DNA of 64,000 nt from the NCBI GenBank assembly GCA_022824225.1, contig JAJEAH010000053.1, positions 1-64,000 on the forward strand, written 5' to 3'. The position numbers and the translations under genes are program-made. Positions 1-64,000 of this stretch are shown one piece after another (position 1 is the first letter of the stretch; the number at the start of each line of letters is the position of its first letter). The notes below the pieces were generated by a model. It saw nothing but the letters and a program-made list of their open reading frames with translations. It was not told the origin of the DNA and did not search any database. The stretch comes from Chloroflexota bacterium. GTDB lineage: Bacteria; Chloroflexota; UBA11872; VXOZ01.

Positions 1-76
1 AGCCGAAGTATTCATAAACCAGGTGTTGCACTTGAAATGTGAATCCACCTTCCCGCTTTCGCGGGAATGACGGAAC

Positions 77-181
77 GGAGTCGTTCAAAGCGTGGGAGTC
101 CACACGCCAAGCGTGGGACACCACACGCCAAGCGTGGGACACCACACGCCAAGCGTGGCGCACTACCCGCTAAGCGTGGGA
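77..181. repeat. 21-bp tandem repeat, about 4-5 units
   Basis: Four consecutive 21-bp units (98-118, 119-139, 140-160, 161-181) share the core ACGCCAAGCGTGG, and a partial unit precedes them. The unit contains a small inverted repeat (CCACACGC/GCGTGG). The period equals two helical turns of DNA. No gene is evident here. A dispersed palindrome of the 'TTCCCGC...GCGGGAA' type lies just upstream at about 50-71. Confidence 0.85.
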
Positions 182-235
182 CTCGGCTTGTTGAGAACGA
201 AATGAGCCGTGTTGTTTGCTGAATTGGCCGCTCTC

Positions 236-440
236 TCCCTATTCCGTAGCGCGTGGGCTTGGTGGGGGACGACCGCGGCGTGAATACGATAGCCTGCTTT
301 ACCCCATAGCGCGGGGGTTTGCGATTTTCGAGTGCGGCGCTACCGCCGCACTATGCCCTTATCCCATAGCGCGGGGGCTTGCCTACCGCGCCCACCGGGA
401 ATCCTCAATATCGACACCCTATCCGATAGCGCGGGGCTTG
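236..440. repeat. Four blocks spaced exactly 60 bp apart
   Basis: Similar 20-bp blocks start at 241, 301, 361 and 421, each a variant of ATCCCATAGCGCGGGGGCTT. The 40 bp between blocks are unrelated to each other. The even spacing recalls a CRISPR array, but the blocks are short, not identical and not strongly palindromic. Because 60 is divisible by 3, an open frame runs through with a repeated PIARGL-like peptide. I do not think it is a gene. Confidence 0.75.
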
Positions 441-490
441 TCCCCGTTTCGTGCCTGCGGCGCTTGGGGGAGGCCCTTCTCAAAATCAGT

Positions 491-533
491 CTGTGCCGTT
501 CACCTGGGATTTTCTCCCAGGTGAACGGCACAG
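491..533 (-). terminator. Perfect 19-bp hairpin downstream of SBP gene
   Basis: Two perfectly complementary 19-base arms (491-509 and 515-533) are separated by a 5-base loop. It lies about 80 bp past the stop codon of the solute-binding protein gene read on the minus strand. There is no long U-tract, so it may be a factor-assisted terminator or mRNA-stabilising hairpin rather than a classical intrinsic terminator. Confidence 0.55.
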
Positions 534-615
534 TTTCACGCTCTTCTCAACTACGGCCGCAGTCTAGACTTGCGGAACGCGCGCGGCTACGGTTCGCGCC
601 GCGTTTGCGCCCCAG

Positions 616-2004
616 CTAGAGCTGGTCGGCGTATGTATTGAGGACCTCTTGCACACGCTCGGCGTGCTGCTTGTTGGCCTCTTCGGGCGTGAGTTCCTTG
701 GCGTAGGCCTTGAACCAAATGTCGATGTTGATGCCGATGATCTCATCGTTACCGGGGATAACCGGCACCCACTTGGCGAAGTCCAGCTCTTCCAGATACG
801 CCGCGGCCTCGGGCACCTGCTCCAGGTAGCCTCCGCGGGAGACGGATTGCAGCGCGGGGATGTAGTCACCGGCGCCCACGGACCAGCGCAGATTGACATC
901 CGGGCTCAGGAAGAACTCGATGAGGGAGAAGCCCGCGTCCTTTTCGGCGGCGCCCTGCGGTTGGGCCAGCGACCAGCCGCCCTGGTAATTGGTTCTGATA
1001 CCGTCCGGCGGCAACGGCATGGGGGCCACCTTGAAGTTCACGGGGGATTCCCATCGCTTCTGGTAGACGGCGGGATACCAGTGGCCGGCAATCATCTGGG
1101 AGACACCGCCGGCAGTGAACGCGTCGTTGCGCTCGGGCACGGGCTGGCCTAAGAATTCATCGATGCGCACGTTGCCGCCCGCAAGGTCGACCATGTGGAT
1201 CATGAACTTGAGCGCGTCCACGCCCATCGCGTTGTCGAAATTGACACTCTTATTGTCCGGCGAGAGGTACTCGCCGCCTAGCTGCCAGAAGTGGATGTAC
1301 CACTGCAGGCCGACCGGCGGATTGCCCGGCGGGCCGTTGGAGTAGCCCAGCCGCTCGATCACGCCGTCCTGCCCCGCCTTGTGGAGCTTCTGCGTGGCGG
1401 ATTCCAACTCGTCCCACGTGGCCGGCGGAGTATCCGGGTCGAGGCCCGCTTCCACGAAGTGGTCCACGTTGAACATGTACGTGCGGGCGTCGGTATGCAA
1501 GGCCACCGCGTAGATATTGCCCTTCCACGTGCAGTCCTCGCGCAGCTTGGGCCAGAAGTCGTCCCAGCTAAACGCGCCCGTCGCCTTGACATAGTCGTTC
1601 AGGTTCAGGAGGAAGCCCGGCGCGGAAAGCTGGCCCGCCAGATAGCGGTCCATGTAGATGACGTCCGGCGGGGCGCCGGCCGCCGCCGCGGTGATGAGCT
1701 TCTCTTTGGCGGCTAAGCCGATAGCGGTCGGCGTCAGCGCGACCTCAACGTTAGGATTGGCTTCCTGGAACTCGCCAAGGAGCGCATAGCCAATGTGGTC
1801 TTCCAACACGAAGCCCTGGGCCGTCCAGAACTTCACTTCCACCGGCTCCATCATCTCAGTAGACTCGGCCTCGCCCTTTTCCTCCATGGCCGGGGCGTCT
1901 TCCGCCGGGGCCATGGTGCCCGTAGCGCAGGCGGCAAACAGCGCCGCGCCGCCAAATGCGCCCGCCGTGCCCATGAGCATTCTACGGGTTATTCGGGTCT
2001 CCAT
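616..2004 (-). CDS. ABC-type sugar solute-binding lipoprotein (family 1), SBP1
   Basis: A 462-residue extracellular solute-binding protein, expected to be lipid-anchored and to capture a carbohydrate for an ABC importer. The N-terminus has a twin-arginine-like start (RR at 7-8), a hydrophobic stretch and a lipobox LFAAC with Cys26, then a Glu/Ala/Met-rich linker. The mature part has the family-1 pattern, including the PPDVIYMDRY and FWPKLRED segments. The ATG is preceded by GAGGAG at good spacing, and a strong promoter lies about 100 bp upstream. It is clearly paralogous to the protein at 10623-11999 over the whole length. No permease or ATPase genes are nearby, so it must work with components encoded elsewhere. 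The substrate cannot be read from sequence. Confidence 0.93.
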   Translation of the reverse strand: METRITRRMLMGTAGAFGGAALFAACATGTMAPAEDAPAMEEKGEAESTEMMEPVEVKFWTAQGFVLEDHIGYALLGEFQEANPNVEVALTPTAIGLAAKEKLITAAAAGAPPDVIYMDRYLAGQLSAPGFLLNLNDYVKATGAFSWDDFWPKLREDCTWKGNIYAVALHTDARTYMFNVDHFVEAGLDPDTPPATWDELESATQKLHKAGQDGVIERLGYSNGPPGNPPVGLQWYIHFWQLGGEYLSPDNKSVNFDNAMGVDALKFMIHMVDLAGGNVRIDEFLGQPVPERNDAFTAGGVSQMIAGHWYPAVYQKRWESPVNFKVAPMPLPPDGIRTNYQGGWSLAQPQGAAEKDAGFSLIEFFLSPDVNLRWSVGAGDYIPALQSVSRGGYLEQVPEAAAYLEELDFAKWVPVIPGNDEIIGINIDIWFKAYAKELTPEEANKQHAERVQEVLNTYADQL

Positions 2005-2106
2005 CGGTCTCCTCCTCTATTGAAACCGTACGTAGAGTCCATACAATACTGCCAATGAGTGTATCAGGCACGAACCTCTTCGTGCCATAACACGCTTGGC
2101 GCAGGC

Positions 2107-2135
2107 AGTATAGCACGGGCTAGGCCAATTGCCAA
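2107..2135 (-). promoter_or_regulatory. Sigma-70-type promoter for SBP1
   Basis: On the minus strand a -35 TTGGCA (2130-2135) and a -10 TATACT (2107-2112) are separated by exactly 17 bp. The box lies about 95 bp upstream of the SBP1 start codon. The rest of 2005-2495 holds no gene that I can support; it becomes AT-richer toward the helicase gene. Confidence 0.7.
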
Positions 2136-2495
2136 GACATCTTGGTGGGCACAACTCACACCTAATGAGAGTTTTCCATGTCACCCCGAACGCAGTCAGG
2201 GGGCACAGTTCTTGTGCTTCATCATCATCTCATTCAGGCATGATCGCCATGAAGTCAAGCTGCCAAGCTAAGCAAAGCGCCTTAGCACAGGTTTATTTTC
2301 GCTATACATAGAGATACTTCCGCAGCGACCCCATGCATTTTGCCTCCATTGAGTTGGGGCTCAAAAGGGCCACGCTCTCCAATCTAATCGCCTTGCGGGA
2401 GTTCTGAGAGCAAATTTCCTTTGTGGTCCGGTGAAAGAGACCCCTCTGACACTCTTGAACAGTAACGGCTAATGCTATAGAAACCCTAAACCTAC

Positions 2496-5009
2496 TTAAG
2501 TCTCCTTTGGCGAAATATCCCGTAAGGCGAACGCATTTAGCGACAAGATCACATTGGGATACAACAGGCCTCGATTATCAAACATCGTATGCAAGTCGTC
2601 ATTTAGACCTAGCGGGAACGCTCGAGCTGCCGCATCCTCCAGAGCGCTGACCAGCTTGTTGCCAAGATTCTCGAATTCGCACAATTCGATAACTCTCATA
2701 TCGGACGATGGACTCGCCTCAGCAGAAGCAGGTAGCAAAGGACCAACAAAAATTGGGGCAATCTCCGACACCTGGTGATTGTTCTTTACCCATTGGATAT
2801 GATTATGTAACTGGCCTACGTCGCTCTTTCGATATACCGATGTCATCTGCTTGCAATTCTTCACTTCCATACATATGGCGGTACCCTCATCTCCAAGCCA
2901 CAAAACATCTGGTCCCAGGCCATACTCATTGTCCGGTCTCGTAGAAAGTAGGCCGAGAAATTGACCTAGACAACGGAGAGATTCTTCCACTTGTCGAGTT
3001 GACCCTTTGCCGTCAAGAGGTCTGAGGTCACTAACAATTGTCTTTGGAGACTGGATGGATATGGAATTCGAGTAACCTATTCGCATTTGTTCTGAAACTC
3101 GAAGCACTTGTTTTGGGAAGGTGTTTCCAGATCCTGAAGCTGATATTGCTGGTTGCGGGATATTTGTCTGTGCAGCATGAGACTTCCGGTAGAAGTAGCT
3201 TGCAGCCTTGACATCACCGACCAATTCTAATGCAAAGCCAAGCCAAAGACTCAACCAAGCTCCAGTAGAGTGACTAAAGTCAAAGGCGTCTTGAAGAATC
3301 TCATTCAAGACTTTTGCAGCTAGCCGAAAGTCCCGTTGCCAAAGGGCTTCTCCAAATCTTGACTCGGCAAGAGCGACTCTCAGTGCTTTGTCCAAGTCAC
3401 TTGTGTCACCATCTGAGGGCAGTTCCTTCATGTGGTTTGTATAGTTTTGGATCCAATTCGAGTCTCTAGAAAGGCAAGCTGAAGCTACAACCTGCAAGTT
3501 TCCAGTGTCAGTTACTTGCTGAGAGATGCCGACGCCAATTTCAATTTGCTTTTGTAGAAATTTGGGTAACAGTGAACGGTTACGTGGTGTAAGTAGCCAG
3601 TCCACCAAGCCTTTACCGGTGACTAACACGACTCCGTGATCACTCATTCCTCTTGAAATACGTCCAAAACTTTGCACAATGCGAGTCGCCAACATGCTAC
3701 GCAGGCTATTCTGCATGTTTAGACGTTCCCATTGAAACTTCTCCAAAGGTCCTGATCCCGTAGGGAGTTCGTCCAAGACCATCATCCGACAAGTGTCTCC
3801 TGGGAGATCAAGCCCGTCATATCTGGCAGCGAGTGTAAGTTTGTTCTGTGATTTGGTATTGCGAAACATATGAACAGCTTCAGACACATCACTACCTTGC
3901 GGTGTTTGAGCAATGTCAGCCCACTCTTCCCCTCTAAAGAAACTTGGGACCAGAATCAGCGTCTTCTCGCGCTCGATAATCTCTTTCGCAGATGCAATGT
4001 CGTCGTCCACTCCCTTCACCAGAGAAGGAACCAATATCATCCTTTCGCACTCACCTGCAGTGGTGGAGGGGGCCACTAATCTGTCCGGCTGCCGACCAAA
4101 TGCCCTAACAAAGTTATCGGGTGCACTCAAAGTTGCCGACAAATAGACGCGTCGGATTCCGCTCTCGAAGTATGGCAGCGTAGATATCGGCAAGATTGGA
4201 GGGGTAAGCGTTGCCTCACGATCTGAAAGCAAGAGACAGCACAAGTCTTCATGATCTTGAATATACTCCCAAGAGAACATAGTGCTTAGGCACACGCCGA
4301 GATCTGCTTCAACAAGCAATCTGCGAATTTCCTCGACATTGCGACGTAATTCACAAGGAGGTACCAAGAATAGTCGGGATGACTGTCCGCTGGAAAGTTC
4401 GGCATAGCTGGTCGCCAGACCCACGGACCTATGGTACGGCAGGAATAGGTCAACGATCCGATCGTATGTTTCAGAAAGTTCGCTGCGTGAAATCGTAAGC
4501 GAGAATTGGTCGCGTAGAATGTGCTCTGCTGTATGAGCGTCGTCAAATATTGCAGCGACAATGTCGTCCGTCCTAAATCGCGTCTTACCATTAAACAGCG
4601 CTTGATAGGTCGTCACACATGGAGCTTCTGCGCGATAGTAGAGGTCACCACATGAAAATTCCCTACGCATGTACGTAGCTACTGGTAATCCATAGCCACG
4701 GGCCTTGTCAGCAGTTTGTTGAACTAGCTGAATCGAACTACAGGCATATACGACCTGGCGACGAGTTTCGTTCACCAGAGATTGGGCGATGAGCAATCCA
4801 ACTAATGTCTTCCCTGCTCCGGTGTTCAGTACGATTGCAATGTCCTCGTCGTTCCTGTTGTTGCTCCACTCGCGTAACGCGTCTCCTTGTGCCAACCAAA
4901 GGTCGTTAATGCTGCCATCGATGATGGCGGACGCCTGGAATATCTCGATAGGATCAATAGGTCTTGCTTGCTGGCCACTTAGGTCAATCTTGGAGAAGTC
5001 AAATCCCAT
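2496..5009 (-). CDS. Superfamily 2 helicase with C-terminal PD-(D/E)XK-like nuclease domain
   Basis: An 837-residue protein starting at the ATG preceded by GGGAG; an in-frame GTG 102 bp further upstream lacks a ribosome site. Helicase motifs are visible: Walker A NTGAGKT (residues 62-68), a DDAH box (156-159), LSATL and a motif VI-like QSFGRISRG. Near residues 700-720 the pattern GPD...MEVKNCK fits a PD-(D/E)XK nuclease core. The arrangement suggests a DNA-processing defence effector or stand-alone restriction-like enzyme, but the exact family is not recognised. Base composition is visibly lower in GC than the neighbouring genes, and it interrupts a run of SBP/sulfatase genes, so horizontal acquisition is likely. 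No partner methylase lies beside it. Confidence 0.8.
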   Translation of the reverse strand: MGFDFSKIDLSGQQARPIDPIEIFQASAIIDGSINDLWLAQGDALREWSNNRNDEDIAIVLNTGAGKTLVGLLIAQSLVNETRRQVVYACSSIQLVQQTADKARGYGLPVATYMRREFSCGDLYYRAEAPCVTTYQALFNGKTRFRTDDIVAAIFDDAHTAEHILRDQFSLTISRSELSETYDRIVDLFLPYHRSVGLATSYAELSSGQSSRLFLVPPCELRRNVEEIRRLLVEADLGVCLSTMFSWEYIQDHEDLCCLLLSDREATLTPPILPISTLPYFESGIRRVYLSATLSAPDNFVRAFGRQPDRLVAPSTTAGECERMILVPSLVKGVDDDIASAKEIIEREKTLILVPSFFRGEEWADIAQTPQGSDVSEAVHMFRNTKSQNKLTLAARYDGLDLPGDTCRMMVLDELPTGSGPLEKFQWERLNMQNSLRSMLATRIVQSFGRISRGMSDHGVVLVTGKGLVDWLLTPRNRSLLPKFLQKQIEIGVGISQQVTDTGNLQVVASACLSRDSNWIQNYTNHMKELPSDGDTSDLDKALRVALAESRFGEALWQRDFRLAAKVLNEILQDAFDFSHSTGAWLSLWLGFALELVGDVKAASYFYRKSHAAQTNIPQPAISASGSGNTFPKQVLRVSEQMRIGYSNSISIQSPKTIVSDLRPLDGKGSTRQVEESLRCLGQFLGLLSTRPDNEYGLGPDVLWLGDEGTAICMEVKNCKQMTSVYRKSDVGQLHNHIQWVKNNHQVSEIAPIFVGPLLPASAEASPSSDMRVIELCEFENLGNKLVSALEDAAARAFPLGLNDDLHTMFDNRGLLYPNVILSLNAFALRDISPKET

Positions 5010-5367
5010 CTTCACTCCCGCCGAGATAGGTTCGTAGGCAGTATTCAGAATTGCCCATGGCTCTACAGAGTGCTCACAGTCCTGACTCAAAGGGCTAGTC
5101 GCGCCAATCACACCAGAGCAGGACGCCTCAATACAAAGCTAGAGATTAGGAAAGGCAATGCCTAATCAGATTACCATAGCCACTCAAACCTGTTATCTGT
5201 TGTGCGAAAACTACCCGGAGCGAACTACCGTGAAACCACAAACGGCGAGGATTTTGAACCACTGCAATTGGGAATGGATAGGGTAGTGCTCTTGACTGCG
5301 TCAGAGCCGCGTTGCAAATTCAACTAACCCGAGCAGGACTTGAGCGTTCTGATACTTAGCCGACTTG
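5010..5367. other. Intergenic, no feature supported
   Basis: AT-richer spacer between the helicase gene and the sulfatase gene. It must carry the helicase promoter (minus strand), but I see no clear -35/-10 pair and no gene or notable repeat. Confidence 0.5.
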
Positions 5368-6882
5368 CTACAGCGGGTCCGCAAATGTGCGCGTATCCTT
5401 GTCCGGGCCGTCGTAGTCGTCAAGCCAGTTCATCTCGCCGGTGAGCGGCCAGTGGTAGGGCTCCGGCGGGCGCACGTGCCGCGTCCACTGCGCCATGAGC
5501 TCCAGGTCAGCCGCCTTTTGCTCCAGGCGGCGGGCGATGTAAGCGGGGTTCCAGTCCTTGTGTACTTCAGGCAGCAGTTGCTCCTGGATGTAGCGGTACG
5601 CCGGATCGGCGGCGAGGTCGGTGGTCTCCATGGGGTCGTCTTCTATATTGAAGAGCTGCGTCGGCTCGCCCAGGTAGTAGTTCAGCTTCCACGGCCCGCG
5701 CCGCACCATACGCTGGAAGCATCCGTAAGGCGCATACTCCGCCAGGGCGAGGTCTTTCCACTCTTTGCTCTCGCCCCGCAACACCGGCAGGAGCGAGTCT
5801 CCCCGGCCCTGCGGCAAGGGCGGCGCGCCGAGCGCGTCCACCATGGTGGCCACAATGTCCACGGTGCTCGCGGCCTGTCCGAAACGCGCGCCCGCGGGCA
5901 GCTTGCCGGGCCAGGAGAGGATGGCCGGCACCCGCAGCGAACCCTCGTAGAAGGTCTGCTTGAACCAGAGCGCGTGTTCGCCCACCTGGTCGCCGTGGTC
6001 GGAGGTGTAGATGACGAGCGTATCGTCCGCCAGGCCGTTAGCCTCTAGAGCAGCGAGAATCTGCCCGATCATAGCGTCCATGCGGTCCACCAGCGCCCAG
6101 TAGGCGGTGCGCGAACGCATGATTTCGTCGTCGGTGGCCTTATCCAGGCCGCACTGCTCCCGCCACCAGCCGATGTAGGGATGCGGGTCTGTGGGCGGTT
6201 CCGGATGCGTCGGCGGCGGCACCTTGCCCCAGTACCGGTCGTAGTCGGCTTTGCGCGCCACGTAGGGCTGGTGCGGCAGCAGATAGCCGACGGTTAAGCA
6301 GAACGGCTCTTTGAGAACCCCCGCCCGTCTTTGCCAGCCAAAGCGATTGAGCGCGTCCACCGTGGCGGCGGTGGTGTCCTCGTCAATGACTTCATAGCCG
6401 CTCTGGCCGGCGCCGGACCGTTCCAGCGCCACGTGGTACGGCCCCGCCGTGCCGCCGCCCAGCATGCCCAGGTCCACGCCGCGGCCGCCGGGATAGTTGG
6501 GCGATGCGTCGCCGCCGAGGCGCTCGGCGTAGCCGTGGTGTTGGTCCGCGCCCACGAAGTGCATGCGGCCGATGAGCTTGGGCCGGTACCCCGCGGCCCC
6601 CATAGCATGGGCGAACGTGGGAATGCCGTGGTCCAGGATGTGCCGGTTGTCCCACGTCTCGATGTCGGTGGGGTACTGCCCGGTCATATACGACATGCGC
6701 GCGGGCACGCAGAGCGGGGCCGTGCAGTACAGGTTATCCAGCACCACGCCGCGTGCGGCAAGACCGTCCAGGTGCGGCGTTTGCACCACCGGATCGCCGT
6801 AGCAGCCGGTGACCATGGGATTGTGTTGGTCGGAGATGATGAAGAGCAGATTTGGGCGTTGGGCGGAGGCATCGGCGGACAT
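5368..6882 (-). CDS. Formylglycine-dependent sulfatase
   Basis: A 504-residue arylsulfatase-family hydrolase that would remove sulfate esters from a carbohydrate or other substrate. The N-terminal SDQH (metal Asp18) and the maturation motif CVPAR (Cys58 to Arg62, CxPxR type) are intact, so Cys58 should be converted to formylglycine. A second metal motif SDHGDQVGEH follows around the middle of the protein. The C-terminal part has the usual FNIEDDPMET segment. No secretion signal is apparent, so it may act in the cytoplasm on imported substrate. The ATG has AAGGAG upstream. It sits between solute-binding protein genes on the same strand, suggesting joint use in scavenging sulfated glycans. The exact substrate is unknown. 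Confidence 0.92.
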   Translation of the reverse strand: MSADASAQRPNLLFIISDQHNPMVTGCYGDPVVQTPHLDGLAARGVVLDNLYCTAPLCVPARMSYMTGQYPTDIETWDNRHILDHGIPTFAHAMGAAGYRPKLIGRMHFVGADQHHGYAERLGGDASPNYPGGRGVDLGMLGGGTAGPYHVALERSGAGQSGYEVIDEDTTAATVDALNRFGWQRRAGVLKEPFCLTVGYLLPHQPYVARKADYDRYWGKVPPPTHPEPPTDPHPYIGWWREQCGLDKATDDEIMRSRTAYWALVDRMDAMIGQILAALEANGLADDTLVIYTSDHGDQVGEHALWFKQTFYEGSLRVPAILSWPGKLPAGARFGQAASTVDIVATMVDALGAPPLPQGRGDSLLPVLRGESKEWKDLALAEYAPYGCFQRMVRRGPWKLNYYLGEPTQLFNIEDDPMETTDLAADPAYRYIQEQLLPEVHKDWNPAYIARRLEQKAADLELMAQWTRHVRPPEPYHWPLTGEMNWLDDYDGPDKDTRTFADPL

Positions 6883-7148
6883 ACGGACTCTCCTTGGGGG
6901 ACTAACGTGTCACATCGCGCGCGGGACCGCTCACCTCTGCCGGGCGCGTCCGGCGCCGCTATCCGGCTCGATAGTAGCATAGCAAGCGCGGCAGGCAGGC
7001 TTGGGCGTGCTTGCGCGTCCTGTGCCAGCACGTTTTGTGCTCGCACGCCCTGGGCCTGCCTGCCGCGCTCCGGCGGCCTATTTGTGCGCTACCGCGCCCG
7101 CGCCTGCGGTTGCGGGTGCGCGGGGGCTACGCGCAGGTTGCAAACCTA

Positions 7149-7280
7149 CGCTACCGTTGCGCGTGAGTTTCGCTACCGTTGCGCGTGAGTTTCGACACCG
7201 CCGCGCGCGAGTATCGCAATCGCCGCGCATGGAAAACGACTTCGCCGCACGCGAACACGGCTACCGCCGCACGCGACCAT
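7149..7280. repeat. 22-bp tandem repeat, six units
   Basis: Six contiguous 22-bp units begin at 7149, 7171, 7193, 7215, 7237 and 7259. Units 1 and 2 are identical; units 3-6 drift but keep the frame (core CGCTACCG..GCGCGNGA). The array lies in the GC-rich gap 6883-7301 between a sulfatase start and a solute-binding protein stop. The gap holds no gene that I can support. Confidence 0.85.
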
Positions 7281-7301
7281 TGCTCTGGATGTGTTGCGCG
7301 A

Positions 7302-8666
7302 CTAGCCGCCCAGGCTGCTCAGGAACGTATCCATGATGGTTTGCAGTTCCACCTCGGTATCCCGCAGCGTTTCCTCGATAGTCTTTTCGCCGCCCAGGGC
7401 GGTGGGCACCACGCGCAGCGTTGCCCCAAGCATCTCCGGCGCGCCGGGCGCGGGAATGACGAAACGGCGGTTTTCCATCATTTCCACCACGATCTGGAGG
7501 AACGGGTCGTTCTGGTGGTATTCCTCCTGGCGGGATACGTCCGGCCGGATCGGGAGCGTGTTGAAGTTGTGCGACCAGCGCACGTTCACGTCACCGCTGC
7601 CGAAGTATTCCAGGAACTTCCAGGCGATTTCCGGCTGCGCGCTCTGGGTGGTCAGAATCCAGGTATGGCAGCCGCCGTAGGTCATGTTGCGACCGCCGGG
7701 CGGTGTGGGCCAGTGGGCGACGTGGTACTGCAATTCCGGCACGTCGTTCTGCATGATGCTGTTGAGCGTGCTCGGCCAGTAGAGATTGGCCACGTGGCCG
7801 TCGTAGAAGAGCAAATGCGGGCGGTTGTCCACGCGGAAGTCTTCCAGCGCCTGCCAGCCACCCTGCATGTCGTAGATCTTCTTGAGCCAGCGCAGGCCCT
7901 CGATGCCCTCCGGCGTATTGATGGTCACCTTGCTGCCGTCGTCGCTCAGCGTTTCGCCGCCCAACTGCCACATGGGCACCATCCAGATGCTGTTGATCTG
8001 CCAGAGCGGGGCAAACGCGACCTGTTCGGTCACTTCACCGCTAATGCGGGTGAGCTTGGGGATGGCTTCTTCCAGCTCTTCCCAGCTTGCCGGCGGGTTC
8101 TCCACGTCCAGGCCGTTTTCCAGGTAGATGGTGTCGTTCATGTAGACCGGGCGCACGTCCGGGCCGAACGGCATGCCCTGGATCTGGCCTTGCCACGTGA
8201 GGTCGCGCTGCAACGACGGCCAGATGTCTTCTGCCCGCACGATGTCCGACACGGCCATGAAGGGACTGAGCGGTTGCCCAATCTCCAGCGCCGCCAGGGT
8301 CTGGGCCTGCCACGAGCCGGACTGGCCGATGTCCGGGCCGCTGCCCGCGGCCATCGCGGCCTGCAGTTGGGTGACGCGGTTGCCCTGGGGAATCGTGGGC
8401 TCGACGGTGATGCCGTCGTTCTGCTCCTCGAATTCCGCCACCACTTCAGCGCCCAGGCCCTCGCTGAGCGTCCAAAAGCCGGTAGTGAAGATCGTAACCG
8501 TGTACGGCTCTGCCGCGGGCGCCTCTGCCGGTGCCGCCTCATCCGCGGGCTCTTCTTCCATGGTTTCCGCGGGCATCACGGCGGTCCCGCACGCCGCCAG
8601 CAGGCCGACCGCGCCGGTCAGCGCGGCGCCGCGTAGTAGTGCTCTCCGACTGGTCTTGATACGCAT
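7302..8666 (-). CDS. ABC-type sugar solute-binding lipoprotein, SBP2
   Basis: A 454-residue family-1 extracellular solute-binding protein. I place the start at the ATG of MRIKTSRR, which has AGGGAG seven bases upstream; a longer open frame extends upstream but lacks exported-protein features. The leader has RR at 7-8, a hydrophobic core and lipobox LLAAC with Cys26, then an Ala/Glu/Pro linker. Segments typical of the family include PASWEELEEAIPKL and MWQLGGETL. It is more distant from SBP1 and SBP3 than they are from each other. Its position between two sulfatase-fold genes suggests uptake of the substrate or product of those enzymes. No cognate permease is encoded in the window. Confidence 0.92.
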   Translation of the reverse strand: MRIKTSRRALLRGAALTGAVGLLAACGTAVMPAETMEEEPADEAAPAEAPAAEPYTVTIFTTGFWTLSEGLGAEVVAEFEEQNDGITVEPTIPQGNRVTQLQAAMAAGSGPDIGQSGSWQAQTLAALEIGQPLSPFMAVSDIVRAEDIWPSLQRDLTWQGQIQGMPFGPDVRPVYMNDTIYLENGLDVENPPASWEELEEAIPKLTRISGEVTEQVAFAPLWQINSIWMVPMWQLGGETLSDDGSKVTINTPEGIEGLRWLKKIYDMQGGWQALEDFRVDNRPHLLFYDGHVANLYWPSTLNSIMQNDVPELQYHVAHWPTPPGGRNMTYGGCHTWILTTQSAQPEIAWKFLEYFGSGDVNVRWSHNFNTLPIRPDVSRQEEYHQNDPFLQIVVEMMENRRFVIPAPGAPEMLGATLRVVPTALGGEKTIEETLRDTEVELQTIMDTFLSSLGG

Positions 8667-8909
8667 CGTAATCTCCCTGTCTAATAGTTGGAGACGGCAT
8701 GAGCCACTTGGGCTGCGTTGCGGCTCACGCGCAGGCTGCTTCGCCGAGGTCTGCACTGGCTTCCCAGCGTAAGCGCAGCACGCGAGCGCAAACGGTTGTG
8801 TTGCGGTTGACAGCACTCCTTCCTGTGTCTTTCCCTGCACATGGCGCTCGCGCGACGGCGCTATCACCGCGCGCATGGGTCGGCAGATGCTGCGCGCTGG
8901 AGCCCCGGG

Positions 8910-10337
8910 CTATTCGTCCGTGACTCGTTGGACGTAGCGGCGCAACTCCAGTTCCAGGTCGTCTCCCACCTCAGGGTGCGCCGCCAGCACGTTCTGTTGG
9001 TCGTAGGGATCGTCCGGCCGGTGGTAGAGCTCCGGTTCCGTGCGTTCTTGTCCATTGAGAAAGTAGAGGTAGCGCCACTCGTGGTTTTGAATCGACCAGC
9101 AGCCCTGGTAGTGACCCGAATAGGCATAGTCGCGGACGCTCTCCGTCTCGCCGCGCAGCAACGGCAGTACGCTGACGCCGTGCATCGGCACGTCTTTTCG
9201 GCCCACAGCCAAATCTTGCGGGAAGGTGCCGGCGGTTTGCGGGGCAATGTACGCCAGCGGCAGCGGCGTGGCAATATCCAGGGCGTCCAACACCGTGGGC
9301 ATGAGGTCGGTGTGCTGCACCAGCGCCTCTACACGGGGCGGGGGCTGCGGGATGGACCCGCGCATCTCCGCCGGGAGCTTGAGCACCCACGGCACGCGCA
9401 CCAGTTCCTCGTAGTTCCACGGGCGCGCCTTGCGCACGATGCCGTGCTCGCCGAACGGCTCGCCGTGGTCGCTGGTCCACATAATTAGCGTATCGTCGTA
9501 GATGCCCAGATCGCGGATGTGGTCGAGCAGGATGCCCACCCACTTGTCCACGAACGTCACTTCACCCGCGTAGAGTTCCAGGGTCCGTTGGAGTTCCTCC
9601 GGCGTGATGTAGCCTTCCACCGGGCCCGGCACCGGATCGATGAGTTCTTGTCCGCTGTAGCCGGGGGTCTTGTACATAGACCAGAACGGCTCCGGCGGGT
9701 CCCACGGCTCATGGGGATCGAAGTAGTCCACCCACAGGAAGAGCTTGTCGCGCACGCCTTTCTCTTTCACCGCGCGGTCCAGCCACTGCATGGCGGCTTT
9801 CGTCACCTGCGGCGTGAAGAAGTCCTCTTCATCCCGGAAGTGCGCCCGGTTGCGCAGGTATTGGACGTAGTACTCTTCCCAGAGGGCGTCGCCTTGGTCG
9901 CCGCGCAGCCGGTGCCAGCGGCTGAGGTCCACGGGCACGTCTTCCGTCACCCACGGGTCGATGGAGTTGCCGCGCACGAATTCCACCGTGCTAAAGCCCC
10001 GCCCGCAGTTGAACACCGGCTTGTGCAGGTGATACGTGTCGGTGATGAGCGCGGAGGTATAGCCCTTATCCCAGAGCACTTCCGCCAGCAGGTAGTCGTC
10101 CAGCCTGAACGGCTGCCAGGGACGAAACGGGAAGTGGGTGCGGCCGGTCCAGAATACGGTGCGCGCGGGCACCGTGGGCATGCTGTCGGTATAGGCGTGC
10201 AGGAAGGCCGTGCCGTCGGCGGCCAGGCGCTCCAGGTTGGGCGTCGCCACCTGCGTGCCGTGGTAGGTGTAACAGAGCGGGTCCAGGCCGGTGTGGTCGG
10301 CGCGGAGACTATCGGTGCAGATGACGATGATATTCAT
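8910..10337 (-). CDS. Sulfatase-superfamily hydrolase with Thr at the nucleophile position
   Basis: A 475-residue member of the alkaline-phosphatase/sulfatase fold. The first metal-binding segment VICTDSLRADH (Asp9) and the later TSDHGEPFGEHG are intact. At the position of the sulfatase CxPxR signature the sequence is TVPAR (Thr55 to Arg59). Formylglycine is made only from Cys or Ser, so this is unlikely to be a formylglycine sulfatase. In the same superfamily, nucleotide pyrophosphatase/phosphodiesterases and phosphopentomutases use Thr, so phosphodiesterase or phosphatase activity is a reasonable alternative. The codon is ACG, two changes away from a Cys codon. No strong ribosome site precedes the ATG. 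The gene lies between SBP2 and SBP3. Confidence 0.85.
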   Translation of the reverse strand: MNIIVICTDSLRADHTGLDPLCYTYHGTQVATPNLERLAADGTAFLHAYTDSMPTVPARTVFWTGRTHFPFRPWQPFRLDDYLLAEVLWDKGYTSALITDTYHLHKPVFNCGRGFSTVEFVRGNSIDPWVTEDVPVDLSRWHRLRGDQGDALWEEYYVQYLRNRAHFRDEEDFFTPQVTKAAMQWLDRAVKEKGVRDKLFLWVDYFDPHEPWDPPEPFWSMYKTPGYSGQELIDPVPGPVEGYITPEELQRTLELYAGEVTFVDKWVGILLDHIRDLGIYDDTLIMWTSDHGEPFGEHGIVRKARPWNYEELVRVPWVLKLPAEMRGSIPQPPPRVEALVQHTDLMPTVLDALDIATPLPLAYIAPQTAGTFPQDLAVGRKDVPMHGVSVLPLLRGETESVRDYAYSGHYQGCWSIQNHEWRYLYFLNGQERTEPELYHRPDDPYDQQNVLAAHPEVGDDLELELRRYVQRVTDE

Positions 10338-10440
10338 GGAAGAGCGAATCCCTTATACGCGAACCATCTACCGCGCTACCACTCAAGTCCGACCCACGAC
10401 TGAGTTCGCTGCGCTTGTGCTAGCCGTTGTGCTCAACGGT

Positions 10441-10468
10441 GTAGGGGCACGACATGTCGTGCCCCTAC
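10441..10468. repeat. 28-bp perfect palindrome (GTAGGGGC arms, ACGACA core)
   Basis: Arms of GTAGGGGC enclose the self-complementary core ACGACATGTCGT, giving a perfect 28-bp palindrome. It lies in the 285-bp gap between the Thr-type sulfatase and SBP3. It is one member of a family found at several places in the window with different cores. Confidence 0.9.
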
Positions 10469-10622
10469 ACCGTGGGGTCAAGGGAGATGGGACTTTTGAC
10501 TGTCGGCAGGAAAGGAACCCTTGCCGCCAACAACACTGCATTGACGGGCGTGCGTGAGCGCTGCGCAGGAACCGCGCAGCCTGCAAACCTACGCTTCCCA
10601 TCGATACGTGCCTAATGAACTA

Positions 10623-11999
10623 CTAGAGAAACTCGGCCCAACTGTCCAGGATGGCCTGGACTTCCACTTCCTTCTGCGCCAGCGCCTCTTCCGGTGTCAC
10701 GGCGCGGGTGGACGCGTTGACCCACATGGTGCGGTCGGCGCCGATTATTTCGTCGTTCCCCGGAATCACCGGCACCCACTTGGCTACTTTGAGCTCTTCC
10801 ATGATTGGTATGGCATGGGGTGACGCTTCCCGGAACTCGTCGGACTGGGCGATGGACTCCAGCGCCGGAATGAGGCCGAGCCCTTCCGCCCACTCGAGTT
10901 GACTCTCTTTACCCAAGAGGTGCTCGATGAAGCGAAACGCTTGGTCCTGGTGTCCGCCTACTTGCGGCATGGCGAGGGTCCACCCGCCCTGGTAGTTCGT
11001 CGGCAGGCCGCCTTCAGGAATCGGCAGACCGCCCACGCCCCATTCCACCGGCACGCCCCAGTTTTGGTAGCGCCGCGTGGTGCCGCCGGTGTGGATCATC
11101 ATGGAGACGCGGCCCACGGTGAAGTGGTCGTTGCGCGCCGGATTCGCGTTGCCCAGCGCCGCGCTGATGCCCTCCAGGCCGCCCTGCAAGTCGAGCAAGC
11201 CGAGCATGAACTTGAGCGCCTCGATGCCCATTTCGTTGTTGAAGTTGGGGTTGCGGTTGTCGGGCGTCAGGTACTCGCCGCCGAGCTGCCAGAAGTAGAT
11301 GTACCACTGCAGGAAGTGCGGCGGGTTGCCGAACGTGGGCGTAAACCCGATGCGCTCCACCGCGTCGCCGGTGGTCTTGTAGAGCCGCGTAATGGCAGAC
11401 TCCAGTTCGTCCCAGGTGCCGATCGGCTCTTCCGGATCCAGGCCGATCTCGATGAAGTGCTCATGGTTCCAGTGAAACGCGCGACCGTCGGTATGCAGGG
11501 GCACGGCGTAGACCTTGCCCTTCCACGTCACGTCCTCGCGGAGCTTGGGCCAGAAGTCCTCCCATACGAACACGCTGGACGTGTTCACCCGTGGGGTGAG
11601 GTCGGCCAGAATGCCCGGCGCGGAGAGTTGACCGGCCAGGTAGCGGTCCATGTAGAAGACCTCTGGCGGCGACCCGGCCGCGGCCGCGGTGATGAGCTTC
11701 TCCTTGGCGGCCAAGCCAATAGGGATGGGCAGAACCTCGACGTTGATATCCTCGTTTTGTTCGCGGAACCGCTCGACGATGTTGTAGCCCAGGCCGTCCG
11801 GCGTGGCGAAGCCGCTATAGGCCCAGAAGCTGATGTTTGCCGGCTCTGCCGGGGCCGGTGCGGCTTCTTCCGCCGCGGGCGCATCTCCCTCAGTCGTAGG
11901 CGTGGTTGCCGGCACCGCGCCGCACGCGGCCAGCGCAATCCCGCCGCCCAATACGCCGGCGGTGGCGAAGAACGTTCTGCGAGTTACGAGCGTTGCCAT
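10623..11999 (-). CDS. ABC-type sugar solute-binding lipoprotein, SBP3
   Basis: A 458-residue family-1 solute-binding protein. The start is the ATG of MATLVTRR, preceded by GAGGAGG; a longer upstream open frame runs through repeat DNA and is not coding. RR at 7-8 and lipobox ALAAC with Cys26 mark a probable Tat-exported lipoprotein. Long stretches match SBP1 closely, for example YMDRYLAGQLSAP and FWQLGGEYL, so the two genes arose by duplication. A near-consensus promoter lies 50-80 bp upstream. It probably binds a related oligosaccharide. No ABC membrane components are adjacent. Confidence 0.93.
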   Translation of the reverse strand: MATLVTRRTFFATAGVLGGGIALAACGAVPATTPTTEGDAPAAEEAAPAPAEPANISFWAYSGFATPDGLGYNIVERFREQNEDINVEVLPIPIGLAAKEKLITAAAAGSPPEVFYMDRYLAGQLSAPGILADLTPRVNTSSVFVWEDFWPKLREDVTWKGKVYAVPLHTDGRAFHWNHEHFIEIGLDPEEPIGTWDELESAITRLYKTTGDAVERIGFTPTFGNPPHFLQWYIYFWQLGGEYLTPDNRNPNFNNEMGIEALKFMLGLLDLQGGLEGISAALGNANPARNDHFTVGRVSMMIHTGGTTRRYQNWGVPVEWGVGGLPIPEGGLPTNYQGGWTLAMPQVGGHQDQAFRFIEHLLGKESQLEWAEGLGLIPALESIAQSDEFREASPHAIPIMEELKVAKWVPVIPGNDEIIGADRTMWVNASTRAVTPEEALAQKEVEVQAILDSWAEFL

Positions 12000-12048
12000 G
12001 TCTTTCCTCCTCGTGCTGAGGCACGCGCAATCGCCAACATTGACAAAC

Positions 12049-12077
12049 ACTATACAAAATTTCTGCGTGTGTGTCAG
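12049..12077 (-). promoter_or_regulatory. Sigma-70-type promoter for SBP3
   Basis: On the minus strand a -35 CTGACA (12072-12077) and -10 TATAGT (12049-12054) are separated by 17 bp. It sits about 50 bp upstream of the SBP3 start codon. Confidence 0.7.
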
Positions 12078-12300
12078 CATCCTATTGCGGCAAGCAGGTG
12101 GGGAGGCGGCCAGGCAATGGGGTACGGCGGCACGAGGATTCCACGCCAAACGGCACGGCACGCGGCGGTCGTGAGGGCCCCCAAATGCCGAGGGCGCTCC
12201 TGCCGGCTCGACAGAGTTTCGGGCAGAGACGGTCGTGTGGGGCTCCAAGACGGAAAGGTACCCCCTGGGGCGGGTACGTGCGTGCCCCAGGGCAGGACGC

Positions 12301-12555
12301 GTAGGGGCGGTTCGCGAACCGCCCCTACCCCGATGGGCGAGCCACAGCCGGTAGCGTAGGTTTGCAACCTGCGCCGAAGCCGCCCCTTCTGGCCTGAGCC
12401 GGGCAATTGCGGGCGTAAGCGCCCCGAGACGAAAATACCGGCCGAAAGGCGGGTGGGAACGCGCTGTGGGCGGGACGAGTAAGGGCGGTTCGCGAACCGC
12501 CCCTACCCCGATGGGCGAGCCACAGCCGGTAGCGTAGGTTTGCAACCTGCGCCAT
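12301..12555. repeat. Duplicated ~72-bp element containing a 28-bp palindrome
   Basis: A block of about 72 bp at 12302-12374 recurs at 12481-12553, offset 179 bp and nearly identical. Each begins with a palindrome built from GTAGGGGC-type arms and the core GGTTCGCGAACC, then continues to a GTAGGTTTGCAACCTGCGCC segment. The first copy's palindrome (12301-12328) is perfect; the second has one changed base in an arm. The gap 12000-12619 carries no gene that I can support. Confidence 0.85.
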
Positions 12556-12619
12556 AGCCGCCCCCACGTGGATGGGCGCGCCTCTTGCCCTGTGGACGCG
12601 CGCGCTACGCCCGCCTTGG

Positions 12620-13219
12620 CTAGAAGGGCAGGCTAAAGGAGAAGAGTTGCCGCAGAATCGCCCAGATGCTGCTGTAAATGGCGCCCACCCAGAAGATGCC
12701 GTTCAGCGTGGAGCCGATGACGACCAGCGTGTAGGCGCGCGCCCCCGTAATACCCATCAGCCAAATCAGCGGCACGCCTGCCATGGTGGGGCCGGAAAAG
12801 GTGTATACCAGCAGTACCATGGAGTCCCTGCGCCAGGCGGAAGCATAGATGAACTGCCGCATCCGCGCCAAGCGGCGGCCCTTACCGCGAATCCAATCGG
12901 AAAAGTCCAGCTCCAACATGAGCAGGTAGAGCAGCGCGCTGTTGAGGACAATCATCACCGCGATTGTCGCGGTGGTGGCAACGAAACCATTGAAGCGCAA
13001 AATCAGATAGTTGGAGAAGATTGTTACGATAATGTCGATTGAGGGCCAGAGCACAAGGGTGACCAGCCGCCGCAGTAACTTTCTGACGGTAAGAGAATCT
13101 ACCTTGCGCGGTGAGACGCGATTGACAAGGTTAGTTAAGCGGGTTTCCCATGGACGGTTTTCAGGTTGCCGATCCGATGATGCGGAGGTCATGGGGTTTG
13201 TCTTGTCCATTGGGCGCAT
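12620..13219 (-). CDS. Unrecognised multi-pass membrane protein
   Basis: A protein of about 199 residues when started at the ATG of MRPMDKTN; ATGs slightly inside or upstream are also possible because no clear ribosome site is visible. The N-terminal 45 residues are polar. Four hydrophobic segments follow, at roughly residues 50-73, 79-99, 137-160 and 166-192, with a basic loop (GKGRRLARMR) between the second and third. I do not recognise a family. It lies downstream of the glutamate-synthase-like operon on the same strand but separated by almost 400 bp, so it is probably its own unit. Confidence 0.6.
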   Translation of the reverse strand: MRPMDKTNPMTSASSDRQPENRPWETRLTNLVNRVSPRKVDSLTVRKLLRRLVTLVLWPSIDIIVTIFSNYLILRFNGFVATTATIAVMIVLNSALLYLLMLELDFSDWIRGKGRRLARMRQFIYASAWRRDSMVLLVYTFSGPTMAGVPLIWLMGITGARAYTLVVIGSTLNGIFWVGAIYSSIWAILRQLFSFSLPF

Positions 13220-13611
13220 GATCGACGGGCGGTATTGTGCAGACCGCCGCTGCCAGTTGCACTGCTGCGTGCAAGGCATTTCGCTTACACACTTAGGGGG
13301 ACGCGCCTGGCAACGAGGCGCCGCAGGCTTCCTAGGTATTATGTATCATCAATTAGCATTTTGCAACACTACTATGCATTATTTCAATAGGCAAGGCAGG
13401 ATTTAGTCCATACATTCAAGTGCGGCTTTGCAGCTATCAAACCGGCAGTGACATAGCTCATTGAGGCAATCCGGTTGTTGAGCCTCAAGTACGGCGCACT
13501 GGACGGACTCTCGATTCCCGTCTGCGCTTGGAATGACCTCACACGCAGGTGCTACCTAGTAGGTAGTGATGCCTTCCAGTAGGTAACTGAGCCTTGGAAA
13601 CCTGGGCCTCG
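13220..13611. other. Intergenic spacer, AT-richer, no gene seen
   Basis: A spacer between the GlxD-like gene stop and the membrane protein start. It contains a short hairpin (CTACCT/AGGTAG around 13552-13566) with a further GTAGGTA copy at about 13579. It could act in transcription termination downstream of glxD, but there is no U-tract. Nothing else is supported. Confidence 0.4.
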
Positions 13612-14913
13612 TTAGCTGCCCACAACCGTGTCCATGCCCACCAGTGGGACGTTGGTTATCAGCGACGCTTCCAAGCTGAGCGCGCGCAGGTCTTCAGCCT
13701 CCAGGTCGTGGACGTTGGCCTTGCCGCACGCCCGCGCCAGCAGCTGGACTTCCTGGTTCAAGGTGGCGATGAAGTTCGCCAGCCGCTGCGCCGCCGCGCT
13801 AAACGCGGGGGAGCGTATCGTTGCCGCCAGCGCGGCTGAATCGTCGTGGTCCGCGGCCGTGTCCGCTTCCGCGGGGTGGGGATTGCCGTCGTTGACGCTT
13901 TCATCGACCATGTGCTTGGCCCAGGGATCGAGCGACACGAGGGCGGCCGTGCCGATGGAGACGGCGTCCGCGCCCAGGGCCAGGGCCTTGGCAACGTCGG
14001 CGCCGCTGCGGATGCCGCCGCACAGGACCAGGTTCACCTCGTCCGCCAGCCCCAATTCTTCCAACGCCCGCCGGGCCTGGCGCACCGCCGCGATGCCGGG
14101 CACGCCGGTATGCTCATTGAGGATCGCCGGGCCGGTGGACGCCCCCGCTTCCATGCCTTCCACGGTGACGATGTCCGCGCCGGCCTTGGCGGCAAGCTGG
14201 ACGTCTTCGTGCACGTGGGCGGCGGTGATCTTGACGATGATGGGCGCGCGCCAGTCGGTGGCCTCGCGCAGTTCTTCCACTTTCTTGGGCAGGTCGTCCG
14301 GCCCCACCCAGTCGGGATGCCGCGTGGGGGCGTGGGCCAGCCGCGAGTAGGCCGTTTCCTGGTCCGCCCGCGCCGCGTGTCCGGCGGCATCCTGCTGCCG
14401 GTAGGGCACGCCAATACTCGCGCTCACCCCGCGCACGCTCACAAGCTCGATGACGTCGGCCTGGCGCAGGTGACTCGGCTTGAAGTCGATGCGGTTCGGC
14501 AGCACCTCATAGGAAAGCAGCTCCGCGCATTCGCGCTCCACCGGCAGCAAGCCGCCGTGGCCGGCGGTGTAGAGGATGCCCGCCCGGGCGGCGCCGGCGG
14601 CCAACGCGGCGCGCACCGCCGGAGGCAGCAACCTGGCGCCCATACCGGCAATGGTGACTGGCGCGCTCAGTTCCACGGGCTCACTGGCAAAGCGCCGGCC
14701 CAACGTGGTGGCGGTGGTGCACTCCTCGAAGAAGGCTTCCAGCGGCACACGGCTGAGCGAGCACGGGATCAATGTCAAGTCGTCGAACGTGGGCAAGTTG
14801 CCCGAGCGCGGCGTGCGCGCCACCCGGAAGTGCCCGGTCTCCGCTTTCTCTTGAATTTCGGCATAGACGTCTGCGGTATATGTGGCGCTTTCGTTGCTAT
14901 CCATGGTTTCCAT
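13612..14913 (-). CDS. Glutamate-synthase FMN-domain protein (GlxD/MgsC-like), Fe-S Cys missing
   Basis: A 433-residue homologue of the FMN-binding central domain of glutamate synthase, here as a separate polypeptide. The barrel motifs VIVKITAAHVHEDV-like (around residue 226), GADIVTVEGMEAG, VLCGGIRSGADVAKALALGAD and the C-terminal LARACGK are all clear. In related proteins a Cys-rich segment binding a 3Fe-4S cluster follows the GTAAL motif. Here residues 326-372 contain no Cys at all, and none occurs between Cys298 and Cys396. The start ATG (MET) follows GGAGG at 12 bp and lies 8 bp after the GXGXG subunit stop, indicating an operon. Likely role: flavin-dependent amination of 2-oxoglutarate or transfer onto glutamate; substrate uncertain. 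Confidence 0.88.
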   Translation of the reverse strand: METMDSNESATYTADVYAEIQEKAETGHFRVARTPRSGNLPTFDDLTLIPCSLSRVPLEAFFEECTTATTLGRRFASEPVELSAPVTIAGMGARLLPPAVRAALAAGAARAGILYTAGHGGLLPVERECAELLSYEVLPNRIDFKPSHLRQADVIELVSVRGVSASIGVPYRQQDAAGHAARADQETAYSRLAHAPTRHPDWVGPDDLPKKVEELREATDWRAPIIVKITAAHVHEDVQLAAKAGADIVTVEGMEAGASTGPAILNEHTGVPGIAAVRQARRALEELGLADEVNLVLCGGIRSGADVAKALALGADAVSIGTAALVSLDPWAKHMVDESVNDGNPHPAEADTAADHDDSAALAATIRSPAFSAAAQRLANFIATLNQEVQLLARACGKANVHDLEAEDLRALSLEASLITNVPLVGMDTVVGS

Positions 14914-14921
14914 GCCCGCTT

Positions 14922-15587
14922 TCAGCCTCCGTCCCGCCGCATCTTCGCGCTGTCTACGGGGCAAAACTTGCGGAAGCTCCCGCCGTGGGACAAGCCGGCC
15001 GCGGCCACCGCGTCTGCCACCAACGTGTGCTCCGCCGGCGTTAGATCGCACTCCACGACGCCGTCACCGAGTTGTTTCACCGCGCCGGCCACGAAGATGC
15101 GGCCGCCGTTCATGCCGTGTCCCAGCCGCTCGCCCGCGTTGCCGCAAATGACCAGATCGCCATGATGCATCATGAATCCGCTCATATATCCCACGTTTCC
15201 GCCTACTACCACCATACCACCCACCATGCCGATGCCGGTGCGCGCCGCCGCATTGCCATGCACGCAGACCGTGCCGCCGTGCATGGCGGCTGCCGCGGCG
15301 TTGCCGGCGTGGCCGCGCACAACCACACTGCCGCTTTGCAGGCCCTCGCCTGTGCTCCACCCCGCGCTTCCGTGCACTTCGACTGTGGGCCCGTCACCCA
15401 TGGCGCCGCAGAAGAAGCCCACGGTGCCGGCAAAGACCAGGTGCACCGGCTCCGCCAGCGCGACCCCAAGGCTGTGGCGGCCCCGGGGATCGTAGACGTG
15501 GATGTCCCGTTCGCCTTGCGCGACGGCTTGCCGGATGAGCCGGTTTACTTCACGTGTGGATCGTTTCACTGCATCGATGGAGAACAT
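14922..15587 (-). CDS. GXGXG-domain subunit of glutamate-synthase-like complex (GlxC/MgsB-like)
   Basis: A 221-residue protein corresponding to the C-terminal beta-helix (GXGXG) domain of glutamate synthase, which packs against the FMN domain and structures the ammonia channel. Regular Gly repeats are visible through residues 65-160 (for example GGTVCVHGNAAA, GGMVVVGGNVG, GGRIFVAG). The start is the ATG of MFSIDAVKRS, with AGGAGA nine bases upstream; a longer frame lacks a ribosome site. It lies between the glutaminase-like and FMN-domain genes in the same direction, the usual order for split glutamate synthases and N-methylglutamate synthase. Structural rather than catalytic. Confidence 0.88.
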   Translation of the reverse strand: MFSIDAVKRSTREVNRLIRQAVAQGERDIHVYDPRGRHSLGVALAEPVHLVFAGTVGFFCGAMGDGPTVEVHGSAGWSTGEGLQSGSVVVRGHAGNAAAAAMHGGTVCVHGNAAARTGIGMVGGMVVVGGNVGYMSGFMMHHGDLVICGNAGERLGHGMNGGRIFVAGAVKQLGDGVVECDLTPAEHTLVADAVAAAGLSHGGSFRKFCPVDSAKMRRDGG

Positions 15588-15809
15588 GCAAGACTTTCTC
15601 CTGGACGAGGCCCTGCAAGGCAATCTGCGAGCGCGGTAAACGCCTGCCCCGCATCCGCGTGGGAAACCGGCGAGCAGGCACGCCCGTGCGGTTCGTTTTG
15701 CTTACCGTCTATTCATGAGTTCTTCTGTTTCAGATGCCGGCGCCGGCGGGAAACGACCCGCCGCACATGCCTGCAAACACCGCGGAATGGGAGTTTCGAG
15801 GACTGCCGG

Positions 15810-16760
15810 CTAACGCGGTTCGGCCGCGGCCCGGCGGTGCAACGGGCTTTCGAGAGACCATACGTGCACCTCTTTGGCATCGGGCTCCCAGGTGACCAGT
15901 TCTTGTTCCAGACCCTCGCACACGGCGGCGGCTTCCGTGCTCACCACCACGAAGTCATCGGTTTCCGCGATGACGAGAGGGCGCGCGCCCATGAGGTCTT
16001 TGGCCGCGCCGAGCTGATTTTCTGTCGCCGCTACGTACGCAAAGGTGCCGTCCAAGACGTCCAACGACAAGCGCATGGCTTCTTCCAGCGAAGCGCCGCT
16101 TTCCATCTCCAGGGCGAGGAACGCGCCGATGGCTTCGGCGTCGTTGGTAGTGAAGAAGCGCTGGCCCTGGGCTTCGAACCTGCGGCGGAGTTTGTGGTAG
16201 TTGGTGATCTGACCGGTGTGCGCCACTGCTATATCCGGCCGCGGTCGGCCCCAGAATGGCTGGGCGTGGCTGGCGTCCACGCGGCTTTCGGTGGCCAGGC
16301 GGGCATGGCCGATCATGTGGGTGCCGCGTATGGCGGAAAGCGCATATTCCTCTTCCAGATGCTCGATTGAGCCCACGTCTTTGATGACGCTCAGGCTGCG
16401 GCCCATGCTGAAGCACTCGACCTCACCCACGTCACTCACGCTCTCGACCACGTCCACGATGCCGCGCAGGTCGTCCAACTGATCGAGAATGAGTTGCAGG
16501 GAGTTTCCCACCATGCGCGAGCTAACCACGGTGGCCTTGCGGCCGACCCGCCGCACGACGCGGCCGCTCAAGCCGCGCACGTCATCGCCCTCGATATTCA
16601 CCGCCACGAAGACGTGGCCCGGAATCTTGGGCACGAAGAATGCGGCGCCGGTTGAGTCGGGAGCATAGGGCGCCAGCGCGCGCAGCATCTGGAGCGCGAT
16701 GCGGCCGATGGGCGCGTGGTCGTCGCCGGTGCGGTCCAAGTAGCCTACAAGCCCATACAC
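15810..16760 (-). CDS. Class II glutamine amidotransferase-like subunit lacking catalytic Cys (GlxB/MgsA-like)
   Basis: A 316-residue Ntn-type amidotransferase-domain protein, first gene of the split glutamate-synthase-like operon. The GTG start has GGAGG nine bases upstream, so the N-terminus is well defined. In active enzymes residue 2 is the Cys nucleophile (MCG); here it is Tyr (MYGLVGY). The oxyanion HNG motif is HTG (181-183). Other landmarks are kept: PDSTG near residue 35, GHARLAT (151-157), and TTNDAE (204-209). Loss of both Cys and Asn strongly argues against glutaminase activity, while the fold seems intact. The complex may use free ammonia or an amine such as methylamine. A 222-bp gap separates it from the GXGXG gene. 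Confidence 0.85.
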   Translation of the reverse strand: MYGLVGYLDRTGDDHAPIGRIALQMLRALAPYAPDSTGAAFFVPKIPGHVFVAVNIEGDDVRGLSGRVVRRVGRKATVVSSRMVGNSLQLILDQLDDLRGIVDVVESVSDVGEVECFSMGRSLSVIKDVGSIEHLEEEYALSAIRGTHMIGHARLATESRVDASHAQPFWGRPRPDIAVAHTGQITNYHKLRRRFEAQGQRFFTTNDAEAIGAFLALEMESGASLEEAMRLSLDVLDGTFAYVAATENQLGAAKDLMGARPLVIAETDDFVVVSTEAAAVCEGLEQELVTWEPDAKEVHVWSLESPLHRRAAAEPR

Positions 16761-17122
16761 GGGTTTACACCTCCGACTCTATCTTACGCCTTCGCACCGC
16801 ACCGCGCCGCAAAACTCCGCGGCCCGCCCATGGGCTACCGTATTGGCGGCCCGCGGGCGCTTGTGCGATTTTCGGGTGTTTCGCGTGCGCCCCGCACGCC
16901 CCCAAACAGCAAGACCGGCGGCGAGTATTCCACGCCTTGCTTCGGTATTCCTCGGCGGCAAGGGACGAACAGCAGCCGCATGGCAGTCTTGACCCGCGCG
17001 CTTGCGCGTACCTATAATTCAAGTATGTCCGCAGCGGCGGTCTCCCCGTTCGCGGCGTGGTGTGCGAGACTGTGCGGTGCGCATTCCCGGCGCTGCCGGC
17101 GGCTCTCCGGCCCCATGCCCGC
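16761..17122. other. Intergenic region between glxB-like gene and tRNA-Thr
   Basis: GC-rich spacer that must hold the promoters of the minus-strand glx-like operon and of the plus-strand tRNA. I see the GGAGG ribosome site for glxB (about 16770) but no convincing -35/-10 pair for either unit and no gene. Confidence 0.4.
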
Positions 17123-17194
17123 GCCGACGTAGCTCAATGGTAGAGCAGCGGTTTTGTAAACCGCATGTTATGGGTTCGAATCCCTTCGTCGGCT
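17123..17194 (+). tRNA. tRNA-Thr (anticodon TGT)
   Basis: A complete cloverleaf can be drawn. The acceptor arms GCCGACG and CGTCGGC pair fully. The D-arm is GCTC/GAGC, and the anticodon stem GCGGT/ACCGC encloses the 7-base loop TTTGTAA with anticodon TGT at 17155-17157. The T-loop is TTCGAAT, with one mismatch in the T-stem. The 3' CCA is encoded at 17195-17197. The anticodon reads ACA (Thr). No integrase or duplicated 3' end was seen, so it does not mark an obvious island boundary. Confidence 0.95.
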
Positions 17195-17501
17195 CCATTT
17201 TGCGCTGAACAAACGGCGAGCCGCACTTGGCGCCCGGCGGCAGAGCGGACAATCTCGCCGGTGGCACGCGAGGGCGAAACGCCGGTTGGTGTAGCCAAGC
17301 TCATTGCGCTCCGGTCGCGCGCTCGCCTTGCCGGCGCACTTCTCTGCACACGCGCCCCATCCGCGCGATTTGCCTCCTCCTTTCCTATTTCGCTCCCGCT
17401 GGGGCACAATTGCAGCCAAAGAGTGGCTGCCAAGCACACTGGGACGGTTTCCCGACCGGCAGTCCGGCGCCAGGGCGCGCGCAGCCGGGCGACCGGCCCG
17501 C

Positions 17502-17549
17502 CAGTTTACCGGCCAGCCAGTTTACTGGCCAGCCAGTTTACTGGCCAGC
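17502..17549. repeat. 16-bp tandem repeat, three units
   Basis: Three 16-bp units of CAGTTTACTGGCCAGC (first unit with one change) at 17502-17517, 17518-17533 and 17534-17549. The TGGCCA core is palindromic. The array ends 65 bp before the GTG start of the DUF3604 gene, so it could affect that gene's promoter. The rest of 17198-17614 holds nothing that I can support. Confidence 0.85.
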
Positions 17550-17614
17550 CACACAGCCCAATACCTAGACCCATGCGACCAATGCGACACTATGCAGCCC
17601 CAGGGAGGTGAGCC

Positions 17615-19858
17615 GTGGGCGGTGCAATCCCCAAGCGTGTCACGATCGAAATCGACCCCGAGCCCGGCGCCGAGCCAGACCGCTGCGAACTTGCCTTCCA
17701 CGGCGTCGACGGCACGGTGGACCGCGGCCTGGCTCTGACTCTTCCCGCCGGCAAAGCCGGCACGTGGGAACTGACGGTCACCGCGCGCCGTCCCGTGCCG
17801 GCGGGCGGCGGCTTCCTCTTCCAGCGCCATGGCTTCCTGCTCTCCCACCGCATCCAGGACTACAACCCGCCGGGCCGCGATTACGTGACGTTGGAATCCA
17901 ACTCGGCGGCGCGCCTGCGCCTGGTCGTGAATTCCCTCAACCAGTCCCATCGCCCCAGCTTTGCTCAGGTGCTGGTGGAAGAGGGTGTGCTGGCGGCGGG
18001 CGACCGCTTCACGCTGCGGGTGGGCGACCGGCGGCAGGGCGGCGCGGGCAGCGAGGTATATGACTCCACCACGCTGGGCAAAATCGTCGTGGCCGTAGAC
18101 CGCTCCGGCAGCGGCGTGTACCGCGCGCTGGCGTGCAGCCCCGCCAGCCTGCGCATTACGGCTGAAGACGAGGCCGACATGCTGCGTGTGCTCGGCCCAT
18201 CGGTGGTCGCGCCGGATGAGCCCTTCGCGCTCCACGTGATCGCGTTCGACCGGCACCGCAACGTGTGCGCCAACTACCGGGGCACGGTGCAGCTCGGCAC
18301 ACTTGCGGGCGCGGACGGCGTCCTGCCGCCGCAGGTCACCTTCACCTCCCGCGAGCAAGGCATACTCATCATCGAAGACGTGCGCGCCCCCGCGCCGGGT
18401 CTCTATCGGTTTACCGCCGCCGACGCGGCCAACGGCCTGCAGGCGCTCAGCAATCCCACGCGGTGCGCAGCCGCGCCCCGGCGGCGCCTGCTCTGGGGCG
18501 AACTGCACTGCCATAGCTGGGGCGATACGACCCTGGCGATGATGGGCGAACCGAACTTCAAAGTGCATCCCGCCCGCCGCCACGAGCAGGCGCGGCGCGT
18601 GGGACGGCTGGACTTCTGCTCGCCCGGTCCCATGTCTCCGCCCAATGACGAGGACCGGCCCGAGGTGTGGCAAGCCCACCAGGCCGCCTATCACGCCAAC
18701 GACGAACCGGGGACGTACGTGCCGTTCATGGCCTACGAAGCCCATCCGGGCGTGGGCGGCGACCGCAACGTGGTCTTTCACGCCCACGAGGATACCCACA
18801 TTCCCATGAAGGCGCCCATGGACGACGTGCTCGCCGCCTACGGCGACCGCGAGGACGTGCTGCTGGAAGCCCACATCGGCGGCGGGCCGCCCAACTGGAC
18901 GGCGTATCCCATGCGGGAAGCGCCGCTGGTGGAGGTCACCAGCGGCCACGGCGCGTTCGAGTGGGTGCTGCAACGGGCGCTGCGCCACGGCCATCATCCC
19001 GCCGTCATTGGCTCCAGCGACGTGCACTTGCCGACCCTGGGCGCGCCGCTGGGCGCGCACGCCTATCGCGGGCGCTTCAACGTGGAACTCAACATTCGCG
19101 ATACCGCCTTTGGCAGCGGCCAGGCGGCGGGGGTCTATGCGGAGGCCTGCACCCGCGACGCTATCTGGCAGGCGCTCCGCGGCCGCCGCACGTTTGCCAC
19201 CACCGGCGCGCGCATCATCCTGGACTTTGCCGTGAACGGCGCGCCGGCCGGCAGTATCATCGCGGCGGACACGCCGGTGACGGCACGCCTGCAAGCCCAC
19301 GCCTGCGCTCCGATCGAGCGCATCGACCTGCTGCGGAACGACCGCTGTCTGGCGTCTTGGTTTCCCGACACCCTGGACGCGGCGTTCGACGTGCACGACG
19401 ACCAGCCGCTGCGGGAAGGCGCGTACTACGTGCGCCTGCGCCAGACCGACGGCGAATACGCTTGGAGCACGCCGGTCTGGGTGACGTGTCTCCACGGCAA
19501 CGCGGCGCCCGATCCCGGCTTGCCGCTCTGGAACGCCCATGAGCCGGTGGACCTCGCCCATCTGCGGCCCAACGCGGCAGAGCGGTACGAAGCCGATCTG
19601 CTGGCGTATCTGAAGGTTGAAGAAGACCCGGCGCTGTTTACCGACCTGACGCCGGTGAAGCTCCTGCAGGAAGCCACGGGCCGCTCGGCGCTCTTCTACG
19701 CCTACTACGCGCCGGACGGCTGGCCGGTGAGCATCCGCTGGTACTATGAATTCGAGCTGCCGCGCATCCACCTGGACTGGGGCTGGCGCGACTTCGGCGC
19801 CCGGCCCACACCCACGAATATCACCGAACCGGCGGAAGCAAAACCGCCGTTGGCTTAA
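17615..19858 (+). CDS. DUF3604 / PHP-like metal-dependent hydrolase
   Basis: A 747-residue protein starting at GTG with GGGAGG six bases upstream. Around residues 294-305 the GELHCHSWGD segment is the metal-binding signature of DUF3604 proteins, which belong to the PHP metallohydrolase superfamily. Further His/Asp clusters fit the same active site: AYEAHP, LLEAHIGGG, TSGHGAFE and GSSDVHLPT (near residue 465). The N-terminal 290 residues form a beta-rich region of unknown role and the C-terminal part is also beta-rich. DUF3604 proteins are poorly characterised, so the substrate is unknown. It precedes a PLP enzyme in the same direction with a 162-bp gap. A 781-codon antisense open frame across it is a composition artefact. 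Confidence 0.88.
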   Translation: MGGAIPKRVTIEIDPEPGAEPDRCELAFHGVDGTVDRGLALTLPAGKAGTWELTVTARRPVPAGGGFLFQRHGFLLSHRIQDYNPPGRDYVTLESNSAARLRLVVNSLNQSHRPSFAQVLVEEGVLAAGDRFTLRVGDRRQGGAGSEVYDSTTLGKIVVAVDRSGSGVYRALACSPASLRITAEDEADMLRVLGPSVVAPDEPFALHVIAFDRHRNVCANYRGTVQLGTLAGADGVLPPQVTFTSREQGILIIEDVRAPAPGLYRFTAADAANGLQALSNPTRCAAAPRRRLLWGELHCHSWGDTTLAMMGEPNFKVHPARRHEQARRVGRLDFCSPGPMSPPNDEDRPEVWQAHQAAYHANDEPGTYVPFMAYEAHPGVGGDRNVVFHAHEDTHIPMKAPMDDVLAAYGDREDVLLEAHIGGGPPNWTAYPMREAPLVEVTSGHGAFEWVLQRALRHGHHPAVIGSSDVHLPTLGAPLGAHAYRGRFNVELNIRDTAFGSGQAAGVYAEACTRDAIWQALRGRRTFATTGARIILDFAVNGAPAGSIIAADTPVTARLQAHACAPIERIDLLRNDRCLASWFPDTLDAAFDVHDDQPLREGAYYVRLRQTDGEYAWSTPVWVTCLHGNAAPDPGLPLWNAHEPVDLAHLRPNAAERYEADLLAYLKVEEDPALFTDLTPVKLLQEATGRSALFYAYYAPDGWPVSIRWYYEFELPRIHLDWGWRDFGARPTPTNITEPAEAKPPLA

Positions 19859-20020
19859 TGGCGGCACGGCACGAGAGCATGCGCCGGCTGCTGGACCGTC
19901 AACGCGGCGGCAAGGCCGGCGAGCATGCGGCCGCTAGCGGGACTGCGCGGGAACGTATTCCCGCCGCCTGCGCCGCGCGCCGCCGCAGCCACCTGCCAGT
20001 ACCCAAGGAGAACGACGCAC

Positions 20021-21070
20021 ATGCCCGCGCCGGACCACGCGCCCATCACTATCGACGCCTATCGCCGGACGCTCGACGCCCTGCCGCGGGCGCGCTTGGC
20101 GCACCTGCCCACGCCGCTGGACTTCTGCCCCCGCCTGACCGCGCACCTGGGCGGCCCAGACGTCTACATCAAACGCGACGACCTGACCGGCCTGGCGCTG
20201 GGCGGCAACAAGACCCGCAACCTGGAGTTCTTGTTCGGCGAGGCTATCGCCCAGGGCGCGGACTGCGTGATCACGGGCGCGTATCCGCAGTCGAACCAGT
20301 GCCGCCAGACCGCGGCGGCCGCGGCGAAATTGGGCCTGGACTGCTACCTGGTGCTGGGAGCGCTGCGCCACCGGGCGGACGTGCAGGGCAACCTGCTGCT
20401 GGACTACCTCTTTGGCGCGCACGTGGAGATCGCGCCCGGCGCCGACGACGTAGGCGTGCAGACCGTCATCGACGAACGCGTGCAGGCCCTGCGCGCCCAG
20501 GGCAGGACGCCCTACCGCTTTACGAACAAGTACCCCGCGTTGGCGGTGAAATCGGTGGCGGGCTATCTGAACGGCATGCTGGAACTGCACGAGCAGTTGG
20601 CGCGCCTGCCGGCCCAGCCGACTACCATCGTCGTGACCTCCGGTTCCGGCTCAACCCATACCGGCATCGCCGCGGCGGTACAGGCGCTGGCCCTGCCCTA
20701 CCACGTCATCGGCATTTCGATCCGCCCCCAAGAGCCGCCGCAGCGCGAGCGCATTGCCGCGCTCTCCCAAAGCGCCGCCGCGCACTACGGCCTGCCGTGC
20801 GCTCTGACGCCTGACGAGGTGGACGTGCGCGAGGAGTACGTTGGCGCGGGCCACGGCATCGCCACCGCCGCGGGCACGGCGGCGGTGCGCACCATGGCGC
20901 GCACGGAAGGCGTCCTGCTCGACCTGACGTACACCGGCAAGGCCATGTCCGGCCTCATGGACCTGGCGCGCACCGGCGCGCTGCCCCGCGGCCACCGCGT
21001 CGTCTTCGTCCACACCGGCGGCATCCCATCCGTCTTCGCCCACGCCGACGAGATACTGGCCGAGCAGTAG
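20021..21070 (+). CDS. PLP-dependent D-cysteine desulfhydrase / ACC deaminase family enzyme
   Basis: A 349-residue fold-type II PLP enzyme. The PLP-lysine segment is LALGGNKTRNLEF (Lys in GGNKTR), and the later TSGSGSTHTG loop binds phosphate. Family members include D-cysteine desulfhydrase, 1-aminocyclopropane-1-carboxylate deaminase and L-cysteate sulfo-lyase; these cannot be told apart here. The ATG of MPAPDH has AAGGAG ten bases upstream, and an upstream in-frame extension of 32 codons is not supported. Given the sulfatases nearby, sulfur release from a cysteine or cysteate-like compound would be plausible, but this is inference. Confidence 0.9.
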   Translation: MPAPDHAPITIDAYRRTLDALPRARLAHLPTPLDFCPRLTAHLGGPDVYIKRDDLTGLALGGNKTRNLEFLFGEAIAQGADCVITGAYPQSNQCRQTAAAAAKLGLDCYLVLGALRHRADVQGNLLLDYLFGAHVEIAPGADDVGVQTVIDERVQALRAQGRTPYRFTNKYPALAVKSVAGYLNGMLELHEQLARLPAQPTTIVVTSGSGSTHTGIAAAVQALALPYHVIGISIRPQEPPQRERIAALSQSAAAHYGLPCALTPDEVDVREEYVGAGHGIATAAGTAAVRTMARTEGVLLDLTYTGKAMSGLMDLARTGALPRGHRVVFVHTGGIPSVFAHADEILAEQ

Positions 21071-21409
21071 ACGAACTATCGGCCTAGCCGTTTCGAACGG
21101 AGCTGACGCCTCGCGTTTAGGGCTCACCGTGCCGGAAAACCCGCCAGGACGGGCCAAGCTCGACGAAGAGGTTTGGGGCAGCCACGCCTTGAACGCCGAT
21201 GCCTGCCCGCCGACAGCATCAACTTAAGGACGTTAGCCGGCATCGAGAGTGACAGAGCCCAGGACCGCTGGATCCCGCAAGCATGCTGGCGCGCGGTGGA
21301 CCTATGCGGACACCGTCCACAGTAGTTGGCGCACAGCGTGTTGCACGACGCGGATGAACGGAAACTGGTAGAGTTTTTCTGCCGGAATTGAACGAAACGG
21401 CGTTGCATC

Positions 21410-21452
21410 TTGACAGCGGAGCGTGCATTCATTAGAATACACCCATAGGGTG
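21410..21452 (+). promoter_or_regulatory. Promoter and candidate operator of the toxin-antitoxin operon
   Basis: A consensus -35 TTGACA (21410-21415) and -10 TAGAAT (21433-21438) are separated by 17 bp. Immediately downstream, over the expected transcription start and ribosome site, lies the palindrome CACCCATAGGGTG (21440-21452). Such a site fits autorepression by the HTH antitoxin encoded by the second gene. The leader would be only about 12 bases. The rest of 21071-21456 contains no gene. Confidence 0.8.
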
Positions 21453-21456
21453 AAGC

Positions 21457-21756
21457 ATGGAAGTAATATTCCGAACGAAACTGCTGAAACAGTGTTATGA
21501 GACGTCATCTGGGGCGGTGAAAAGGTGGGGGCCGGTTGTTGCACGGAAGTACATTGCCCGCGTAAACGAACTGTATGCGTTGAAGGACTTTGAGGATGCG
21601 TCCCGCGTACGGTCGCTGCGGCTGCATCACCTGAAAGGAGGCAGGCAAGGGGAGTGGTCCATCACGTTGACGGGGCGTTGGCGCCTGATCGTGACCAAGG
21701 GGGAGACTGAGGAACAAGTAACTATTGTAAATGTGAGTAACCACTATGAGGACTGA
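21457..21756 (+). CDS. higB: HigB/RelE-type toxin
   Basis: A 99-residue protein with the HigB layout: an N-terminal KLLKQCYETS-like helix, the RVNELYAL segment, then LRLHHLKGGRQGEWSI and GRWRLIV, the beta-strand core seen in HigB/RelE ribosome-dependent mRNA interferases. Length fits the family. The gene precedes and overlaps the antitoxin gene by 11 bp, the toxin-first order typical of higBA. A strong promoter with an overlapping palindrome controls both. The expected action is translation-dependent mRNA cleavage, blocked by the partner antitoxin. Confidence 0.88.
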   Translation: MEVIFRTKLLKQCYETSSGAVKRWGPVVARKYIARVNELYALKDFEDASRVRSLRLHHLKGGRQGEWSITLTGRWRLIVTKGETEEQVTIVNVSNHYED

Positions 21757-22849
21757 GACGACGCGGGCATTCTCCGATATGCCGATTCCTCCCGGTGATG
21801 TGCTCGAGGAGGAGATCGCGGAGCGCGGAATGACCCAGAAGGAGCTTGCGGCACGGCTTGGCAAGCCGGCGCAGGCTATCAACGAAATCATCAATGGCAA
21901 GAAGGCTATCACTCCGGACACCGCGATCGGTCTGGGGAAAGTGCTTGGCATCAGCCCGCACTTTTGGAATTCGCTCGAAGCCGACTACCGCATGGCGCTG
22001 GCGCGGAACCGGGAGCGAGAAGCGATTGCGGCCAACGTGCAGTGGCTGGACGCGTACCCGATCAGGGAGATGATCAAGCGCGGTTGGCTACAAGCCGGGC
22101 GGGACAAAGAGAGCAAACTAGAGGCTCTACTGAGTTTTCTTGGCGTGGCCGACGCCCAGCCACATGTGTATCAGCAAGCCATTGGCTTTCGCATCACGGA
22201 AGCGGCGCAACAGAAAATCTCCCTTGGTGCTCTAGCAGCCTGGCTCCGCAAGGGAGAGCTTGAAGGAGAAGAAGTGCAGACGGCTGCATACGACGAGGAC
22301 GCATTCTGCCAGGCCCTCGCCGCCATCAGAGGTATGACTGAAGACTCGCCGGAAAAGTTCTATCCCGCCATGCGAGCGCTCTGCGCGGAAGCGGGCGTCG
22401 CGTTTTGCGTGGTACAAGAACTCCCCAAGAGCGGAGCCAATGGTGCCACACGGTGGCTTTCGCCGCAAAAAGCTCTCATTCAAATGAGCCTCAGGCACAA
22501 GTGGGCGGACATCTTCTGGTTCTCGTTCTTCCACGAAGCATGTCATGTGCTTAGGCATCGCAGGCAGCGACAAATGTTGATAGACGGATTGGTAGCTGAC
22601 CCAAAGTTGGCAGCAATAGAGGCAGAGGCAGACCGATTCGCCAGAGATTTCCTCATTCCACCAAGGCAATGGAGCGAATTCTGCAACGCAGGCCACTTCA
22701 CGCCAAACTCCATTAGGGTATTCGCGCAATTGGTTGGGGTAGCCCCGTTCATAGTCGTGGGAAGACTACAGAAGGAAGAACTGATTGGCTATAGCCAACT
22801 CACATCACTGAAACGGCGGTACCAATGGGTGGCCGACTCAAACAGCTAG
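21746..22849 (+). CDS. HigA-like antitoxin fused to ImmA/IrrE metallopeptidase domain
   Basis: A 367-residue two-domain protein. Residues 12-75 are a HigA-type XRE helix-turn-helix (IPPGDVLEEEI, MTQKELAARLGKPAQAINEIINGKKAI). The C-terminal half has an ImmA/IrrE-type zinc peptidase motif FHEACHVLRHR (HExxH) with a following EAEADRFARDFLIP segment. The antitoxin domain should bind HigB and repress the promoter. The peptidase domain may give controlled self- or partner cleavage. Such fusions are known among XRE/COG2856 proteins. It overlaps higB by 11 bp, implying translational coupling. Both key motifs are intact. Confidence 0.9.
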   Translation: MRTETTRAFSDMPIPPGDVLEEEIAERGMTQKELAARLGKPAQAINEIINGKKAITPDTAIGLGKVLGISPHFWNSLEADYRMALARNREREAIAANVQWLDAYPIREMIKRGWLQAGRDKESKLEALLSFLGVADAQPHVYQQAIGFRITEAAQQKISLGALAAWLRKGELEGEEVQTAAYDEDAFCQALAAIRGMTEDSPEKFYPAMRALCAEAGVAFCVVQELPKSGANGATRWLSPQKALIQMSLRHKWADIFWFSFFHEACHVLRHRRQRQMLIDGLVADPKLAAIEAEADRFARDFLIPPRQWSEFCNAGHFTPNSIRVFAQLVGVAPFIVVGRLQKEELIGYSQLTSLKRRYQWVADSNS

Positions 22850-22949
22850 TGTAGATTTGTATCCTATTGCTAGGGAGGCTACAGACTTGTGTCGCACAGA
22901 TTATTAATCCAGCCGACCGAAACAAGAATGTGAATAGACAGGAGACACT

Positions 22950-23723
22950 ATGAATTTCACTCACTATGATCTTGGTCAACGCAAAGGCGGTGAGGTCGTC
23001 GAGGTTACCCTCTCCGGAAGTGCAGCCAATGTCAGTTTGCTCGACAACTCTAACCTGAGTAGCTATCGCAATGGCCGGCAACACAGATACTATGGCGGAT
23101 TAGCGAGGAAGTCTCCTATTCGGTTGTCGATTCCACGCTCAGGTCACTGGCATGTGACAGTTGACATGCAGGGCTTACGAGGGAATGTTCGTTCTTCAGC
23201 GCGGGTACTTCCGAGTGCTCTGCCTCCGCTCCGAGAGGCTCCCCTATCTCAAGTACCCAATTTGGTTCAGAATGCTACGTCTGATGATTCACCAGATACT
23301 GCCAGGGAATACGACGTGTTCATCTCACATGCATCCGAGGACAAGGACGCGATTGTACGCCCTATGGCAAATGCACTCGTTGCGGAGGGGTTAGTTGTTT
23401 GGTATGACGAATTTGAACTGCGGATAGGGGACAGTCTGCGCCGCAAGATAGACCATGGACTTGCCAAGTCTCGGGTTGGACTCGTAGTGGTATCTGAGGC
23501 ATTCATGGCAAAGGGATGGACGAACTACGAGCTTGACGGGATCATTACAAGAGTCGCAGATGGTGACCAAGTTCTACTTCCCATCTGGCATAACATCTCC
23601 AAGGATGCGATAGTCGAATACAGTCCATCTTTAGCTGATAAAGTTGCTCGCAGTACTGCAACACACACCATCGAAGAAATAGCCACAGAGATTGCGGATT
23701 TGCTTCAATCTCGTTCTCCGTAA
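22950..23723 (+). CDS. DUF1883-TIR domain protein
   Basis: A 257-residue protein. The N-terminal about 85 residues look like DUF1883 (NFTHYDLGQ..GGEVVEVTLSG.AANVSLLD), and a linker of about 35 residues leads to a TIR domain at 121-256. The TIR start YDVFISHASEDKD, the loop DEFELRIGDSL and the WTNYEL motif with the presumed NADase glutamate (Glu194) are present. Bacterial TIR domains commonly deplete NAD+ in anti-phage abortive infection. DUF1883 may be the sensor, but this is inference. The ATG is preceded by AGGAG. It lies between a toxin-antitoxin pair and a restriction-modification gene and has lower GC than the surroundings, consistent with a defence island. Confidence 0.88.
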   Translation: MNFTHYDLGQRKGGEVVEVTLSGSAANVSLLDNSNLSSYRNGRQHRYYGGLARKSPIRLSIPRSGHWHVTVDMQGLRGNVRSSARVLPSALPPLREAPLSQVPNLVQNATSDDSPDTAREYDVFISHASEDKDAIVRPMANALVAEGLVVWYDEFELRIGDSLRRKIDHGLAKSRVGLVVVSEAFMAKGWTNYELDGIITRVADGDQVLLPIWHNISKDAIVEYSPSLADKVARSTATHTIEEIATEIADLLQSRSP

Positions 23724-23753
23724 TCGCCGGTGCCAATTAGCGAGTAGCAGGGC

Positions 23754-26747
23754 CTAAGCTCTAATCCCGGCGAGCAACCTATCCACCAGTTCCTCGATCT
23801 CTTGCGCGATGCCGTTGTCTTGGAGCGCGGCGCGGATGTGCTTGCGGGCGGTGACGAAGTATATGCCTTCTTTGAGGGGAACGGCGGAGGCGACGCTGGC
23901 TGCGCGTTGGGCGGCGGTTGCGAGGCCCTGATGCAGAGGATCGTTGACGTTGAATAAGGGGATGGGCAACTCGAACATGAGCTTGTCGAAGTCTCGCGTA
24001 CCCCATTGGCCGCGGCTTTGCATGTGGGCCACACTGCTGCGTGCCGTCTCACTATTCAGGATCGTAATCAGGTACTGCGCCTCGCGTTTACCGGTTGCGG
24101 CCCAATACAACTTATGATCCAGTACAGCATTTGGATCACTAACGATGGCGGCAGCCGGCAGCGTTCCCGCTTTGGCATAGACTACCCGCACGGACGGCGT
24201 AGGAAACTGTGCGCTGAGTTCTCGATGGTAGTCCCAGCGCTCGATCAAAGACATTCTGCCGGCACTCTTTGTGTCCCACAGACGTTCGGCCTCTGTCAGC
24301 CACGCGCCGAGGTGGGGATAGCCGGCGTGTTGCGCGGCCTGGGCGTCGAGCAGGCGCTTGCCGTCAGGATCCCAAGGAATGATGCCGTCCACCGGCTGAA
24401 GCAGGCGATACGGCGCCACGGATTCACCCAGGTAGACCGGCCGCACGAACTGCTTTTCCATCTGCTGCTGCAGGGATGGGAGGCTCTTCCACGGTTCCTT
24501 CTCTTGGCGCGTGCGGCGGCTTTGCACGATGGGCGCGTCCGCCGCGCTGCCCAGCACCCCCACCGACTTAACCTCTTCCACCAAGCAGAGCATGCGGGGC
24601 ACCAGCGTTGCCCCTTGGCGAAATTTCTCCCGATACGCAGAGCCGCCAGTCAATTCCCCGCCGGTGGGCCATGGCGCGGGGGAGTGGGTGAGGTATTGCG
24701 CTGCTTGCGCCGGTGTAGCGTCGCGCCGGGGGAGCGTACCCGTATACGAGGTAACCTGTCTTGGCAACGCGCCCGTGACGCCCACGCGCCCAATGAGCAC
24801 GCAGGACGGCACGGGAAAGAGCGGCTGCACGGACTCGTCGAACGTCCAGGCTTCCTGAACCGTTGCCTGGGCCAAAACACTCTCGCCTTTCCCAAACTCG
24901 CCGCTGCGGAAACCCTCGTACTGTTTGCGGTGCAGCGTCGCGTAGGGCAAGACGAAAGCAATCACGCTGCGGCGTTCAGGCTCCTGTTCTGCATAGAGTT
25001 CCGCACAACGTGCGTAGAAATACGCAGAGAGGTCTTGGTGCGTTGCCACGCGCCCGCCGGACCAGAGATTGCGGCGCTGGCACTCATCTTTGAAGCGGTT
25101 CTGCATGGCGGAGGACATATAACGGTAAGCCAGCCACGGCGGATTGCCGATGATGACGTCGGCGCGTTGGTCTTTGGAAGAAAGCCAGGCTGGACGCGCT
25201 TGGTTCCGCACCACATAGCCCCAGATGTGGTCGCGCCCCGCTGTCCGCAGGTCGCAGAGATGCTGGTACGTTTCGGTCAACGGTTTCCAGTCCCGTTCAT
25301 TCCCTATACGGCTGCGCTGCAGCCATGCGAACAGCGAACTTGAAGAAGCGCCGCGCTCGCTGTAATCGAGCATCCTCTGGACGACGCGGTCGAAGGTAGC
25401 AATGTCCTCCACAATTGCGGCAGGAAACTGCAACTGCGGGCCATCCGGCACCTGGATGATGACGTCACGTCCGGTGATGAACCCTGCGGTATTCCACTGC
25501 AAGGAATCTCCCAAGTAGACGGGAATCGCGAGACCGCCCTGCCGACCCCTCAAGCGTTCCGGACCTAACGCCAGCAGATAGGTCACGCGGGCGATGAGGG
25601 CCGCCACCGGATGGATGTCCACACCCAGTACCTTGCGCGTGCACTCCGCCAGCGCGGCGTCATTGCCATGGCCCTTCTCATCCGCTGCGGCCAGAAAGTG
25701 ACGCACGGCATGAAAGAGAAACGTGCCGGAGCCGCAGGAGGGATCGAGCACGCGCTGTTCCAGGGGGTCCGTCACCACCTCCCGCACCATGAGATCGGCC
25801 AGCCAGTCGGGCGTGTAGTACTCGCCCAGTTGGTGACGCTGCGCCGGATCGATCAGCGACTCGTAGAGTTCCTTCAAGACGTCTTGCTGCACGTCTTGCA
25901 GGCGAAAGCGTCCGGCTTGGGCGGCGATGCGGCTTACGAGGGCGTCCCCTGCCGGCGAATCCAGTATCCAATCGAAGAAGTCCGATTCCACCGCGCCGGT
26001 GATGCTCGCGTCGCGAAAGGCCTTGCCGGAGAGCAGGTCGGCGGGCTGAGGCAGGGGAATGCCGAGCGCCCGCGTCGCCATCGTCTTGGCAACTACGGTG
26101 AGATAGGTGTGCTGGAAGAACAGATCGTCCGCGTCTACCGACTCGCCGTAGACCATTTGGAGCAAGTCCGCCCACAGCGTGCGCTTGAGCTCCACGTCCG
26201 GCGTGGATTTCACTCCCTGCCAGAGTTGCGCAAGGCTTGTGCGGGCGACGTGATAGGCAAGACTCTCGCGCCCCAGTTCCTTGCGTACGGCCTCAGGCTC
26301 AGGTGGAATCTCCGGTTGGACCGCGACGGCGGTATCGAGCCAGGCAAGAGAAGCGCCGGGGTCGTCCAGCGAAGGTGTGTGGCGGGCTAACTCAGCCAGA
26401 GAATGATCCCGCAATTCGTAGGCTATGAACTCCGCGCCATCGGTGGCGATGCCAATATAGTGTTCGCCGGTTTCCCGTTGGCGCTGGCCGATATAGCGCG
26501 CTAGTTGCTCCTCCGCATCCCGTAGCTCAACGCGCAGATTGCGCTTGAATTCCAGAATGGTGCGGCCAAGCAAGGCGTCGGCCCGGCCGCGCACCTCGCG
26601 AATTTGCTTTTCGAAGAGAACGTGCCCACTCGCCGCGCCTAGCCCCTGCACCAGCAGGTCATAGACAAGCGACCGCACCTTCTCATGCCCGGGGCGGCTG
26701 AGAATCTCGGCGACGATCTCTTGTAATCGGTCTTCATGTAGCGGCAT
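23754..26747 (-). CDS. Type IIG restriction-modification enzyme (N6-adenine methylase with nuclease domain)
   Basis: A 997-residue single-chain enzyme of the Eco57I/type IIG kind. An N-terminal PD-(D/E)XK-like core is visible (RGRADALLGRTILEFKR, Asp57, Glu66, Lys68). The methylase core follows: motif I VLDPSCGSGTF near residue 334 and motif IV NPPW near residue 534. The C-terminal about 350 residues form a target-recognition-like region. It should cleave and methylate the same asymmetric site. The ATG at 26747 is chosen; a TTG one codon earlier is also in frame. It begins 10 bp after the stop of the hydroxyacid dehydrogenase gene, on the same strand, without an obvious ribosome site. It ends 30 bp from the convergent TIR gene. 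Confidence 0.9.
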   Translation of the reverse strand: MPLHEDRLQEIVAEILSRPGHEKVRSLVYDLLVQGLGAASGHVLFEKQIREVRGRADALLGRTILEFKRNLRVELRDAEEQLARYIGQRQRETGEHYIGIATDGAEFIAYELRDHSLAELARHTPSLDDPGASLAWLDTAVAVQPEIPPEPEAVRKELGRESLAYHVARTSLAQLWQGVKSTPDVELKRTLWADLLQMVYGESVDADDLFFQHTYLTVVAKTMATRALGIPLPQPADLLSGKAFRDASITGAVESDFFDWILDSPAGDALVSRIAAQAGRFRLQDVQQDVLKELYESLIDPAQRHQLGEYYTPDWLADLMVREVVTDPLEQRVLDPSCGSGTFLFHAVRHFLAAADEKGHGNDAALAECTRKVLGVDIHPVAALIARVTYLLALGPERLRGRQGGLAIPVYLGDSLQWNTAGFITGRDVIIQVPDGPQLQFPAAIVEDIATFDRVVQRMLDYSERGASSSSLFAWLQRSRIGNERDWKPLTETYQHLCDLRTAGRDHIWGYVVRNQARPAWLSSKDQRADVIIGNPPWLAYRYMSSAMQNRFKDECQRRNLWSGGRVATHQDLSAYFYARCAELYAEQEPERRSVIAFVLPYATLHRKQYEGFRSGEFGKGESVLAQATVQEAWTFDESVQPLFPVPSCVLIGRVGVTGALPRQVTSYTGTLPRRDATPAQAAQYLTHSPAPWPTGGELTGGSAYREKFRQGATLVPRMLCLVEEVKSVGVLGSAADAPIVQSRRTRQEKEPWKSLPSLQQQMEKQFVRPVYLGESVAPYRLLQPVDGIIPWDPDGKRLLDAQAAQHAGYPHLGAWLTEAERLWDTKSAGRMSLIERWDYHRELSAQFPTPSVRVVYAKAGTLPAAAIVSDPNAVLDHKLYWAATGKREAQYLITILNSETARSSVAHMQSRGQWGTRDFDKLMFELPIPLFNVNDPLHQGLATAAQRAASVASAVPLKEGIYFVTARKHIRAALQDNGIAQEIEELVDRLLAGIRA

Positions 26748-26757
26748 CAAGGAGACT

Positions 26758-27741
26758 CTACGGCAACGTCTCGTACTCCGCCTGTTCGTCTACCGCATAC
26801 GGCGGGCGCTTGCCTTGGATTACGGCGACGACGCACTCGAAGGCCATGATGACCATGGCGTGGACGGATTCCTGCGTCACGCCGGCCACGTGGGGGAAGG
26901 GCAGGATCTTGGGGTGGGTCAAGAACGGGTGGTCTTTGGGCGGGGGTTCCACGGAGAAGACGTCGGAGGCGGCGCCGGCGAGTTGTCCCGCGTCGATAGC
27001 GGCCACCAGGGCCTCTTCGTCCACCAAGCCGCCGCGGGCGGTGTTCACGATGTAGGCCGTGGGTTTCATGCGGGCCAGCCGGTCGGCGTTCACGAACTTG
27101 CGCGTTTGCGGCGTGCTGGGCAGGTGGACTGAAATGAAGTCGGACTCGGCAAAGATCTCCTCGGGTTCGGCGAACGTGACGCCCAGTTCCGCCGCCGCGT
27201 CCGCGTCCCACATGACGTCGTAGGCCAGCACCCGCATGTTGAAGCCGCGCGCGCGGCGCGCCACCGATTTGCCGATGCGGCCCAGGCCCAGGATGCCCAG
27301 GGTCTTATTGCACACGTCCACGCCTTGCACGCGGTGGAATTCGCCGGCCCGGGCGATGGCGGCGTGTTCCACCACCTGCCGCGCCACCGCCAGAATCATG
27401 GCAAAGGCGTAGTCGGCCACGGTTTCGTTATTTGCGCCGGGGGTGATGGTGACCCACACGCCGTGCCGGGTGGCGGCGTCCACGTCGATGCGGTCGTAGC
27501 CCACGCCCACGCGAGCCACGATTTGAAGCTGCGGATGGGCGGCAAAGACCCGTTCGGTGAATTCGTCCGACCCGGCTACGAACGCGGTGACGCCGTCCAG
27601 ATTGTCGATGAGTTCCTGTTCCGTGAGCGGACGGAACACGTCCAGGGGCGGGGCCAACTCCACGCCGGCGTTGCGCAGGATGTCCCAATGCGGTCCGGGC
27701 AGGTCGAGGATGGAACGTGCGCCGATGAAAACCTTTGCCAC
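26758..27741 (-). CDS. D-isomer-specific 2-hydroxyacid dehydrogenase (SerA-like)
   Basis: A 327-residue NAD(P)-dependent dehydrogenase of the phosphoglycerate/glyoxylate/hydroxypyruvate reductase family. It contains the Rossmann motif GILGLGRIGKSVARRA, the NTARGGLVDEEAL segment with the substrate-binding Arg, the DVFSVEPPP Glu and the catalytic His in PFPHVAGVT. Length is that of the short family without an ACT domain, so a role in serine synthesis is not certain. The ATG of MAKVFIG is preceded by GAAAGGTG. It is the likely first gene of a unit with the type IIG gene, which begins 10 bp beyond its stop. Confidence 0.88.
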   Translation of the reverse strand: MAKVFIGARSILDLPGPHWDILRNAGVELAPPLDVFRPLTEQELIDNLDGVTAFVAGSDEFTERVFAAHPQLQIVARVGVGYDRIDVDAATRHGVWVTITPGANNETVADYAFAMILAVARQVVEHAAIARAGEFHRVQGVDVCNKTLGILGLGRIGKSVARRARGFNMRVLAYDVMWDADAAAELGVTFAEPEEIFAESDFISVHLPSTPQTRKFVNADRLARMKPTAYIVNTARGGLVDEEALVAAIDAGQLAGAASDVFSVEPPPKDHPFLTHPKILPFPHVAGVTQESVHAMVIMAFECVVAVIQGKRPPYAVDEQAEYETLP

Positions 27742-28050
27742 CAGTCTGTCACCTTTCTCACTCGCAGAGTCTGATCGCGCAGCTTCTCCATTATCGGCTA
27801 TGCCGCGGGCCCGTGCCTACCCGCGCGGCGCGGCGGGCCGCCAATGGATGGACGACCGCTGGGCGCGGTATTCGCACAAATCTCATCGCGTAGTGCCCCG
27901 GTCCCGCGCGGGCGGGCGTTGGGCAATGGGAAAGTTGACGATTCACAGAGCCGCGTAGTACGTTCATATTTGCGGCCGGCGCAGGTAGCTGTAGTCTGGC
28001 CACCCCAATGAAACACACGCTGCGAGCATAGCGTTTAGGATTCCCCAAGG
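27742..28050. other. Divergent intergenic region
   Basis: A spacer between the divergent dehydrogenase and QueF-like genes. A weak plus-strand promoter may be TTGACG (27935-27940) with GTACGT 17 bp downstream. No preQ1 riboswitch-like structure was recognised ahead of the QueF-like gene. Confidence 0.35.
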
Positions 28051-28527
28051 ATGAGCACGACAGAGACTGAAAACACGTCCGGCGCCAGGCGGCGGAGACG
28101 GCAGGCGCGGTACGGCGAAGAGGCCATAGAGTCTGTAACGATCCGCTATTTCCCCAATCCGGAGCCCAACCGCGACTACTTCGTGCAGATTCGCCTGCCG
28201 GAATTGACGTTCAAGGACCCGGTCTCGGGCTATCCGGACTTCGCCGTGGCGACCATGGTCTACGTGCCGGACGCACGCATCGTGGACCTGAAAACGCTGA
28301 AGCTCTATTTCAATAGCTTCCGCGACAAGTACTTCTCCCACGAGCGCATTACCAACGAGCTATTCGATGAGTTGCTGGCGGGCCTGGAGCCGCGGGGCGC
28401 GCTGCTGATGATGGAATTCAACCCGCGCGGCAACGTATCCACCCGCGTCGTCACCACCACAGACGATGCGTTTCTGGCCCGGGCGCGGGACGTACTCGAA
28501 CTGCCGGTGACCCGCCCGGCCTTCTAG
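28051..28527 (+). CDS. QueF-family protein lacking the catalytic cysteine
   Basis: A 158-residue T-fold protein aligning almost without gaps to type I QueF (NADPH-dependent preQ0 reductase of queuosine synthesis): NRDYFV, the PDFA segment (Asp63), KTLKLYFNSFR, SHE (His97, Glu98) and EFNPRGN. From the recalled Bacillus QueF sequence, catalytic Cys55 corresponds to Asp56 here (KDPVSGYPD in place of LCPKTGQPD), and the cofactor motif ESKSLK reads VDLKTLK. The codon is GAC, two changes from a Cys codon. Without the Cys the thioimide intermediate cannot form, so nitrile reduction is unlikely. It may bind a pteridine/deazapurine or serve another reaction. No other queuosine genes are near. Confidence 0.85.
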   Translation: MSTTETENTSGARRRRRQARYGEEAIESVTIRYFPNPEPNRDYFVQIRLPELTFKDPVSGYPDFAVATMVYVPDARIVDLKTLKLYFNSFRDKYFSHERITNELFDELLAGLEPRGALLMMEFNPRGNVSTRVVTTTDDAFLARARDVLELPVTRPAF

Positions 28528-29222
28528 ATGGACGGCAACTCCCAACGCCGGTCTGCGCACCCGCGCCGCGGCCCGTGCGTGGCGCTTTCTTGCCTGGGGG
28601 ATTCCGCAAGTACTCTCCGCGCTTTTCCCGGCGCCGTTGGGCCGTCGCTCACATGATTCCCTGACTCCAGTCTCGTCTCGCGCAAAGCGGTCGCCGCGGT
28701 GCGCGACTGCAATGTCTGACTTCATCGGTTGCTCTTCTTCACACGGCGGCCGCCGCGGCGCGCGGCCGCCGTCCTATGCCGGCGCGTATGACGCCCCGCC
28801 TCTGAGCCGAGTCTCTAAATCGGAGGCGCAGATCGGGCTGCGGCGGGGTTCCAGGTGTCGCGGGAGGGTCAGGTTTTGGGGCGAGAGCCGGCCTTTGCGC
28901 AAGGAAGGGCGTCCGGAGACTTGAGGGAAGCGCGGGCGGGCGTGTCGGGGGGCTCCGGGCGGAGGATGCGCAACTGCGGCCGGCGGGCCGCGCAGAATCG
29001 CGCAAGAGCCGGTTTGTCACCAATACTCCGCCTGGAGAAACAAGCGCACAGTGTGCACACTGTCAAGATGTGCAGGCCGATTATTAGCTGCTAATTGAGG
29101 TGTCAATAGGGGGAATCGGGGGCTGGAGAGCCTGTTTAGGCATTGACATACAGCCTGCCGCCACAGTCAACGGCAAATTCCTGAAAACTTGCCGATTTTT
29201 GCGCTGAATGCGGGCTTTGTCC
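28528..29222. other. Intergenic region, no gene supported
   Basis: About 700 bp, GC-rich in the first 450 bp and AT-richer near the end. Short open frames here have no ribosome sites or recognisable content. I looked for small RNA signatures (RNase P, tmRNA, SRP) and recognised none. Confidence 0.4.
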
Positions 29223-29251
29223 TTGACAGGTATAAGTGCGTTCCCCATAAT
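29223..29251 (+). promoter_or_regulatory. Strong sigma-70-type promoter for exported protein A
   Basis: A perfect -35 TTGACA (29223-29228) and a -10 CATAAT (29246-29251) are separated by 17 bp. The start codon is about 110 bp downstream, leaving a leader of about 105 bases that ends in an AGGAGGAGG ribosome site. This is among the best promoter matches in the window and suggests high expression. Confidence 0.8.
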
Positions 29252-29364
29252 GGCAGCAGCACCACACCGTGGGTATCAAAAACGTGGTGAGCAGAATGTA
29301 TCTCTAGGTAGCGTTCGGTGAAGGGGCGTACCGAACCCGAACGAATCTTCAGGAGGAGGGATCA

Positions 29365-30354
29365 ATGCGTATTACCAGATACCCTGCCCAATCACTCGAC
29401 AGGACGTTCCTGAACAGTTCCCTTGTCCAGGTCGCTCTTGTGATTGCGGTAATTGTTGCGTTGTTGGCGGTTTCGCTGCCGGCACGCATCGCTTCGGCGG
29501 CTCAATCCGGCGCGTCTGCGGCGCAGATGCAGGTTGTGATTGTACCGCCGCGTATTACCATCGCCCTTGGTGACGATGGTGCGCTGCAGTCGGTAACGAC
29601 CAGCGTGAACATCGGCGGGGCAGCCACGCCGGTGAGTATTTCTGCGGATGACCTTTCCGCACTGGGCGCGTTTGGCATTCCTGTGCCGGCGCTCGGCCTC
29701 GATGCCGCAACCACCTCGATGCTGTCCGGCGCGGGTGTGGAGCACATCCAGGTTGTGAAGGGCGTTGACGGCTTGATCGAGTTCTACGTCAATGGCGCAT
29801 ACACGATTGGCGTGAACCTCGGTGAGGACCAGGCGAACTACGAGCGCGTGCTGTCGCTGGTGGAAGGTTTCACCGGTTTCGCCATCCCGTTGAAGGACGT
29901 GCTTGTTCCTGTCGTGATCGCTTCTGGCGGTGACGTCGTCGTGACCATCGGCGAGCCCACGATTGCCGTTCGTGATGAAGGCGCGCCTTCCGGTTACGTT
30001 GCGAGCGAGCAGCAGGAAATCGAGCTTATGGCGAAGGCCAACATCAGCTACGATGCTGACGGACAACTCCATGTTCTGGGCATGTCCGCAGCCGACCTCG
30101 GTGTCGTTGGCACCGACTTGGCCCCCAGCATCATCGGTCTGATGACCGCCAATGGCATAAGCGAATTGAACGTCAAGATCAACAACGACGGCCTCTCGCT
30201 GGGCAGCAACGGTGAGATGCTGGCTGACGTCCAATTGGGCGGCGCTGACGCGCTGGGCATCCTCACTGCGTTCGCACCGGAAGCCAGTTTGGTTCTGCCT
30301 TACTTGCATCTGCGTGACCGCATTGACGTTGACCTGACGGTGAGCCTGCCGTAA
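29365..30354 (+). CDS. Unrecognised exported protein A with internally repeated domain
   Basis: A 329-residue protein with a basic N-terminus and a hydrophobic signal segment (about residues 20-46) ending in ARIASA, a plausible signal-peptidase site. The remainder lacks Cys and is Val/Gly/Asp-rich. Two similar parts are visible: the first around residues 115-170 (VEHIQVVKG..GLIEFYVNG, then a Gly-Val-Asn strand) and the second around 250-295 (ISELNVKINNDGL). The first unit closely resembles one in the next gene (LQHIQIIKG..DIDVYVNG), so the two are paralogues. I do not recognise a family. It has a strong promoter, a near-perfect ribosome site and a terminator-like hairpin after the stop, so it may be an abundant surface or periplasmic-type protein. 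Confidence 0.75.
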   Translation: MRITRYPAQSLDRTFLNSSLVQVALVIAVIVALLAVSLPARIASAAQSGASAAQMQVVIVPPRITIALGDDGALQSVTTSVNIGGAATPVSISADDLSALGAFGIPVPALGLDAATTSMLSGAGVEHIQVVKGVDGLIEFYVNGAYTIGVNLGEDQANYERVLSLVEGFTGFAIPLKDVLVPVVIASGGDVVVTIGEPTIAVRDEGAPSGYVASEQQEIELMAKANISYDADGQLHVLGMSAADLGVVGTDLAPSIIGLMTANGISELNVKINNDGLSLGSNGEMLADVQLGGADALGILTAFAPEASLVLPYLHLRDRIDVDLTVSLP

Positions 30355-30413
30355 GAAGGGTGCTGTAGTGTAGTTCAGGAAAAGCACTACGCTCCCGTCA
30401 TACGCAGGTGATG

Positions 30414-30449
30414 TGAGGGATACCCTATGCGCCCCAAGGGTATCCCTCA
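30414..30449 (+). terminator. Hairpin terminator after exported protein A
   Basis: Two perfect 13-base arms (30414-30426 and 30437-30449) with a 10-base loop, followed by a weakly T-rich stretch. It lies 60 bp after the stop codon and before the next gene, so it probably reduces read-through. Confidence 0.65.
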
Positions 30450-30532
30450 TTGCTTAGACAGAGACAAACAGTTCTTTGCATGATCGTTGAACCCGAAACC
30501 ATGAATGCATGCAAGCACAGAGAGGGAAGGCT

Positions 30533-31807
30533 ATGACCACCTGGAGACATTGGTGGGTGCCCGTACCAATTCTGTGGTTGGTCCTTGTCATCATCGCTCT
30601 AATTGTGCTGGTAGCGATCGGTGGGGGACTCACTAAGTTCGCGGCTATCCTGTTCTTGGTGAGTTTTGGCTTGCTTTTCTCACTGCTCTACCTAGGAGCG
30701 GGAATAGGCTACAAGGCAGGGCACCAACTAGGTGGAGGTACCGGTACCGGCCAAGCCATGGGCATCGTCGGTTTGGTCATCGGCGGAGTTGTCGGCTTGC
30801 TGGCTTCGCTATTGATCGTCTCGACCGGCTTTGTGAGCCATGGACTGGCAACACCATTCGCACCGGCGCGATTGACCGCCGCCCAGCCGTTGTCTGGGCC
30901 CGGCGCTCCGCCGGAGCGCGCTGAAGAGTCCATCGAAGTCTACGGCTTGCCGCAGGCTGGTATCCAATTCGCCGAGAACGGGAACATCAGCAACGTAGGA
31001 GTGAGCGTCTTACTGGCCGGCCAACAGTTCGATCTCAGTCTTTCTGAGGACGAGCTAAGCCAACTAGGCCTGGGTGAGCTCCTGTCGGCTTCAGCGATCG
31101 AATCGCTGCAGGCGGCGAATCTACAGCACATCCAGATCATCAAGGGGCCGGGCGGTGATATCGATGTTTACGTCAACGGCGGCTTTGCCGTACGCGTTTC
31201 CGTGAACTACGAACAGGCCGCGCTGGATAAGGTCATCGCGCTCGTCAAGGGGCTCGGCTATGAAGTGGCCCTGCCCGATCTCGCCGTGCCGCTGGCACTG
31301 GCCATGATTGGCACCATTGCGGTGGACTTCCCCGCAGCGGATGGCGCCGCAGCCGTTGACAAGTTCAGCGGTGAGACGTCGCAGCCGCCTGACGCGCCCG
31401 CCGCGACCGATCCACAGTATCCCCTCGTTATCGGCACGGTGCTGGATGCCAATGGCAACCTGCTTGTGCCTGACGTGGTGATCCTGGAAAACGCCGCGCC
31501 GCTGCTCGAGGCCATTGGCCTGAACCTGAGCATGCCCGGCATGCTGCCGGCAGATACGGTGTCCGGTTTGAAGGATGGCGGCCTGAGCATGATTACGGTC
31601 AAGCTCGTGCCGCAAGGCCTCGATATCTACCTTGACGACGTGCATGCTTTGACCGTCTTCTTGGGCGACGATGAGGCCCTGCAAAACCTGTCCTTGGTTG
31701 CCGCGGCCTTTGCCGGTGAAGAGGCTGGAGATATGCTGGCTACCGTCACGCCGTTCCTGGTTCGCCGGAACGAGGTGGCTGTGGACATCATCGTAGACAT
31801 TCAATAA
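30533..31807 (+). CDS. Unrecognised membrane-anchored paralogue B
   Basis: A 424-residue protein. The ATG of MTTWRHWW has AGAGGGAAGG just upstream, so I reject an earlier in-frame ATG. Three hydrophobic segments occupy roughly residues 8-110, with a Gly-rich loop (GGGTGTGQ). The remaining 310 residues should lie outside the membrane. That part carries the same repeat type as protein A: LQHIQIIKG..DIDVYVNG near residue 205, and a second unit near residues 345-375 (ISMITVKL-like, LDIYLDDVHALTVFL). The repeat pair, shared spacing and adjacency point to duplication and joint function, perhaps one secreted and one anchored partner. The family is not recognised. Confidence 0.72.
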   Translation: MTTWRHWWVPVPILWLVLVIIALIVLVAIGGGLTKFAAILFLVSFGLLFSLLYLGAGIGYKAGHQLGGGTGTGQAMGIVGLVIGGVVGLLASLLIVSTGFVSHGLATPFAPARLTAAQPLSGPGAPPERAEESIEVYGLPQAGIQFAENGNISNVGVSVLLAGQQFDLSLSEDELSQLGLGELLSASAIESLQAANLQHIQIIKGPGGDIDVYVNGGFAVRVSVNYEQAALDKVIALVKGLGYEVALPDLAVPLALAMIGTIAVDFPAADGAAAVDKFSGETSQPPDAPAATDPQYPLVIGTVLDANGNLLVPDVVILENAAPLLEAIGLNLSMPGMLPADTVSGLKDGGLSMITVKLVPQGLDIYLDDVHALTVFLGDDEALQNLSLVAAAFAGEEAGDMLATVTPFLVRRNEVAVDIIVDIQ

Positions 31808-31881
31808 CGGTTCCGCTCGCGCATTTCCCGGATCTCACAAGTCCAGGTAACGCGCGGGGGGCACGCGGAAAAGAAGCTGGA

Positions 31882-31923
31882 GGCGGCTCCGGGCCATGCG
31901 GCCCGGAGCCGCCTTCCTTTTTG
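31882..31923 (+). terminator. Intrinsic terminator after protein B
   Basis: Two perfect 14-base GC-rich arms (31882-31895 and 31900-31913) enclose a 4-base loop and are followed by TTCCTTTTTT. This is a textbook rho-independent terminator about 75 bp after the stop codon. Confidence 0.9.
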
Positions 31924-32352
31924 CGGTTACGGCAGTCCGCCGGACAAGAGGAGACCCGGACTAGCCGCGGGATCCGGTGGGATCGCGCCACCCACGCGGG
32001 CGGCCGGCGCGGTAGGCGCGATAGCGCCTGCACGCCAATGAAGCGCGCCTCCCCGCGCGCGGGGTTGGGGCCTCCGACAACGGCCAATTCGTCATTCACT
32101 GCCACGCGCCTCCCTGCGCGCGGGGATGGGGCGTCTGCGCCACGCAGTGTGCTCGCGGCAGCGTGGCGCGTCTGCAGGTAGCGGGACACCACCGCTCATC
32201 CTGAGCCCGTCGAGGGGCGGCGGGGCCATCCCGACAGGTTGCAGGCCCACTGCGCTCCCGTTTGCCGCGAAGCCGCTGCGGGAGACGTGGGGCAGGGAAC
32301 TCCGGCGGACTGGACCGCCGGCGCGTTGCCCGGCACACTCCCCAGGGGGGCA

Positions 32353-32634
32353 TTGCGTCCGCACCCGGGCTGCTGGTATGCTGGTTTGGTGAACACACTG
32401 GCGCGGTAGCGCCGCCTACATTTGAAGAGCCGTTGACCACAGGCGTTTCCGCTGTGGGATCATGCATCCCGTTGGAAACATAATCCTCCGCGAGCGAGGC
32501 AAGCCTGTTGAGGCGCACACGCACCACCACACGGCGGGAGCGGTCGCACAAGCGAGCCGTTGCCGTGTTTGGTACGCGAGAGCCTTGGTCAACGCCAAGG
32601 TTCTTTTATTTCTTGATTCAGGAGGTAACGATAC
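32353..32634 (+). promoter_or_regulatory. Leader region of rplJ with attenuator-like hairpin
   Basis: A possible promoter is TTGCGT (32353-32358) and TATGCT (32377-32382) with 18 bp between them. Downstream, a hairpin CCTTGG/CCAAGG (32583-32600) is followed by a T-rich run (TTCTTTTATTTCTT) ending just before the GGAGG site of rplJ. This fits the autogenous L10 leader/attenuator that controls L10-L12 genes in many bacteria, although I cannot confirm the conserved kink-turn. The preceding 31924-32352 is GC-rich with short repeats and no gene. Confidence 0.45.
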
Positions 32635-33165
32635 ATGGCGACACGGGAAGAAAAAGCCGCAATGATCGCGGACTTGCGGGAAAGGCTGCGCGGGACGGAC
32701 CTGGCCATCGTAACTGACTTCCGGGGTCTCACGGTCGGCCAGATGCAGACATTGCGCAGAGACCTCCGGGCAGCCGGCGGCCAGTTCAAGGTGGCAAAAA
32801 ACACCCTCCTGCGCTTGGCGGCGGAACAGGAAGGCCAAGGGGAGTTGTCGGATATTCTGGACGGTCCGAGCGGCCTTGCGTTTGCGGGCGAAGATATGGT
32901 GGCCGTTGCCAAGGCCCTGACCACGTTCGCCAAGGACGCGGATGCGTTGCAAGTGCGGGGCGCCTTGATGAACGGCCGCGCCATCGACCCGGCGGGTGTG
33001 GCCGCCCTGGCGGCGCTGCCCTCCCGCGAGGAAATGCTGGCGAAGATGCTGGGCAGCATGCAAGCCCCCGCAACCAACCTGGTGAGCGTGCTCAACGGCG
33101 TGGCCCGCAGTTTGGCCTACGTGCTGCAAGCCCGCGTGGAGCAGCTTCAGGAGGCCGGTGGGTAG
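32635..33165 (+). CDS. rplJ: 50S ribosomal protein L10
   Basis: A 176-residue L10 (uL10), the stalk-base protein that anchors L7/L12 dimers on the large subunit. The N-terminal KAAMIADLRERLRGTD and VTDFRGLTVGQMQTLRRDLRAAGG segments, the VAKNTLLRLA motif and the C-terminal LMNGRAIDP..ALPSREEMLAKMLG with the L12-binding helix are typical. The ATG follows AGGAGG. Unusually, rplL is not next; a 1.6-kb lipoprotein gene lies between them, and rplK-rplA do not precede it. Confidence 0.97.
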   Translation: MATREEKAAMIADLRERLRGTDLAIVTDFRGLTVGQMQTLRRDLRAAGGQFKVAKNTLLRLAAEQEGQGELSDILDGPSGLAFAGEDMVAVAKALTTFAKDADALQVRGALMNGRAIDPAGVAALAALPSREEMLAKMLGSMQAPATNLVSVLNGVARSLAYVLQARVEQLQEAGG

Positions 33166-33264
33166 CGCATCACGCCGGCCCGGCCTTACACCTGCGAAGG
33201 TACCGACAGGTAACGCCCATTGGTGAAGGCCCAAGCCAAAGATTGGACTCAAGGCATACAACCC

Positions 33265-34887
33265 ATGCGTGTTTTCCGCTTCAGCCTGTTGCTCGTTTGC
33301 TTGCTAACGCTGGCCGCCTGCCAGACGTATTACGTGCCGGCAGAAGTGAGCAAAACGCCGGCTGCCGCTGCGCCTGAAGACCCGGAAACCCCCGCCGCCG
33401 TGTTTGACGCGTCGAAGTATAAGGGAGTCTTCGTCTTTACGATCGAGGAGATTGAGAATGACGGCCGTTCCTTGCTCCATATCTCCTATCCCGTAACGGA
33501 GCAGGACGCCATCAACGCGCGCATGGAGGAAGTTACGCAGGAATTCATCGCTGAGTATCGGACCACCGCGGCCCAGATCGAAAAGGCCTATCAGGATTAC
33601 AAGAAAGAGACGGGAAGAGAGGCGGCAACGTTCATCACCCACTATCGCCAGTACTTCGACGTTGCGGTCGCCAATGAAAACCTGGTCTTCTTCGACATTG
33701 TGCGGTCGATTCACACGGGGGGTACAGGCAATACGTTCGTTGTCGGCTATATCTTCGATCGCCGCAGTGGCGCCGAGTTGTCAATTGCCGATCTCTTTGT
33801 CGATGAGCGCTACCTGGAACGACTTTCCACTCTGACGGGGGAGGTGTTGGAGGAGCGTGCCCGCAGGCAGATAGCTGATCTGGAGTACGAATCAGAGGCT
33901 GCCCGCAAAGAAGCGTTAGCGTGGACGTTGGAATGGATAGAGGAAGGCACGGCGCCAACGGCAGAGAATTTCGACAACCTCCTGTTCCGGGACGACGACA
34001 CCGTCTTGGTCGCGTTTGACAAGTATCAGGTAGCGGCGGGAGTGGCCGGTGTGGTGGAAGTGGCACTGCCTGTGACCACCATCGCCGATCTGCTCAAGCC
34101 GGAAATCCGGGTTCTCCTGGGCATTGACTCAGAGACGGCAACGCCCCGCAGTGAGATTGCCCGGGCTTTGGGGCACGCCTGGGCGGGCATAAAGCAGAGC
34201 CCCACAGTGGTGGCGGAAGCTTTCATGCCGCCAGCGGCACAGGCGAGTTCACTGACGGAGGATGAGATCAACTGCTATGAAGTCCCGTGCGTTGCGCTCA
34301 CCTTCGATGACGGCCCATCAGTTTTTACTGAGGGCTTGCTGGACATTCTCAAGGAGCACGAGGTCAAGGCAACATTCTTCATCTTGGGGAGTAGAGCGCG
34401 TATTCAATCCGAGACCGTAAGCCGCACGTTCGAGGAAGGCCATGAGATCGGCAACCATACCTGGGACCACCCTCTGCTGACCGATCCCGGCGTCTCCAAC
34501 GAACACATCCGGTGGCAGGTGCAACAGACCGACGAGATCATCACCCAGATCATCGGCGAACCATCGGTGCACCTTCGTCCGCCGTATGGCGCTTACAACG
34601 ACCGTGTCCTGGAAGTAGCGGGTGTGCCCTTCATATTCTGGAGCGTAGATCCCGTGGACTGGCGAGACCGCGATGCGGAGATCGTGGCGGCGCGAATCGG
34701 CGATGCGCCGCCCGGGGCAATCATCCTGGCGCATGACATTCATGAAACGACTGTGGAGGCGGTACCGGCTATTATCGTGGCGTTGAAGAACCGGGGGATT
34801 CACTTCGTAACCGTCACGAAGCTGTTTGCGCCGCAAAAGTTGCTGCCGGGATATGTCTACTCACAGCAACCTGATGCGCCGAACTAA
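33265..34887 (+). CDS. PdaC-like polysaccharide deacetylase lipoprotein
   Basis: A 540-residue lipoprotein. The ATG of MRVFRFSLL begins a signal with lipobox LAAC (Cys19). An upstream TTG in frame has no exported-protein features. Residues about 50-300 resemble the DUF4163/DUF3298 region found in RsiV and PdaC. The C-terminal NodB domain is complete: TFDDGPS (metal Asp), HEIGNHTWDH (metal His pair), LRPPYGAYN, WSVDPVDW and ILAHDIHE. The domain order matches PdaC, a peptidoglycan MurNAc deacetylase, so cell-wall or polysaccharide deacetylation outside the membrane is likely. It sits between rplJ and rplL, which is unusual for a ribosomal operon. Start-site spacing to a ribosome site is weak (AAGG). 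Confidence 0.88.
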   Translation: MRVFRFSLLLVCLLTLAACQTYYVPAEVSKTPAAAAPEDPETPAAVFDASKYKGVFVFTIEEIENDGRSLLHISYPVTEQDAINARMEEVTQEFIAEYRTTAAQIEKAYQDYKKETGREAATFITHYRQYFDVAVANENLVFFDIVRSIHTGGTGNTFVVGYIFDRRSGAELSIADLFVDERYLERLSTLTGEVLEERARRQIADLEYESEAARKEALAWTLEWIEEGTAPTAENFDNLLFRDDDTVLVAFDKYQVAAGVAGVVEVALPVTTIADLLKPEIRVLLGIDSETATPRSEIARALGHAWAGIKQSPTVVAEAFMPPAAQASSLTEDEINCYEVPCVALTFDDGPSVFTEGLLDILKEHEVKATFFILGSRARIQSETVSRTFEEGHEIGNHTWDHPLLTDPGVSNEHIRWQVQQTDEIITQIIGEPSVHLRPPYGAYNDRVLEVAGVPFIFWSVDPVDWRDRDAEIVAARIGDAPPGAIILAHDIHETTVEAVPAIIVALKNRGIHFVTVTKLFAPQKLLPGYVYSQQPDAPN

Positions 34888-35136
34888 GCGATCCGATACG
34901 TGCCTATAAGGAGGGAGTAGCAGTTCTGACCAATTAGGGTGTCTGTCTCAGGGCGCATCTCAACGCGGGGAGCGCTCCTGACTTTTCACCGGAGCCGCAG
35001 GGCCACTGCATGCATATCGAGCGGCGGCTCTGGATTTTCGCTGGGAGTCCAAGACGGAATTGGCAGCGGTCGGACCGGGTGCCCGGAGTTTTGGGCTCAT
35101 TGCAAACCAAGTGCCTACTGAAAAGGAGAAGAAAAC

Positions 35137-35523
35137 ATGGCACAGACGATTTCAACCGAAGACATCATCGCGGCGATCGAGAACATGACGCTGCTTGAGG
35201 TGTCGGAGCTTGTGAAGGCGTTGGAAGACAAGTTCGGTGTATCGGCCGCCGCGCCGGTTGCCGTAGCCGCGGTGGGCGCGGATGGTGACGGCGCCGCGGC
35301 TGAAGAGGAGAAGGACTCCTTCGACGTCGTGCTGACCGAGATCGGCGACAAGAAGATCCAGGTAATCAAGGCGGTGCGCGAAATCACCGGCCTGGGTCTG
35401 CGTGAAGCCAAGGCCGCGGTGGAAGCCGCGCCGAACCCCATCAAGGAAGGCGTCACCAAGGATGAAGGCGAAGAGCTCAAGGGCAAGCTGGAAGAGGTCG
35501 GCGCATCCGTCGAGCTCAAGTAG
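35137..35523 (+). CDS. rplL: 50S ribosomal protein L7/L12
   Basis: A 128-residue bL12. The N-terminal dimerisation part ([25 protein letters not shown]), the Ala-rich hinge and the C-terminal factor-binding domain ([45 protein letters not shown]) are all present. The ATG follows AAAAGGAGAAG. Its 249-bp upstream gap separates it from the deacetylase gene. The rpoB/rpoC genes that usually follow are absent. Confidence 0.97.
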
Positions 35524-35668
35524 CCCGCTCTGTCGTCGCACGTATTGAAAGCGACTGGTGAAGTCATGCCTGCAGGCGCGCGGCGTGCTCGGCTGAGCGG
35601 CGCGGCTTGCGTGTAGTACTTTGGTGAAGCACTTCGGCGAGGTGCTTCAATCGAGTCAGCTTAGCAGG

Positions 35669-35702
35669 GCGGCCCGGTTTGCGCCGGGCCGCTTGTCGTC
35701 TT
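35669..35702 (+). terminator. Terminator after rplL
   Basis: Arms GCGGCCCGG (35669-35677) and CCGGGCCGC (35684-35692) enclose a 6-base loop, followed by TTGTCGTCTT. A smaller hairpin (GAAGCAC/GTGCTTC) lies about 45 bp upstream. Confidence 0.75.
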
Positions 35703-35789
35703 CAGTCTGCCCTCGGCTGCATCACGTGCTTGGCAGGATGGCCGTGCCCGTGGGCGGCCTGGCAAGGCCATGGTGATTTCCCCGAAAGC

Positions 35790-36430
35790 TTGCCCCCGTC
35801 CTTGATACGGGGGCGGGAAACCATCTCAACGTCTCTCCCGCGGGTACTCGTTTGCAACGTCATTCCCGCGAAAGCGGGAATCCATCTTCAGGTTTCTTCC
35901 GTGCGCACCCGTCCAACGTCATAGCCCTGAAAATAGCACGACTGGATCCGTCATACCCGCGAAAGCTCGCCCCCACACTTGATGCGGGGCGGGAGTCCAT
36001 CTTCGCCGCGAGCACCCTGGATTCCTCGGTTTCCCAACCGCGCACGCGCCGGAATGACGATCGGAAAGCCGGGTGCCATTTTCATTCCCGTGTGTGGCTT
36101 GGCAAGGCCTTGGTGATTCCCCCGAAAGCGGGAGACCATCCTATCCGGAAAGGCATCCCACCAAGTCGGGCGGAGGAAACCCGGATGGATTCCCGCGTGC
36201 GCGGGAATGACGGATAATCTCGGCATGGAACACGCTATGTGCTCAATGGATTTCCGCGTGCGCGGGAATGACGGAACACCGCCATGCCGAGCAGCGGACA
36301 CGTCTCCGCGCTACCCGGAGGAGAGCGCGACGTACATCCGTCATTGCCGCGGAAATAGTGCGACGGGATCCGTCATTCCCGTGAATGCTCGCCCTGCACC
36401 CCGATGCGGGGCGTGAATCCATCTTTTCCG
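35790..36430. repeat. Cluster of dispersed 'CCCGC...GCGGG' palindromic elements
   Basis: At least six copies or variants of an element of the form GTCATTCCCGCGAAAGCGGG with flanking ATCCATCTT or GAATGACGG lie at about 35790-35822, 35861-35886, 35951-36003, 36116-36140, 36187-36213, 36249-36275 and 36372-36424, in both orientations. Further copies are at 50-71 and 53043-53072. They resemble REP-like hairpin elements. The gap 35703-36835 holds no gene that I can support. Confidence 0.85.
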
Positions 36431-36835
36431 CGCGTACACGGTGTCCCGGTTTGGCCGGCCCGTGGTTGCCGCCACCGTGCCGGTGTTCGCTGCGCGTTCA
36501 CCAATGCCCGCGCAGTGTGCCGTGCCCCCTTGCCCCCATCAGGCTCGTCTGCTCGCCTCGGGCGAAAAGGCTCTGCCCCTCACCCTGGGTAAAGAGACTC
36601 CAACGCAAAGTCCGCCCGCGAACTCCAGTGCGGCGGCTGCGGCGCAACCCCGGCCAACGCGAACCAACGCTCCGGCATGCGGCAGGCGCGCGATTCGCTC
36701 TTCCTGCTACAATCTAGCGCAGGGACAAAACCAAGGGCTTCGCCGTCGGCGGCAGGAATTTGTGATTCCCAGGCAACGCACGGCACGAGGCAGAGCGCAA
36801 CCGGCGCACATCCGTAGCTGAGGAAAGGCACCTAC

Positions 36836-38272
36836 ATGGCTGAGCAACACACCGGGACCTGTGATATTGGCGTTATTGGCATGGCGGTGATGGGACAGAA
36901 CCTGGCGCTCAATATCGAGAGCAAGGGCTTCACCGTGGCCGTATTCAACCGCACGACCTCACGCACGGAGGCCTTTGTCGCAGAGCGCGGCCAAGGCAAG
37001 AACGTAGTGGGCGCGTTGACCCTGGAAGACTTTGTGGCCGCCCTCAAGCCGCCGCGCAAAGCCATGCTCATGGTGCAGGCCGGCGCGGGCACGGACGCCG
37101 TGATCGATGCCCTGCTGCCGCTGCTCGATCCCGGCGACCTCATCATCGACGGCGGCAACTCGTTCTATGACGATACGGAGCGGAGGGCCGCCGCCGTGGA
37201 AGCGCAGGGCCGGGGCTACATCGGCACCGGCGTGAGCGGCGGCGAGTACGGCGCGCTCCACGGCCCTTCCATCATGCCCGGCGGCACCGAGGCCGCGTAT
37301 GCCGCGGTGGAGCCCATCTTCACCAAGATCGCGGCGCAGGTGGACGACGGCCCGTGCTGCGCTTATCTGGGCCCCGGCTCAGCCGGACACTACGTCAAGA
37401 TGGTCCACAACGGCATCGAATACGGCATCATGCAGGTGCTCGCCGAAGCCTTCGACGTGATGTATCGCGGCCTCGGCATGGCGGTACCGGAAATCCAAGC
37501 GGTGGTCGCCGGTTGGAACGCGGGAGAATTGCAGTCATTCCTGGTAGAAATTACCGCTGACATCCTTACCCGTGAAGACCCTGACACCGGTAAGTTCGTG
37601 GTCGAGATCATCAAGGACAGCGCCGCGCAGAAGGGCACGGGCAAGTGGACGTCCCAGAGCGCCCTCGACCACGGCATACCCATACCCACGATTACGGCCG
37701 CTACTGAGGCCCGAATACTCTCCAGTTTCAAGGAGATTCGCGAGAGCGCGGACGGCGTGTTGCACGGCGCGGCGCCGAAATTCAACGGCGCGCGGGAAGA
37801 ACTGCTGCCGGCGCTGCAGGACGCCGTGTACCTGGCGGCTGTTTCCGCCTACGCCCAGGGCATGCATCTCTTGACTGCGGCATCGGCCGAGCGCAACTAC
37901 AACCTGGACTTCGCTACCGTGGCCCGCATTTGGAAGGGCGGCTGCATCATCCGCTCACTGCTGCTAGAGCCCATCCGGCAGGCGTTCAGCGCTGACCCGG
38001 CCTTGCCGAATCTGATGCTGGCGGAACCGTTCGCCACCGACGTCCGGCAACGCACGCCCGGCCTGCGCCGCATCGTGGCGGAAGCCGTTAGCCAGGGTCT
38101 GCCCACTCCGGCTATGAGCGCGGCCCTCAACTACATCGAGGGCTATCGCACGGCCCGGCTGCCCGCGAACCTCGTCCAGGCCCAACGCGACTACTTCGGC
38201 GCGCATACCTACGAACGCGTGGACAAGGACGGCGCGTTCCATACCGAGTGGCAGGACATCCACAATATCTAG
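36836..38272 (+). CDS. gnd: 6-phosphogluconate dehydrogenase, decarboxylating
   Basis: A 478-residue full-length 6PGDH of the pentose-phosphate pathway, converting 6-phosphogluconate to ribulose-5-phosphate with NADP+. The N-terminal GVIGMAVMGQNLALN nucleotide motif, GVSGGE, GPSIMPGG and the catalytic GHYVKMVHNGIEYG (Lys, His-Asn, Glu) are present. In the usual GGEEGA motif the second Glu is Tyr (GGEYGA), next to but not at the substrate-binding Glu. The C-terminal dimer-tail region is complete. The ATG follows GAGGAAAGG at about ten bases. It appears to be a single-gene unit. Confidence 0.96.
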   Translation: MAEQHTGTCDIGVIGMAVMGQNLALNIESKGFTVAVFNRTTSRTEAFVAERGQGKNVVGALTLEDFVAALKPPRKAMLMVQAGAGTDAVIDALLPLLDPGDLIIDGGNSFYDDTERRAAAVEAQGRGYIGTGVSGGEYGALHGPSIMPGGTEAAYAAVEPIFTKIAAQVDDGPCCAYLGPGSAGHYVKMVHNGIEYGIMQVLAEAFDVMYRGLGMAVPEIQAVVAGWNAGELQSFLVEITADILTREDPDTGKFVVEIIKDSAAQKGTGKWTSQSALDHGIPIPTITAATEARILSSFKEIRESADGVLHGAAPKFNGAREELLPALQDAVYLAAVSAYAQGMHLLTAASAERNYNLDFATVARIWKGGCIIRSLLLEPIRQAFSADPALPNLMLAEPFATDVRQRTPGLRRIVAEAVSQGLPTPAMSAALNYIEGYRTARLPANLVQAQRDYFGAHTYERVDKDGAFHTEWQDIHNI

Positions 38273-38728
38273 GGATTCGACACGTTTGCATTGATGGGTA
38301 GGGTGCGCCGGTAGCCAAAGGCGCCTCTTGCTGTATCAATGTAGGGGCTGTATCAATGTAGGGGCACGGCATGCCGTGCCCCTACAATTTGACGGCATGC
38401 CCAGGTGCGGGAGACAAGCCGCTTGGCCTGGCCGGGCTGCACCACTACCAGCGGGCATGCCTAGGTGCGGGGAATAGGCCCCGATGCAGTCGCATCCAGC
38501 TCAGGCTGGATCAAGTGCGGCGAGACTGTCCTGCTTGCGCGGTGGCAACGTTGTCGCATTGGTGTAGGGTACGACATGTCGTGCCCCTACACCAATGAGC
38601 GTGCCCCTACCTATTGAGAACCAATTGTCGTGCCCCTACCGTAGTTGACAGTCCGGGTAACGGCCATCTGATCCTGGCTCTCGACTCCAATGCGACATGA
38701 TTGGGGACAAGCCCCCGCACTACTTGCG
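38273..38728. repeat. Repeat-rich spacer with 28-bp palindromes
   Basis: A perfect 28-bp palindrome with GTAGGGGC arms and ACGGCATGCCGT core lies at 38358-38385. An imperfect one with an ACGACATGTCGT core is at about 38564-38592, and separate half-arms (GTGCCCCTACC) follow. Two related GGCATGCC-AGGTGCGGG segments lie near 38393 and 38453. A GATGGGTAG motif at about 38294 is shared with other spacers. No gene is seen. Confidence 0.8.
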
Positions 38729-39187
38729 CTATGCCTCGGACGTACCGCCGAATATCTCCAGCATTCGTTGCCGCCGGAAAGCGAATATTCTCTCCACGTC
38801 CCGCCCAATCAGCAACGACTTGAGCAGTGCGCCGCCCAGCAGGGCGTATTCGACATGGTCCGTGGCCAGCGTGCCGCCGTTTTGCTCCACGAACACGTGC
38901 TCGTGCACCCAGCGCCGGTAGGGTCCTTTGATCTGGCGGTCCACGAAGCGGTGCGGCGGTTCCCAGGCCAGGATTTCCGTGCGCCACCGCAGTGGCACGC
39001 CGCGGTACCGCAGCCGGTAGTCGATGCGCGTTCCGGCTGCCATGCGCAGCGGCAAGGGCGTGAGGACGCGGAAGCGCAGCCAAGGCGGCGTGAGGCGCTC
39101 CAGATTCCCCGCTTCGGCAAAGAAGGAGAACACGATGTCCGCCGGCTGCGGCAGCCAGAGGCTTGTCTTCAGCCTGAAGGTTCGCAT
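38729..39187 (-). CDS. SRPBCC/START-like ligand-binding protein
   Basis: A 152-residue protein with the helix-grip pattern of the SRPBCC superfamily: an opening strand with a PADIVFSFFAEAGNLERLTPPW helix region (the usual 'W..P...VF' start), a central curved sheet and a closing long helix (ALLKSLLIGRDVERIFAFRRQRM). Such proteins bind hydrophobic ligands or act as cyclases/dehydratases and are often fused or linked to sugar epimerases; no such partner is next to it. The ATG has no obvious ribosome site. The function cannot be specified further. Confidence 0.8.
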   Translation of the reverse strand: MRTFRLKTSLWLPQPADIVFSFFAEAGNLERLTPPWLRFRVLTPLPLRMAAGTRIDYRLRYRGVPLRWRTEILAWEPPHRFVDRQIKGPYRRWVHEHVFVEQNGGTLATDHVEYALLGGALLKSLLIGRDVERIFAFRRQRMLEIFGGTSEA

Positions 39188-39536
39188 CGGGGCGTACGTG
39201 AAGACTCCAATGGGCTATAGGGGCGCTTGGCCTGAGCCTACCGGCCTGCCGCCCGCACTCTACCGGCTTGGGCCAGGCGCCGCCGTCTGCGGAGACAGGC
39301 CGCACTTCCTTGATGATAGGCGCCCAGGCTCTATTGTCCGCCGTCCTCTGCGGACACAAGCCGCACCCGGACAGCCCCGCTTGCATACGCGCAAGTCGGC
39401 GGCGGGTCGTTTCGCCAGGAATCGCGCGATGGCGGCCAAAGGCCGCGTGTGCGGCGCGGCTGCGGCCCGGTCCTCCTCCCCCAGCCGCAGTCGGGGCGCT
39501 CTCCTTCCGGCATGCCCACTGGCAGGGGCGAAGACG
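39188..39536. other. Intergenic spacer with short direct repeat
   Basis: GC-rich spacer. A segment of the form TCTGCGGA.ACA.GCCGCAC occurs at about 39289 and again about 61 bp later. No gene or clear promoter is supported. Confidence 0.4.
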
Positions 39537-41033
39537 CTACGGCGTAAACTCCACCAACCAGATTGCGCCGTCCTGCGCGGAGACGAATGCCAGGCGCTTG
39601 CCATCGGGAGCCAGCGCCCAGTCGCCGTTGGCGATGAAGAGCGGCGTTCGCGCCGGATCCACAAGCCGGTCGCGTTGGCCCGTATTCACGTCGAGCCGCC
39701 ACACGCCAAAGCCTTGGTCGGCTGACTCTCGCAAGCTCACGTAGACCAGCGTCGCGTCTTGGTCACGGACCCACGCGTACGGCCCGGCAAAGTCGAGCCG
39801 CCGCTGCTCGCCGGTGTCCACGTTCATGGCCCAGGTGGTATTCCAATAGGCGTCTTCCTCGAAGAGCGTCAGAAAAGCTACCCAAGCGCCGCCGGGGGCA
39901 ATCGAAATATTGGCCATGCGCGCCGCGTCATCCAGCTTCTCGACGGATCCGGTGGTCACGTTCACGTGCCAGAGCGCCGGGCGCTGGCCGCCCTGGACCT
40001 CTGTACCCAGCACCAACACGCGCGAACCATCGGGGAACCACCCCACGATGCCGCCGCCAAAGAGAGTCGTGAGTTGGCGCACGTTCGTGCCGTTCAGGTC
40101 GGCCACTGTGATCGCCGCCGCGCGGCGGTTAGCGTATGCGGGCGTGACCCGGGTGCGACCGTCAAAGGCAATGCGAGTCCCGTCGGGCGATATGAACGGC
40201 AGCGCGCCGACCCCAGAGAGGTCCCAGCTCTGCCCGGTCTCGCGGTCGTGCACGGTGGCGCCGGCCAGCGACGGCAGGACCGGCGCGGTCACATAGCGGT
40301 CGCCATGCTGCAGCAGACCGACTTCCGTGCTATATGGCGCGGCGACGCCGGTAGCGGCGTCCACGCCCCAGATGGCGGCCGGCCGCTCGTCGGGTTTGTC
40401 CACGTAGAGCACCTGCGTGCCGTCCGCCGACCACCGGATGCCTGTACAACAGCCGGGCGCGGTCAGACGCTGCACCAGCGGCGGGGCCGCCGGGGTAGCG
40501 ATGGCGGGCGCGGGCGTGGCCGTTGGCGGCGGTTGCGGCGTGGGTGAAGGTTCCGGCGCAGGCGTTGGCGGGACAAGCGCAGGTGTGGGTGTTGGCGGCG
40601 GCGATGGCGAGGGTTCCGGCGTGGGCGCTGGCGAGACAGGCGTCGGTGACGGTGTCGCCGTCGCTGTCGGCGTCGGCGGCGCGGCCGTCGGCGTAGGATC
40701 CGGAGTCGGCGTTTGCGGGAGCGGCGTAAACGTTGGCTGCCGTGTCGGCGTTGCCGGTGGCGGGGAGGGCGTTGGCTCGGGCGAAGGCGCGCGTTCCGGC
40801 GTGGCGGTTGGCGCCGCCGGCGAGGATTCGAGCGAGGCGGAAGGCGTCGGCGCAATTGACGTTGGGGTCGCCGTATCCACTGGCGCAGCCACCGGCGTCA
40901 CCGGGATTTGGAGCACTGCCCGCGGCGTGCCCTGCTCGTCGGGCACAACGGTGACCGCGCACGCGCTGCCGAGCAGCAGCCAGAAGCCCAGGAGCAGGCT
41001 GGCGCCGAGCCGGCGCCGGGATTGGCGTATCAC
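39537..41033 (-). CDS. Lipoprotein with Pro/Thr-rich stalk and beta-propeller (TolB/WD40-like) domain
   Basis: A 498-residue protein starting at GTG, 7 bp after the stop of the M23 peptidase gene. A basic leader and hydrophobic stretch end in GSAC (Cys25), a lipobox-like site. Residues about 50-190 are almost entirely Pro, Thr, Ala, Ser and Glu, an extended wall-spanning stalk. The remainder has repeats of the TolB/PD40 type (for example SADGTQVLYVDKP, SPDGTRIAFDGRT, FPDGSRVLVLG, APDGKRLAFVSA), giving a probable six- or seven-bladed propeller. It could bind a cell-wall polymer or protein outside the membrane. Co-transcription with the peptidase suggests a cell-envelope role. The exact ligand is unknown. 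Confidence 0.82.
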   Translation of the reverse strand: MIRQSRRRLGASLLLGFWLLLGSACAVTVVPDEQGTPRAVLQIPVTPVAAPVDTATPTSIAPTPSASLESSPAAPTATPERAPSPEPTPSPPPATPTRQPTFTPLPQTPTPDPTPTAAPPTPTATATPSPTPVSPAPTPEPSPSPPPTPTPALVPPTPAPEPSPTPQPPPTATPAPAIATPAAPPLVQRLTAPGCCTGIRWSADGTQVLYVDKPDERPAAIWGVDAATGVAAPYSTEVGLLQHGDRYVTAPVLPSLAGATVHDRETGQSWDLSGVGALPFISPDGTRIAFDGRTRVTPAYANRRAAAITVADLNGTNVRQLTTLFGGGIVGWFPDGSRVLVLGTEVQGGQRPALWHVNVTTGSVEKLDDAARMANISIAPGGAWVAFLTLFEEDAYWNTTWAMNVDTGEQRRLDFAGPYAWVRDQDATLVYVSLRESADQGFGVWRLDVNTGQRDRLVDPARTPLFIANGDWALAPDGKRLAFVSAQDGAIWLVEFTP

Positions 41034-41039
41034 AGTGGC

Positions 41040-41747
41040 CTAACGCAGCCAGAGACGCGCAAAGTCATTGAGCAAGCGGCCTCCGAACGTGGTTTCCGGT
41101 TGGTCTTCGATAGTCTGCCACCGGCGCGGGTCGCTCAAGTCCTTGGCAAAGCCAAGGGCCTGTCCCAGCGCCGCGCTGTGCCAGTCAGCCTTGATCAAAT
41201 GAACGGGATTCACCGCGTGCCCGCGGTCCGGGCGTCTGATTTCCAGGTGGAGATGGGGCGAGGACGCGCAGCCCACGTTGTCCAGCCAGTCGCCCGAATA
41301 GCCGAGAAGGTCACCGGCCGCCACTGTTCGCCCCCACGGCACTGCCGGGGCCCGATGCAGGTGGCCGTAGAGGGAAAGATCGCCGTTGGGATGGCGAACG
41401 ATGGCATTGTGGGGGCCGGAACCGAACGAGAGGTCGTCAGCGCCCACCACCACGCCGTCGCCGATGGCCCGGACCTCGGTCTCGCAGGGACAGGCGAAAT
41501 CGATGCCGAAGTGCAAGCCCTGGCCCTCGCCATAGATTACGGAGCGCAGGTAATAGGCGAAAATCGTGTTGCCGTACCACTGCTCTACGTACCAGGTGCT
41601 GGGGCCCGGCGGTGTGGCAAACGGCAGTTGATAGATGGCCTCCGGTTGGTCCGCCGGCGCAGGCAGGGCCGCGCTCGTCAGCTTGGGGGCCGGCACGGCA
41701 AGGCCGGCAAACTTCAGGAACTGCCGTCGATTAAGCCAGACTGACAC
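41040..41747 (-). CDS. M23-family metallopeptidase with Tat-like signal
   Basis: A 235-residue exported endopeptidase. I place the start at GTG because GGGGAG lies five bases upstream and the resulting N-terminus (VSVWLNRRQFLKFAGLAVPA) is a good twin-arginine signal; a longer ATG-started frame puts the signal inside. The LytM zinc site is complete: HFGIDFACP (HxxxD), YGHLH and PHLHLE. Such enzymes cut peptidoglycan cross-links. An ATG upstream with 41 more codons is less likely. It is followed by the stalked propeller lipoprotein with only 6 bp between. Confidence 0.88.
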   Translation of the reverse strand: MSVWLNRRQFLKFAGLAVPAPKLTSAALPAPADQPEAIYQLPFATPPGPSTWYVEQWYGNTIFAYYLRSVIYGEGQGLHFGIDFACPCETEVRAIGDGVVVGADDLSFGSGPHNAIVRHPNGDLSLYGHLHRAPAVPWGRTVAAGDLLGYSGDWLDNVGCASSPHLHLEIRRPDRGHAVNPVHLIKADWHSAALGQALGFAKDLSDPRRWQTIEDQPETTFGGRLLNDFARLWLR

Positions 41748-42039
41748 TGCCTCTCCCCGCTGCGGACTGTGGGCTGAAAGGCGGGCCGCGAGCAGTGCGT
41801 TCTCGCTCCGGCGCGCAAGCCTCAGCCGCATAGCTGCGTTACCTGTCGTCGAATCAATCGTCCTAATCAATTCATGCTAGCAGACAAAGGGCCGAAACGC
41901 TAATCCACCCGGGTAGTGGCCGCGCTCCGGCCGTTGGCGCTAGACGCCGAAACGCCAATCCGTACCGCTTCGCAGTTAGTAGGTATTGACTTAAGCTGCA
42001 CAGGGATAAGTGTCAACGCAAACGGCTGCACCTAGAAGT

Positions 42040-42170
42040 GTCACTCTGAGGAGCGCAGCCGGGATGTCATTCTGAGGAGTGCAACCGAAACGTCACTCTG
42101 AGGGGGTGCAGCCGGGATGTCATTCTGAAGGGTGCAGCCGAAATGTCATTCTGAGGAGTGCAGCGACGAA
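42040..42170. repeat. 26-bp tandem repeat, five units
   Basis: Units start at 42040, 42066, 42092 (27 bp), 42119 and 42145, each beginning GTCAYTCTGAGGAG or a variant and ending CAGCCGGGAT or CAACCGAAAC. The alternating ends suggest a two-unit higher-order repeat. They lie in the gap 41748-42778, which has no gene. Confidence 0.85.
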
Positions 42171-42275
42171 GAATCTAGAGTCGGGAGCACACTAGATTCC
42201 GCGTCTTTGACGAAGTCAGCGAACCCTGTTCGACGCTCCGCTCGGAATGACATTGCTTGCCGTTCGGAATGACAT

Positions 42276-42606
42276 AGGGGGTGCAGCGTTCGGTTTGGCG
42301 TGGGCGCGTACCGCGTTCGGTTTGGTGTGGGCGCGTGCTGCGTTCGGCGTGGCGTGGGCGCGTGCAGCGTTCGGCGTGGCGTGGCTGTGCGTTCCCTGTC
42401 TTTTGTCATTCCGAGCCCTGCGAGGAATCTAGCGCCCGCGCAACGTGCCGCCCGCTTGGCGCGGCACCCTAGATTCCTCACTGCGCTGCGCTCCGTTCGG
42501 AATGACATTGGATTAGTCGCTCCGTTCGGAATGACATACGATACACCCTTCGCGCTACCTCTTCACCCCCTCCCGTCTCCCCGCCTTCTACAACATACAA
42601 ATGACA
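42276..42606. repeat. Dispersed repeat, copy 1, with 27-bp VNTR
   Basis: It begins with GGGGGTGCAGCG and contains four 27-bp units (42286-42312, 42313-42339, 42340-42366, 42367-42393). A block flanked by TCATTCCGAG...GGAATCTA and the inverse TAGATTCCTC...GGAATGACA follows, and the copy ends near CTACAACATACA. A closely similar copy is at 51428-51667 with only two 27-bp units. Open frames through it repeat the peptide AFGVAWAR and are not genes. Confidence 0.85.
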
Positions 42607-42778
42607 TGAGATTCAGCCCAGCAAGGATTTCAAGTCTGAATCTACTGATTCCCTACTGCTTGACGCTCGTCGATACGCATGGTAGCGTGTTTGTGCAGAA
42701 GAGCCGCTACACAGGTACTATGGGCGTAGTGTGACGCCGTGCGTTAGGCGGAGTGATAGCACGTAAAGGGGTGCGGTC

Positions 42779-43459
42779 ATGGCTATCGATCTACAAAAGC
42801 AAATTCACGTGGATGAGCTCATCACGCAGGTGCGCGAGATGTATGCGCGCGACCTGGGCGACCAGCATATCGAGATTCTCTATCAGTCCGCCCGGCGCAC
42901 CATGAAAGGGCAAGAATTCAGCCCGACGCGCGTCCAGGAAGAAAGCCTGGGGCGGCTCACCCAGTTGGGGTTCGGCACCAAGCACGAAAGCCGCACCCGC
43001 GGCACGACCTTCGACGTTGCGGTGGACTACATTCCCCCGTCGCTCATGCTGCCCGGCTATCACGACATCTTTCGCTATCAGGCGGGCCGCAACGCGGAAC
43101 GTACCCGCGAGGAGTTCGAGTCGACGGTGAGCGCGATCCTGGTGCCCAGTGTGGTAGAGTTGCTGGACCGGCGCGGCATCGATGCCCTGACCAAGTTTCA
43201 GGCTGTCGTGACCGACCGTGACATCGCTCGCACGCCGTCGCCGGAACTGGAAGTGAAAGCCGTCCAATCCCTGGTCGAGAACGGCTGCCTGAGCGACGTG
43301 GAAAAGAACCAACTCTTCGGCCTGCTGGGACAGCGGCATGAGTACACGTTAACGACGAAAGGCAAGAGCCTGCTGAGCCTCGCGGAGGCCTTCAAGGAGC
43401 TGATGGACCTTGGCGTGACGTTCCAGATGTCCTCTGCGACAGAGGGCGAAGAGGCCTAG
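42779..43459 (+). CDS. Unrecognised soluble protein
   Basis: A 226-residue protein of average composition with no signal peptide or membrane segment. The N-terminus is charged and helical (DLQKQIHVDELITQVREMYARD). A middle part has aromatic/Pro residues (VDYIPPSLMLPGYHDIFRYQAG), and the C-terminus is helix-rich with a Lys/Glu mix. I do not recognise a domain. The ATG follows AAAGGGGTGCGG, a moderate ribosome site. It lies alone in a repeat-rich stretch and is probably transcribed as a single unit. Confidence 0.65.
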   Translation: MAIDLQKQIHVDELITQVREMYARDLGDQHIEILYQSARRTMKGQEFSPTRVQEESLGRLTQLGFGTKHESRTRGTTFDVAVDYIPPSLMLPGYHDIFRYQAGRNAERTREEFESTVSAILVPSVVELLDRRGIDALTKFQAVVTDRDIARTPSPELEVKAVQSLVENGCLSDVEKNQLFGLLGQRHEYTLTTKGKSLLSLAEAFKELMDLGVTFQMSSATEGEEA

Positions 43460-43474
43460 TGGTTCGACTTTTTT

Positions 43475-43620
43475 CGATGATGGGTAGGATTGCAAGTAGC
43501 ACAGGTTTGTAACCTGTGCCCAGCAGTCCCTCGGATTGGTGCGCTCGCGCCACACTACGGCAAGATAGCGCAGGTTGCGCGTGCGTCTCGCGCGAACCTA
43601 CGCTACCCATCGATACAATC
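43475..43620. repeat. MITE-like element with inverted GATGGGTAG ends
   Basis: The element begins with ATGATGGGTAG (about 43478) and ends with CTACCCATCGAT (about 43604-43615). Inside is a second small inverted repeat, CACAGGTTTGTAACCTGTG. Related ends appear at about 10590-10610, 38293 and 53142. The remaining gap up to 43926 contains no gene. Confidence 0.6.
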
Positions 43621-43926
43621 ATGTTGGACTACTAGCGTCCGAACGCATCCGGCCACCGGCGCGGACGCTTCCGGTATTTCTCGCTGCAACGGAACGACCG
43701 CCTGAGACGGCGCGCCGCGCCAGGGCGGGATCCCCATGTTTCTACCGCTAAGCGAGCGCCGGGAAGGGCAGGGCTAGCACTGCCCTTCCCGGCGCGTGGT
43801 TCACTGGGAATTCCCCGCGGCCCGTGGGTCGGCGCAAGTGCGGCGGCTGCGCCGAGTCGCGCCTCGGCTTTGTCCCGTCCGTTGCATTTGTGCCACTAAA
43901 CCGCTCAATGGGCGCACTTTCTATGG

Positions 43927-43932
43927 TACAAT
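43927..43932 (+). promoter_or_regulatory. Extended -10 promoter for hflX
   Basis: TACAAT at 43927-43932 is preceded by TGG, an extended -10 arrangement, and lies 34 bp before the TTG start codon. The -35 region is poor. Confidence 0.5.
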
Positions 43933-43965
43933 GCGGTAACACCCAGGTGAACAGGGATTACGCTT

Positions 43966-45255
43966 TTGCTCGATTTCAAGAAACATACCATGCGCGATGC
44001 CCGCGGTGCCGAGCGCGCCGTGTTGGTCTGCGTGCCCCTTGGCAATGGTCCCGACCAGTGGCCGGTACAAGAATCGTTGGCGGAGCTTGCCAGCTTGGCG
44101 CGCACCGCCGGCGCCATTGTGGTGGAGTCCCTGTACCAGCGGCGAGGCAAGCCGGACCCGGCGACCTTCATCGGCAAGGGCAAGGTGGAGGAACTCAAGG
44201 CGCTGCGCCGCGAGCAGTCATACGATCTCGTCATCTTCGATAGCGATCTCACGCCCAGCCAGCAACGCAACCTGGAACAGCAACTCGACGTCAAGGTGCT
44301 CGACCGCACGGCGCTGATTCTGGATATTTTCGCCACCCGCGCCCAGACTACCGAAGGCAAGCTGCAGGTGGAAATGGCGCAGCTTACCTACCTGCTGCCG
44401 CGGCTTTCCACGCTCTGGGTGGAGTTCTCCCGTCTCGGCGGCGGCATTGGCACGCGCGGCCCGGGCGAGACGCAGATCGAGGCGGACCGGCGACTCATCC
44501 GTCAGAGGCTCGCGCATCTGCGTGCACGGCTCGAAACGGTGCGCGCCCGGCGGGCCCGCCAGCGCGCGCGGCGCACGCTCAACGACGTGCCGGTAGCCTC
44601 CCTGGTGGGCTACACCAACTCCGGCAAGAGCACGCTGCTCAACGCGGTCACGCAGGCCGGCGTGCTGGCGGAAGACAAGCTCTTTGCCACCCTGGACCCT
44701 ACCAACCGCCGCGTGCGGCTGTTGTCGGGCTTGGAGGTGATATTCAGCGATACGGTGGGGTTCATTCGCAACCTGCCGCCCACGCTCATCGCGGCGTTTC
44801 GCGCCACGCTGGAGGAAATCCAAGCCGCCGACCTGCTGCTGCACGTGGTCGACGCCAGCCATCCGCAACGGGAACGGCAGACGGAAGCGGTCTACGCAAC
44901 GCTGGCGGAACTGGGCGTCACGGATAAACCCATTATCACGGTTCTCAATAAGATCGACCGGCTGGAGGGCCTGGCGCCCAGCCCGGCGGACTACCCGCAT
45001 CCGGTCTTCATCTCCGCCCGCACCGGCGAGGGGCTGGATGCGCTCCTAGAAAAGACGGCGGACCTGCTCCATGCGCAGCTTTCCATAGACGTGCAGGTAC
45101 GCATACCCTATGCCGAGGGCCGCCTGGTCAGCCTGTTCCACCAGCGCGGCAGCATCCGCCATGAGCAACACCGTCCCGACGGCACGGTGATTGAAGGCAC
45201 ACTGCCCCGCAAGTACTGGCCGGCGGTGCGGCCCTACGTCATCGGTTCACCCTAG
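43966..45255 (+). CDS. hflX: HflX-family ribosome-associated GTPase
   Basis: A 429-residue GTPase that binds the large ribosomal subunit and rescues or splits stalled ribosomes. The N-terminal HflX domain has [28 protein letters not shown] and [15 protein letters not shown]. The G domain has GYTNSGKST (P-loop), [10 protein letters not shown] and NKID. The TTG start is chosen because AGGGA is about ten bases upstream; an internal ATG eight codons later is an alternative. A second gene follows 24 bp later, so they may be co-transcribed. Confidence 0.95.
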
Positions 45256-45278
45256 TTCCGGCCACAGCACGCTCCACT

Positions 45279-46265
45279 ATGCCTGCACCACAACAGCGCA
45301 CGCTGCCCATCGTCTATACGCCCCTGCACCAACCCCACGCGCCGCGCATCGAAGTCTCCCGCACGTACGAGGTGGCCCACCCGGAGGTGCCCGAGCGCGT
45401 GGAAGTGATGGCGAACGCGCTGAAGCAGGCCGGCCATGCCGCCAGCTTTCTGGAACCCCGGGAATATTCGTTCGCCGCCGCGGCGGCGGTACACGACGAG
45501 AGCCTGCTGGCGTTTCTGGAACAGACCACCGCCCGCCTGGCGCAGTCAGAGGGCGGCTCGGTGCTCGATACGCCGTACACCATTAGTCCCGATACGCCAC
45601 TGGCGGGCAACACGTTGGCGCAAGCCTGGCTGGCGTCCTGTGTGGTGTTGACCGGCGCCGACCTGCTGCTGCAGGGCGCGCCGCGCGTCTACGCCCTGGA
45701 ACGCCCGCCAGGACACCATGCGGGACGCTACAAGTACGGCGGCTACTGCTACATCAACCACGCGGCCGTGGCCGCTCACACCTTGAAAGCCCACGGGCGG
45801 GTGGCCGTGTTGGATATCGACTTCCACCACGGCAACGGCACCCAGGAGATCTTCTACGATACCGATGAGGTGCTGTACGTCAGCTTGCACGGCCACCCGG
45901 CCTGGGCGTATCCCCGCTTTAGCGGCTGGCCGGAAGAAACCGGCGCCGGCGCGGGGGCTGGCCATACCCTCAACGTGCCGCTGCCCATGTTCACGGAAAA
46001 CGACGACTACCTGGACGCGTTCGCCCACGCCATGGAGAAACTCGCCTGGTACGCGCCTGCCTACCTGATCCTGTCCTGCGGTTTCGATACGCGGCTGGGC
46101 GATCCGGTGGGCGCGTTTTCGCTCACCGACGACTGCTACCAGGCCATGGGTGAGCAACTTGCGGCGCTCGGCGTGCCGCTCCTGGCGGTGCAAGAAGGCG
46201 GCTACGACCTGGAAGGGTTGGGCAAGGCGGTTGTGGCGCTGGTGGATGGTCTCGTGCCGTCCTGA
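45279..46265 (+). CDS. Histone deacetylase / acetylpolyamine amidohydrolase family protein
   Basis: A 328-residue zinc-dependent deacetylase. Active-site landmarks are RPPGHHAG (His pair), DIDFHHGNGTQEIFY (metal Asp and His), and SCGFDTRLGDP (metal Asp), then VQEGGYD near the C-terminus (in some members the final catalytic residue is Tyr in a GGGY-type motif). In bacteria the family includes acetylpolyamine amidohydrolases and acetoin-utilisation proteins; substrate not determinable. It begins 24 bp after hflX in the same direction. All metal-binding residues are intact. Confidence 0.9.
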   Translation: MPAPQQRTLPIVYTPLHQPHAPRIEVSRTYEVAHPEVPERVEVMANALKQAGHAASFLEPREYSFAAAAAVHDESLLAFLEQTTARLAQSEGGSVLDTPYTISPDTPLAGNTLAQAWLASCVVLTGADLLLQGAPRVYALERPPGHHAGRYKYGGYCYINHAAVAAHTLKAHGRVAVLDIDFHHGNGTQEIFYDTDEVLYVSLHGHPAWAYPRFSGWPEETGAGAGAGHTLNVPLPMFTENDDYLDAFAHAMEKLAWYAPAYLILSCGFDTRLGDPVGAFSLTDDCYQAMGEQLAALGVPLLAVQEGGYDLEGLGKAVVALVDGLVPS

Positions 46266-46860
46266 GCCCGAATGGGGTCTGACCCAAAACGTGCCTTGCC
46301 GTGTAGGGGCGGTTCGCGAACCGCCCCTGCCTTGCGCTTGCCGCCTGTATATTCTGCGAATCGTTCCGACCCTTATTGGGAGCCGCTGCCTGACTGCCCC
46401 TACCCGACGTTTGCCGATAGTGCGTCTTGCGGGTTGCGCTGGACCCTTGTAGGGGCCGTTCGCGAACGGCCCCTACGTCTCGCGGAGATCCCGTTCCCGA
46501 TCGGCCCCTACCTTACGCCACGGCCCTGGTAGGGGCGGTTCGCGAACCGCCCCTGCCTACGTTTGCCGGCGGGACTGACACGCGATGCGCAAACTCGGAG
46601 CGCACCCGAATTCCGGCCATCTGCTCTGCCCCGTTTCGTTGTTTCGCCGCCGTTCATGAACGCGGCGTGTTCACAACGTGAACATTGTGTTAACGCTCAC
46701 AAGGCCGCCGCTCCCGGCCCGGGAGTTCCCCGCTGCCTTATCCCGCGCCGCAACGGGGCGGTTCAGGGAAAACCGGCCGGATTCTGCAAAGCCCTTCTTT
46801 CCCAGTGATAGCAACGAATTCCGCATCTTTATCTAATTGTTAACGCGCCCTCGAAATCCG
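46266..46860. repeat. Intergenic region with three palindromes and PHO-box-like sites
   Basis: Palindromes with AGGGGC-type arms occur at 46305-46328 (core GGTTCGCGAACC), 46449-46476 (CGTTCGCGAACG) and 46531-46554 (GGTTCGCGAACC). Farther on are GTTCATGAAC (46652-46661), GTTCACAACGTGAAC (46669-46683) and GTTAAC (46688-46693). GTTCA repeats are the type of site bound by PhoP-like response regulators in some GC-rich bacteria, which would fit the pst genes downstream. No gene is seen. Confidence 0.6.
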
Positions 46861-46888
46861 TTGACCGGGTTCCAGAACCCGTGATACT
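46861..46888 (+). promoter_or_regulatory. Promoter with embedded palindromic operator for pstS
   Basis: A -35 TTGACC (46861-46866) and -10 GATACT (46883-46888) are 16 bp apart. The spacer is almost entirely occupied by the 14-bp palindrome GGGTTCCAGAACCC (46867-46880), a natural operator site. The leader would be about 170 bases. Confidence 0.55.
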
Positions 46889-47063
46889 TTTCCTCACTGT
46901 TGAACGTTTTACTTTGTTCCGTGTCCGGCTAATTTGGCGTAGGATTGCACTGGGTGGCTTCCTCCCGGCCCACGGCGAGACGAGGAACGGGGACGTGCGC
47001 CACGACCGGCTAGCCGGACAAGAGAGAGCAGAGTGCTGTCGCACCAATAATGGGAGGAATGAA

Positions 47064-48143
47064 ATGACAGCACCGGTTCGGATAAGCAGGCGACGGTTTA
47101 CCTTTGCCGCGGCGGGCCTGGCGGGCTTTGCGCTGCTGGCGGCTTGCGGCGGGGACACCGCCACTCAGCCCGCCGCAGACTCCGGCGAGATGGCCGAGGG
47201 CGAAAAGGGCGAGATGATGGCGGAGCTCCAAGGCGATATCATCATCGACGGCTCCAGCACGGTCTTTCCCATCACCATGGCCGCTGCCGAAGAGTTTAGC
47301 CTTAAGCACTCCGGTGTGCGCGTAAGCGTTGGCGTGTCCGGCACGGGCGGGGGCTTCAAGAAGTTCTCCGCCGGCGAGACCGATATTTCGGACGCCTCGC
47401 GGCCCATCAAGCCCTCCGAGCTTGAGGCGGTGACCGCCGCCGGCTACAACTTCATCGAGATTCCGGTGGCCTACGACGGCTTGACCGTGGTCGTGAACCC
47501 GGAAAACGACTGGGTGGACTGCCTGACGGTAGACGAACTGAAGAAGATGTGGGAGCCGGCAGCCCAGGGCGAGATTACGAACTGGAATCAGATCCGCGAC
47601 GGCTTCCCGGACATGCCGCTTGACCTGTTTGCGCCTGGCGTAGACAGCGGGACATTCGACTACTTCACCGAGGCCATCGTGGGTGAATCGCAGTCCAGCC
47701 GCGGAGACTTCCAGGCCAGCGAGGACGACAACGTGCTCGTAACCGGTGTCTCTGGCAGCGCCAGCGCCATTGGCTACTTCGGCCTCTCCTACTACGTGGA
47801 GAATACCGATAAGGTCAGGGGCGTGCCCATCGACAGCGGCAACGGCACCTGCGTCGAGCCCTCCTTCGCCACGGTGGCGGACGGCAGCTACCAGCCGCTG
47901 AGCCGGCCGATCTTCATTTACGTGCGCACCGATGCCGCCGAGCGGCCTGAGGTGGATGCGTTCGTGAAGTACTACTTGAGCCCGGAATTTACGCCGCTGA
48001 TTTCCAGCCCGGAAGTCGGCTACGTGCAGCTTTCCGATGAGCTCTATGCGGCTCTCACCGAGCGGTTTGCCAACCGCGTCACCGGCACGCTGTGGCCGGA
48101 CGGCGCCGAGGTTGGCGCTTCGCTCGACCGGTACATGCCGTAG
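47064..48143 (+). CDS. pstS: Phosphate ABC transporter substrate-binding lipoprotein
   Basis: A 359-residue PstS that captures inorganic phosphate outside the membrane. The ATG of MTAPVRIS follows GGGAGGA, and RRR at 9-11 with lipobox LLAAC (Cys28) gives a Tat-like lipoprotein leader. An Ala/Glu/Met linker precedes the binding domain, which has the GSSTVFPI phosphate-binding motif, [17 protein letters not shown] and a later [11 protein letters not shown]. First gene of pstSCAB. A perfect 28-bp palindrome follows the stop and may end part of the transcripts, helping keep the binding protein in excess. Confidence 0.95.
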
Positions 48144-48155
48144 CGGGCGGAACAC

Positions 48156-48183
48156 GTAGGGGCACGGCATGCCGTGCCCCTAC
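48156..48183. repeat. 28-bp perfect palindrome between pstS and pstC
   Basis: Arms GTAGGGGC and core ACGGCATGCCGT, identical to the element at 38358-38385. It starts 12 bp after the pstS stop and could fold in the pst transcript as a terminator or RNA-stabilising hairpin. Confidence 0.85.
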
Positions 48184-48325
48184 TCATAGGACCTCACTGG
48201 TTGTCAGGATTAGCGATCCAGTTCGCGTGGTCGTGCCCCTTACTCACAGGAGAGCAGGCAGTGGGAAAGACATACGCAAACGCCGCTGCGGCGCCAGACC
48301 GTTAGCAGTAGAGAGAGGAGCTTCG

Positions 48326-49267
48326 ATGGCCGAGGACGTTTCCCCGTTCTCACACTACCCGTCCCGCAACGACATGAGCCGCCGGGCGAGCCGCCGCTTC
48401 AAGGAAGAGGCAATTCGCATAACGCTGCTGGTCACGGCGACGCTTTCCATTGTCACCACCCTCGGCATCTTGGTTTCGCTCACCGGCGAAACGCTGCTGT
48501 TCTTTACGGAAGTATCGATCGTCGAATTCCTAACCGAGACGGAGTGGACTCCGCTCTTCCTGGTGAAGAAGTTCGGCATCTGGCCGCTGGTAACGGCGAC
48601 GGCGCTGGTGGCCTTCATCGCGCTGGCGGTGGCCATTCCCGCCGGTTTGCTCATTGCCATCTATCTCAGCGAGTTCGCCAGCCCGCGGGTGCGGGACGTC
48701 ATCAAGCCGGTGCTCGAGGTGTTGGCCGGCGTGCCCACGGTGGTATACGGCTACTTCGCGCTGACGTTGGTCACGCCCATCTTGCAGGAATTCATCCCCG
48801 GCCTGCGCATTTTCAACGCACTGAGCGCCGGTCTCGTGATGGGCATCATGATCGTGCCCATGGTGGCCTCCTTGAGCGAGGACGCCATTGGCGCGGTACC
48901 CCAGGCCCTGCGCGAAGGCGCATATGGCTTGGGCGCAACCCGCTTCGAGGTGGCGTTGCAGGTGGTGGTGCCGGCGGCGCTTTCCGGCATTGTGGCCTCC
49001 GCCGTGCTGGCCCTCTCCCGGGCGGTGGGCGAGACCATGATCGTCTCCATCGCCGCGGGCCAGAACCCCACGTTCACTCTCGACCCGCGCGTGCCGATCG
49101 AGACCATGACGGCCTACATCGTGCAGGTGAGTTTGGGGGATACGCCCTACGCGTCGCTGGAGTACCGCACGATCTTTGCCGTGGGCACGATGCTGTTCTT
49201 CCTGACGTTCGCCATGAATATATTCGCCCACTGGTTTGTACGCCGGTTCCGCGAGGAGTATGACTGA
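48326..49267 (+). CDS. pstC: Phosphate ABC transporter permease PstC
   Basis: A 313-residue permease subunit. About six membrane segments are present, beginning near residue 32 ([21 protein letters not shown]). The EAA-type loop of the ABC permease family is visible as [24 protein letters not shown]. The ATG follows AGAGGAG; an upstream in-frame extension is not supported. Its stop overlaps the pstA start by one base. It pairs with PstA to form the phosphate channel driven by PstB. Confidence 0.95.
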
Positions 49268-50163
49268 TGGCTGAAGAAACCGGAACGATGGAACGCGGCA
49301 AGTCGGCATTTGCCCCGAACATGCAGTGGCGGCGGGTGAAGTCGCACTTCTTCGTGGCGCTGGGCATGCTGTGTGTCTTGCTCGGCATCGTGACGCTGGT
49401 CGTGCTGTTGGTGGACGTGATCCTCCAGAGTGCCGGTTGGTTCGACTGGCAGTTCTTCACCAGCTTCGACTCACGCTTTCCGGAACGCGCGGGCATCAAG
49501 GCCGCGCTGTTCGGCACGCTGTACATGATGGCTTTCACCATGCTGATGGCCGTGCCCATCGGCATCATGTCCGCGGTCTATTTGGAAGAATACGCGAGCG
49601 ACAACTGGTTTACGCAGTTCATTCAGATAAACATCGCCAATCTCGCCGGTGTGCCTTCCATCGTGTATGGCCTGTTGGGCCTGCAAGTGTTCGTGCGCTG
49701 GATGGAAATGGGACGCAGCGTGCTGGCCGGTTCGTGCACCATGGCGCTGCTCATTCTGCCCGTCATCATCGTCGCATCGCGGGAGGCCATTCGCGCGGTG
49801 CCGCCCAGCATGCGCGAGGCATCATTTGCGCTCGGCGCTTCCAAGTGGGAGACCGTGCGCAGCCACGTGCTGCCCTACGCCTTGCCCGGCATGCTCACGG
49901 GAGCGATCCTGGCCGCCGCCCGCGCCATCGGCGAGACCGCGCCGCTGATTACGATCGGCGCGCTGACGTTCGTACCGTTCTTGCCGGAACATCCCCTGGA
50001 CCGCTTCACCGTGCTGCCAATTCAGATTTTCAACTGGGTGTCACGCGCGCAATCGGAATTCCATGAACTCGCCGCAGCAGGTATCATAGTCTTGCTGGTA
50101 GTTCTCATCGTGCTCAATTCAGCAGCAATCTATCTCCGCCAACGGCTACGCACGCGCTACTAG
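49267..50163 (+). CDS. pstA: Phosphate ABC transporter permease PstA
   Basis: A 298-residue second permease subunit of the phosphate importer. It has membrane segments starting near residue 26 ([22 protein letters not shown]) and the conserved coupling loop [25 protein letters not shown]. The start ATG overlaps the pstC stop (TGATG), so translation is coupled. A 24-bp gap leads to pstB. Confidence 0.95.
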
Positions 50164-50187
50164 GCTGTGGGAAGGAAACAACCTACC

Positions 50188-51060
50188 ATGAAGGGTCCAT
50201 CGTTGATCAATACCAAGGAACCGGTAGCGGCAGTCGAGACTGTCGTGAAGCAGCCTGGCGCCGCGGAAAAGAGCAAGAACGCTCCCGTGGAGATTCCGGA
50301 CCCCGCAGTGGAAGTGCACGACTTCAGCCTGTGGTACGGGGACTTCCGCGCGGTTACCGACGTATCGATCAAGTTTCCGCGCAAGAAGATTACGGCCGTC
50401 ATCGGCCCCTCCGGCTGCGGCAAGAGCACGCTCTTGCGTGGGATAAACCGCATGAACGAGCTCATTGGCGGCGTCCGTACGCAAGGCAACGTGCTGTTGG
50501 AAGGCACGGACATCTATGCCCCGGACGTGGATCCGGTGGAAGTCCGCCGGCGCATTGGCATGGTCTTCCAGAAGCCAAATCCGTTCCCGCGCTCCATCCG
50601 CGATAACATTCTCTTTGGCGCGCGCGTCAACGGCTACCAGGCCGACGAGGACGAATTGGTGGAAGCGTCCCTGCGCGGCGCGGCCCTGTGGGACGAGGTG
50701 AAGGACGACCTGAAGCAGAGCGGCCTCGCTCTTTCCGGCGGTCAGCAGCAACGCCTCTGCATCGCCCGCGCCATCGCGGTCTCTCCGGAAGTGCTGCTGA
50801 TGGATGAGCCGTGCTCGGCGCTGGACCCCATCGCCACCCTGAAAATCGAAGACCTCATGCGCGATCTCGCCACGGATTTCACCATCATCATCGTGACCCA
50901 CAATATGCAGCAGGCGGCGCGCGTCTCCGACTACACGGCTTTCATGCTTTCCGACGACAAGGCACGCGGCAAACTCATTGAATTCGGGCCAACTGCCGAC
51001 CTCTTCACCAATCCCACCGACGAGCGCACCGAGGCGTACATCACCGGCCGCTTTGGCTAG
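50188..51060 (+). CDS. pstB: Phosphate ABC transporter ATPase PstB
   Basis: A 290-residue ATPase. Walker A is GPSGCGKST, the Q-loop QKPNPFP is the phosphate-family form, the signature is [16 protein letters not shown], and Walker [13 protein letters not shown] with switch His in VTHNMQ are all intact. An N-terminal extension of about 40 residues (rich in Ala, Val, Lys) precedes the usual start. The ATG is preferred over an upstream GTG because GGAAGG is 12 bases before it. The operon ends here; no phoU, phoB or phoR follows. Confidence 0.95.
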
Positions 51061-51776
51061 TTGTCGCGCCACTTCTACGGGCGGACCTTCCCAACACAAA
51101 TACTAGGGAACACCCATAGAAGTAACTTGCTCATATGCGGAAGCGTGTGGGCCTGTCGTGCCCCGCCAGTGCGCCATAGCCTGGGTCCAAGCTGCCCAAT
51201 ACCCGAAAGAAAGCGGCGGGCGCCAATTCATTCCCTCTCCTGTGGGTTGACAGGGCAGGCAAATGCCATTCCAAGCGAAGCGAGGAATCCCGGGTGTCAT
51301 TCCGAGTGGAGCGAGGAATCTCGTACGCGGAATATAGAGTCCACGTCTCAACCGGCGCAGTTGGCTCGGCAGCCTAGATTCCGCGAACAGGGTTTGACAC
51401 CCCGCTGCGCTCTGCTCGGAATGACATCGGGGGTGCAGCGTTCGGTTTGGCGTGGGCGCGTACCGCGTTCGGCGTGGCATGGATGTGCGTTCCCTGTCTT
51501 TTGTCATTCCGAGCGCAGCGAGGAATCTAGCGCCCGCGCGACGTGCCGCCCGCTTGGCGCGGCACCTTAGATTCCTCACTGCGCTGCGCTCTGTTCGGAA
51601 TGACATTCGATACACCCTTCGCGCTACCTCTCACCCCCCGTCTCCCCGCCTTCTACAACATACAAGTGACAAGGAATGCGGTCTCACGGCGATGTCTAGT
51701 CTATATCTACTAGTTCCCGGCGTACCTACGCCTGTCAGCCTGGGGGTGAGATCGCACCGACGTATTCTATGGGACT
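51061..51776. repeat. Dispersed repeat copy 2 and GTCATTCCGAG elements
   Basis: The region after pstB holds GTCATTCCGAG-GGAGCGAGGAATC-type elements near 51297 and 51505, both with inverse partners. From 51428 to 51667 it carries the second copy of the repeat seen at 42276-42606, including two 27-bp units at 51438-51464 and 51465-51491 and the same CTACAACATACA end. No gene is supported. Confidence 0.85.
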
Positions 51777-52838
51777 CTAGCTCTTGCGCCGCTCCTGATA
51801 CTGCGGAATTGCTACCGGCTGACCCCCGGCGGCGGCGGATTCCACGGCGCAGATGCCGGCCATGCTGTGCATGACGCCTTCGTATACGTCCAGGGCCGGC
51901 GCCTGGCCGGTCCTGACGGCCTTGAGGAAGTCGGCGAGCATGTGCCATTCGGCGGTGGCGCTCTCGCTGGGTTTCCCCGGCGACTCCGGGTATCTCGTGC
52001 CCAGCGGCAGGTTGTCGGGCACCGTAAACTCTCGTTCTCCCGCATACCGGAACTTGGGCTCGTCCTTGCCAAGCCAGCCGGTCTCGAACGTGGCCTTGGT
52101 GCCAAAGAACACCTGGCGGTGGCCGCCCCAGTGGGTATTGGCGAAGGAGCACGCGATGCGCACCACGCTACCGTCCGTCATGCGGAAGAGGGCGAACTGA
52201 ATGTCGGTGATGCCCTTCTCGAAGCTATCCTCCGTGCCCATGCACGTCACTTCCACCGGGTACTGGCCCGTGACCCACATGATGGGGCCCAGGCTATGGG
52301 TGAGGTACGTGATGGGCGCCATGTACCACCGCCACGTGCGGTTGCCGTGTTTGTCGCGCCGCAGGTTGACAGAATCGTGGATGTACTCGGCTTCCGCGGC
52401 AAATATGTGGCCCAAGTCGCCGCGCCGGTGAAGACGCTTGAGGGAATCCGCGAACGCCCAGTAGTTGCAATTCTCACCGGCCATGTAGATGGCGTCGCTC
52501 TTTTCCGCCGCCGCCATGAGTTGTTCCGCGTCTGCGCGCGTGCCGATGGTGGGGATCTCCGAGATGACGTGTATGCCCGCTTCCAGCGCCGCAATGGCCT
52601 GTTCGGCGTGCACGGGCACCGGCGTGGCCACCACCACCAGATCCAGACCGGCGGCCAGCAGCTCCTCGACTGTGGTATAGCACTGGGCTATGCCGTGATC
52701 TTGGCCGAATTCCCGCAGCCGCTCTTCATCCATGTCGGCGAGCGCGGCCACGGTCACGCCGTCCATGGCCTGCAACACCCGCACGAAGTTCCCACCCCTG
52801 CCCAAACCCAACACACCGGCGCGCAATTCGTCACTCAT
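51777..52838 (-). CDS. Gfo/Idh/MocA-family oxidoreductase, copy 1
   Basis: A 353-residue NAD(P)-dependent sugar or inositol-type dehydrogenase. The nucleotide-binding start is AGVLGLGRGGNFVRVL, followed by the VVVATPVPVHAEQAIAALEAG segment and EIPTIGTRADAEQ (in place of the usual E-K-P motif, the Lys is absent here). A family-specific middle block GENCNYWAF and AAEAEYIHD follows. The ATG of MSDELR is preceded by GAGGA; an upstream frame extension is unsupported. It is a close paralogue of the next gene upstream in the transcript. Confidence 0.9.
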   Translation of the reverse strand: MSDELRAGVLGLGRGGNFVRVLQAMDGVTVAALADMDEERLREFGQDHGIAQCYTTVEELLAAGLDLVVVATPVPVHAEQAIAALEAGIHVISEIPTIGTRADAEQLMAAAEKSDAIYMAGENCNYWAFADSLKRLHRRGDLGHIFAAEAEYIHDSVNLRRDKHGNRTWRWYMAPITYLTHSLGPIMWVTGQYPVEVTCMGTEDSFEKGITDIQFALFRMTDGSVVRIACSFANTHWGGHRQVFFGTKATFETGWLGKDEPKFRYAGEREFTVPDNLPLGTRYPESPGKPSESATAEWHMLADFLKAVRTGQAPALDVYEGVMHSMAGICAVESAAAGGQPVAIPQYQERRKS

Positions 52839-53284
52839 TGCATTCCTCGCTTTGGTTGTTCTTGAGACGCTCCACGGGACTCTCGTGACCAGCGGCAAAG
52901 GCCGCAGCGTTGACAGGGCTGCGCACACCTGCGCGTCGGCCTGGTTCTGAGCCGTAGGTCACTTTGCCAACGAAAAACAGGTCAAACGCTTGCGCCGCCG
53001 GCTTGCGGCGCGCTTGCCCCGGCGCCGACGCACCCCATACCCTCTGGATTCCGGCTTTCGCCGGAATGACGGAGACGCGCGCGGCTCTCCCAGGGGCAAG
53101 AAATCGCAGTCCTCGGAGTGAGGGGTCCAACTATCTTGGATCGATGGGTAGTGCAGCTCTGCCACTGGCGCCGCTCTCCCGCCCCGCCGTTGGCGCCTAC
53201 CTATCATTGAAATGAGGTTGAAATACTAGCGCTCCGTGGCGCAAACACTGCATCCGATAGCTACGTCCTCTGGCGTTGGCTCCG
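52839..53284. other. Spacer between the two oxidoreductase genes
   Basis: It contains a CCGGCTTTCGCCGGAATGACGG-type palindromic element near 53048-53072 and a GATGGGTAG-type end near 53142, both shared with other spacers. No gene or clear promoter is seen. Confidence 0.45.
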
Positions 53285-54349
53285 TTACGCCTTGCGCTGC
53301 AATTGGTACTGGGGGATAGCCACCGGCTTGCCGCCGTTGGCGGAAGATTCGGCGGCGCAGACGCCCGGCAGACTATACATGATGCCTTCGTATACGTCGA
53401 GCTTCGGCGGGTTGCCGGTGCGGATTGCGCTGAGGAAGTCCTTGAGCATATACCACTCGGCGGTGCCGTGACCGCCAAGCGCCGCGTGTTCCGGCGCTTC
53501 CGGGAAATTCGTGCCCAGCGGCAGATTGTCGGGCACGGAAAAGTCCTCACCCGCGTACCGGAATTTGGGTTCATCCTTGCCGATCCAACCGGAGTCGAAG
53601 GACGCCTTGGTGCCAAAGAACACCTGGCGATGGTTGCCCCAGTGGGTGTTGGCGAAGGAGCACGTGATGCGCACGACGCTATCGTCCGCCATGCGGAAGA
53701 CTGCGAACTGCAAGTCGATGAGGTCGGGCTCGAAGTTGTTCGCCGTGCCCAGGCACGTCACCTCCACCGGGTATTGGCCCGTGACCCACATGATGGGGCC
53801 CAAGCTATGGGTGAGGTACGTAATGGGCGCCATGTACGACCGCCACATGCGGTTGCCGTGTTCGTCGCGCCGCAATTTGGGGATATTGTGGATGTACTCG
53901 GCTTCGGCGGCAAAGACGTGGCCCAAGTCGCCCCGCTCGTGGAGGGTTCTCAGGGAGTGGACGTATGCCCAGTAGCTGCAATTCTCGCCGCACATATAGA
54001 TGGCGTCGCTCTTTTCCGCCGCCGCGACGAGGAGGTCCGCCTCTTCCCGCGTGGCGAGGGTGGGAATCTCAGAGATCACGTTTATGCCCGCATCGAGCGC
54101 CGCGATGGAGTTCTCAGCGTGCTGCGGCACCGGCGTCGCCATTACCACCAGGTCCAGGTCTGCCGCCAGCAACTCGTCGAGGGTCTCGAAACATTGGGGA
54201 ATGCCCTGGTCCCGGCCGAATTCTTGCAGCCGCTCTTCATTCATATCCGCCACCGCGGCTACCGTTACCCCGTCCATGGCCTGCAACACGCGCACGTAGC
54301 TCCTGCCCCGGCCCAAGCCCAACACACCGGCACGCAGTTCGCTGCTCAT
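53285..54349 (-). CDS. Gfo/Idh/MocA-family oxidoreductase, copy 2
   Basis: A 354-residue paralogue of the protein at 51777-52838, matching it closely over the full length (for example GVLGLGRGRSYVRVLQAMDG and PITYLTHSLGPIMWVTGQYP). The corresponding EIPTLATREEAD again lacks the Lys of the classical EKP motif, so both copies share this feature and may have altered catalysis. The ATG of MSSELR follows GGGAGGA. It lies between copy 1 and an aldolase gene, all on the minus strand. The likely role is oxidation or reduction of a sugar-derived intermediate. Confidence 0.9.
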   Translation of the reverse strand: MSSELRAGVLGLGRGRSYVRVLQAMDGVTVAAVADMNEERLQEFGRDQGIPQCFETLDELLAADLDLVVMATPVPQHAENSIAALDAGINVISEIPTLATREEADLLVAAAEKSDAIYMCGENCSYWAYVHSLRTLHERGDLGHVFAAEAEYIHNIPKLRRDEHGNRMWRSYMAPITYLTHSLGPIMWVTGQYPVEVTCLGTANNFEPDLIDLQFAVFRMADDSVVRITCSFANTHWGNHRQVFFGTKASFDSGWIGKDEPKFRYAGEDFSVPDNLPLGTNFPEAPEHAALGGHGTAEWYMLKDFLSAIRTGNPPKLDVYEGIMYSLPGVCAAESSANGGKPVAIPQYQLQRKA

Positions 54350-54465
54350 CGTAGTCCTCCCTTTCGGCTGCTCATGACATTACGCGAGATTCCAGTAGTT
54401 GCCGTCCCACCTGGCTAATTGCCGCCTCTCCTAGGCAGGCTACGCCGGATACGGCCTGTTGCCGC

Positions 54466-55230
54466 CTAGCTCAGCGTCGCCGTCTCTTGCAGGAGGTCTC
54501 TCATGCCGTTCATGACGAAGACGGAGTCGTTGCCGAACCACAGGTAGCGGAAGCCCTCGGCAACGCGCTGCTGGGCTTGCTCGTAGCTCTGGCAGACGTA
54601 GCCCGCCGCCGTGCCTGTGCGCTTGCTCGCGGCGGCGACCTGCTGCACGAGCGCCTCATGGTGGGCCTCGTCGTGGCCGTGGGCTTTCACGTTGATCATG
54701 AGATCGCCGGGGCCGATGAGCACCACGTCCACGCCGTCCGCCCGCATGATGCTCTCCACGTTGGCGATGGCCTGTTCGGTTTCCACCATGACGATCACAA
54801 TGACCTCATCGTTGGCGCGGGCGAAGTAGTCTTGGGGCGTGCCCCCGCCGATGAGACCCAGGCGCATTCCGCCGCCGGAACGGGTGCCCGTTGGCGGGAA
54901 GCGCGCCGGACTCGCCGCGGCCGCGGCCTGCTCGGCATTTTCGACCATGGGTACGATCACGCCCATGGCGCCCATGTCCAGCACCCGGTTGATGGTGCCG
55001 GGCTCGTGCCCTTTCACGCGGACGATGGGCACGGTGTCGGTGTGGAGGAACCGCGCCAGGGCATTGTTCAGGGCGGGCTCGGTCCACTGCCCGTGCTGCC
55101 AATCGAGGTTCACGAAGTCAAAACCCAGGTTGGCGATCTGCTCCGCCAGGTCCGGCGCGTCGAGGCCAAGCGCCGGTCCGGCGGTAACGCCCCCGGCGCG
55201 GATCTTGGCCAGTGCCCGGTTCTTTTGCAT
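54466..55230 (-). CDS. HpcH/HpaI-family class II aldolase
   Basis: A 254-residue pyruvate-type aldolase of the HpcH/HpaI family (relatives cleave 4-hydroxy-2-oxo-heptanedioate or 2-keto-3-deoxy acids to pyruvate or glyoxylate and an aldehyde). The key residues match family positions: His46 in LDWQHGQW, Arg71 in VPIVRVKG, metal Glu150 in VMVETEQA and metal Asp176 in LIGPGDLM. A GTRSGGGMRLG loop is also present. The usual DxEHG reads DWQHG, so Glu is Gln there. It fits beside the mannonate dehydratase as the next step of acid-sugar breakdown, although the specific substrate is inferred. Confidence 0.9.
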   Translation of the reverse strand: MQKNRALAKIRAGGVTAGPALGLDAPDLAEQIANLGFDFVNLDWQHGQWTEPALNNALARFLHTDTVPIVRVKGHEPGTINRVLDMGAMGVIVPMVENAEQAAAAASPARFPPTGTRSGGGMRLGLIGGGTPQDYFARANDEVIVIVMVETEQAIANVESIMRADGVDVVLIGPGDLMINVKAHGHDEAHHEALVQQVAAASKRTGTAAGYVCQSYEQAQQRVAEGFRYLWFGNDSVFVMNGMRDLLQETATLS

Positions 55231-55765
55231 AGTGTACGCGCTCCTTGCTACGTTGGCCTGGTGAATTCTGTTCGGATACGTCTTCTTGGGTTCGCGCTGA
55301 GTCTATCGCGGCGCCTTGCATTATGCTTGCCGGTGTCGCGGAAAGCTGACGTTACGGCGACTTGCCGTTTCCGGTGATCTCTTTGCTATAGGCCGGTGTT
55401 CCTTTGGTGAATGGGCAGGTTTCGCTTCCTAACCCCGCCGCCGTTCACCCTTCGACTGTGCTCAGGACGAACGGATTGGGGACTGACTGTGCTCAGGGCG
55501 AACGGATTGGTGACTGACGGTGCTCAGGGCGGAACTCTAGTCTATGGCGGAACTCTAGCCTATGGCCAAACTCTAGCCTATGGCTAAACTCAATCACAAA
55601 CACCCATAGCCGTTCGTGCTGAGCGCTGCGACACGCTCAGTACAGGCTTGTCGCAGCACCACCTATTGGAGTCAATGTTCTCACACGCCCAGCCTTTCTC
55701 ACCCTTCAACTGTGCGCAGAGCTTGCCCCGTGCATGGTACGGGGACGAGCGGCAGTCCCATCCGT
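55231..55765. repeat. 31-bp and 18-bp tandem repeats
   Basis: Two 31-bp units (55455-55485 and 55486-55516) share GTGCTCAGG.CGAACGGATTGG; a hybrid unit at 55517-55547 leads into 18-bp units (55548-55565, 55566-55583) sharing AACTCTAGCCTATGG. The array sits between the aldolase and mannonate dehydratase genes. No gene is seen. Confidence 0.8.
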
Positions 55766-56761
55766 TCACGCGCTTGCCAGGCCTTGCAGCAGGGCCCGCA
55801 CGTAGCCGACCGAATAGGCAATATACTGCCGGCCGTGGGCGGTGTCGCCGGTCAGTTTCATCACGTGGTCGAAGTCAATGACACCCTGGTAGTTTACCCC
55901 ATGCAGGGCTGCGACGACGTCTTGCATGCGCATGTCGCCCTCGTCCAGGAAGACCTCTTCGTACGCGCCGTTCGCGGGCAGCGTGCCGCGCACGTTGCGG
56001 AAGTGCACGTGCACGATCTTGCCCTGGCCGCCAAAGTGGCGAATGCCGGCAAGCACGTCTTCACCGGACTCATAGCGGGTGCCGACGCAGAACGTCATGG
56101 TGTTGTGCGCGCTGGGGACCTCGCTGAAGAGCCGGTCGAAATCGGTGAAGCGGCAGAGGATTTGCGGATTGCCGTACATGCGGGGCAGGGGTGGATCGTT
56201 GCCGTGCATGGCGACCGCGATGCCGGCCCGCTCCGCCGCGGGCACGACCTGCCGGTACGTGAGGATCAGGTTCTCCCACAGTTGGTCGGCGGTAACGGTG
56301 AACCGCGGTTCAGCCTGCGCCGCCTCCGCCGCGCTCAGTTCGAAGCGGTAGTACTGGTAGCCGCCGCGCCCTTGCGGCCAGGTGCGGCCCCCGGCGCCGT
56401 TGCCTCTGGCGTTGTCGGCCTGGAAGCACTGGACGCCAAACACCGGCACGTCGGCCTCCGCCAGCAGTTCGGCCATCGCGCACAGGTTGTCGCGCTGCTG
56501 GGCCGCGTTGGGACCGCCAATCAAGGCGTCGAGGTGTTGCGAATTTCGGGCGTTGGCTCGTTCGATGCGCAGTCCGGCCCCCGCAAAACGCTGCACGAGT
56601 TCGTGCAAGGCCTCCCGCGTAAAGCAGCCGGTCTCGTCGTATCCCGTCACCATTCCCAGTTCGACGTCGATGTAGTCCACGCCGATCTGCTTGAGGAACC
56701 GCAGGTGGTCCTCGCCCTCCTGTTCCAGCGTCTGCCGGGAAGCACGGACCCCGATTCGCAT
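55766..56761 (-). CDS. uxuA: Mannonate dehydratase (UxuA-like)
   Basis: A 331-residue enzyme of the UxuA family, expected to convert D-mannonate to 2-keto-3-deoxy-gluconate in hexuronate breakdown. The metal-binding signature MHGNDPPLP, the FCVGT motif and the HVHFRNVRGTLP..YEE.FLDEGDM segment are all present. The first residues (MRIGVRASRQTLEQEGE) look like a true start. Length is slightly shorter than the E. coli enzyme (about 390 residues), similar to the short UxuA group. It lies with the HpcH aldolase, oxidoreductases and an MFS transporter on the same strand, which fits a uronate/glucuronate-type pathway. Confidence 0.9.
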   Translation of the reverse strand: MRIGVRASRQTLEQEGEDHLRFLKQIGVDYIDVELGMVTGYDETGCFTREALHELVQRFAGAGLRIERANARNSQHLDALIGGPNAAQQRDNLCAMAELLAEADVPVFGVQCFQADNARGNGAGGRTWPQGRGGYQYYRFELSAAEAAQAEPRFTVTADQLWENLILTYRQVVPAAERAGIAVAMHGNDPPLPRMYGNPQILCRFTDFDRLFSEVPSAHNTMTFCVGTRYESGEDVLAGIRHFGGQGKIVHVHFRNVRGTLPANGAYEEVFLDEGDMRMQDVVAALHGVNYQGVIDFDHVMKLTGDTAHGRQYIAYSVGYVRALLQGLASA

Positions 56762-56887
56762 TGGAAAACACTCCTTTGCTCGGCTGCTCGTATCTGTGCG
56801 CGGCCACGTGCCCCGCGATCGCGCTTTCGTGTCTGATTGCCTTTGCCGTGTATGCTACACCGAAAGCGCGGCGTCGGCACCGGCGGC

Positions 56888-58171
56888 CTAGGCCGTCCCG
56901 CGCGGCTTGCCCTTGATGAGAACCAGCGCGACTACAGCCGCCAACACGGAGACGAAGCCCGAAAGTATGAAGGCGCCGTTCAGGCCCAGGGCATCGGCCA
57001 CCGCGCCGGCCGTCATGGGGCCCAAGAACATGCCGATGGCATACACGGCTTGAAAAACTCCCATGGCCGTGGCCCGGTCTTCGCTCGCGATCTCGCGAAT
57101 GCTGAGTCCCATCAGCAACGGATAGACGATGCCGCGCCCGATGCCGTTCACGCCTTGCGAGGCCGCCAGCAGCGGCACGTCGGCAATGAGCGGCACCACG
57201 AACGTGGTGGCGGCCATGATGATCATGCCGGCAAAGACCGCCCAGTTGTCGCCGAGCCGCTGCGCGAAACGATGATTGACGAGGGAGGCCAGCGTGTACG
57301 GCACCAGGGAGACGACGCCAATGATGCCCAGGGTGAATTTGCTCGCGCCCAGGTCGTCGGCATAGAGCGGAATGAAGCTGAAGGTTGTCGCCCAGAACGC
57401 GTAGTGGTTGAGCGCCGTGACCGAGGCCACGATTACCAGCGCCGGATGGGTCATCACCCGCCAGACCTGGCCCAGCGTCGGCGGCGCGCGCGTGACGCGC
57501 TGTTCCTTGATGGGTACGGTGGACACCAAACCGATGAGGGCCAGCCCCGCCCCGGCGTAGAACGTCGCCACCATGCCCCAGGATTCGGCAATCTGGCCGC
57601 CGGCGAGGTGGACGACGATGAGAGAAACACCGTTGATGGCCGACATGATGCCCATGGCTTTGGGCGTCTCGTCGGCGGGAAAGTAACTGGCGTAGAGCAC
57701 GGTGAACGCCACCCACGTGGCGGCGCTAATGCCCAGCACGCCCCGGAACACCGCCAAGTACGTGGCCGTGGGCGCCAGCGCCAACCCCAGACAGCCCACG
57801 ATGTTGAAGAAGTGCCCCGCGTAGAGAAACGGCAGCCGCCGGCCCCAACGGTCGGACAAGAGTCCCAGCGGAATGCGCAACACCATCTGCACCAGGCCGT
57901 ACGCGCCCACCACGATGCCGACCAGCGTGAAGGTCGCTCCCAGAGATTCCGCATAGACCGAGAGGATCGGCGAATAGACGTACAGCGCGCCCCAATAGAG
58001 AAACGTGCCGACGTAGAATGCCCAGATGGTCAGCCGGTCGGGGCGGTGGTGCGTACTCGTGGTCGGCGAACCACCGGCTCGTGATCCGGAAGTTCCGGAG
58101 CCGGTGGCTTGGGGCTGGGTTGTGGGGCTAGGCTGGTTTGTAGACACAGATTTGTTTACCGCTTTCTTCAC
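56888..58171 (-). CDS. MFS transporter
   Basis: A 427-residue major facilitator with 12 hydrophobic segments. Residues 1-45 are a polar Ser/Thr/Pro-rich tail. Two characteristic loops are visible: LSDRWGRRLPFL between segments 2 and 3, and a similar one in the second half (VNHRFAQRLGDN). The GTG start has no good ribosome site, so the exact N-terminus is uncertain. It probably moves a sugar acid or small organic solute, given the adjacent mannonate dehydratase, but the substrate is not evident. Confidence 0.88.
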   Translation of the reverse strand: MKKAVNKSVSTNQPSPTTQPQATGSGTSGSRAGGSPTTSTHHRPDRLTIWAFYVGTFLYWGALYVYSPILSVYAESLGATFTLVGIVVGAYGLVQMVLRIPLGLLSDRWGRRLPFLYAGHFFNIVGCLGLALAPTATYLAVFRGVLGISAATWVAFTVLYASYFPADETPKAMGIMSAINGVSLIVVHLAGGQIAESWGMVATFYAGAGLALIGLVSTVPIKEQRVTRAPPTLGQVWRVMTHPALVIVASVTALNHYAFWATTFSFIPLYADDLGASKFTLGIIGVVSLVPYTLASLVNHRFAQRLGDNWAVFAGMIIMAATTFVVPLIADVPLLAASQGVNGIGRGIVYPLLMGLSIREIASEDRATAMGVFQAVYAIGMFLGPMTAGAVADALGLNGAFILSGFVSVLAAVVALVLIKGKPRGTA

Positions 58172-58261
58172 CTATTGTGATGCGGTGAGTGGGAAAAGTG
58201 CAATTGATCTCGTCTGGTACACTGGAGTTACGCAAAGGCGGGACACAGAGAAGGGGGACCA

Positions 58262-58459
58262 ATGGGTACACAGCCAGAGGCTCGCAACCAAGAACCCGAG
58301 CGCCCCAAGATCTACGTAACGGACAAGGGCGCGCGCTACGTTGACGCGAACGAATTAATGCGCAGCAAACGAGGCCGGGCTGCAGTTAAGGCCGCTGCCA
58401 AAATTCCTGTCGCAAAGGCAAACCGGAAGGCGCGCAGAGACAACTCGTCCCAAACCTAG
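58262..58459 (+). CDS. Small basic hypothetical protein
   Basis: A 65-residue, Lys/Arg-rich protein (for example KAAAKIPVAKANRKARRD). AAGGGGG precedes the ATG at a fitting distance, and the next gene starts 3 bp after its stop, so I believe it is expressed. No domain is recognised. Its basic character could mean nucleic-acid or membrane-surface binding. It is read divergently from the MFS gene. Confidence 0.6.
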   Translation: MGTQPEARNQEPERPKIYVTDKGARYVDANELMRSKRGRAAVKAAAKIPVAKANRKARRDNSSQT

Positions 58460-58461
58460 CC

Positions 58462-59151
58462 ATGCTCGAGATCGGCGAGGCGCTCATTCCCATTCTCGCA
58501 GGTTACTGGGTGTTGACGCGTCTGCACTACACGCATTACGGCATCGTTCGCGATTCCGGCTACCACCTCTTCTTCAAGTCCGCTATCGTTGGCACAGCAC
58601 TGTTCATCGGCGCGCACCTCCTCATCGTTCTCCTCTCGCCTGCTTTGGCGCCAATTGCGGAAGCGTGGCGGCTGCAGGCCTTCGTCCCCTTCTCGCCTTT
58701 GCCTACAACAGTAGCCATACTGGGCATCATCGTCCCGGTTCTCGGTAACCGGCTCTATGGCAAGGAGCGAGCGGCAGCACACGCGGCCCTGAGGGATGGC
58801 GATCTGGTCGAACTCTTGATTGCGGAATCAATCGAGGATCAGAAGTTAGTGGGGATAACGCTGAAGAACCGAAAGTCATACATAGGCCTGGGGATCGTCA
58901 GCAGCATTGAAACGGTCGACAAAGACAAAGCTGACATTGAAATCCTACCCATCGCCAGCGGCTTTCGCGACAAACACACACAAGAATTGGTTATCACCGA
59001 AAACTATGCAGAGGTGTTTGCGGAGCTCAGCTATGGGGAATACGACGACTTTTGCATCGTCTTGCCCATGTCTGAGGTAGTTTCCGCCCGCATCTTCAAC
59101 CCAGAGGCGTATACGCACTTTCAGGAAAGCAAAGCGGTCTCACCGCTCTAG
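58462..59151 (+). CDS. Unrecognised membrane protein with cytoplasmic C-terminal domain
   Basis: A 229-residue protein. Three hydrophobic segments are likely at about residues 5-20, 38-60 and 75-95, followed by a soluble domain of about 130 residues (DGDLVELLIAESIEDQKLVGITLKNRK, then KADIEILPIASGFRDKHTQELVITENY). The ATG lies 2 bp after the stop of the small basic gene and lacks its own ribosome site, so it is probably translationally coupled. No family is recognised. The C-terminal part has the feel of a small beta-rich sensor or regulatory domain, but this is speculative. Confidence 0.62.
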   Translation: MLEIGEALIPILAGYWVLTRLHYTHYGIVRDSGYHLFFKSAIVGTALFIGAHLLIVLLSPALAPIAEAWRLQAFVPFSPLPTTVAILGIIVPVLGNRLYGKERAAAHAALRDGDLVELLIAESIEDQKLVGITLKNRKSYIGLGIVSSIETVDKDKADIEILPIASGFRDKHTQELVITENYAEVFAELSYGEYDDFCIVLPMSEVVSARIFNPEAYTHFQESKAVSPL

Positions 59152-59261
59152 CTGGCGGTTGCCAGCATGCGCGCGAGAGTCTTAGGCCGCACGCATGCTG
59201 ATCCTACGAGCATTACGCAATGCACGCTAATGGGAATGGTCGTTCTATCAGGGCGTCCCGC

Positions 59262-62192
59262 TCATCCAAGCTCTATGCGCACGCCCTCCACCCCGAAGGG
59301 CACGAAGGTGTAGTCGTCCTTCCAGTTCAGCCAGTCCGAGAAGCTGGCGGGGGAGACTGCCAGGAGCTCGCCGTCGCGGTGGTGGTGGGGGCCGAGCAAG
59401 TTGTGGAGCGAGCCGACAAGTTCCACTTCCAGCGTATTCGTGCCCTCAACGAGTAGGCCCGACACATCGAGCTCATGCGGCCGCCACGCCACCGTGCCGG
59501 CCGGCTTGCCGTTGATGCGCACCAGCGTAACCGTAGCGTGCAGGCCCGCGAAAGCCAGCACGGCGGCGCCGTTCGCGCGGGGCGCATGCACCTCCTGTGT
59601 CAGGCGCACGCTGCCCACGAAGAAGGGCAGCCCTTGCGGCGTGAGATCGCCCGCATTGGCCTGGGTCGGCGCGGCGACCAGCCGGAAGCCGTCCTCGGCT
59701 TGCGCAACGCCAAAGTGGCCGATGACGTAGCACGCCTCGATCTCCGTATCCAGGCCGGAAACGCCCTCCAGCGTGATCGTGTTCGCGCCGGGCCTGGCGA
59801 GCGCGCCGATGGGAATGCGCCGGAACGTGGTATCCACCCAGTAGCCGTCGTCGGGATTGTGCCGCACCGCCGTCCCGTTCACCGCAATGCGGAATTCATC
59901 GGGACGTTCCAGCGCCAAGGTAAGATCTGACTGCGCCGGCAAGTCTGAGGTGAACGTGTATTGCAGCGCGAACGGCACACCGGTTCCCGCCGCTCGCACC
60001 TGCTGCCAAGCTCTCAGGTGCGGGGCCGCATCCTGCCAGCCGCCGTCGCCGATGCGGTAGGCGCAGTAGTCCAACGTGAGGGCGTTGGGACTCAGGAGTT
60101 CCAACTGCCAGCTCTCGCCCACGTCGATGGTCTGTGTGCATTCCGGGGCCGGACGCGCGCTGTGCGCCGCCGCGCCGGCCGCGCCGACGAGCAAATACGA
60201 ACCCACGGGCGCAAAGGGCAGCGTAACCGTGCTGGCCGTGCCGTTGTTCTGCGCCGTGGACGCGTGCACCTGTCCGGTAGCCGCGTCCCATATCTGCCAC
60301 GCGCCCGCGGCGGGCAAGCGCACGGCGTAGTCGCCGCCGAGGTCTTGGCTGGTGTTCGCCAGGAAGACAACCTGTTCAGCGCCGTTGCGCCGCAGGTGGT
60401 ACCAGACGTGGGGTACCTCGTCGCCGTCGCCGTTCGTCACCCGCACCGGCCGGTCGAGGTGGGGCGCCAGCGTGTCCGCCAGGGGGTCGTCTCCAAGCGT
60501 TAGCGTTTCTCTGGCGGCGATCAGGGCCGTCAGGGCTTCGTCTTCCGCGCCTTCCACCAAGGTCGGCTTCTCATCGCAGAAGAACACCTGTCCGCCCGCG
60601 GCCCGGAAGGCCTGGAGCAACGCTACCGTCGAACTCGCCAGCGTGATGCTCGGCGGCACGATGACGACCCGGTAGCGCATCCGGCCGACGGTGAGGCAGC
60701 CGTCTTCCACCCGGGCATGCCGGGCCATGAGGGATTCATCCCCAAAGTGGTAGTCGAAGTGCTCCTCCAAGAGCCGCGTGGATAGCGCCGCCCACCGGTC
60801 GTTGAGCGCTTGCGCGGCGTGGGTGTTCTGCGGCCGGAAGAGCGACCACGCGCTGCCGATGGGATGCACCACCAGCAGGTCCACCACCCGTTCGCCCTGG
60901 CTGAGGGCGTATGACACGCGGGCGTGGTAGTCGTCGATGAGGGCGTTATGCGGCCACCACGGCTGCTGGTAGAAGATGTCCGGCGGGTAGTCTCGCTTGC
61001 GCGCGCCGCGCAGCGTGTATGACGAGAGATGCGGGTTCAGGAAGTTTATGCCCAGCACGCTCTGCCAATCGCCTATCCACTTACGCCCCTCAAACGAAAG
61101 GTCCTGCCCGGCGCAGCCGTACGTCTCCGAGAGCGCGCGCTCCTTGCCAAGCTGGCAGACCACGCTATCCAATTGCTTGGGCGTGACCACGTTGGCAATG
61201 TTGCGCTGCAGGTGGTCGATGCCCGGATAGTGCATGTACTCGTAGTGGGGCATGATGGCGCCGGATACGGGTATCTGCTGCTGCAAGGTGTCCTCAGCCA
61301 GATAGTGTCCGGTGAGCTTGAGGCCGTTCGCGTCGCACCACTCGTACAATTGCTTGGAGTACGCCTCGACGAACTGCTCCGTAATGGCGCGCCAGTAGTG
61401 GTACCGCACCCGCCGGTAGTCGCCGGTATCGTAGAAGAGCGACGGCAGGTGCGGGATCAGGTCGTAGCCAAACTTCTGCTGGAAGATGCCGGCAAAGCCT
61501 TTGGTCCACGGCACGGACAGCGCCGGGTGCTCCTGATGGAATGAGCAGATATTCGGCTCGTCGGTAAAGATGCCGGGCACCACGCCGCCAAAGTCCTCGC
61601 CAACGACCTCTTGGTAGGCCGCGTAGGTGTTTTGGATGAACTCCTGCACGGCGGCCACGCTGAGTTGATCGCTGTAGGCCGCGCCATTGAACCACTCGCT
61701 GCCCAGCGGCGAGATCCACTCGAAGAATTGCAGATAGACCAGGTGGGACTCAGGTTGCTGCGCCTGCACCGGCCGCACGTCGGTGAGCACGTCGTCCTGC
61801 AAGCGGCCGGCAAAGATAGCGGTATTTTCGGCAATGTCGTCATAGCGGTTCACGACCCGGCACGCCATGACGCGCATGCGAAAGTCGGGGTCCTTGAGGG
61901 GCGTCATGCCGCCGGCAAAGCCGCTGGGCCACTTGTCTTCATCGTAGAGCCAGGCGTGCATGCCCCGTTTGCGGGCTTCTTCCACACACGTGCGCACGCG
62001 GTCCATCCACACGTCCGTCATGTAGGGCGTTTCCAGCCCCAGGCGCGAATGCATGAAGAACCCGCCCCAGCCGGCCTTCTCCATCTCTTCGATCTGCCGC
62101 ACCAACTCGTCGTCTTCCAACCAGTCGTTCCACGACCAAAACGGCGCGGCGCGAAATTCAACCCCAGGATTGCGAAAGGTCTCTCTATCCAT
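59262..62192 (-). CDS. Large glycoside hydrolase, GH106-like (rhamnosidase-type)
   Basis: A 976-residue protein. The ATG of MDRETFRNPG has GGAGG nine bases upstream. The opening APFWSWNDWLEDDELVRQIEEM-type block, GGFFMHSRLGLETPYM, and IFTDEPN resemble large clostridial/Chloroflexi GH106-like alpha-L-rhamnosidases. Two beta-domains follow, the last a galactose-binding-like fold with LRINGKPAGTV-type and LEVELVGSLHNLLGPHH segments. No signal peptide is seen, so it may act on imported oligosaccharide. The family call is from pattern resemblance and may be a sister group. It fits the surrounding carbohydrate genes. Confidence 0.8.
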   Translation of the reverse strand: MDRETFRNPGVEFRAAPFWSWNDWLEDDELVRQIEEMEKAGWGGFFMHSRLGLETPYMTDVWMDRVRTCVEEARKRGMHAWLYDEDKWPSGFAGGMTPLKDPDFRMRVMACRVVNRYDDIAENTAIFAGRLQDDVLTDVRPVQAQQPESHLVYLQFFEWISPLGSEWFNGAAYSDQLSVAAVQEFIQNTYAAYQEVVGEDFGGVVPGIFTDEPNICSFHQEHPALSVPWTKGFAGIFQQKFGYDLIPHLPSLFYDTGDYRRVRYHYWRAITEQFVEAYSKQLYEWCDANGLKLTGHYLAEDTLQQQIPVSGAIMPHYEYMHYPGIDHLQRNIANVVTPKQLDSVVCQLGKERALSETYGCAGQDLSFEGRKWIGDWQSVLGINFLNPHLSSYTLRGARKRDYPPDIFYQQPWWPHNALIDDYHARVSYALSQGERVVDLLVVHPIGSAWSLFRPQNTHAAQALNDRWAALSTRLLEEHFDYHFGDESLMARHARVEDGCLTVGRMRYRVVIVPPSITLASSTVALLQAFRAAGGQVFFCDEKPTLVEGAEDEALTALIAARETLTLGDDPLADTLAPHLDRPVRVTNGDGDEVPHVWYHLRRNGAEQVVFLANTSQDLGGDYAVRLPAAGAWQIWDAATGQVHASTAQNNGTASTVTLPFAPVGSYLLVGAAGAAAHSARPAPECTQTIDVGESWQLELLSPNALTLDYCAYRIGDGGWQDAAPHLRAWQQVRAAGTGVPFALQYTFTSDLPAQSDLTLALERPDEFRIAVNGTAVRHNPDDGYWVDTTFRRIPIGALARPGANTITLEGVSGLDTEIEACYVIGHFGVAQAEDGFRLVAAPTQANAGDLTPQGLPFFVGSVRLTQEVHAPRANGAAVLAFAGLHATVTLVRINGKPAGTVAWRPHELDVSGLLVEGTNTLEVELVGSLHNLLGPHHHRDGELLAVSPASFSDWLNWKDDYTFVPFGVEGVRIELG

Positions 62193-62394
62193 CACAGAAG
62201 CCTCCAAAGGCGTTGCACGCAAAGCAGATTGGCACGTCTGTTGGCTGCATTGTACTCAGGCATACCGGGCAGGGACAAGCTGCGCAAATGCGCAAAAGAG
62301 CACTGCTCGGGAGCGGGAAGAGGCAGCAAGGGCTATGGAAACAAGCAATTGAGGTGAGGCAATGGAAAGTGCCTTGCTACCTTAAGAGCGCTAG

Positions 62395-63423
62395 CTAACG
62401 GAGACTGGAAAACGAACGCTCCCCAATTGTGCGAGCCAACTGCAGAAAGTCCCTCTGGGCATCGACAGCAGCGCCTGCATGGCCGCCGATTGCGCCATCT
62501 GCGGGCTTGAGTTTGAAGATTGGCTTACGGGCCTCTTGAGCCATGGGAACAAGGCTACGATAGTGTTTGACAGTGGCTAGAGAGTTTTCATCATCATCTG
62601 GTGTGGTTGGGTACGGGCCCTGAGTCTTATCTAGTAAGTTCTCTGCATATACTCTCGGCATCCTGTTTACCCACTTGTCGTACGCTTTTACAGGCCTTGA
62701 CAAACGAATGCTATGTTGTTGAACGACATAGCCGATTGGTTTCATATCTCCCTTGGGAAGTGCAAATGCCGGCTTATCCCAATTGACTCTTCGCTTTTGC
62801 CAGTCTTGCCGCCACGTCCGCAACGTAGGACCCAGGTTGCGAAGGCCTTGGAGAGAGAACAAGTCGGCCCCCAAAGGAACCACCACATAGTCGGTTGCAA
62901 TTAGGGCAGAGCGGTTAATGGCACCAAGGTTTGGCCCAACATCCGCCAGGATGACTGTAGCACCCATAGCCTCGGCACCCATTTGCATGATGGTCGAGAA
63001 CGCAGTCAGTATCCGAAATGATCTGTAAAGTTCGCTTGAACCAAGCGCATTTGGCCACTCAGAGGATAGGATGTCCTCGAAGCCCGCCAACGCCAAGTCT
63101 CCCGGCAATAAGCTCAGTCGAGACTCGCCCAACTGAGATTCGATGGGTTGTAGATTTGGTGGCTGCAAATCTCCGACGCGCATAAGCGGTTCCACACATT
63201 GAAAGATCGTATTTGCAGAAGAATCCGTGCCTTGATCACCGTCCCAAATGTTTTCCACCCGCTCGTCTTCAAGGAACATGCTCGTAAGGTTTGCCTGAGG
63301 ATCTAGGTCCGCCGCCAGCACACTGACACCCATATCGGCATACATCCACGCAAGATGATAGACAAGCGATGTCTTGCCAACGCCACCCTTGTTATTGAAG
63401 AAGGTGAGAACAGGCACACTCAC
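62395..63423 (-). CDS. ParA-family ATPase
   Basis: A 342-residue P-loop ATPase. Deviant Walker A is KGGVGKTS (near residue 12) and the ADLDPQANLT motif and ADVGPNLG Walker B follow. I choose the GTG start because GGAG is nine bases upstream; an earlier TTG overlaps that site. It is longer than minimal ParA proteins and has a Lys/Arg-rich C-terminal part. No parB partner or parS site was seen nearby. Base composition is lower than in the flanking carbohydrate genes, and it follows directly on a COG2865-type gene, so a mobile or defence role is as likely as DNA partition. Confidence 0.82.
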   Translation of the reverse strand: MSVPVLTFFNNKGGVGKTSLVYHLAWMYADMGVSVLAADLDPQANLTSMFLEDERVENIWDGDQGTDSSANTIFQCVEPLMRVGDLQPPNLQPIESQLGESRLSLLPGDLALAGFEDILSSEWPNALGSSELYRSFRILTAFSTIMQMGAEAMGATVILADVGPNLGAINRSALIATDYVVVPLGADLFSLQGLRNLGPTLRTWRQDWQKRRVNWDKPAFALPKGDMKPIGYVVQQHSIRLSRPVKAYDKWVNRMPRVYAENLLDKTQGPYPTTPDDDENSLATVKHYRSLVPMAQEARKPIFKLKPADGAIGGHAGAAVDAQRDFLQLARTIGERSFSSLR

Positions 63424-63439
63424 AGTACGCAACTCCTGA

Positions 63440-64000
63440 CTAGCCCTTACCCCAAATCGTCACGCAAACATGGTTTTCCGGGAATGCAATTTCCAGATCG
63501 GGATGACCGGCCTCTTGCAGGAGTTGGCGAGCCCGTGGAATGCCGTAGCCAAACCGCTGCACAAAGCCAAGTGTCTTCATGGCATCCGCCACGTTTGGAT
63601 TTCGGTAGTCAACTATGCCAAACGACCCAATATTTTCGGCTGTCACCGCGCCGTAGAGGCCACCGGGGCTCATCACCTCTATCCGATCGCTATACCAAAA
63701 CACTCTAACCGGCGAGTTAGTGCCTTCGTAAGTCCGATGCATGATGGCGTTGCGGGTGATTTGCTGTATAGCTGCATGGGGATAGAGGTTCGTCCTCTTC
63801 TCAATTGGCCCGGATATGATGTCAATAGCAGTCCGATTGTGCGCGACAAGCTTCTCATCGAGGTTCCGTACAATATCTGAGATTGTGCCTCGAAGTTCCC
63901 TATCGTCAATAATGTCGCTTGATACATCTGGTCCATCTAGTCTAAGGAATTGAACGTAGGCGCCTGGCAAGAAATCCTGGGGGTTCTTTCCGATAATTAA
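63440..64000 (-). CDS. COG2865-type (AlbA_2/RecG-like C-terminal) protein, 5' truncated by window edge
   Basis: The open frame continues through the right edge of the window, so only the last about 186 residues are seen. The visible part begins KNPQDFLPGAYVQFLR and has HAAIQQITRNAIMHRTYEG, a GHKL-like ATP-binding patch, then GYGIPRARQLLQEAGHPD, all typical of the C-terminal part of COG2865 proteins (putative transcription regulators with an AlbA_2/Schlafen-like N-terminal domain). The missing N-terminus decides the subfamily. The stop is 16 bp before the ParA gene in the same direction, so the two form an operon. Confidence 0.8.
   Translation of the reverse strand, partial: LIIGKNPQDFLPGAYVQFLRLDGPDVSSDIIDDRELRGTISDIVRNLDEKLVAHNRTAIDIISGPIEKRTNLYPHAAIQQITRNAIMHRTYEGTNSPVRVFWYSDRIEVMSPGGLYGAVTAENIGSFGIVDYRNPNVADAMKTLGFVQRFGYGIPRARQLLQEAGHPDLEIAFPENHVCVTIWGKG

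What the first reader, a model, noticed from the sequence alone, without database searches (positions are those of the whole stretch)
28051..28527. QueF homologue with Asp in place of the catalytic cysteine
It aligns without gaps to QueF around the active site; Cys55 is Asp56, while Asp63, His97 and Glu98 remain and the NADPH-binding ESKSLK motif is changed. Two base changes are needed to restore Cys. The nitrile reduction chemistry should be impossible, so this is a likely new function in the T-fold family.
Basis: partly seen in the sequence, partly recalled or inferred. Interest (0 to 1): 0.7.

Follow-up and report, generated by a model that had tools for sequence, protein, structure and literature searches.

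The report
QueF paralogue lacking its catalytic cysteine
A genus of Chloroflexota bacteria (several of its genomes appear to come from marine sponges) keeps, beside a normal copy of the enzyme QueF that makes a transfer-RNA building block, a second strongly conserved copy whose key reactive cysteine has become an aspartate, so it cannot do the usual reaction and very probably has a different, still unknown job.

Summary
ORF 28051-28527 (+, 158 aa) is a QueF homologue (Pfam QueF E=9e-23; above the NCBIfam preQ(1) synthase cut-off), but the catalytic Cys is Asp56 (codon GAC, 28216-28218). It is not an error or a decaying gene. All six genomes of the genus carry it with Asp and with no cysteine anywhere in the protein. 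Its T-fold core has dN/dS 0.01-0.07, lower than that of the genus's true QueF.

Every canonical Chloroflexota QueF counted outside this clade and one Ala clade has Cys there. Of the four residues a published survey used to define QueF, two are lost (Cys55 to Asp, Glu78 to Asp) and two kept (Asp62, Glu97). The genome also holds a canonical QueF (Cys, ELKSLK, Asp, Glu) beside a YhhQ-type transporter, plus TGT and QueA but no QueC or QueD: a preQ0-salvage route that does not need this protein.

The Asp form follows a very long stem branch inside a Chloroflexota QueF clade, then near-stasis, the pattern of a new function. Best reading: a neofunctionalised T-fold that binds a guanine-like base through Glu98 without covalent chemistry. 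The ligand is unproven; preQ1 is my favoured guess. A second, separate Cys-to-Ala loss occurs in another Chloroflexota genus.

The parts
28051..28527 (+). queF-D: QueF-derived T-fold protein with Asp56 in place of the catalytic Cys (158 aa)
   Evidence: present in 6/6 genomes of the genus
28216..28218 (+). codon GAC = Asp56, position of B. subtilis QueF Cys55
28237..28239 (+). codon GAC = Asp63, the QueF general acid/base Asp62, kept
28285..28308 (+). QueF motif position, DLKTLKLY for E(S/L)K(S/A)hK(L/Y)(Y/F/W); Glu78 has become Asp79, both lysines kept
28339..28344 (+). His97-Glu98; Glu98 is the purine-anchoring Glu97 of QueF, kept
28426..28431 (+). Arg126-Gly127 (PRGN), invariant in all QueFs aligned, kept
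28084..28110 (+). basic N-terminal tail (residues 12-20, ARRRRRQAR); basic in all six orthologues though its sequence varies; predicted disordered
27933..27970 (+). promoter-like block GTTGACG...TAGTACG(G/T)TCATA, about 81-118 nt before the ATG, conserved in the 5 genomes aligned while the DNA further upstream diverges
   Evidence: consensus resemblance only
26758..27741 (-). divergently transcribed D-isomer 2-hydroxyacid dehydrogenase, conserved neighbour in all six genomes (no demonstrated link)
29365..31807 (+). two downstream ORFs (29365-30354, 30509-31807) without a Pfam match, conserved neighbours in all six genomes, followed by ribosomal protein L10 (32635-33165) in the five where the contig reaches that far

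Best explanation
queF-D is a neofunctionalised paralogue of unimodular QueF. It keeps the tunnelling (T-) fold, the base-anchoring glutamate (Glu98), the general acid/base (Asp63), His97, the two motif lysines and the invariant Arg-Gly. It has lost the thiol nucleophile and so cannot form the thioimide needed to reduce preQ0. Inferred, not shown: it assembles as a ring of T-fold subunits and binds a guanine-like or pterin-like base non-covalently in the old pocket, where Asp56 and Asp63 form an acidic pair facing the 7-substituent. A cationic substituent such as the aminomethyl group of preQ1, the product of the genome's true QueF, would fit. It would then act as a binding, buffering or delivery protein, or as an enzyme using acid/base rather than covalent chemistry. 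Shown: loss of Cys, retention of the other pocket residues, strong conservation, redundancy with a true QueF. Inferred: oligomer, ligand, activity.
For: Asp56 in 6/6 orthologues with no cysteine in any of them. Positions changed from >90% conserved ones are L31I, F52L, C56D, T66V, E79D, S82T and D107E, while E51, P57, P62, D63, K84, R91, E98, P114, R126 and G127 are kept. A stem branch of about 3.1 changes per column is followed by near-stasis inside the genus. dN/dS of the core is 0.010-0.065, against 0.068-0.136 for the true QueF in the same species pairs. The true QueF lies beside a YhhQ/Vut_1 transporter in 5/5 genomes, with TGT and QueA in 6/6 and no QueC or QueD, so reductase activity is already supplied. 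A deeper-alignment AlphaFold2 model (core pLDDT >90) has its best PDB matches in B. subtilis QueF 4f8b/4fgc. 4fgc is a C55A mutant solved with preQ0 bound, so a Cys-less pocket can still hold the base.
Against: No ligand, activity or informative gene neighbourhood. The gene is not beside any queuosine gene in any genome, which weakens a preQ1 role. The AlphaFold alignment was dominated by true QueFs, so the pocket geometry is partly borrowed from them. The tree has few columns and the D stem is a long branch, so its exact sister group is unsure.
Confidence: 0.72

Rival explanations
1. Pseudoenzyme subunit: queF-D forms mixed rings with the true QueF of the same cell and tunes its activity or stability.
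For: QueF active sites lie between subunits (PMC5372742); both genes occur together in the five near-complete genomes; dead paralogues that activate a live partner are known in other families (PMC3663545, PMC5201418).
Against: The two share only 31% identity, belong to distant QueF clades, lie at separate loci, and the supposed helper is more conserved than the enzyme.
Confidence: 0.12
2. Still a nitrile reductase: Asp56 or an uncatalysed direct hydride transfer replaces the cysteine.
For: Asp63, Glu98, His97 and both motif lysines are kept; it passes the NCBIfam preQ(1) synthase cut-off, 112.9 against 86.9 bits.
Against: QueF chemistry runs through a thioimide on Cys55 (PMC5372742; QueF-L too, PMC5485725); Glu78 is also lost; the genome has a normal QueF; Cys is otherwise invariant in canonical QueFs.
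Confidence: 0.07
3. RNA-associated T-fold: the base pocket and basic tail bind tRNA or another RNA.
For: Basic, disordered N-terminal tail in all six; Synechocystis QueF was found to bind RNA in vivo (PMC12475003); QueF-L acts on preQ0-tRNA (PMC5485725).
Against: Shorter basic tails also occur in some normal Chloroflexota QueFs (L043); no direct evidence.
Confidence: 0.08
4. Decaying gene or sequencing error.
For: Pseudogenisation of duplicates is common (general knowledge).
Against: Six separately assembled genomes agree; dN/dS far below 1; conserved upstream block and synteny.
Confidence: 0.01

Closest known systems
Unimodular QueF (NADPH-dependent 7-cyano-7-deazaguanine reductase, preQ(1) synthase; B. 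subtilis YkvM type; PF14489, TIGR03139)
   Same: T-fold, gap-free alignment over residues 31-132, Asp62, His96, Glu97, both motif lysines, Arg-Gly; passes both family cut-offs
   Different: No catalytic Cys (Asp56), Glu78 of the QueF motif is Asp79, no backdoor Cys99 or Cys53; redundant with a true QueF in the same genome
QueF-L archaeosine synthase (Pyrobaculum)
   Same: A QueF-derived T-fold with a changed function
   Different: QueF-L keeps the Cys and makes a thioimide with preQ0-tRNA (PMC5485725); queF-D lacks it
N-terminal domain of bimodular QueF (PF14819)
   Same: A T-fold half that lost the catalytic Cys
   Different: PF14819 match is below cut-off (19.5 against 25.6 bits); that half carries the QueF motif while Cys and Glu lie in the other half (PMC5372742), whereas queF-D keeps the Glu and changes the motif; stand-alone protein
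GTP cyclohydrolase I / FolE
   Same: T-fold, weak sequence and fold match
   Different: 18.4 bits against a cut-off of 27; the genome has its own FolE and FolB

Membership tests
QueF (as defined in PMC5372742: Cys55, Asp62, Glu97, QueF motif with Glu78) | catalytic Cys55 | tested here: not met
   Asp56 in 6/6 orthologues, no Cys in the protein
QueF (as defined in PMC5372742: Cys55, Asp62, Glu97, QueF motif with Glu78) | Glu78 within the QueF motif E(S/L)K(S/A)hK(L/Y)(Y/F/W) | tested here: not met
   DLKTLKLY; Glu in 113/113 other sequences counted
QueF (as defined in PMC5372742: Cys55, Asp62, Glu97, QueF motif with Glu78) | Asp62 | tested here: met
   Asp63
QueF (as defined in PMC5372742: Cys55, Asp62, Glu97, QueF motif with Glu78) | substrate-anchoring Glu97 | tested here: met
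   Glu98
QueF (as defined in PMC5372742: Cys55, Asp62, Glu97, QueF motif with Glu78) | T-fold | tested here: met
   Model m7eb865a9d6b7, core pLDDT >90, best match 4f8b/4fgc; alignment rich in true QueFs
QueF (as defined in PMC5372742: Cys55, Asp62, Glu97, QueF motif with Glu78) | preQ0 reductase activity | not testable with these tools
   needs an enzyme assay
QueF sequence family (PF14489 / TIGR03139) | score above curated cut-off | tested here: met
   80.7 against 27.3 and 112.9 against 86.9 bits; automatic annotation would therefore name it preQ(1) synthase
QueF-L archaeosine synthase | thioimide-forming Cys | tested here: not met
   absent
GTP cyclohydrolase I | PF01227 cut-off | tested here: not met
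   18.4 against 27 bits
Bimodular QueF N-domain | PF14819 cut-off | tested here: not met
   19.5 against 25.6 bits

The most novel reading that the evidence does not exclude
queF-D founds a new functional class in the T-fold superfamily: a Cys-less QueF descendant that binds or transforms a 7-deazaguanine (such as preQ1) or another purine-like metabolite by acid/base rather than thioimide chemistry. Loss of the QueF thiol may have happened more than once in Chloroflexota for related reasons (Asp in this genus, Ala in another).
Probability: 0.4. Interest if true: 0.72.

Novelty: new variant of a known kind. Interest (0 to 1): 0.52.

Why it matters
QueF catalyses the only biological nitrile reduction described (PMC5372742), and its thiol was treated there as defining: sequences without it were dropped as non-QueF, so such proteins have had little chance to be studied. 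A strongly constrained Cys-less paralogue beside a working QueF is a clean natural test of what the QueF scaffold can do without its nucleophile. It also shows that curated models would name such proteins 'preQ(1) synthase', with consequences for automatic queuosine-pathway reconstruction.

Tried and rejected
Related viral loci: none for the Asp form or for one Chloroflexota QueF used as query. Phage and plasmid matches are ordinary, under 43% identity. About 150 viral-contig QueF hits pulled by motif nearly all keep Cys, exceptions being bimodular N-halves and one divergent phage protein. preQ1 riboswitch or other RNA at the locus: none, only one tRNA. AlphaFold2 with the five orthologues alone was useless (pLDDT 39.8) and was replaced by a 59-sequence alignment. 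Replacement of a missing folate T-fold enzyme: rejected, FolE and FolB are present in 6/6. De novo preQ0 role: QueC and QueD absent. One origin for the Asp and Ala forms: not favoured by the tree, but not rejected (p-AU 0.121). Gene neighbourhoods of the Ala form and of the g109 form showed no obvious queuosine gene among the ORFs listed by eye. One pairwise alignment used wrong coordinates and was ignored. Laying the whole genome in the script box was not available.

Full report
What is there. ORF 28051-28527 on the + strand encodes 158 residues. It matches Pfam QueF (E 9e-23, 80.7 bits against 27.3) and NCBIfam TIGR03139 preQ(1) synthase (112.9 against 86.9). It aligns without a gap over residues 31-132 to B. 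subtilis QueF in the PDB. At the catalytic Cys55 it has Asp56 (GAC, 28216-28218). Asp62, His96 and Glu97 are present as Asp63, His97 and Glu98; ESKSLKLY is DLKTLKLY. The motif change is mild, because both lysines survive.

It is real and conserved. The genome has 3.37 Mb in 87 contigs. Of the six genomes held for its order, all one genus, all carry the gene; four public contigs of the same lineage are labelled Chloroflexi/Chloroflexota MAGs, at least two of which I recognise from the isolate names as sponge-derived (my own knowledge). All six proteins have Asp56 and not one cysteine. Synteny is kept in the five other genomes as far as their contigs reach: a divergent D-2-hydroxyacid dehydrogenase, queF-D, two ORFs without Pfam match, then ribosomal protein L10. 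About 81-118 bases before the ATG lies a promoter-like block (TTGACG...TAGTACG(G/T)TCATA) conserved in five aligned genomes while the DNA further upstream diverges. dN/dS over the T-fold core is 0.010-0.065. In the same species pairs the true QueF gives 0.068-0.136; the Asp form is clearly lower in nine of ten pairs and about equal in the tenth.

How unusual is the residue? I read QueF homologues from over 100 Chloroflexota genomes. In the residue count, 103 canonical-type and 10 'QEH'-type sequences all have Cys and all have Glu at motif position 78. The Asp form was found only in this genus; the profile of the Asp form scores it at 334-352 bits and everything else below 123. In an alignment with phage QueFs, E51, P57, P62, D63, K84, E98, R126 and G127 are invariant, including in the Asp form. 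So the changes fall on the nucleophile and on motif residues, while the rest of the pocket is held.

Origin. In a tree of 123 sequences the six Asp forms are one clade (100/100) on a stem of about 3.1 changes per column, inside a Chloroflexota clade whose normal members have RGN and, among the nearest, TCKCPR(S/T)GYPDFA; end branches within the genus are 0-0.03. A long stem followed by stasis is what a change of function looks like; a decaying gene would not look so. The long branch makes the exact sister group unsure. Reduced trees gave the same Asp clade.

The genome's real queuosine route. A second queF lies on another contig (L001 1315-1755) with Cys, ELKSLK, Asp62 and Glu97. It has VQEH where most have FHE, but this is a recognisable subclass seen in five other Chloroflexota genomes. 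It meets all four published defining residues. A YhhQ/Vut_1 (queuosine-precursor) transporter gene is its neighbour in 5/5 genomes. TGT and QueA are present in 6/6; QueC gives only short, marginal matches and QueD none. This is the layout expected for salvage of preQ0, its reduction by the true QueF, and insertion into tRNA (pathway knowledge: PMC5372742, PMC5372724). FolE and FolB are present too. Nothing tested in these pathways is left vacant for queF-D.

Membership. PMC5372742 screened about 3500 sequences for Cys55, Asp62, Glu97 and the motif with Glu78 and excluded any lacking one as non-QueF. queF-D fails two (Cys55, Glu78) and meets two. It is a member of the QueF sequence family and descends from QueF, but is not a QueF by that definition. 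Curated automatic models would nevertheless call it preQ(1) synthase.

Structure. With only the orthologues AlphaFold2 failed. With 59 sequences (54 of them from viral contigs) the core is predicted above pLDDT 90 and the first 18 residues are disordered. Best PDB matches are B. subtilis QueF 4f8b and 4fgc (TM 0.68-0.70 on the query), then GTP cyclohydrolase I and QueF-L. Since the alignment consisted of QueFs this supports the fold, not the pocket detail. 4fgc is a C55A mutant with preQ0 bound, showing that a pocket without the thiol can hold the base.

Mechanism. Shown by sequence: no thiol, so no thioimide, so no known QueF or QueF-L chemistry. Inferred: base binding through Glu98; an acidic pair Asp56/Asp63 at the place where the nitrile carbon sits, which would suit a cationic 7-substituent such as the aminomethyl of preQ1; ring assembly as in QueF. 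I put about 0.72 on 'functional, not a preQ0 reductase, non-covalent base-binding T-fold' and only about 0.2 on preQ1 as the ligand.

Limits. One genome per species and one phylum were surveyed, so Asp forms elsewhere may exist. The genomes are probably all metagenome assemblies. No activity data. The sponge link rests on isolate names.

In passing, the catalytic Cys is also lost, to Ala, in nine of fifteen genomes of one genus (code g27) of another Chloroflexota family, with the other active-site residues and Cys53 kept, and apparently as the only QueF. These two losses suggest that Cys-less QueFs are under-reported.

Noticed in passing
L169-L175, L180, L183 (genomes G407, G408, G324, G404, G405, G188, G056, G401, G365): Apparently the only QueF of these Chloroflexota genomes (genus code g27) has Ala at the catalytic Cys (FTCLAP[DE]S[GS]FPDFA) with ELKSLK, Asp62, His-Glu and Cys53 kept; sister genomes keep Cys. 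TGT and QueA are present in the four such genomes tested. Possible moved nucleophile (Cys53) or lost activity.
   Followed up: partly
L072 456-830 (- strand), L074 321-803 (- strand): Very divergent QueF-like T-fold (FRCRYEMEPDKTNFAVMT...FDFPSFMAYLRSFEDAPMSLESAVNRIL) in genus code g109, whose genomes also carry a second TGT-like gene; the two are not adjacent.
   Followed up: partly
L324 7403-7747 (- strand): Divergent Cys-less QueF-like T-fold in a viral contig, next to a normal-looking QueF homologue at 8610-9107.
   Followed up: no
L001 1315-1755 and orthologues: The genus's true QueF belongs to a 'QEH' subclass in which the active-site His-Glu reads Gln-Glu-His; its His96 equivalent is Gln.
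   Followed up: partly
window 21457-26750: Patchily conserved island: short ORF plus HTH/IrrE-type protein, DUF1883-TIR protein, and an MmeI/Eco57I-like N6 methyltransferase; absent or incomplete in some sister genomes.
   Followed up: partly
window 29365-31807: Two neighbouring ORFs of similar make-up, no Pfam match, 80-88% identical across the genus: function unknown.
   Followed up: no
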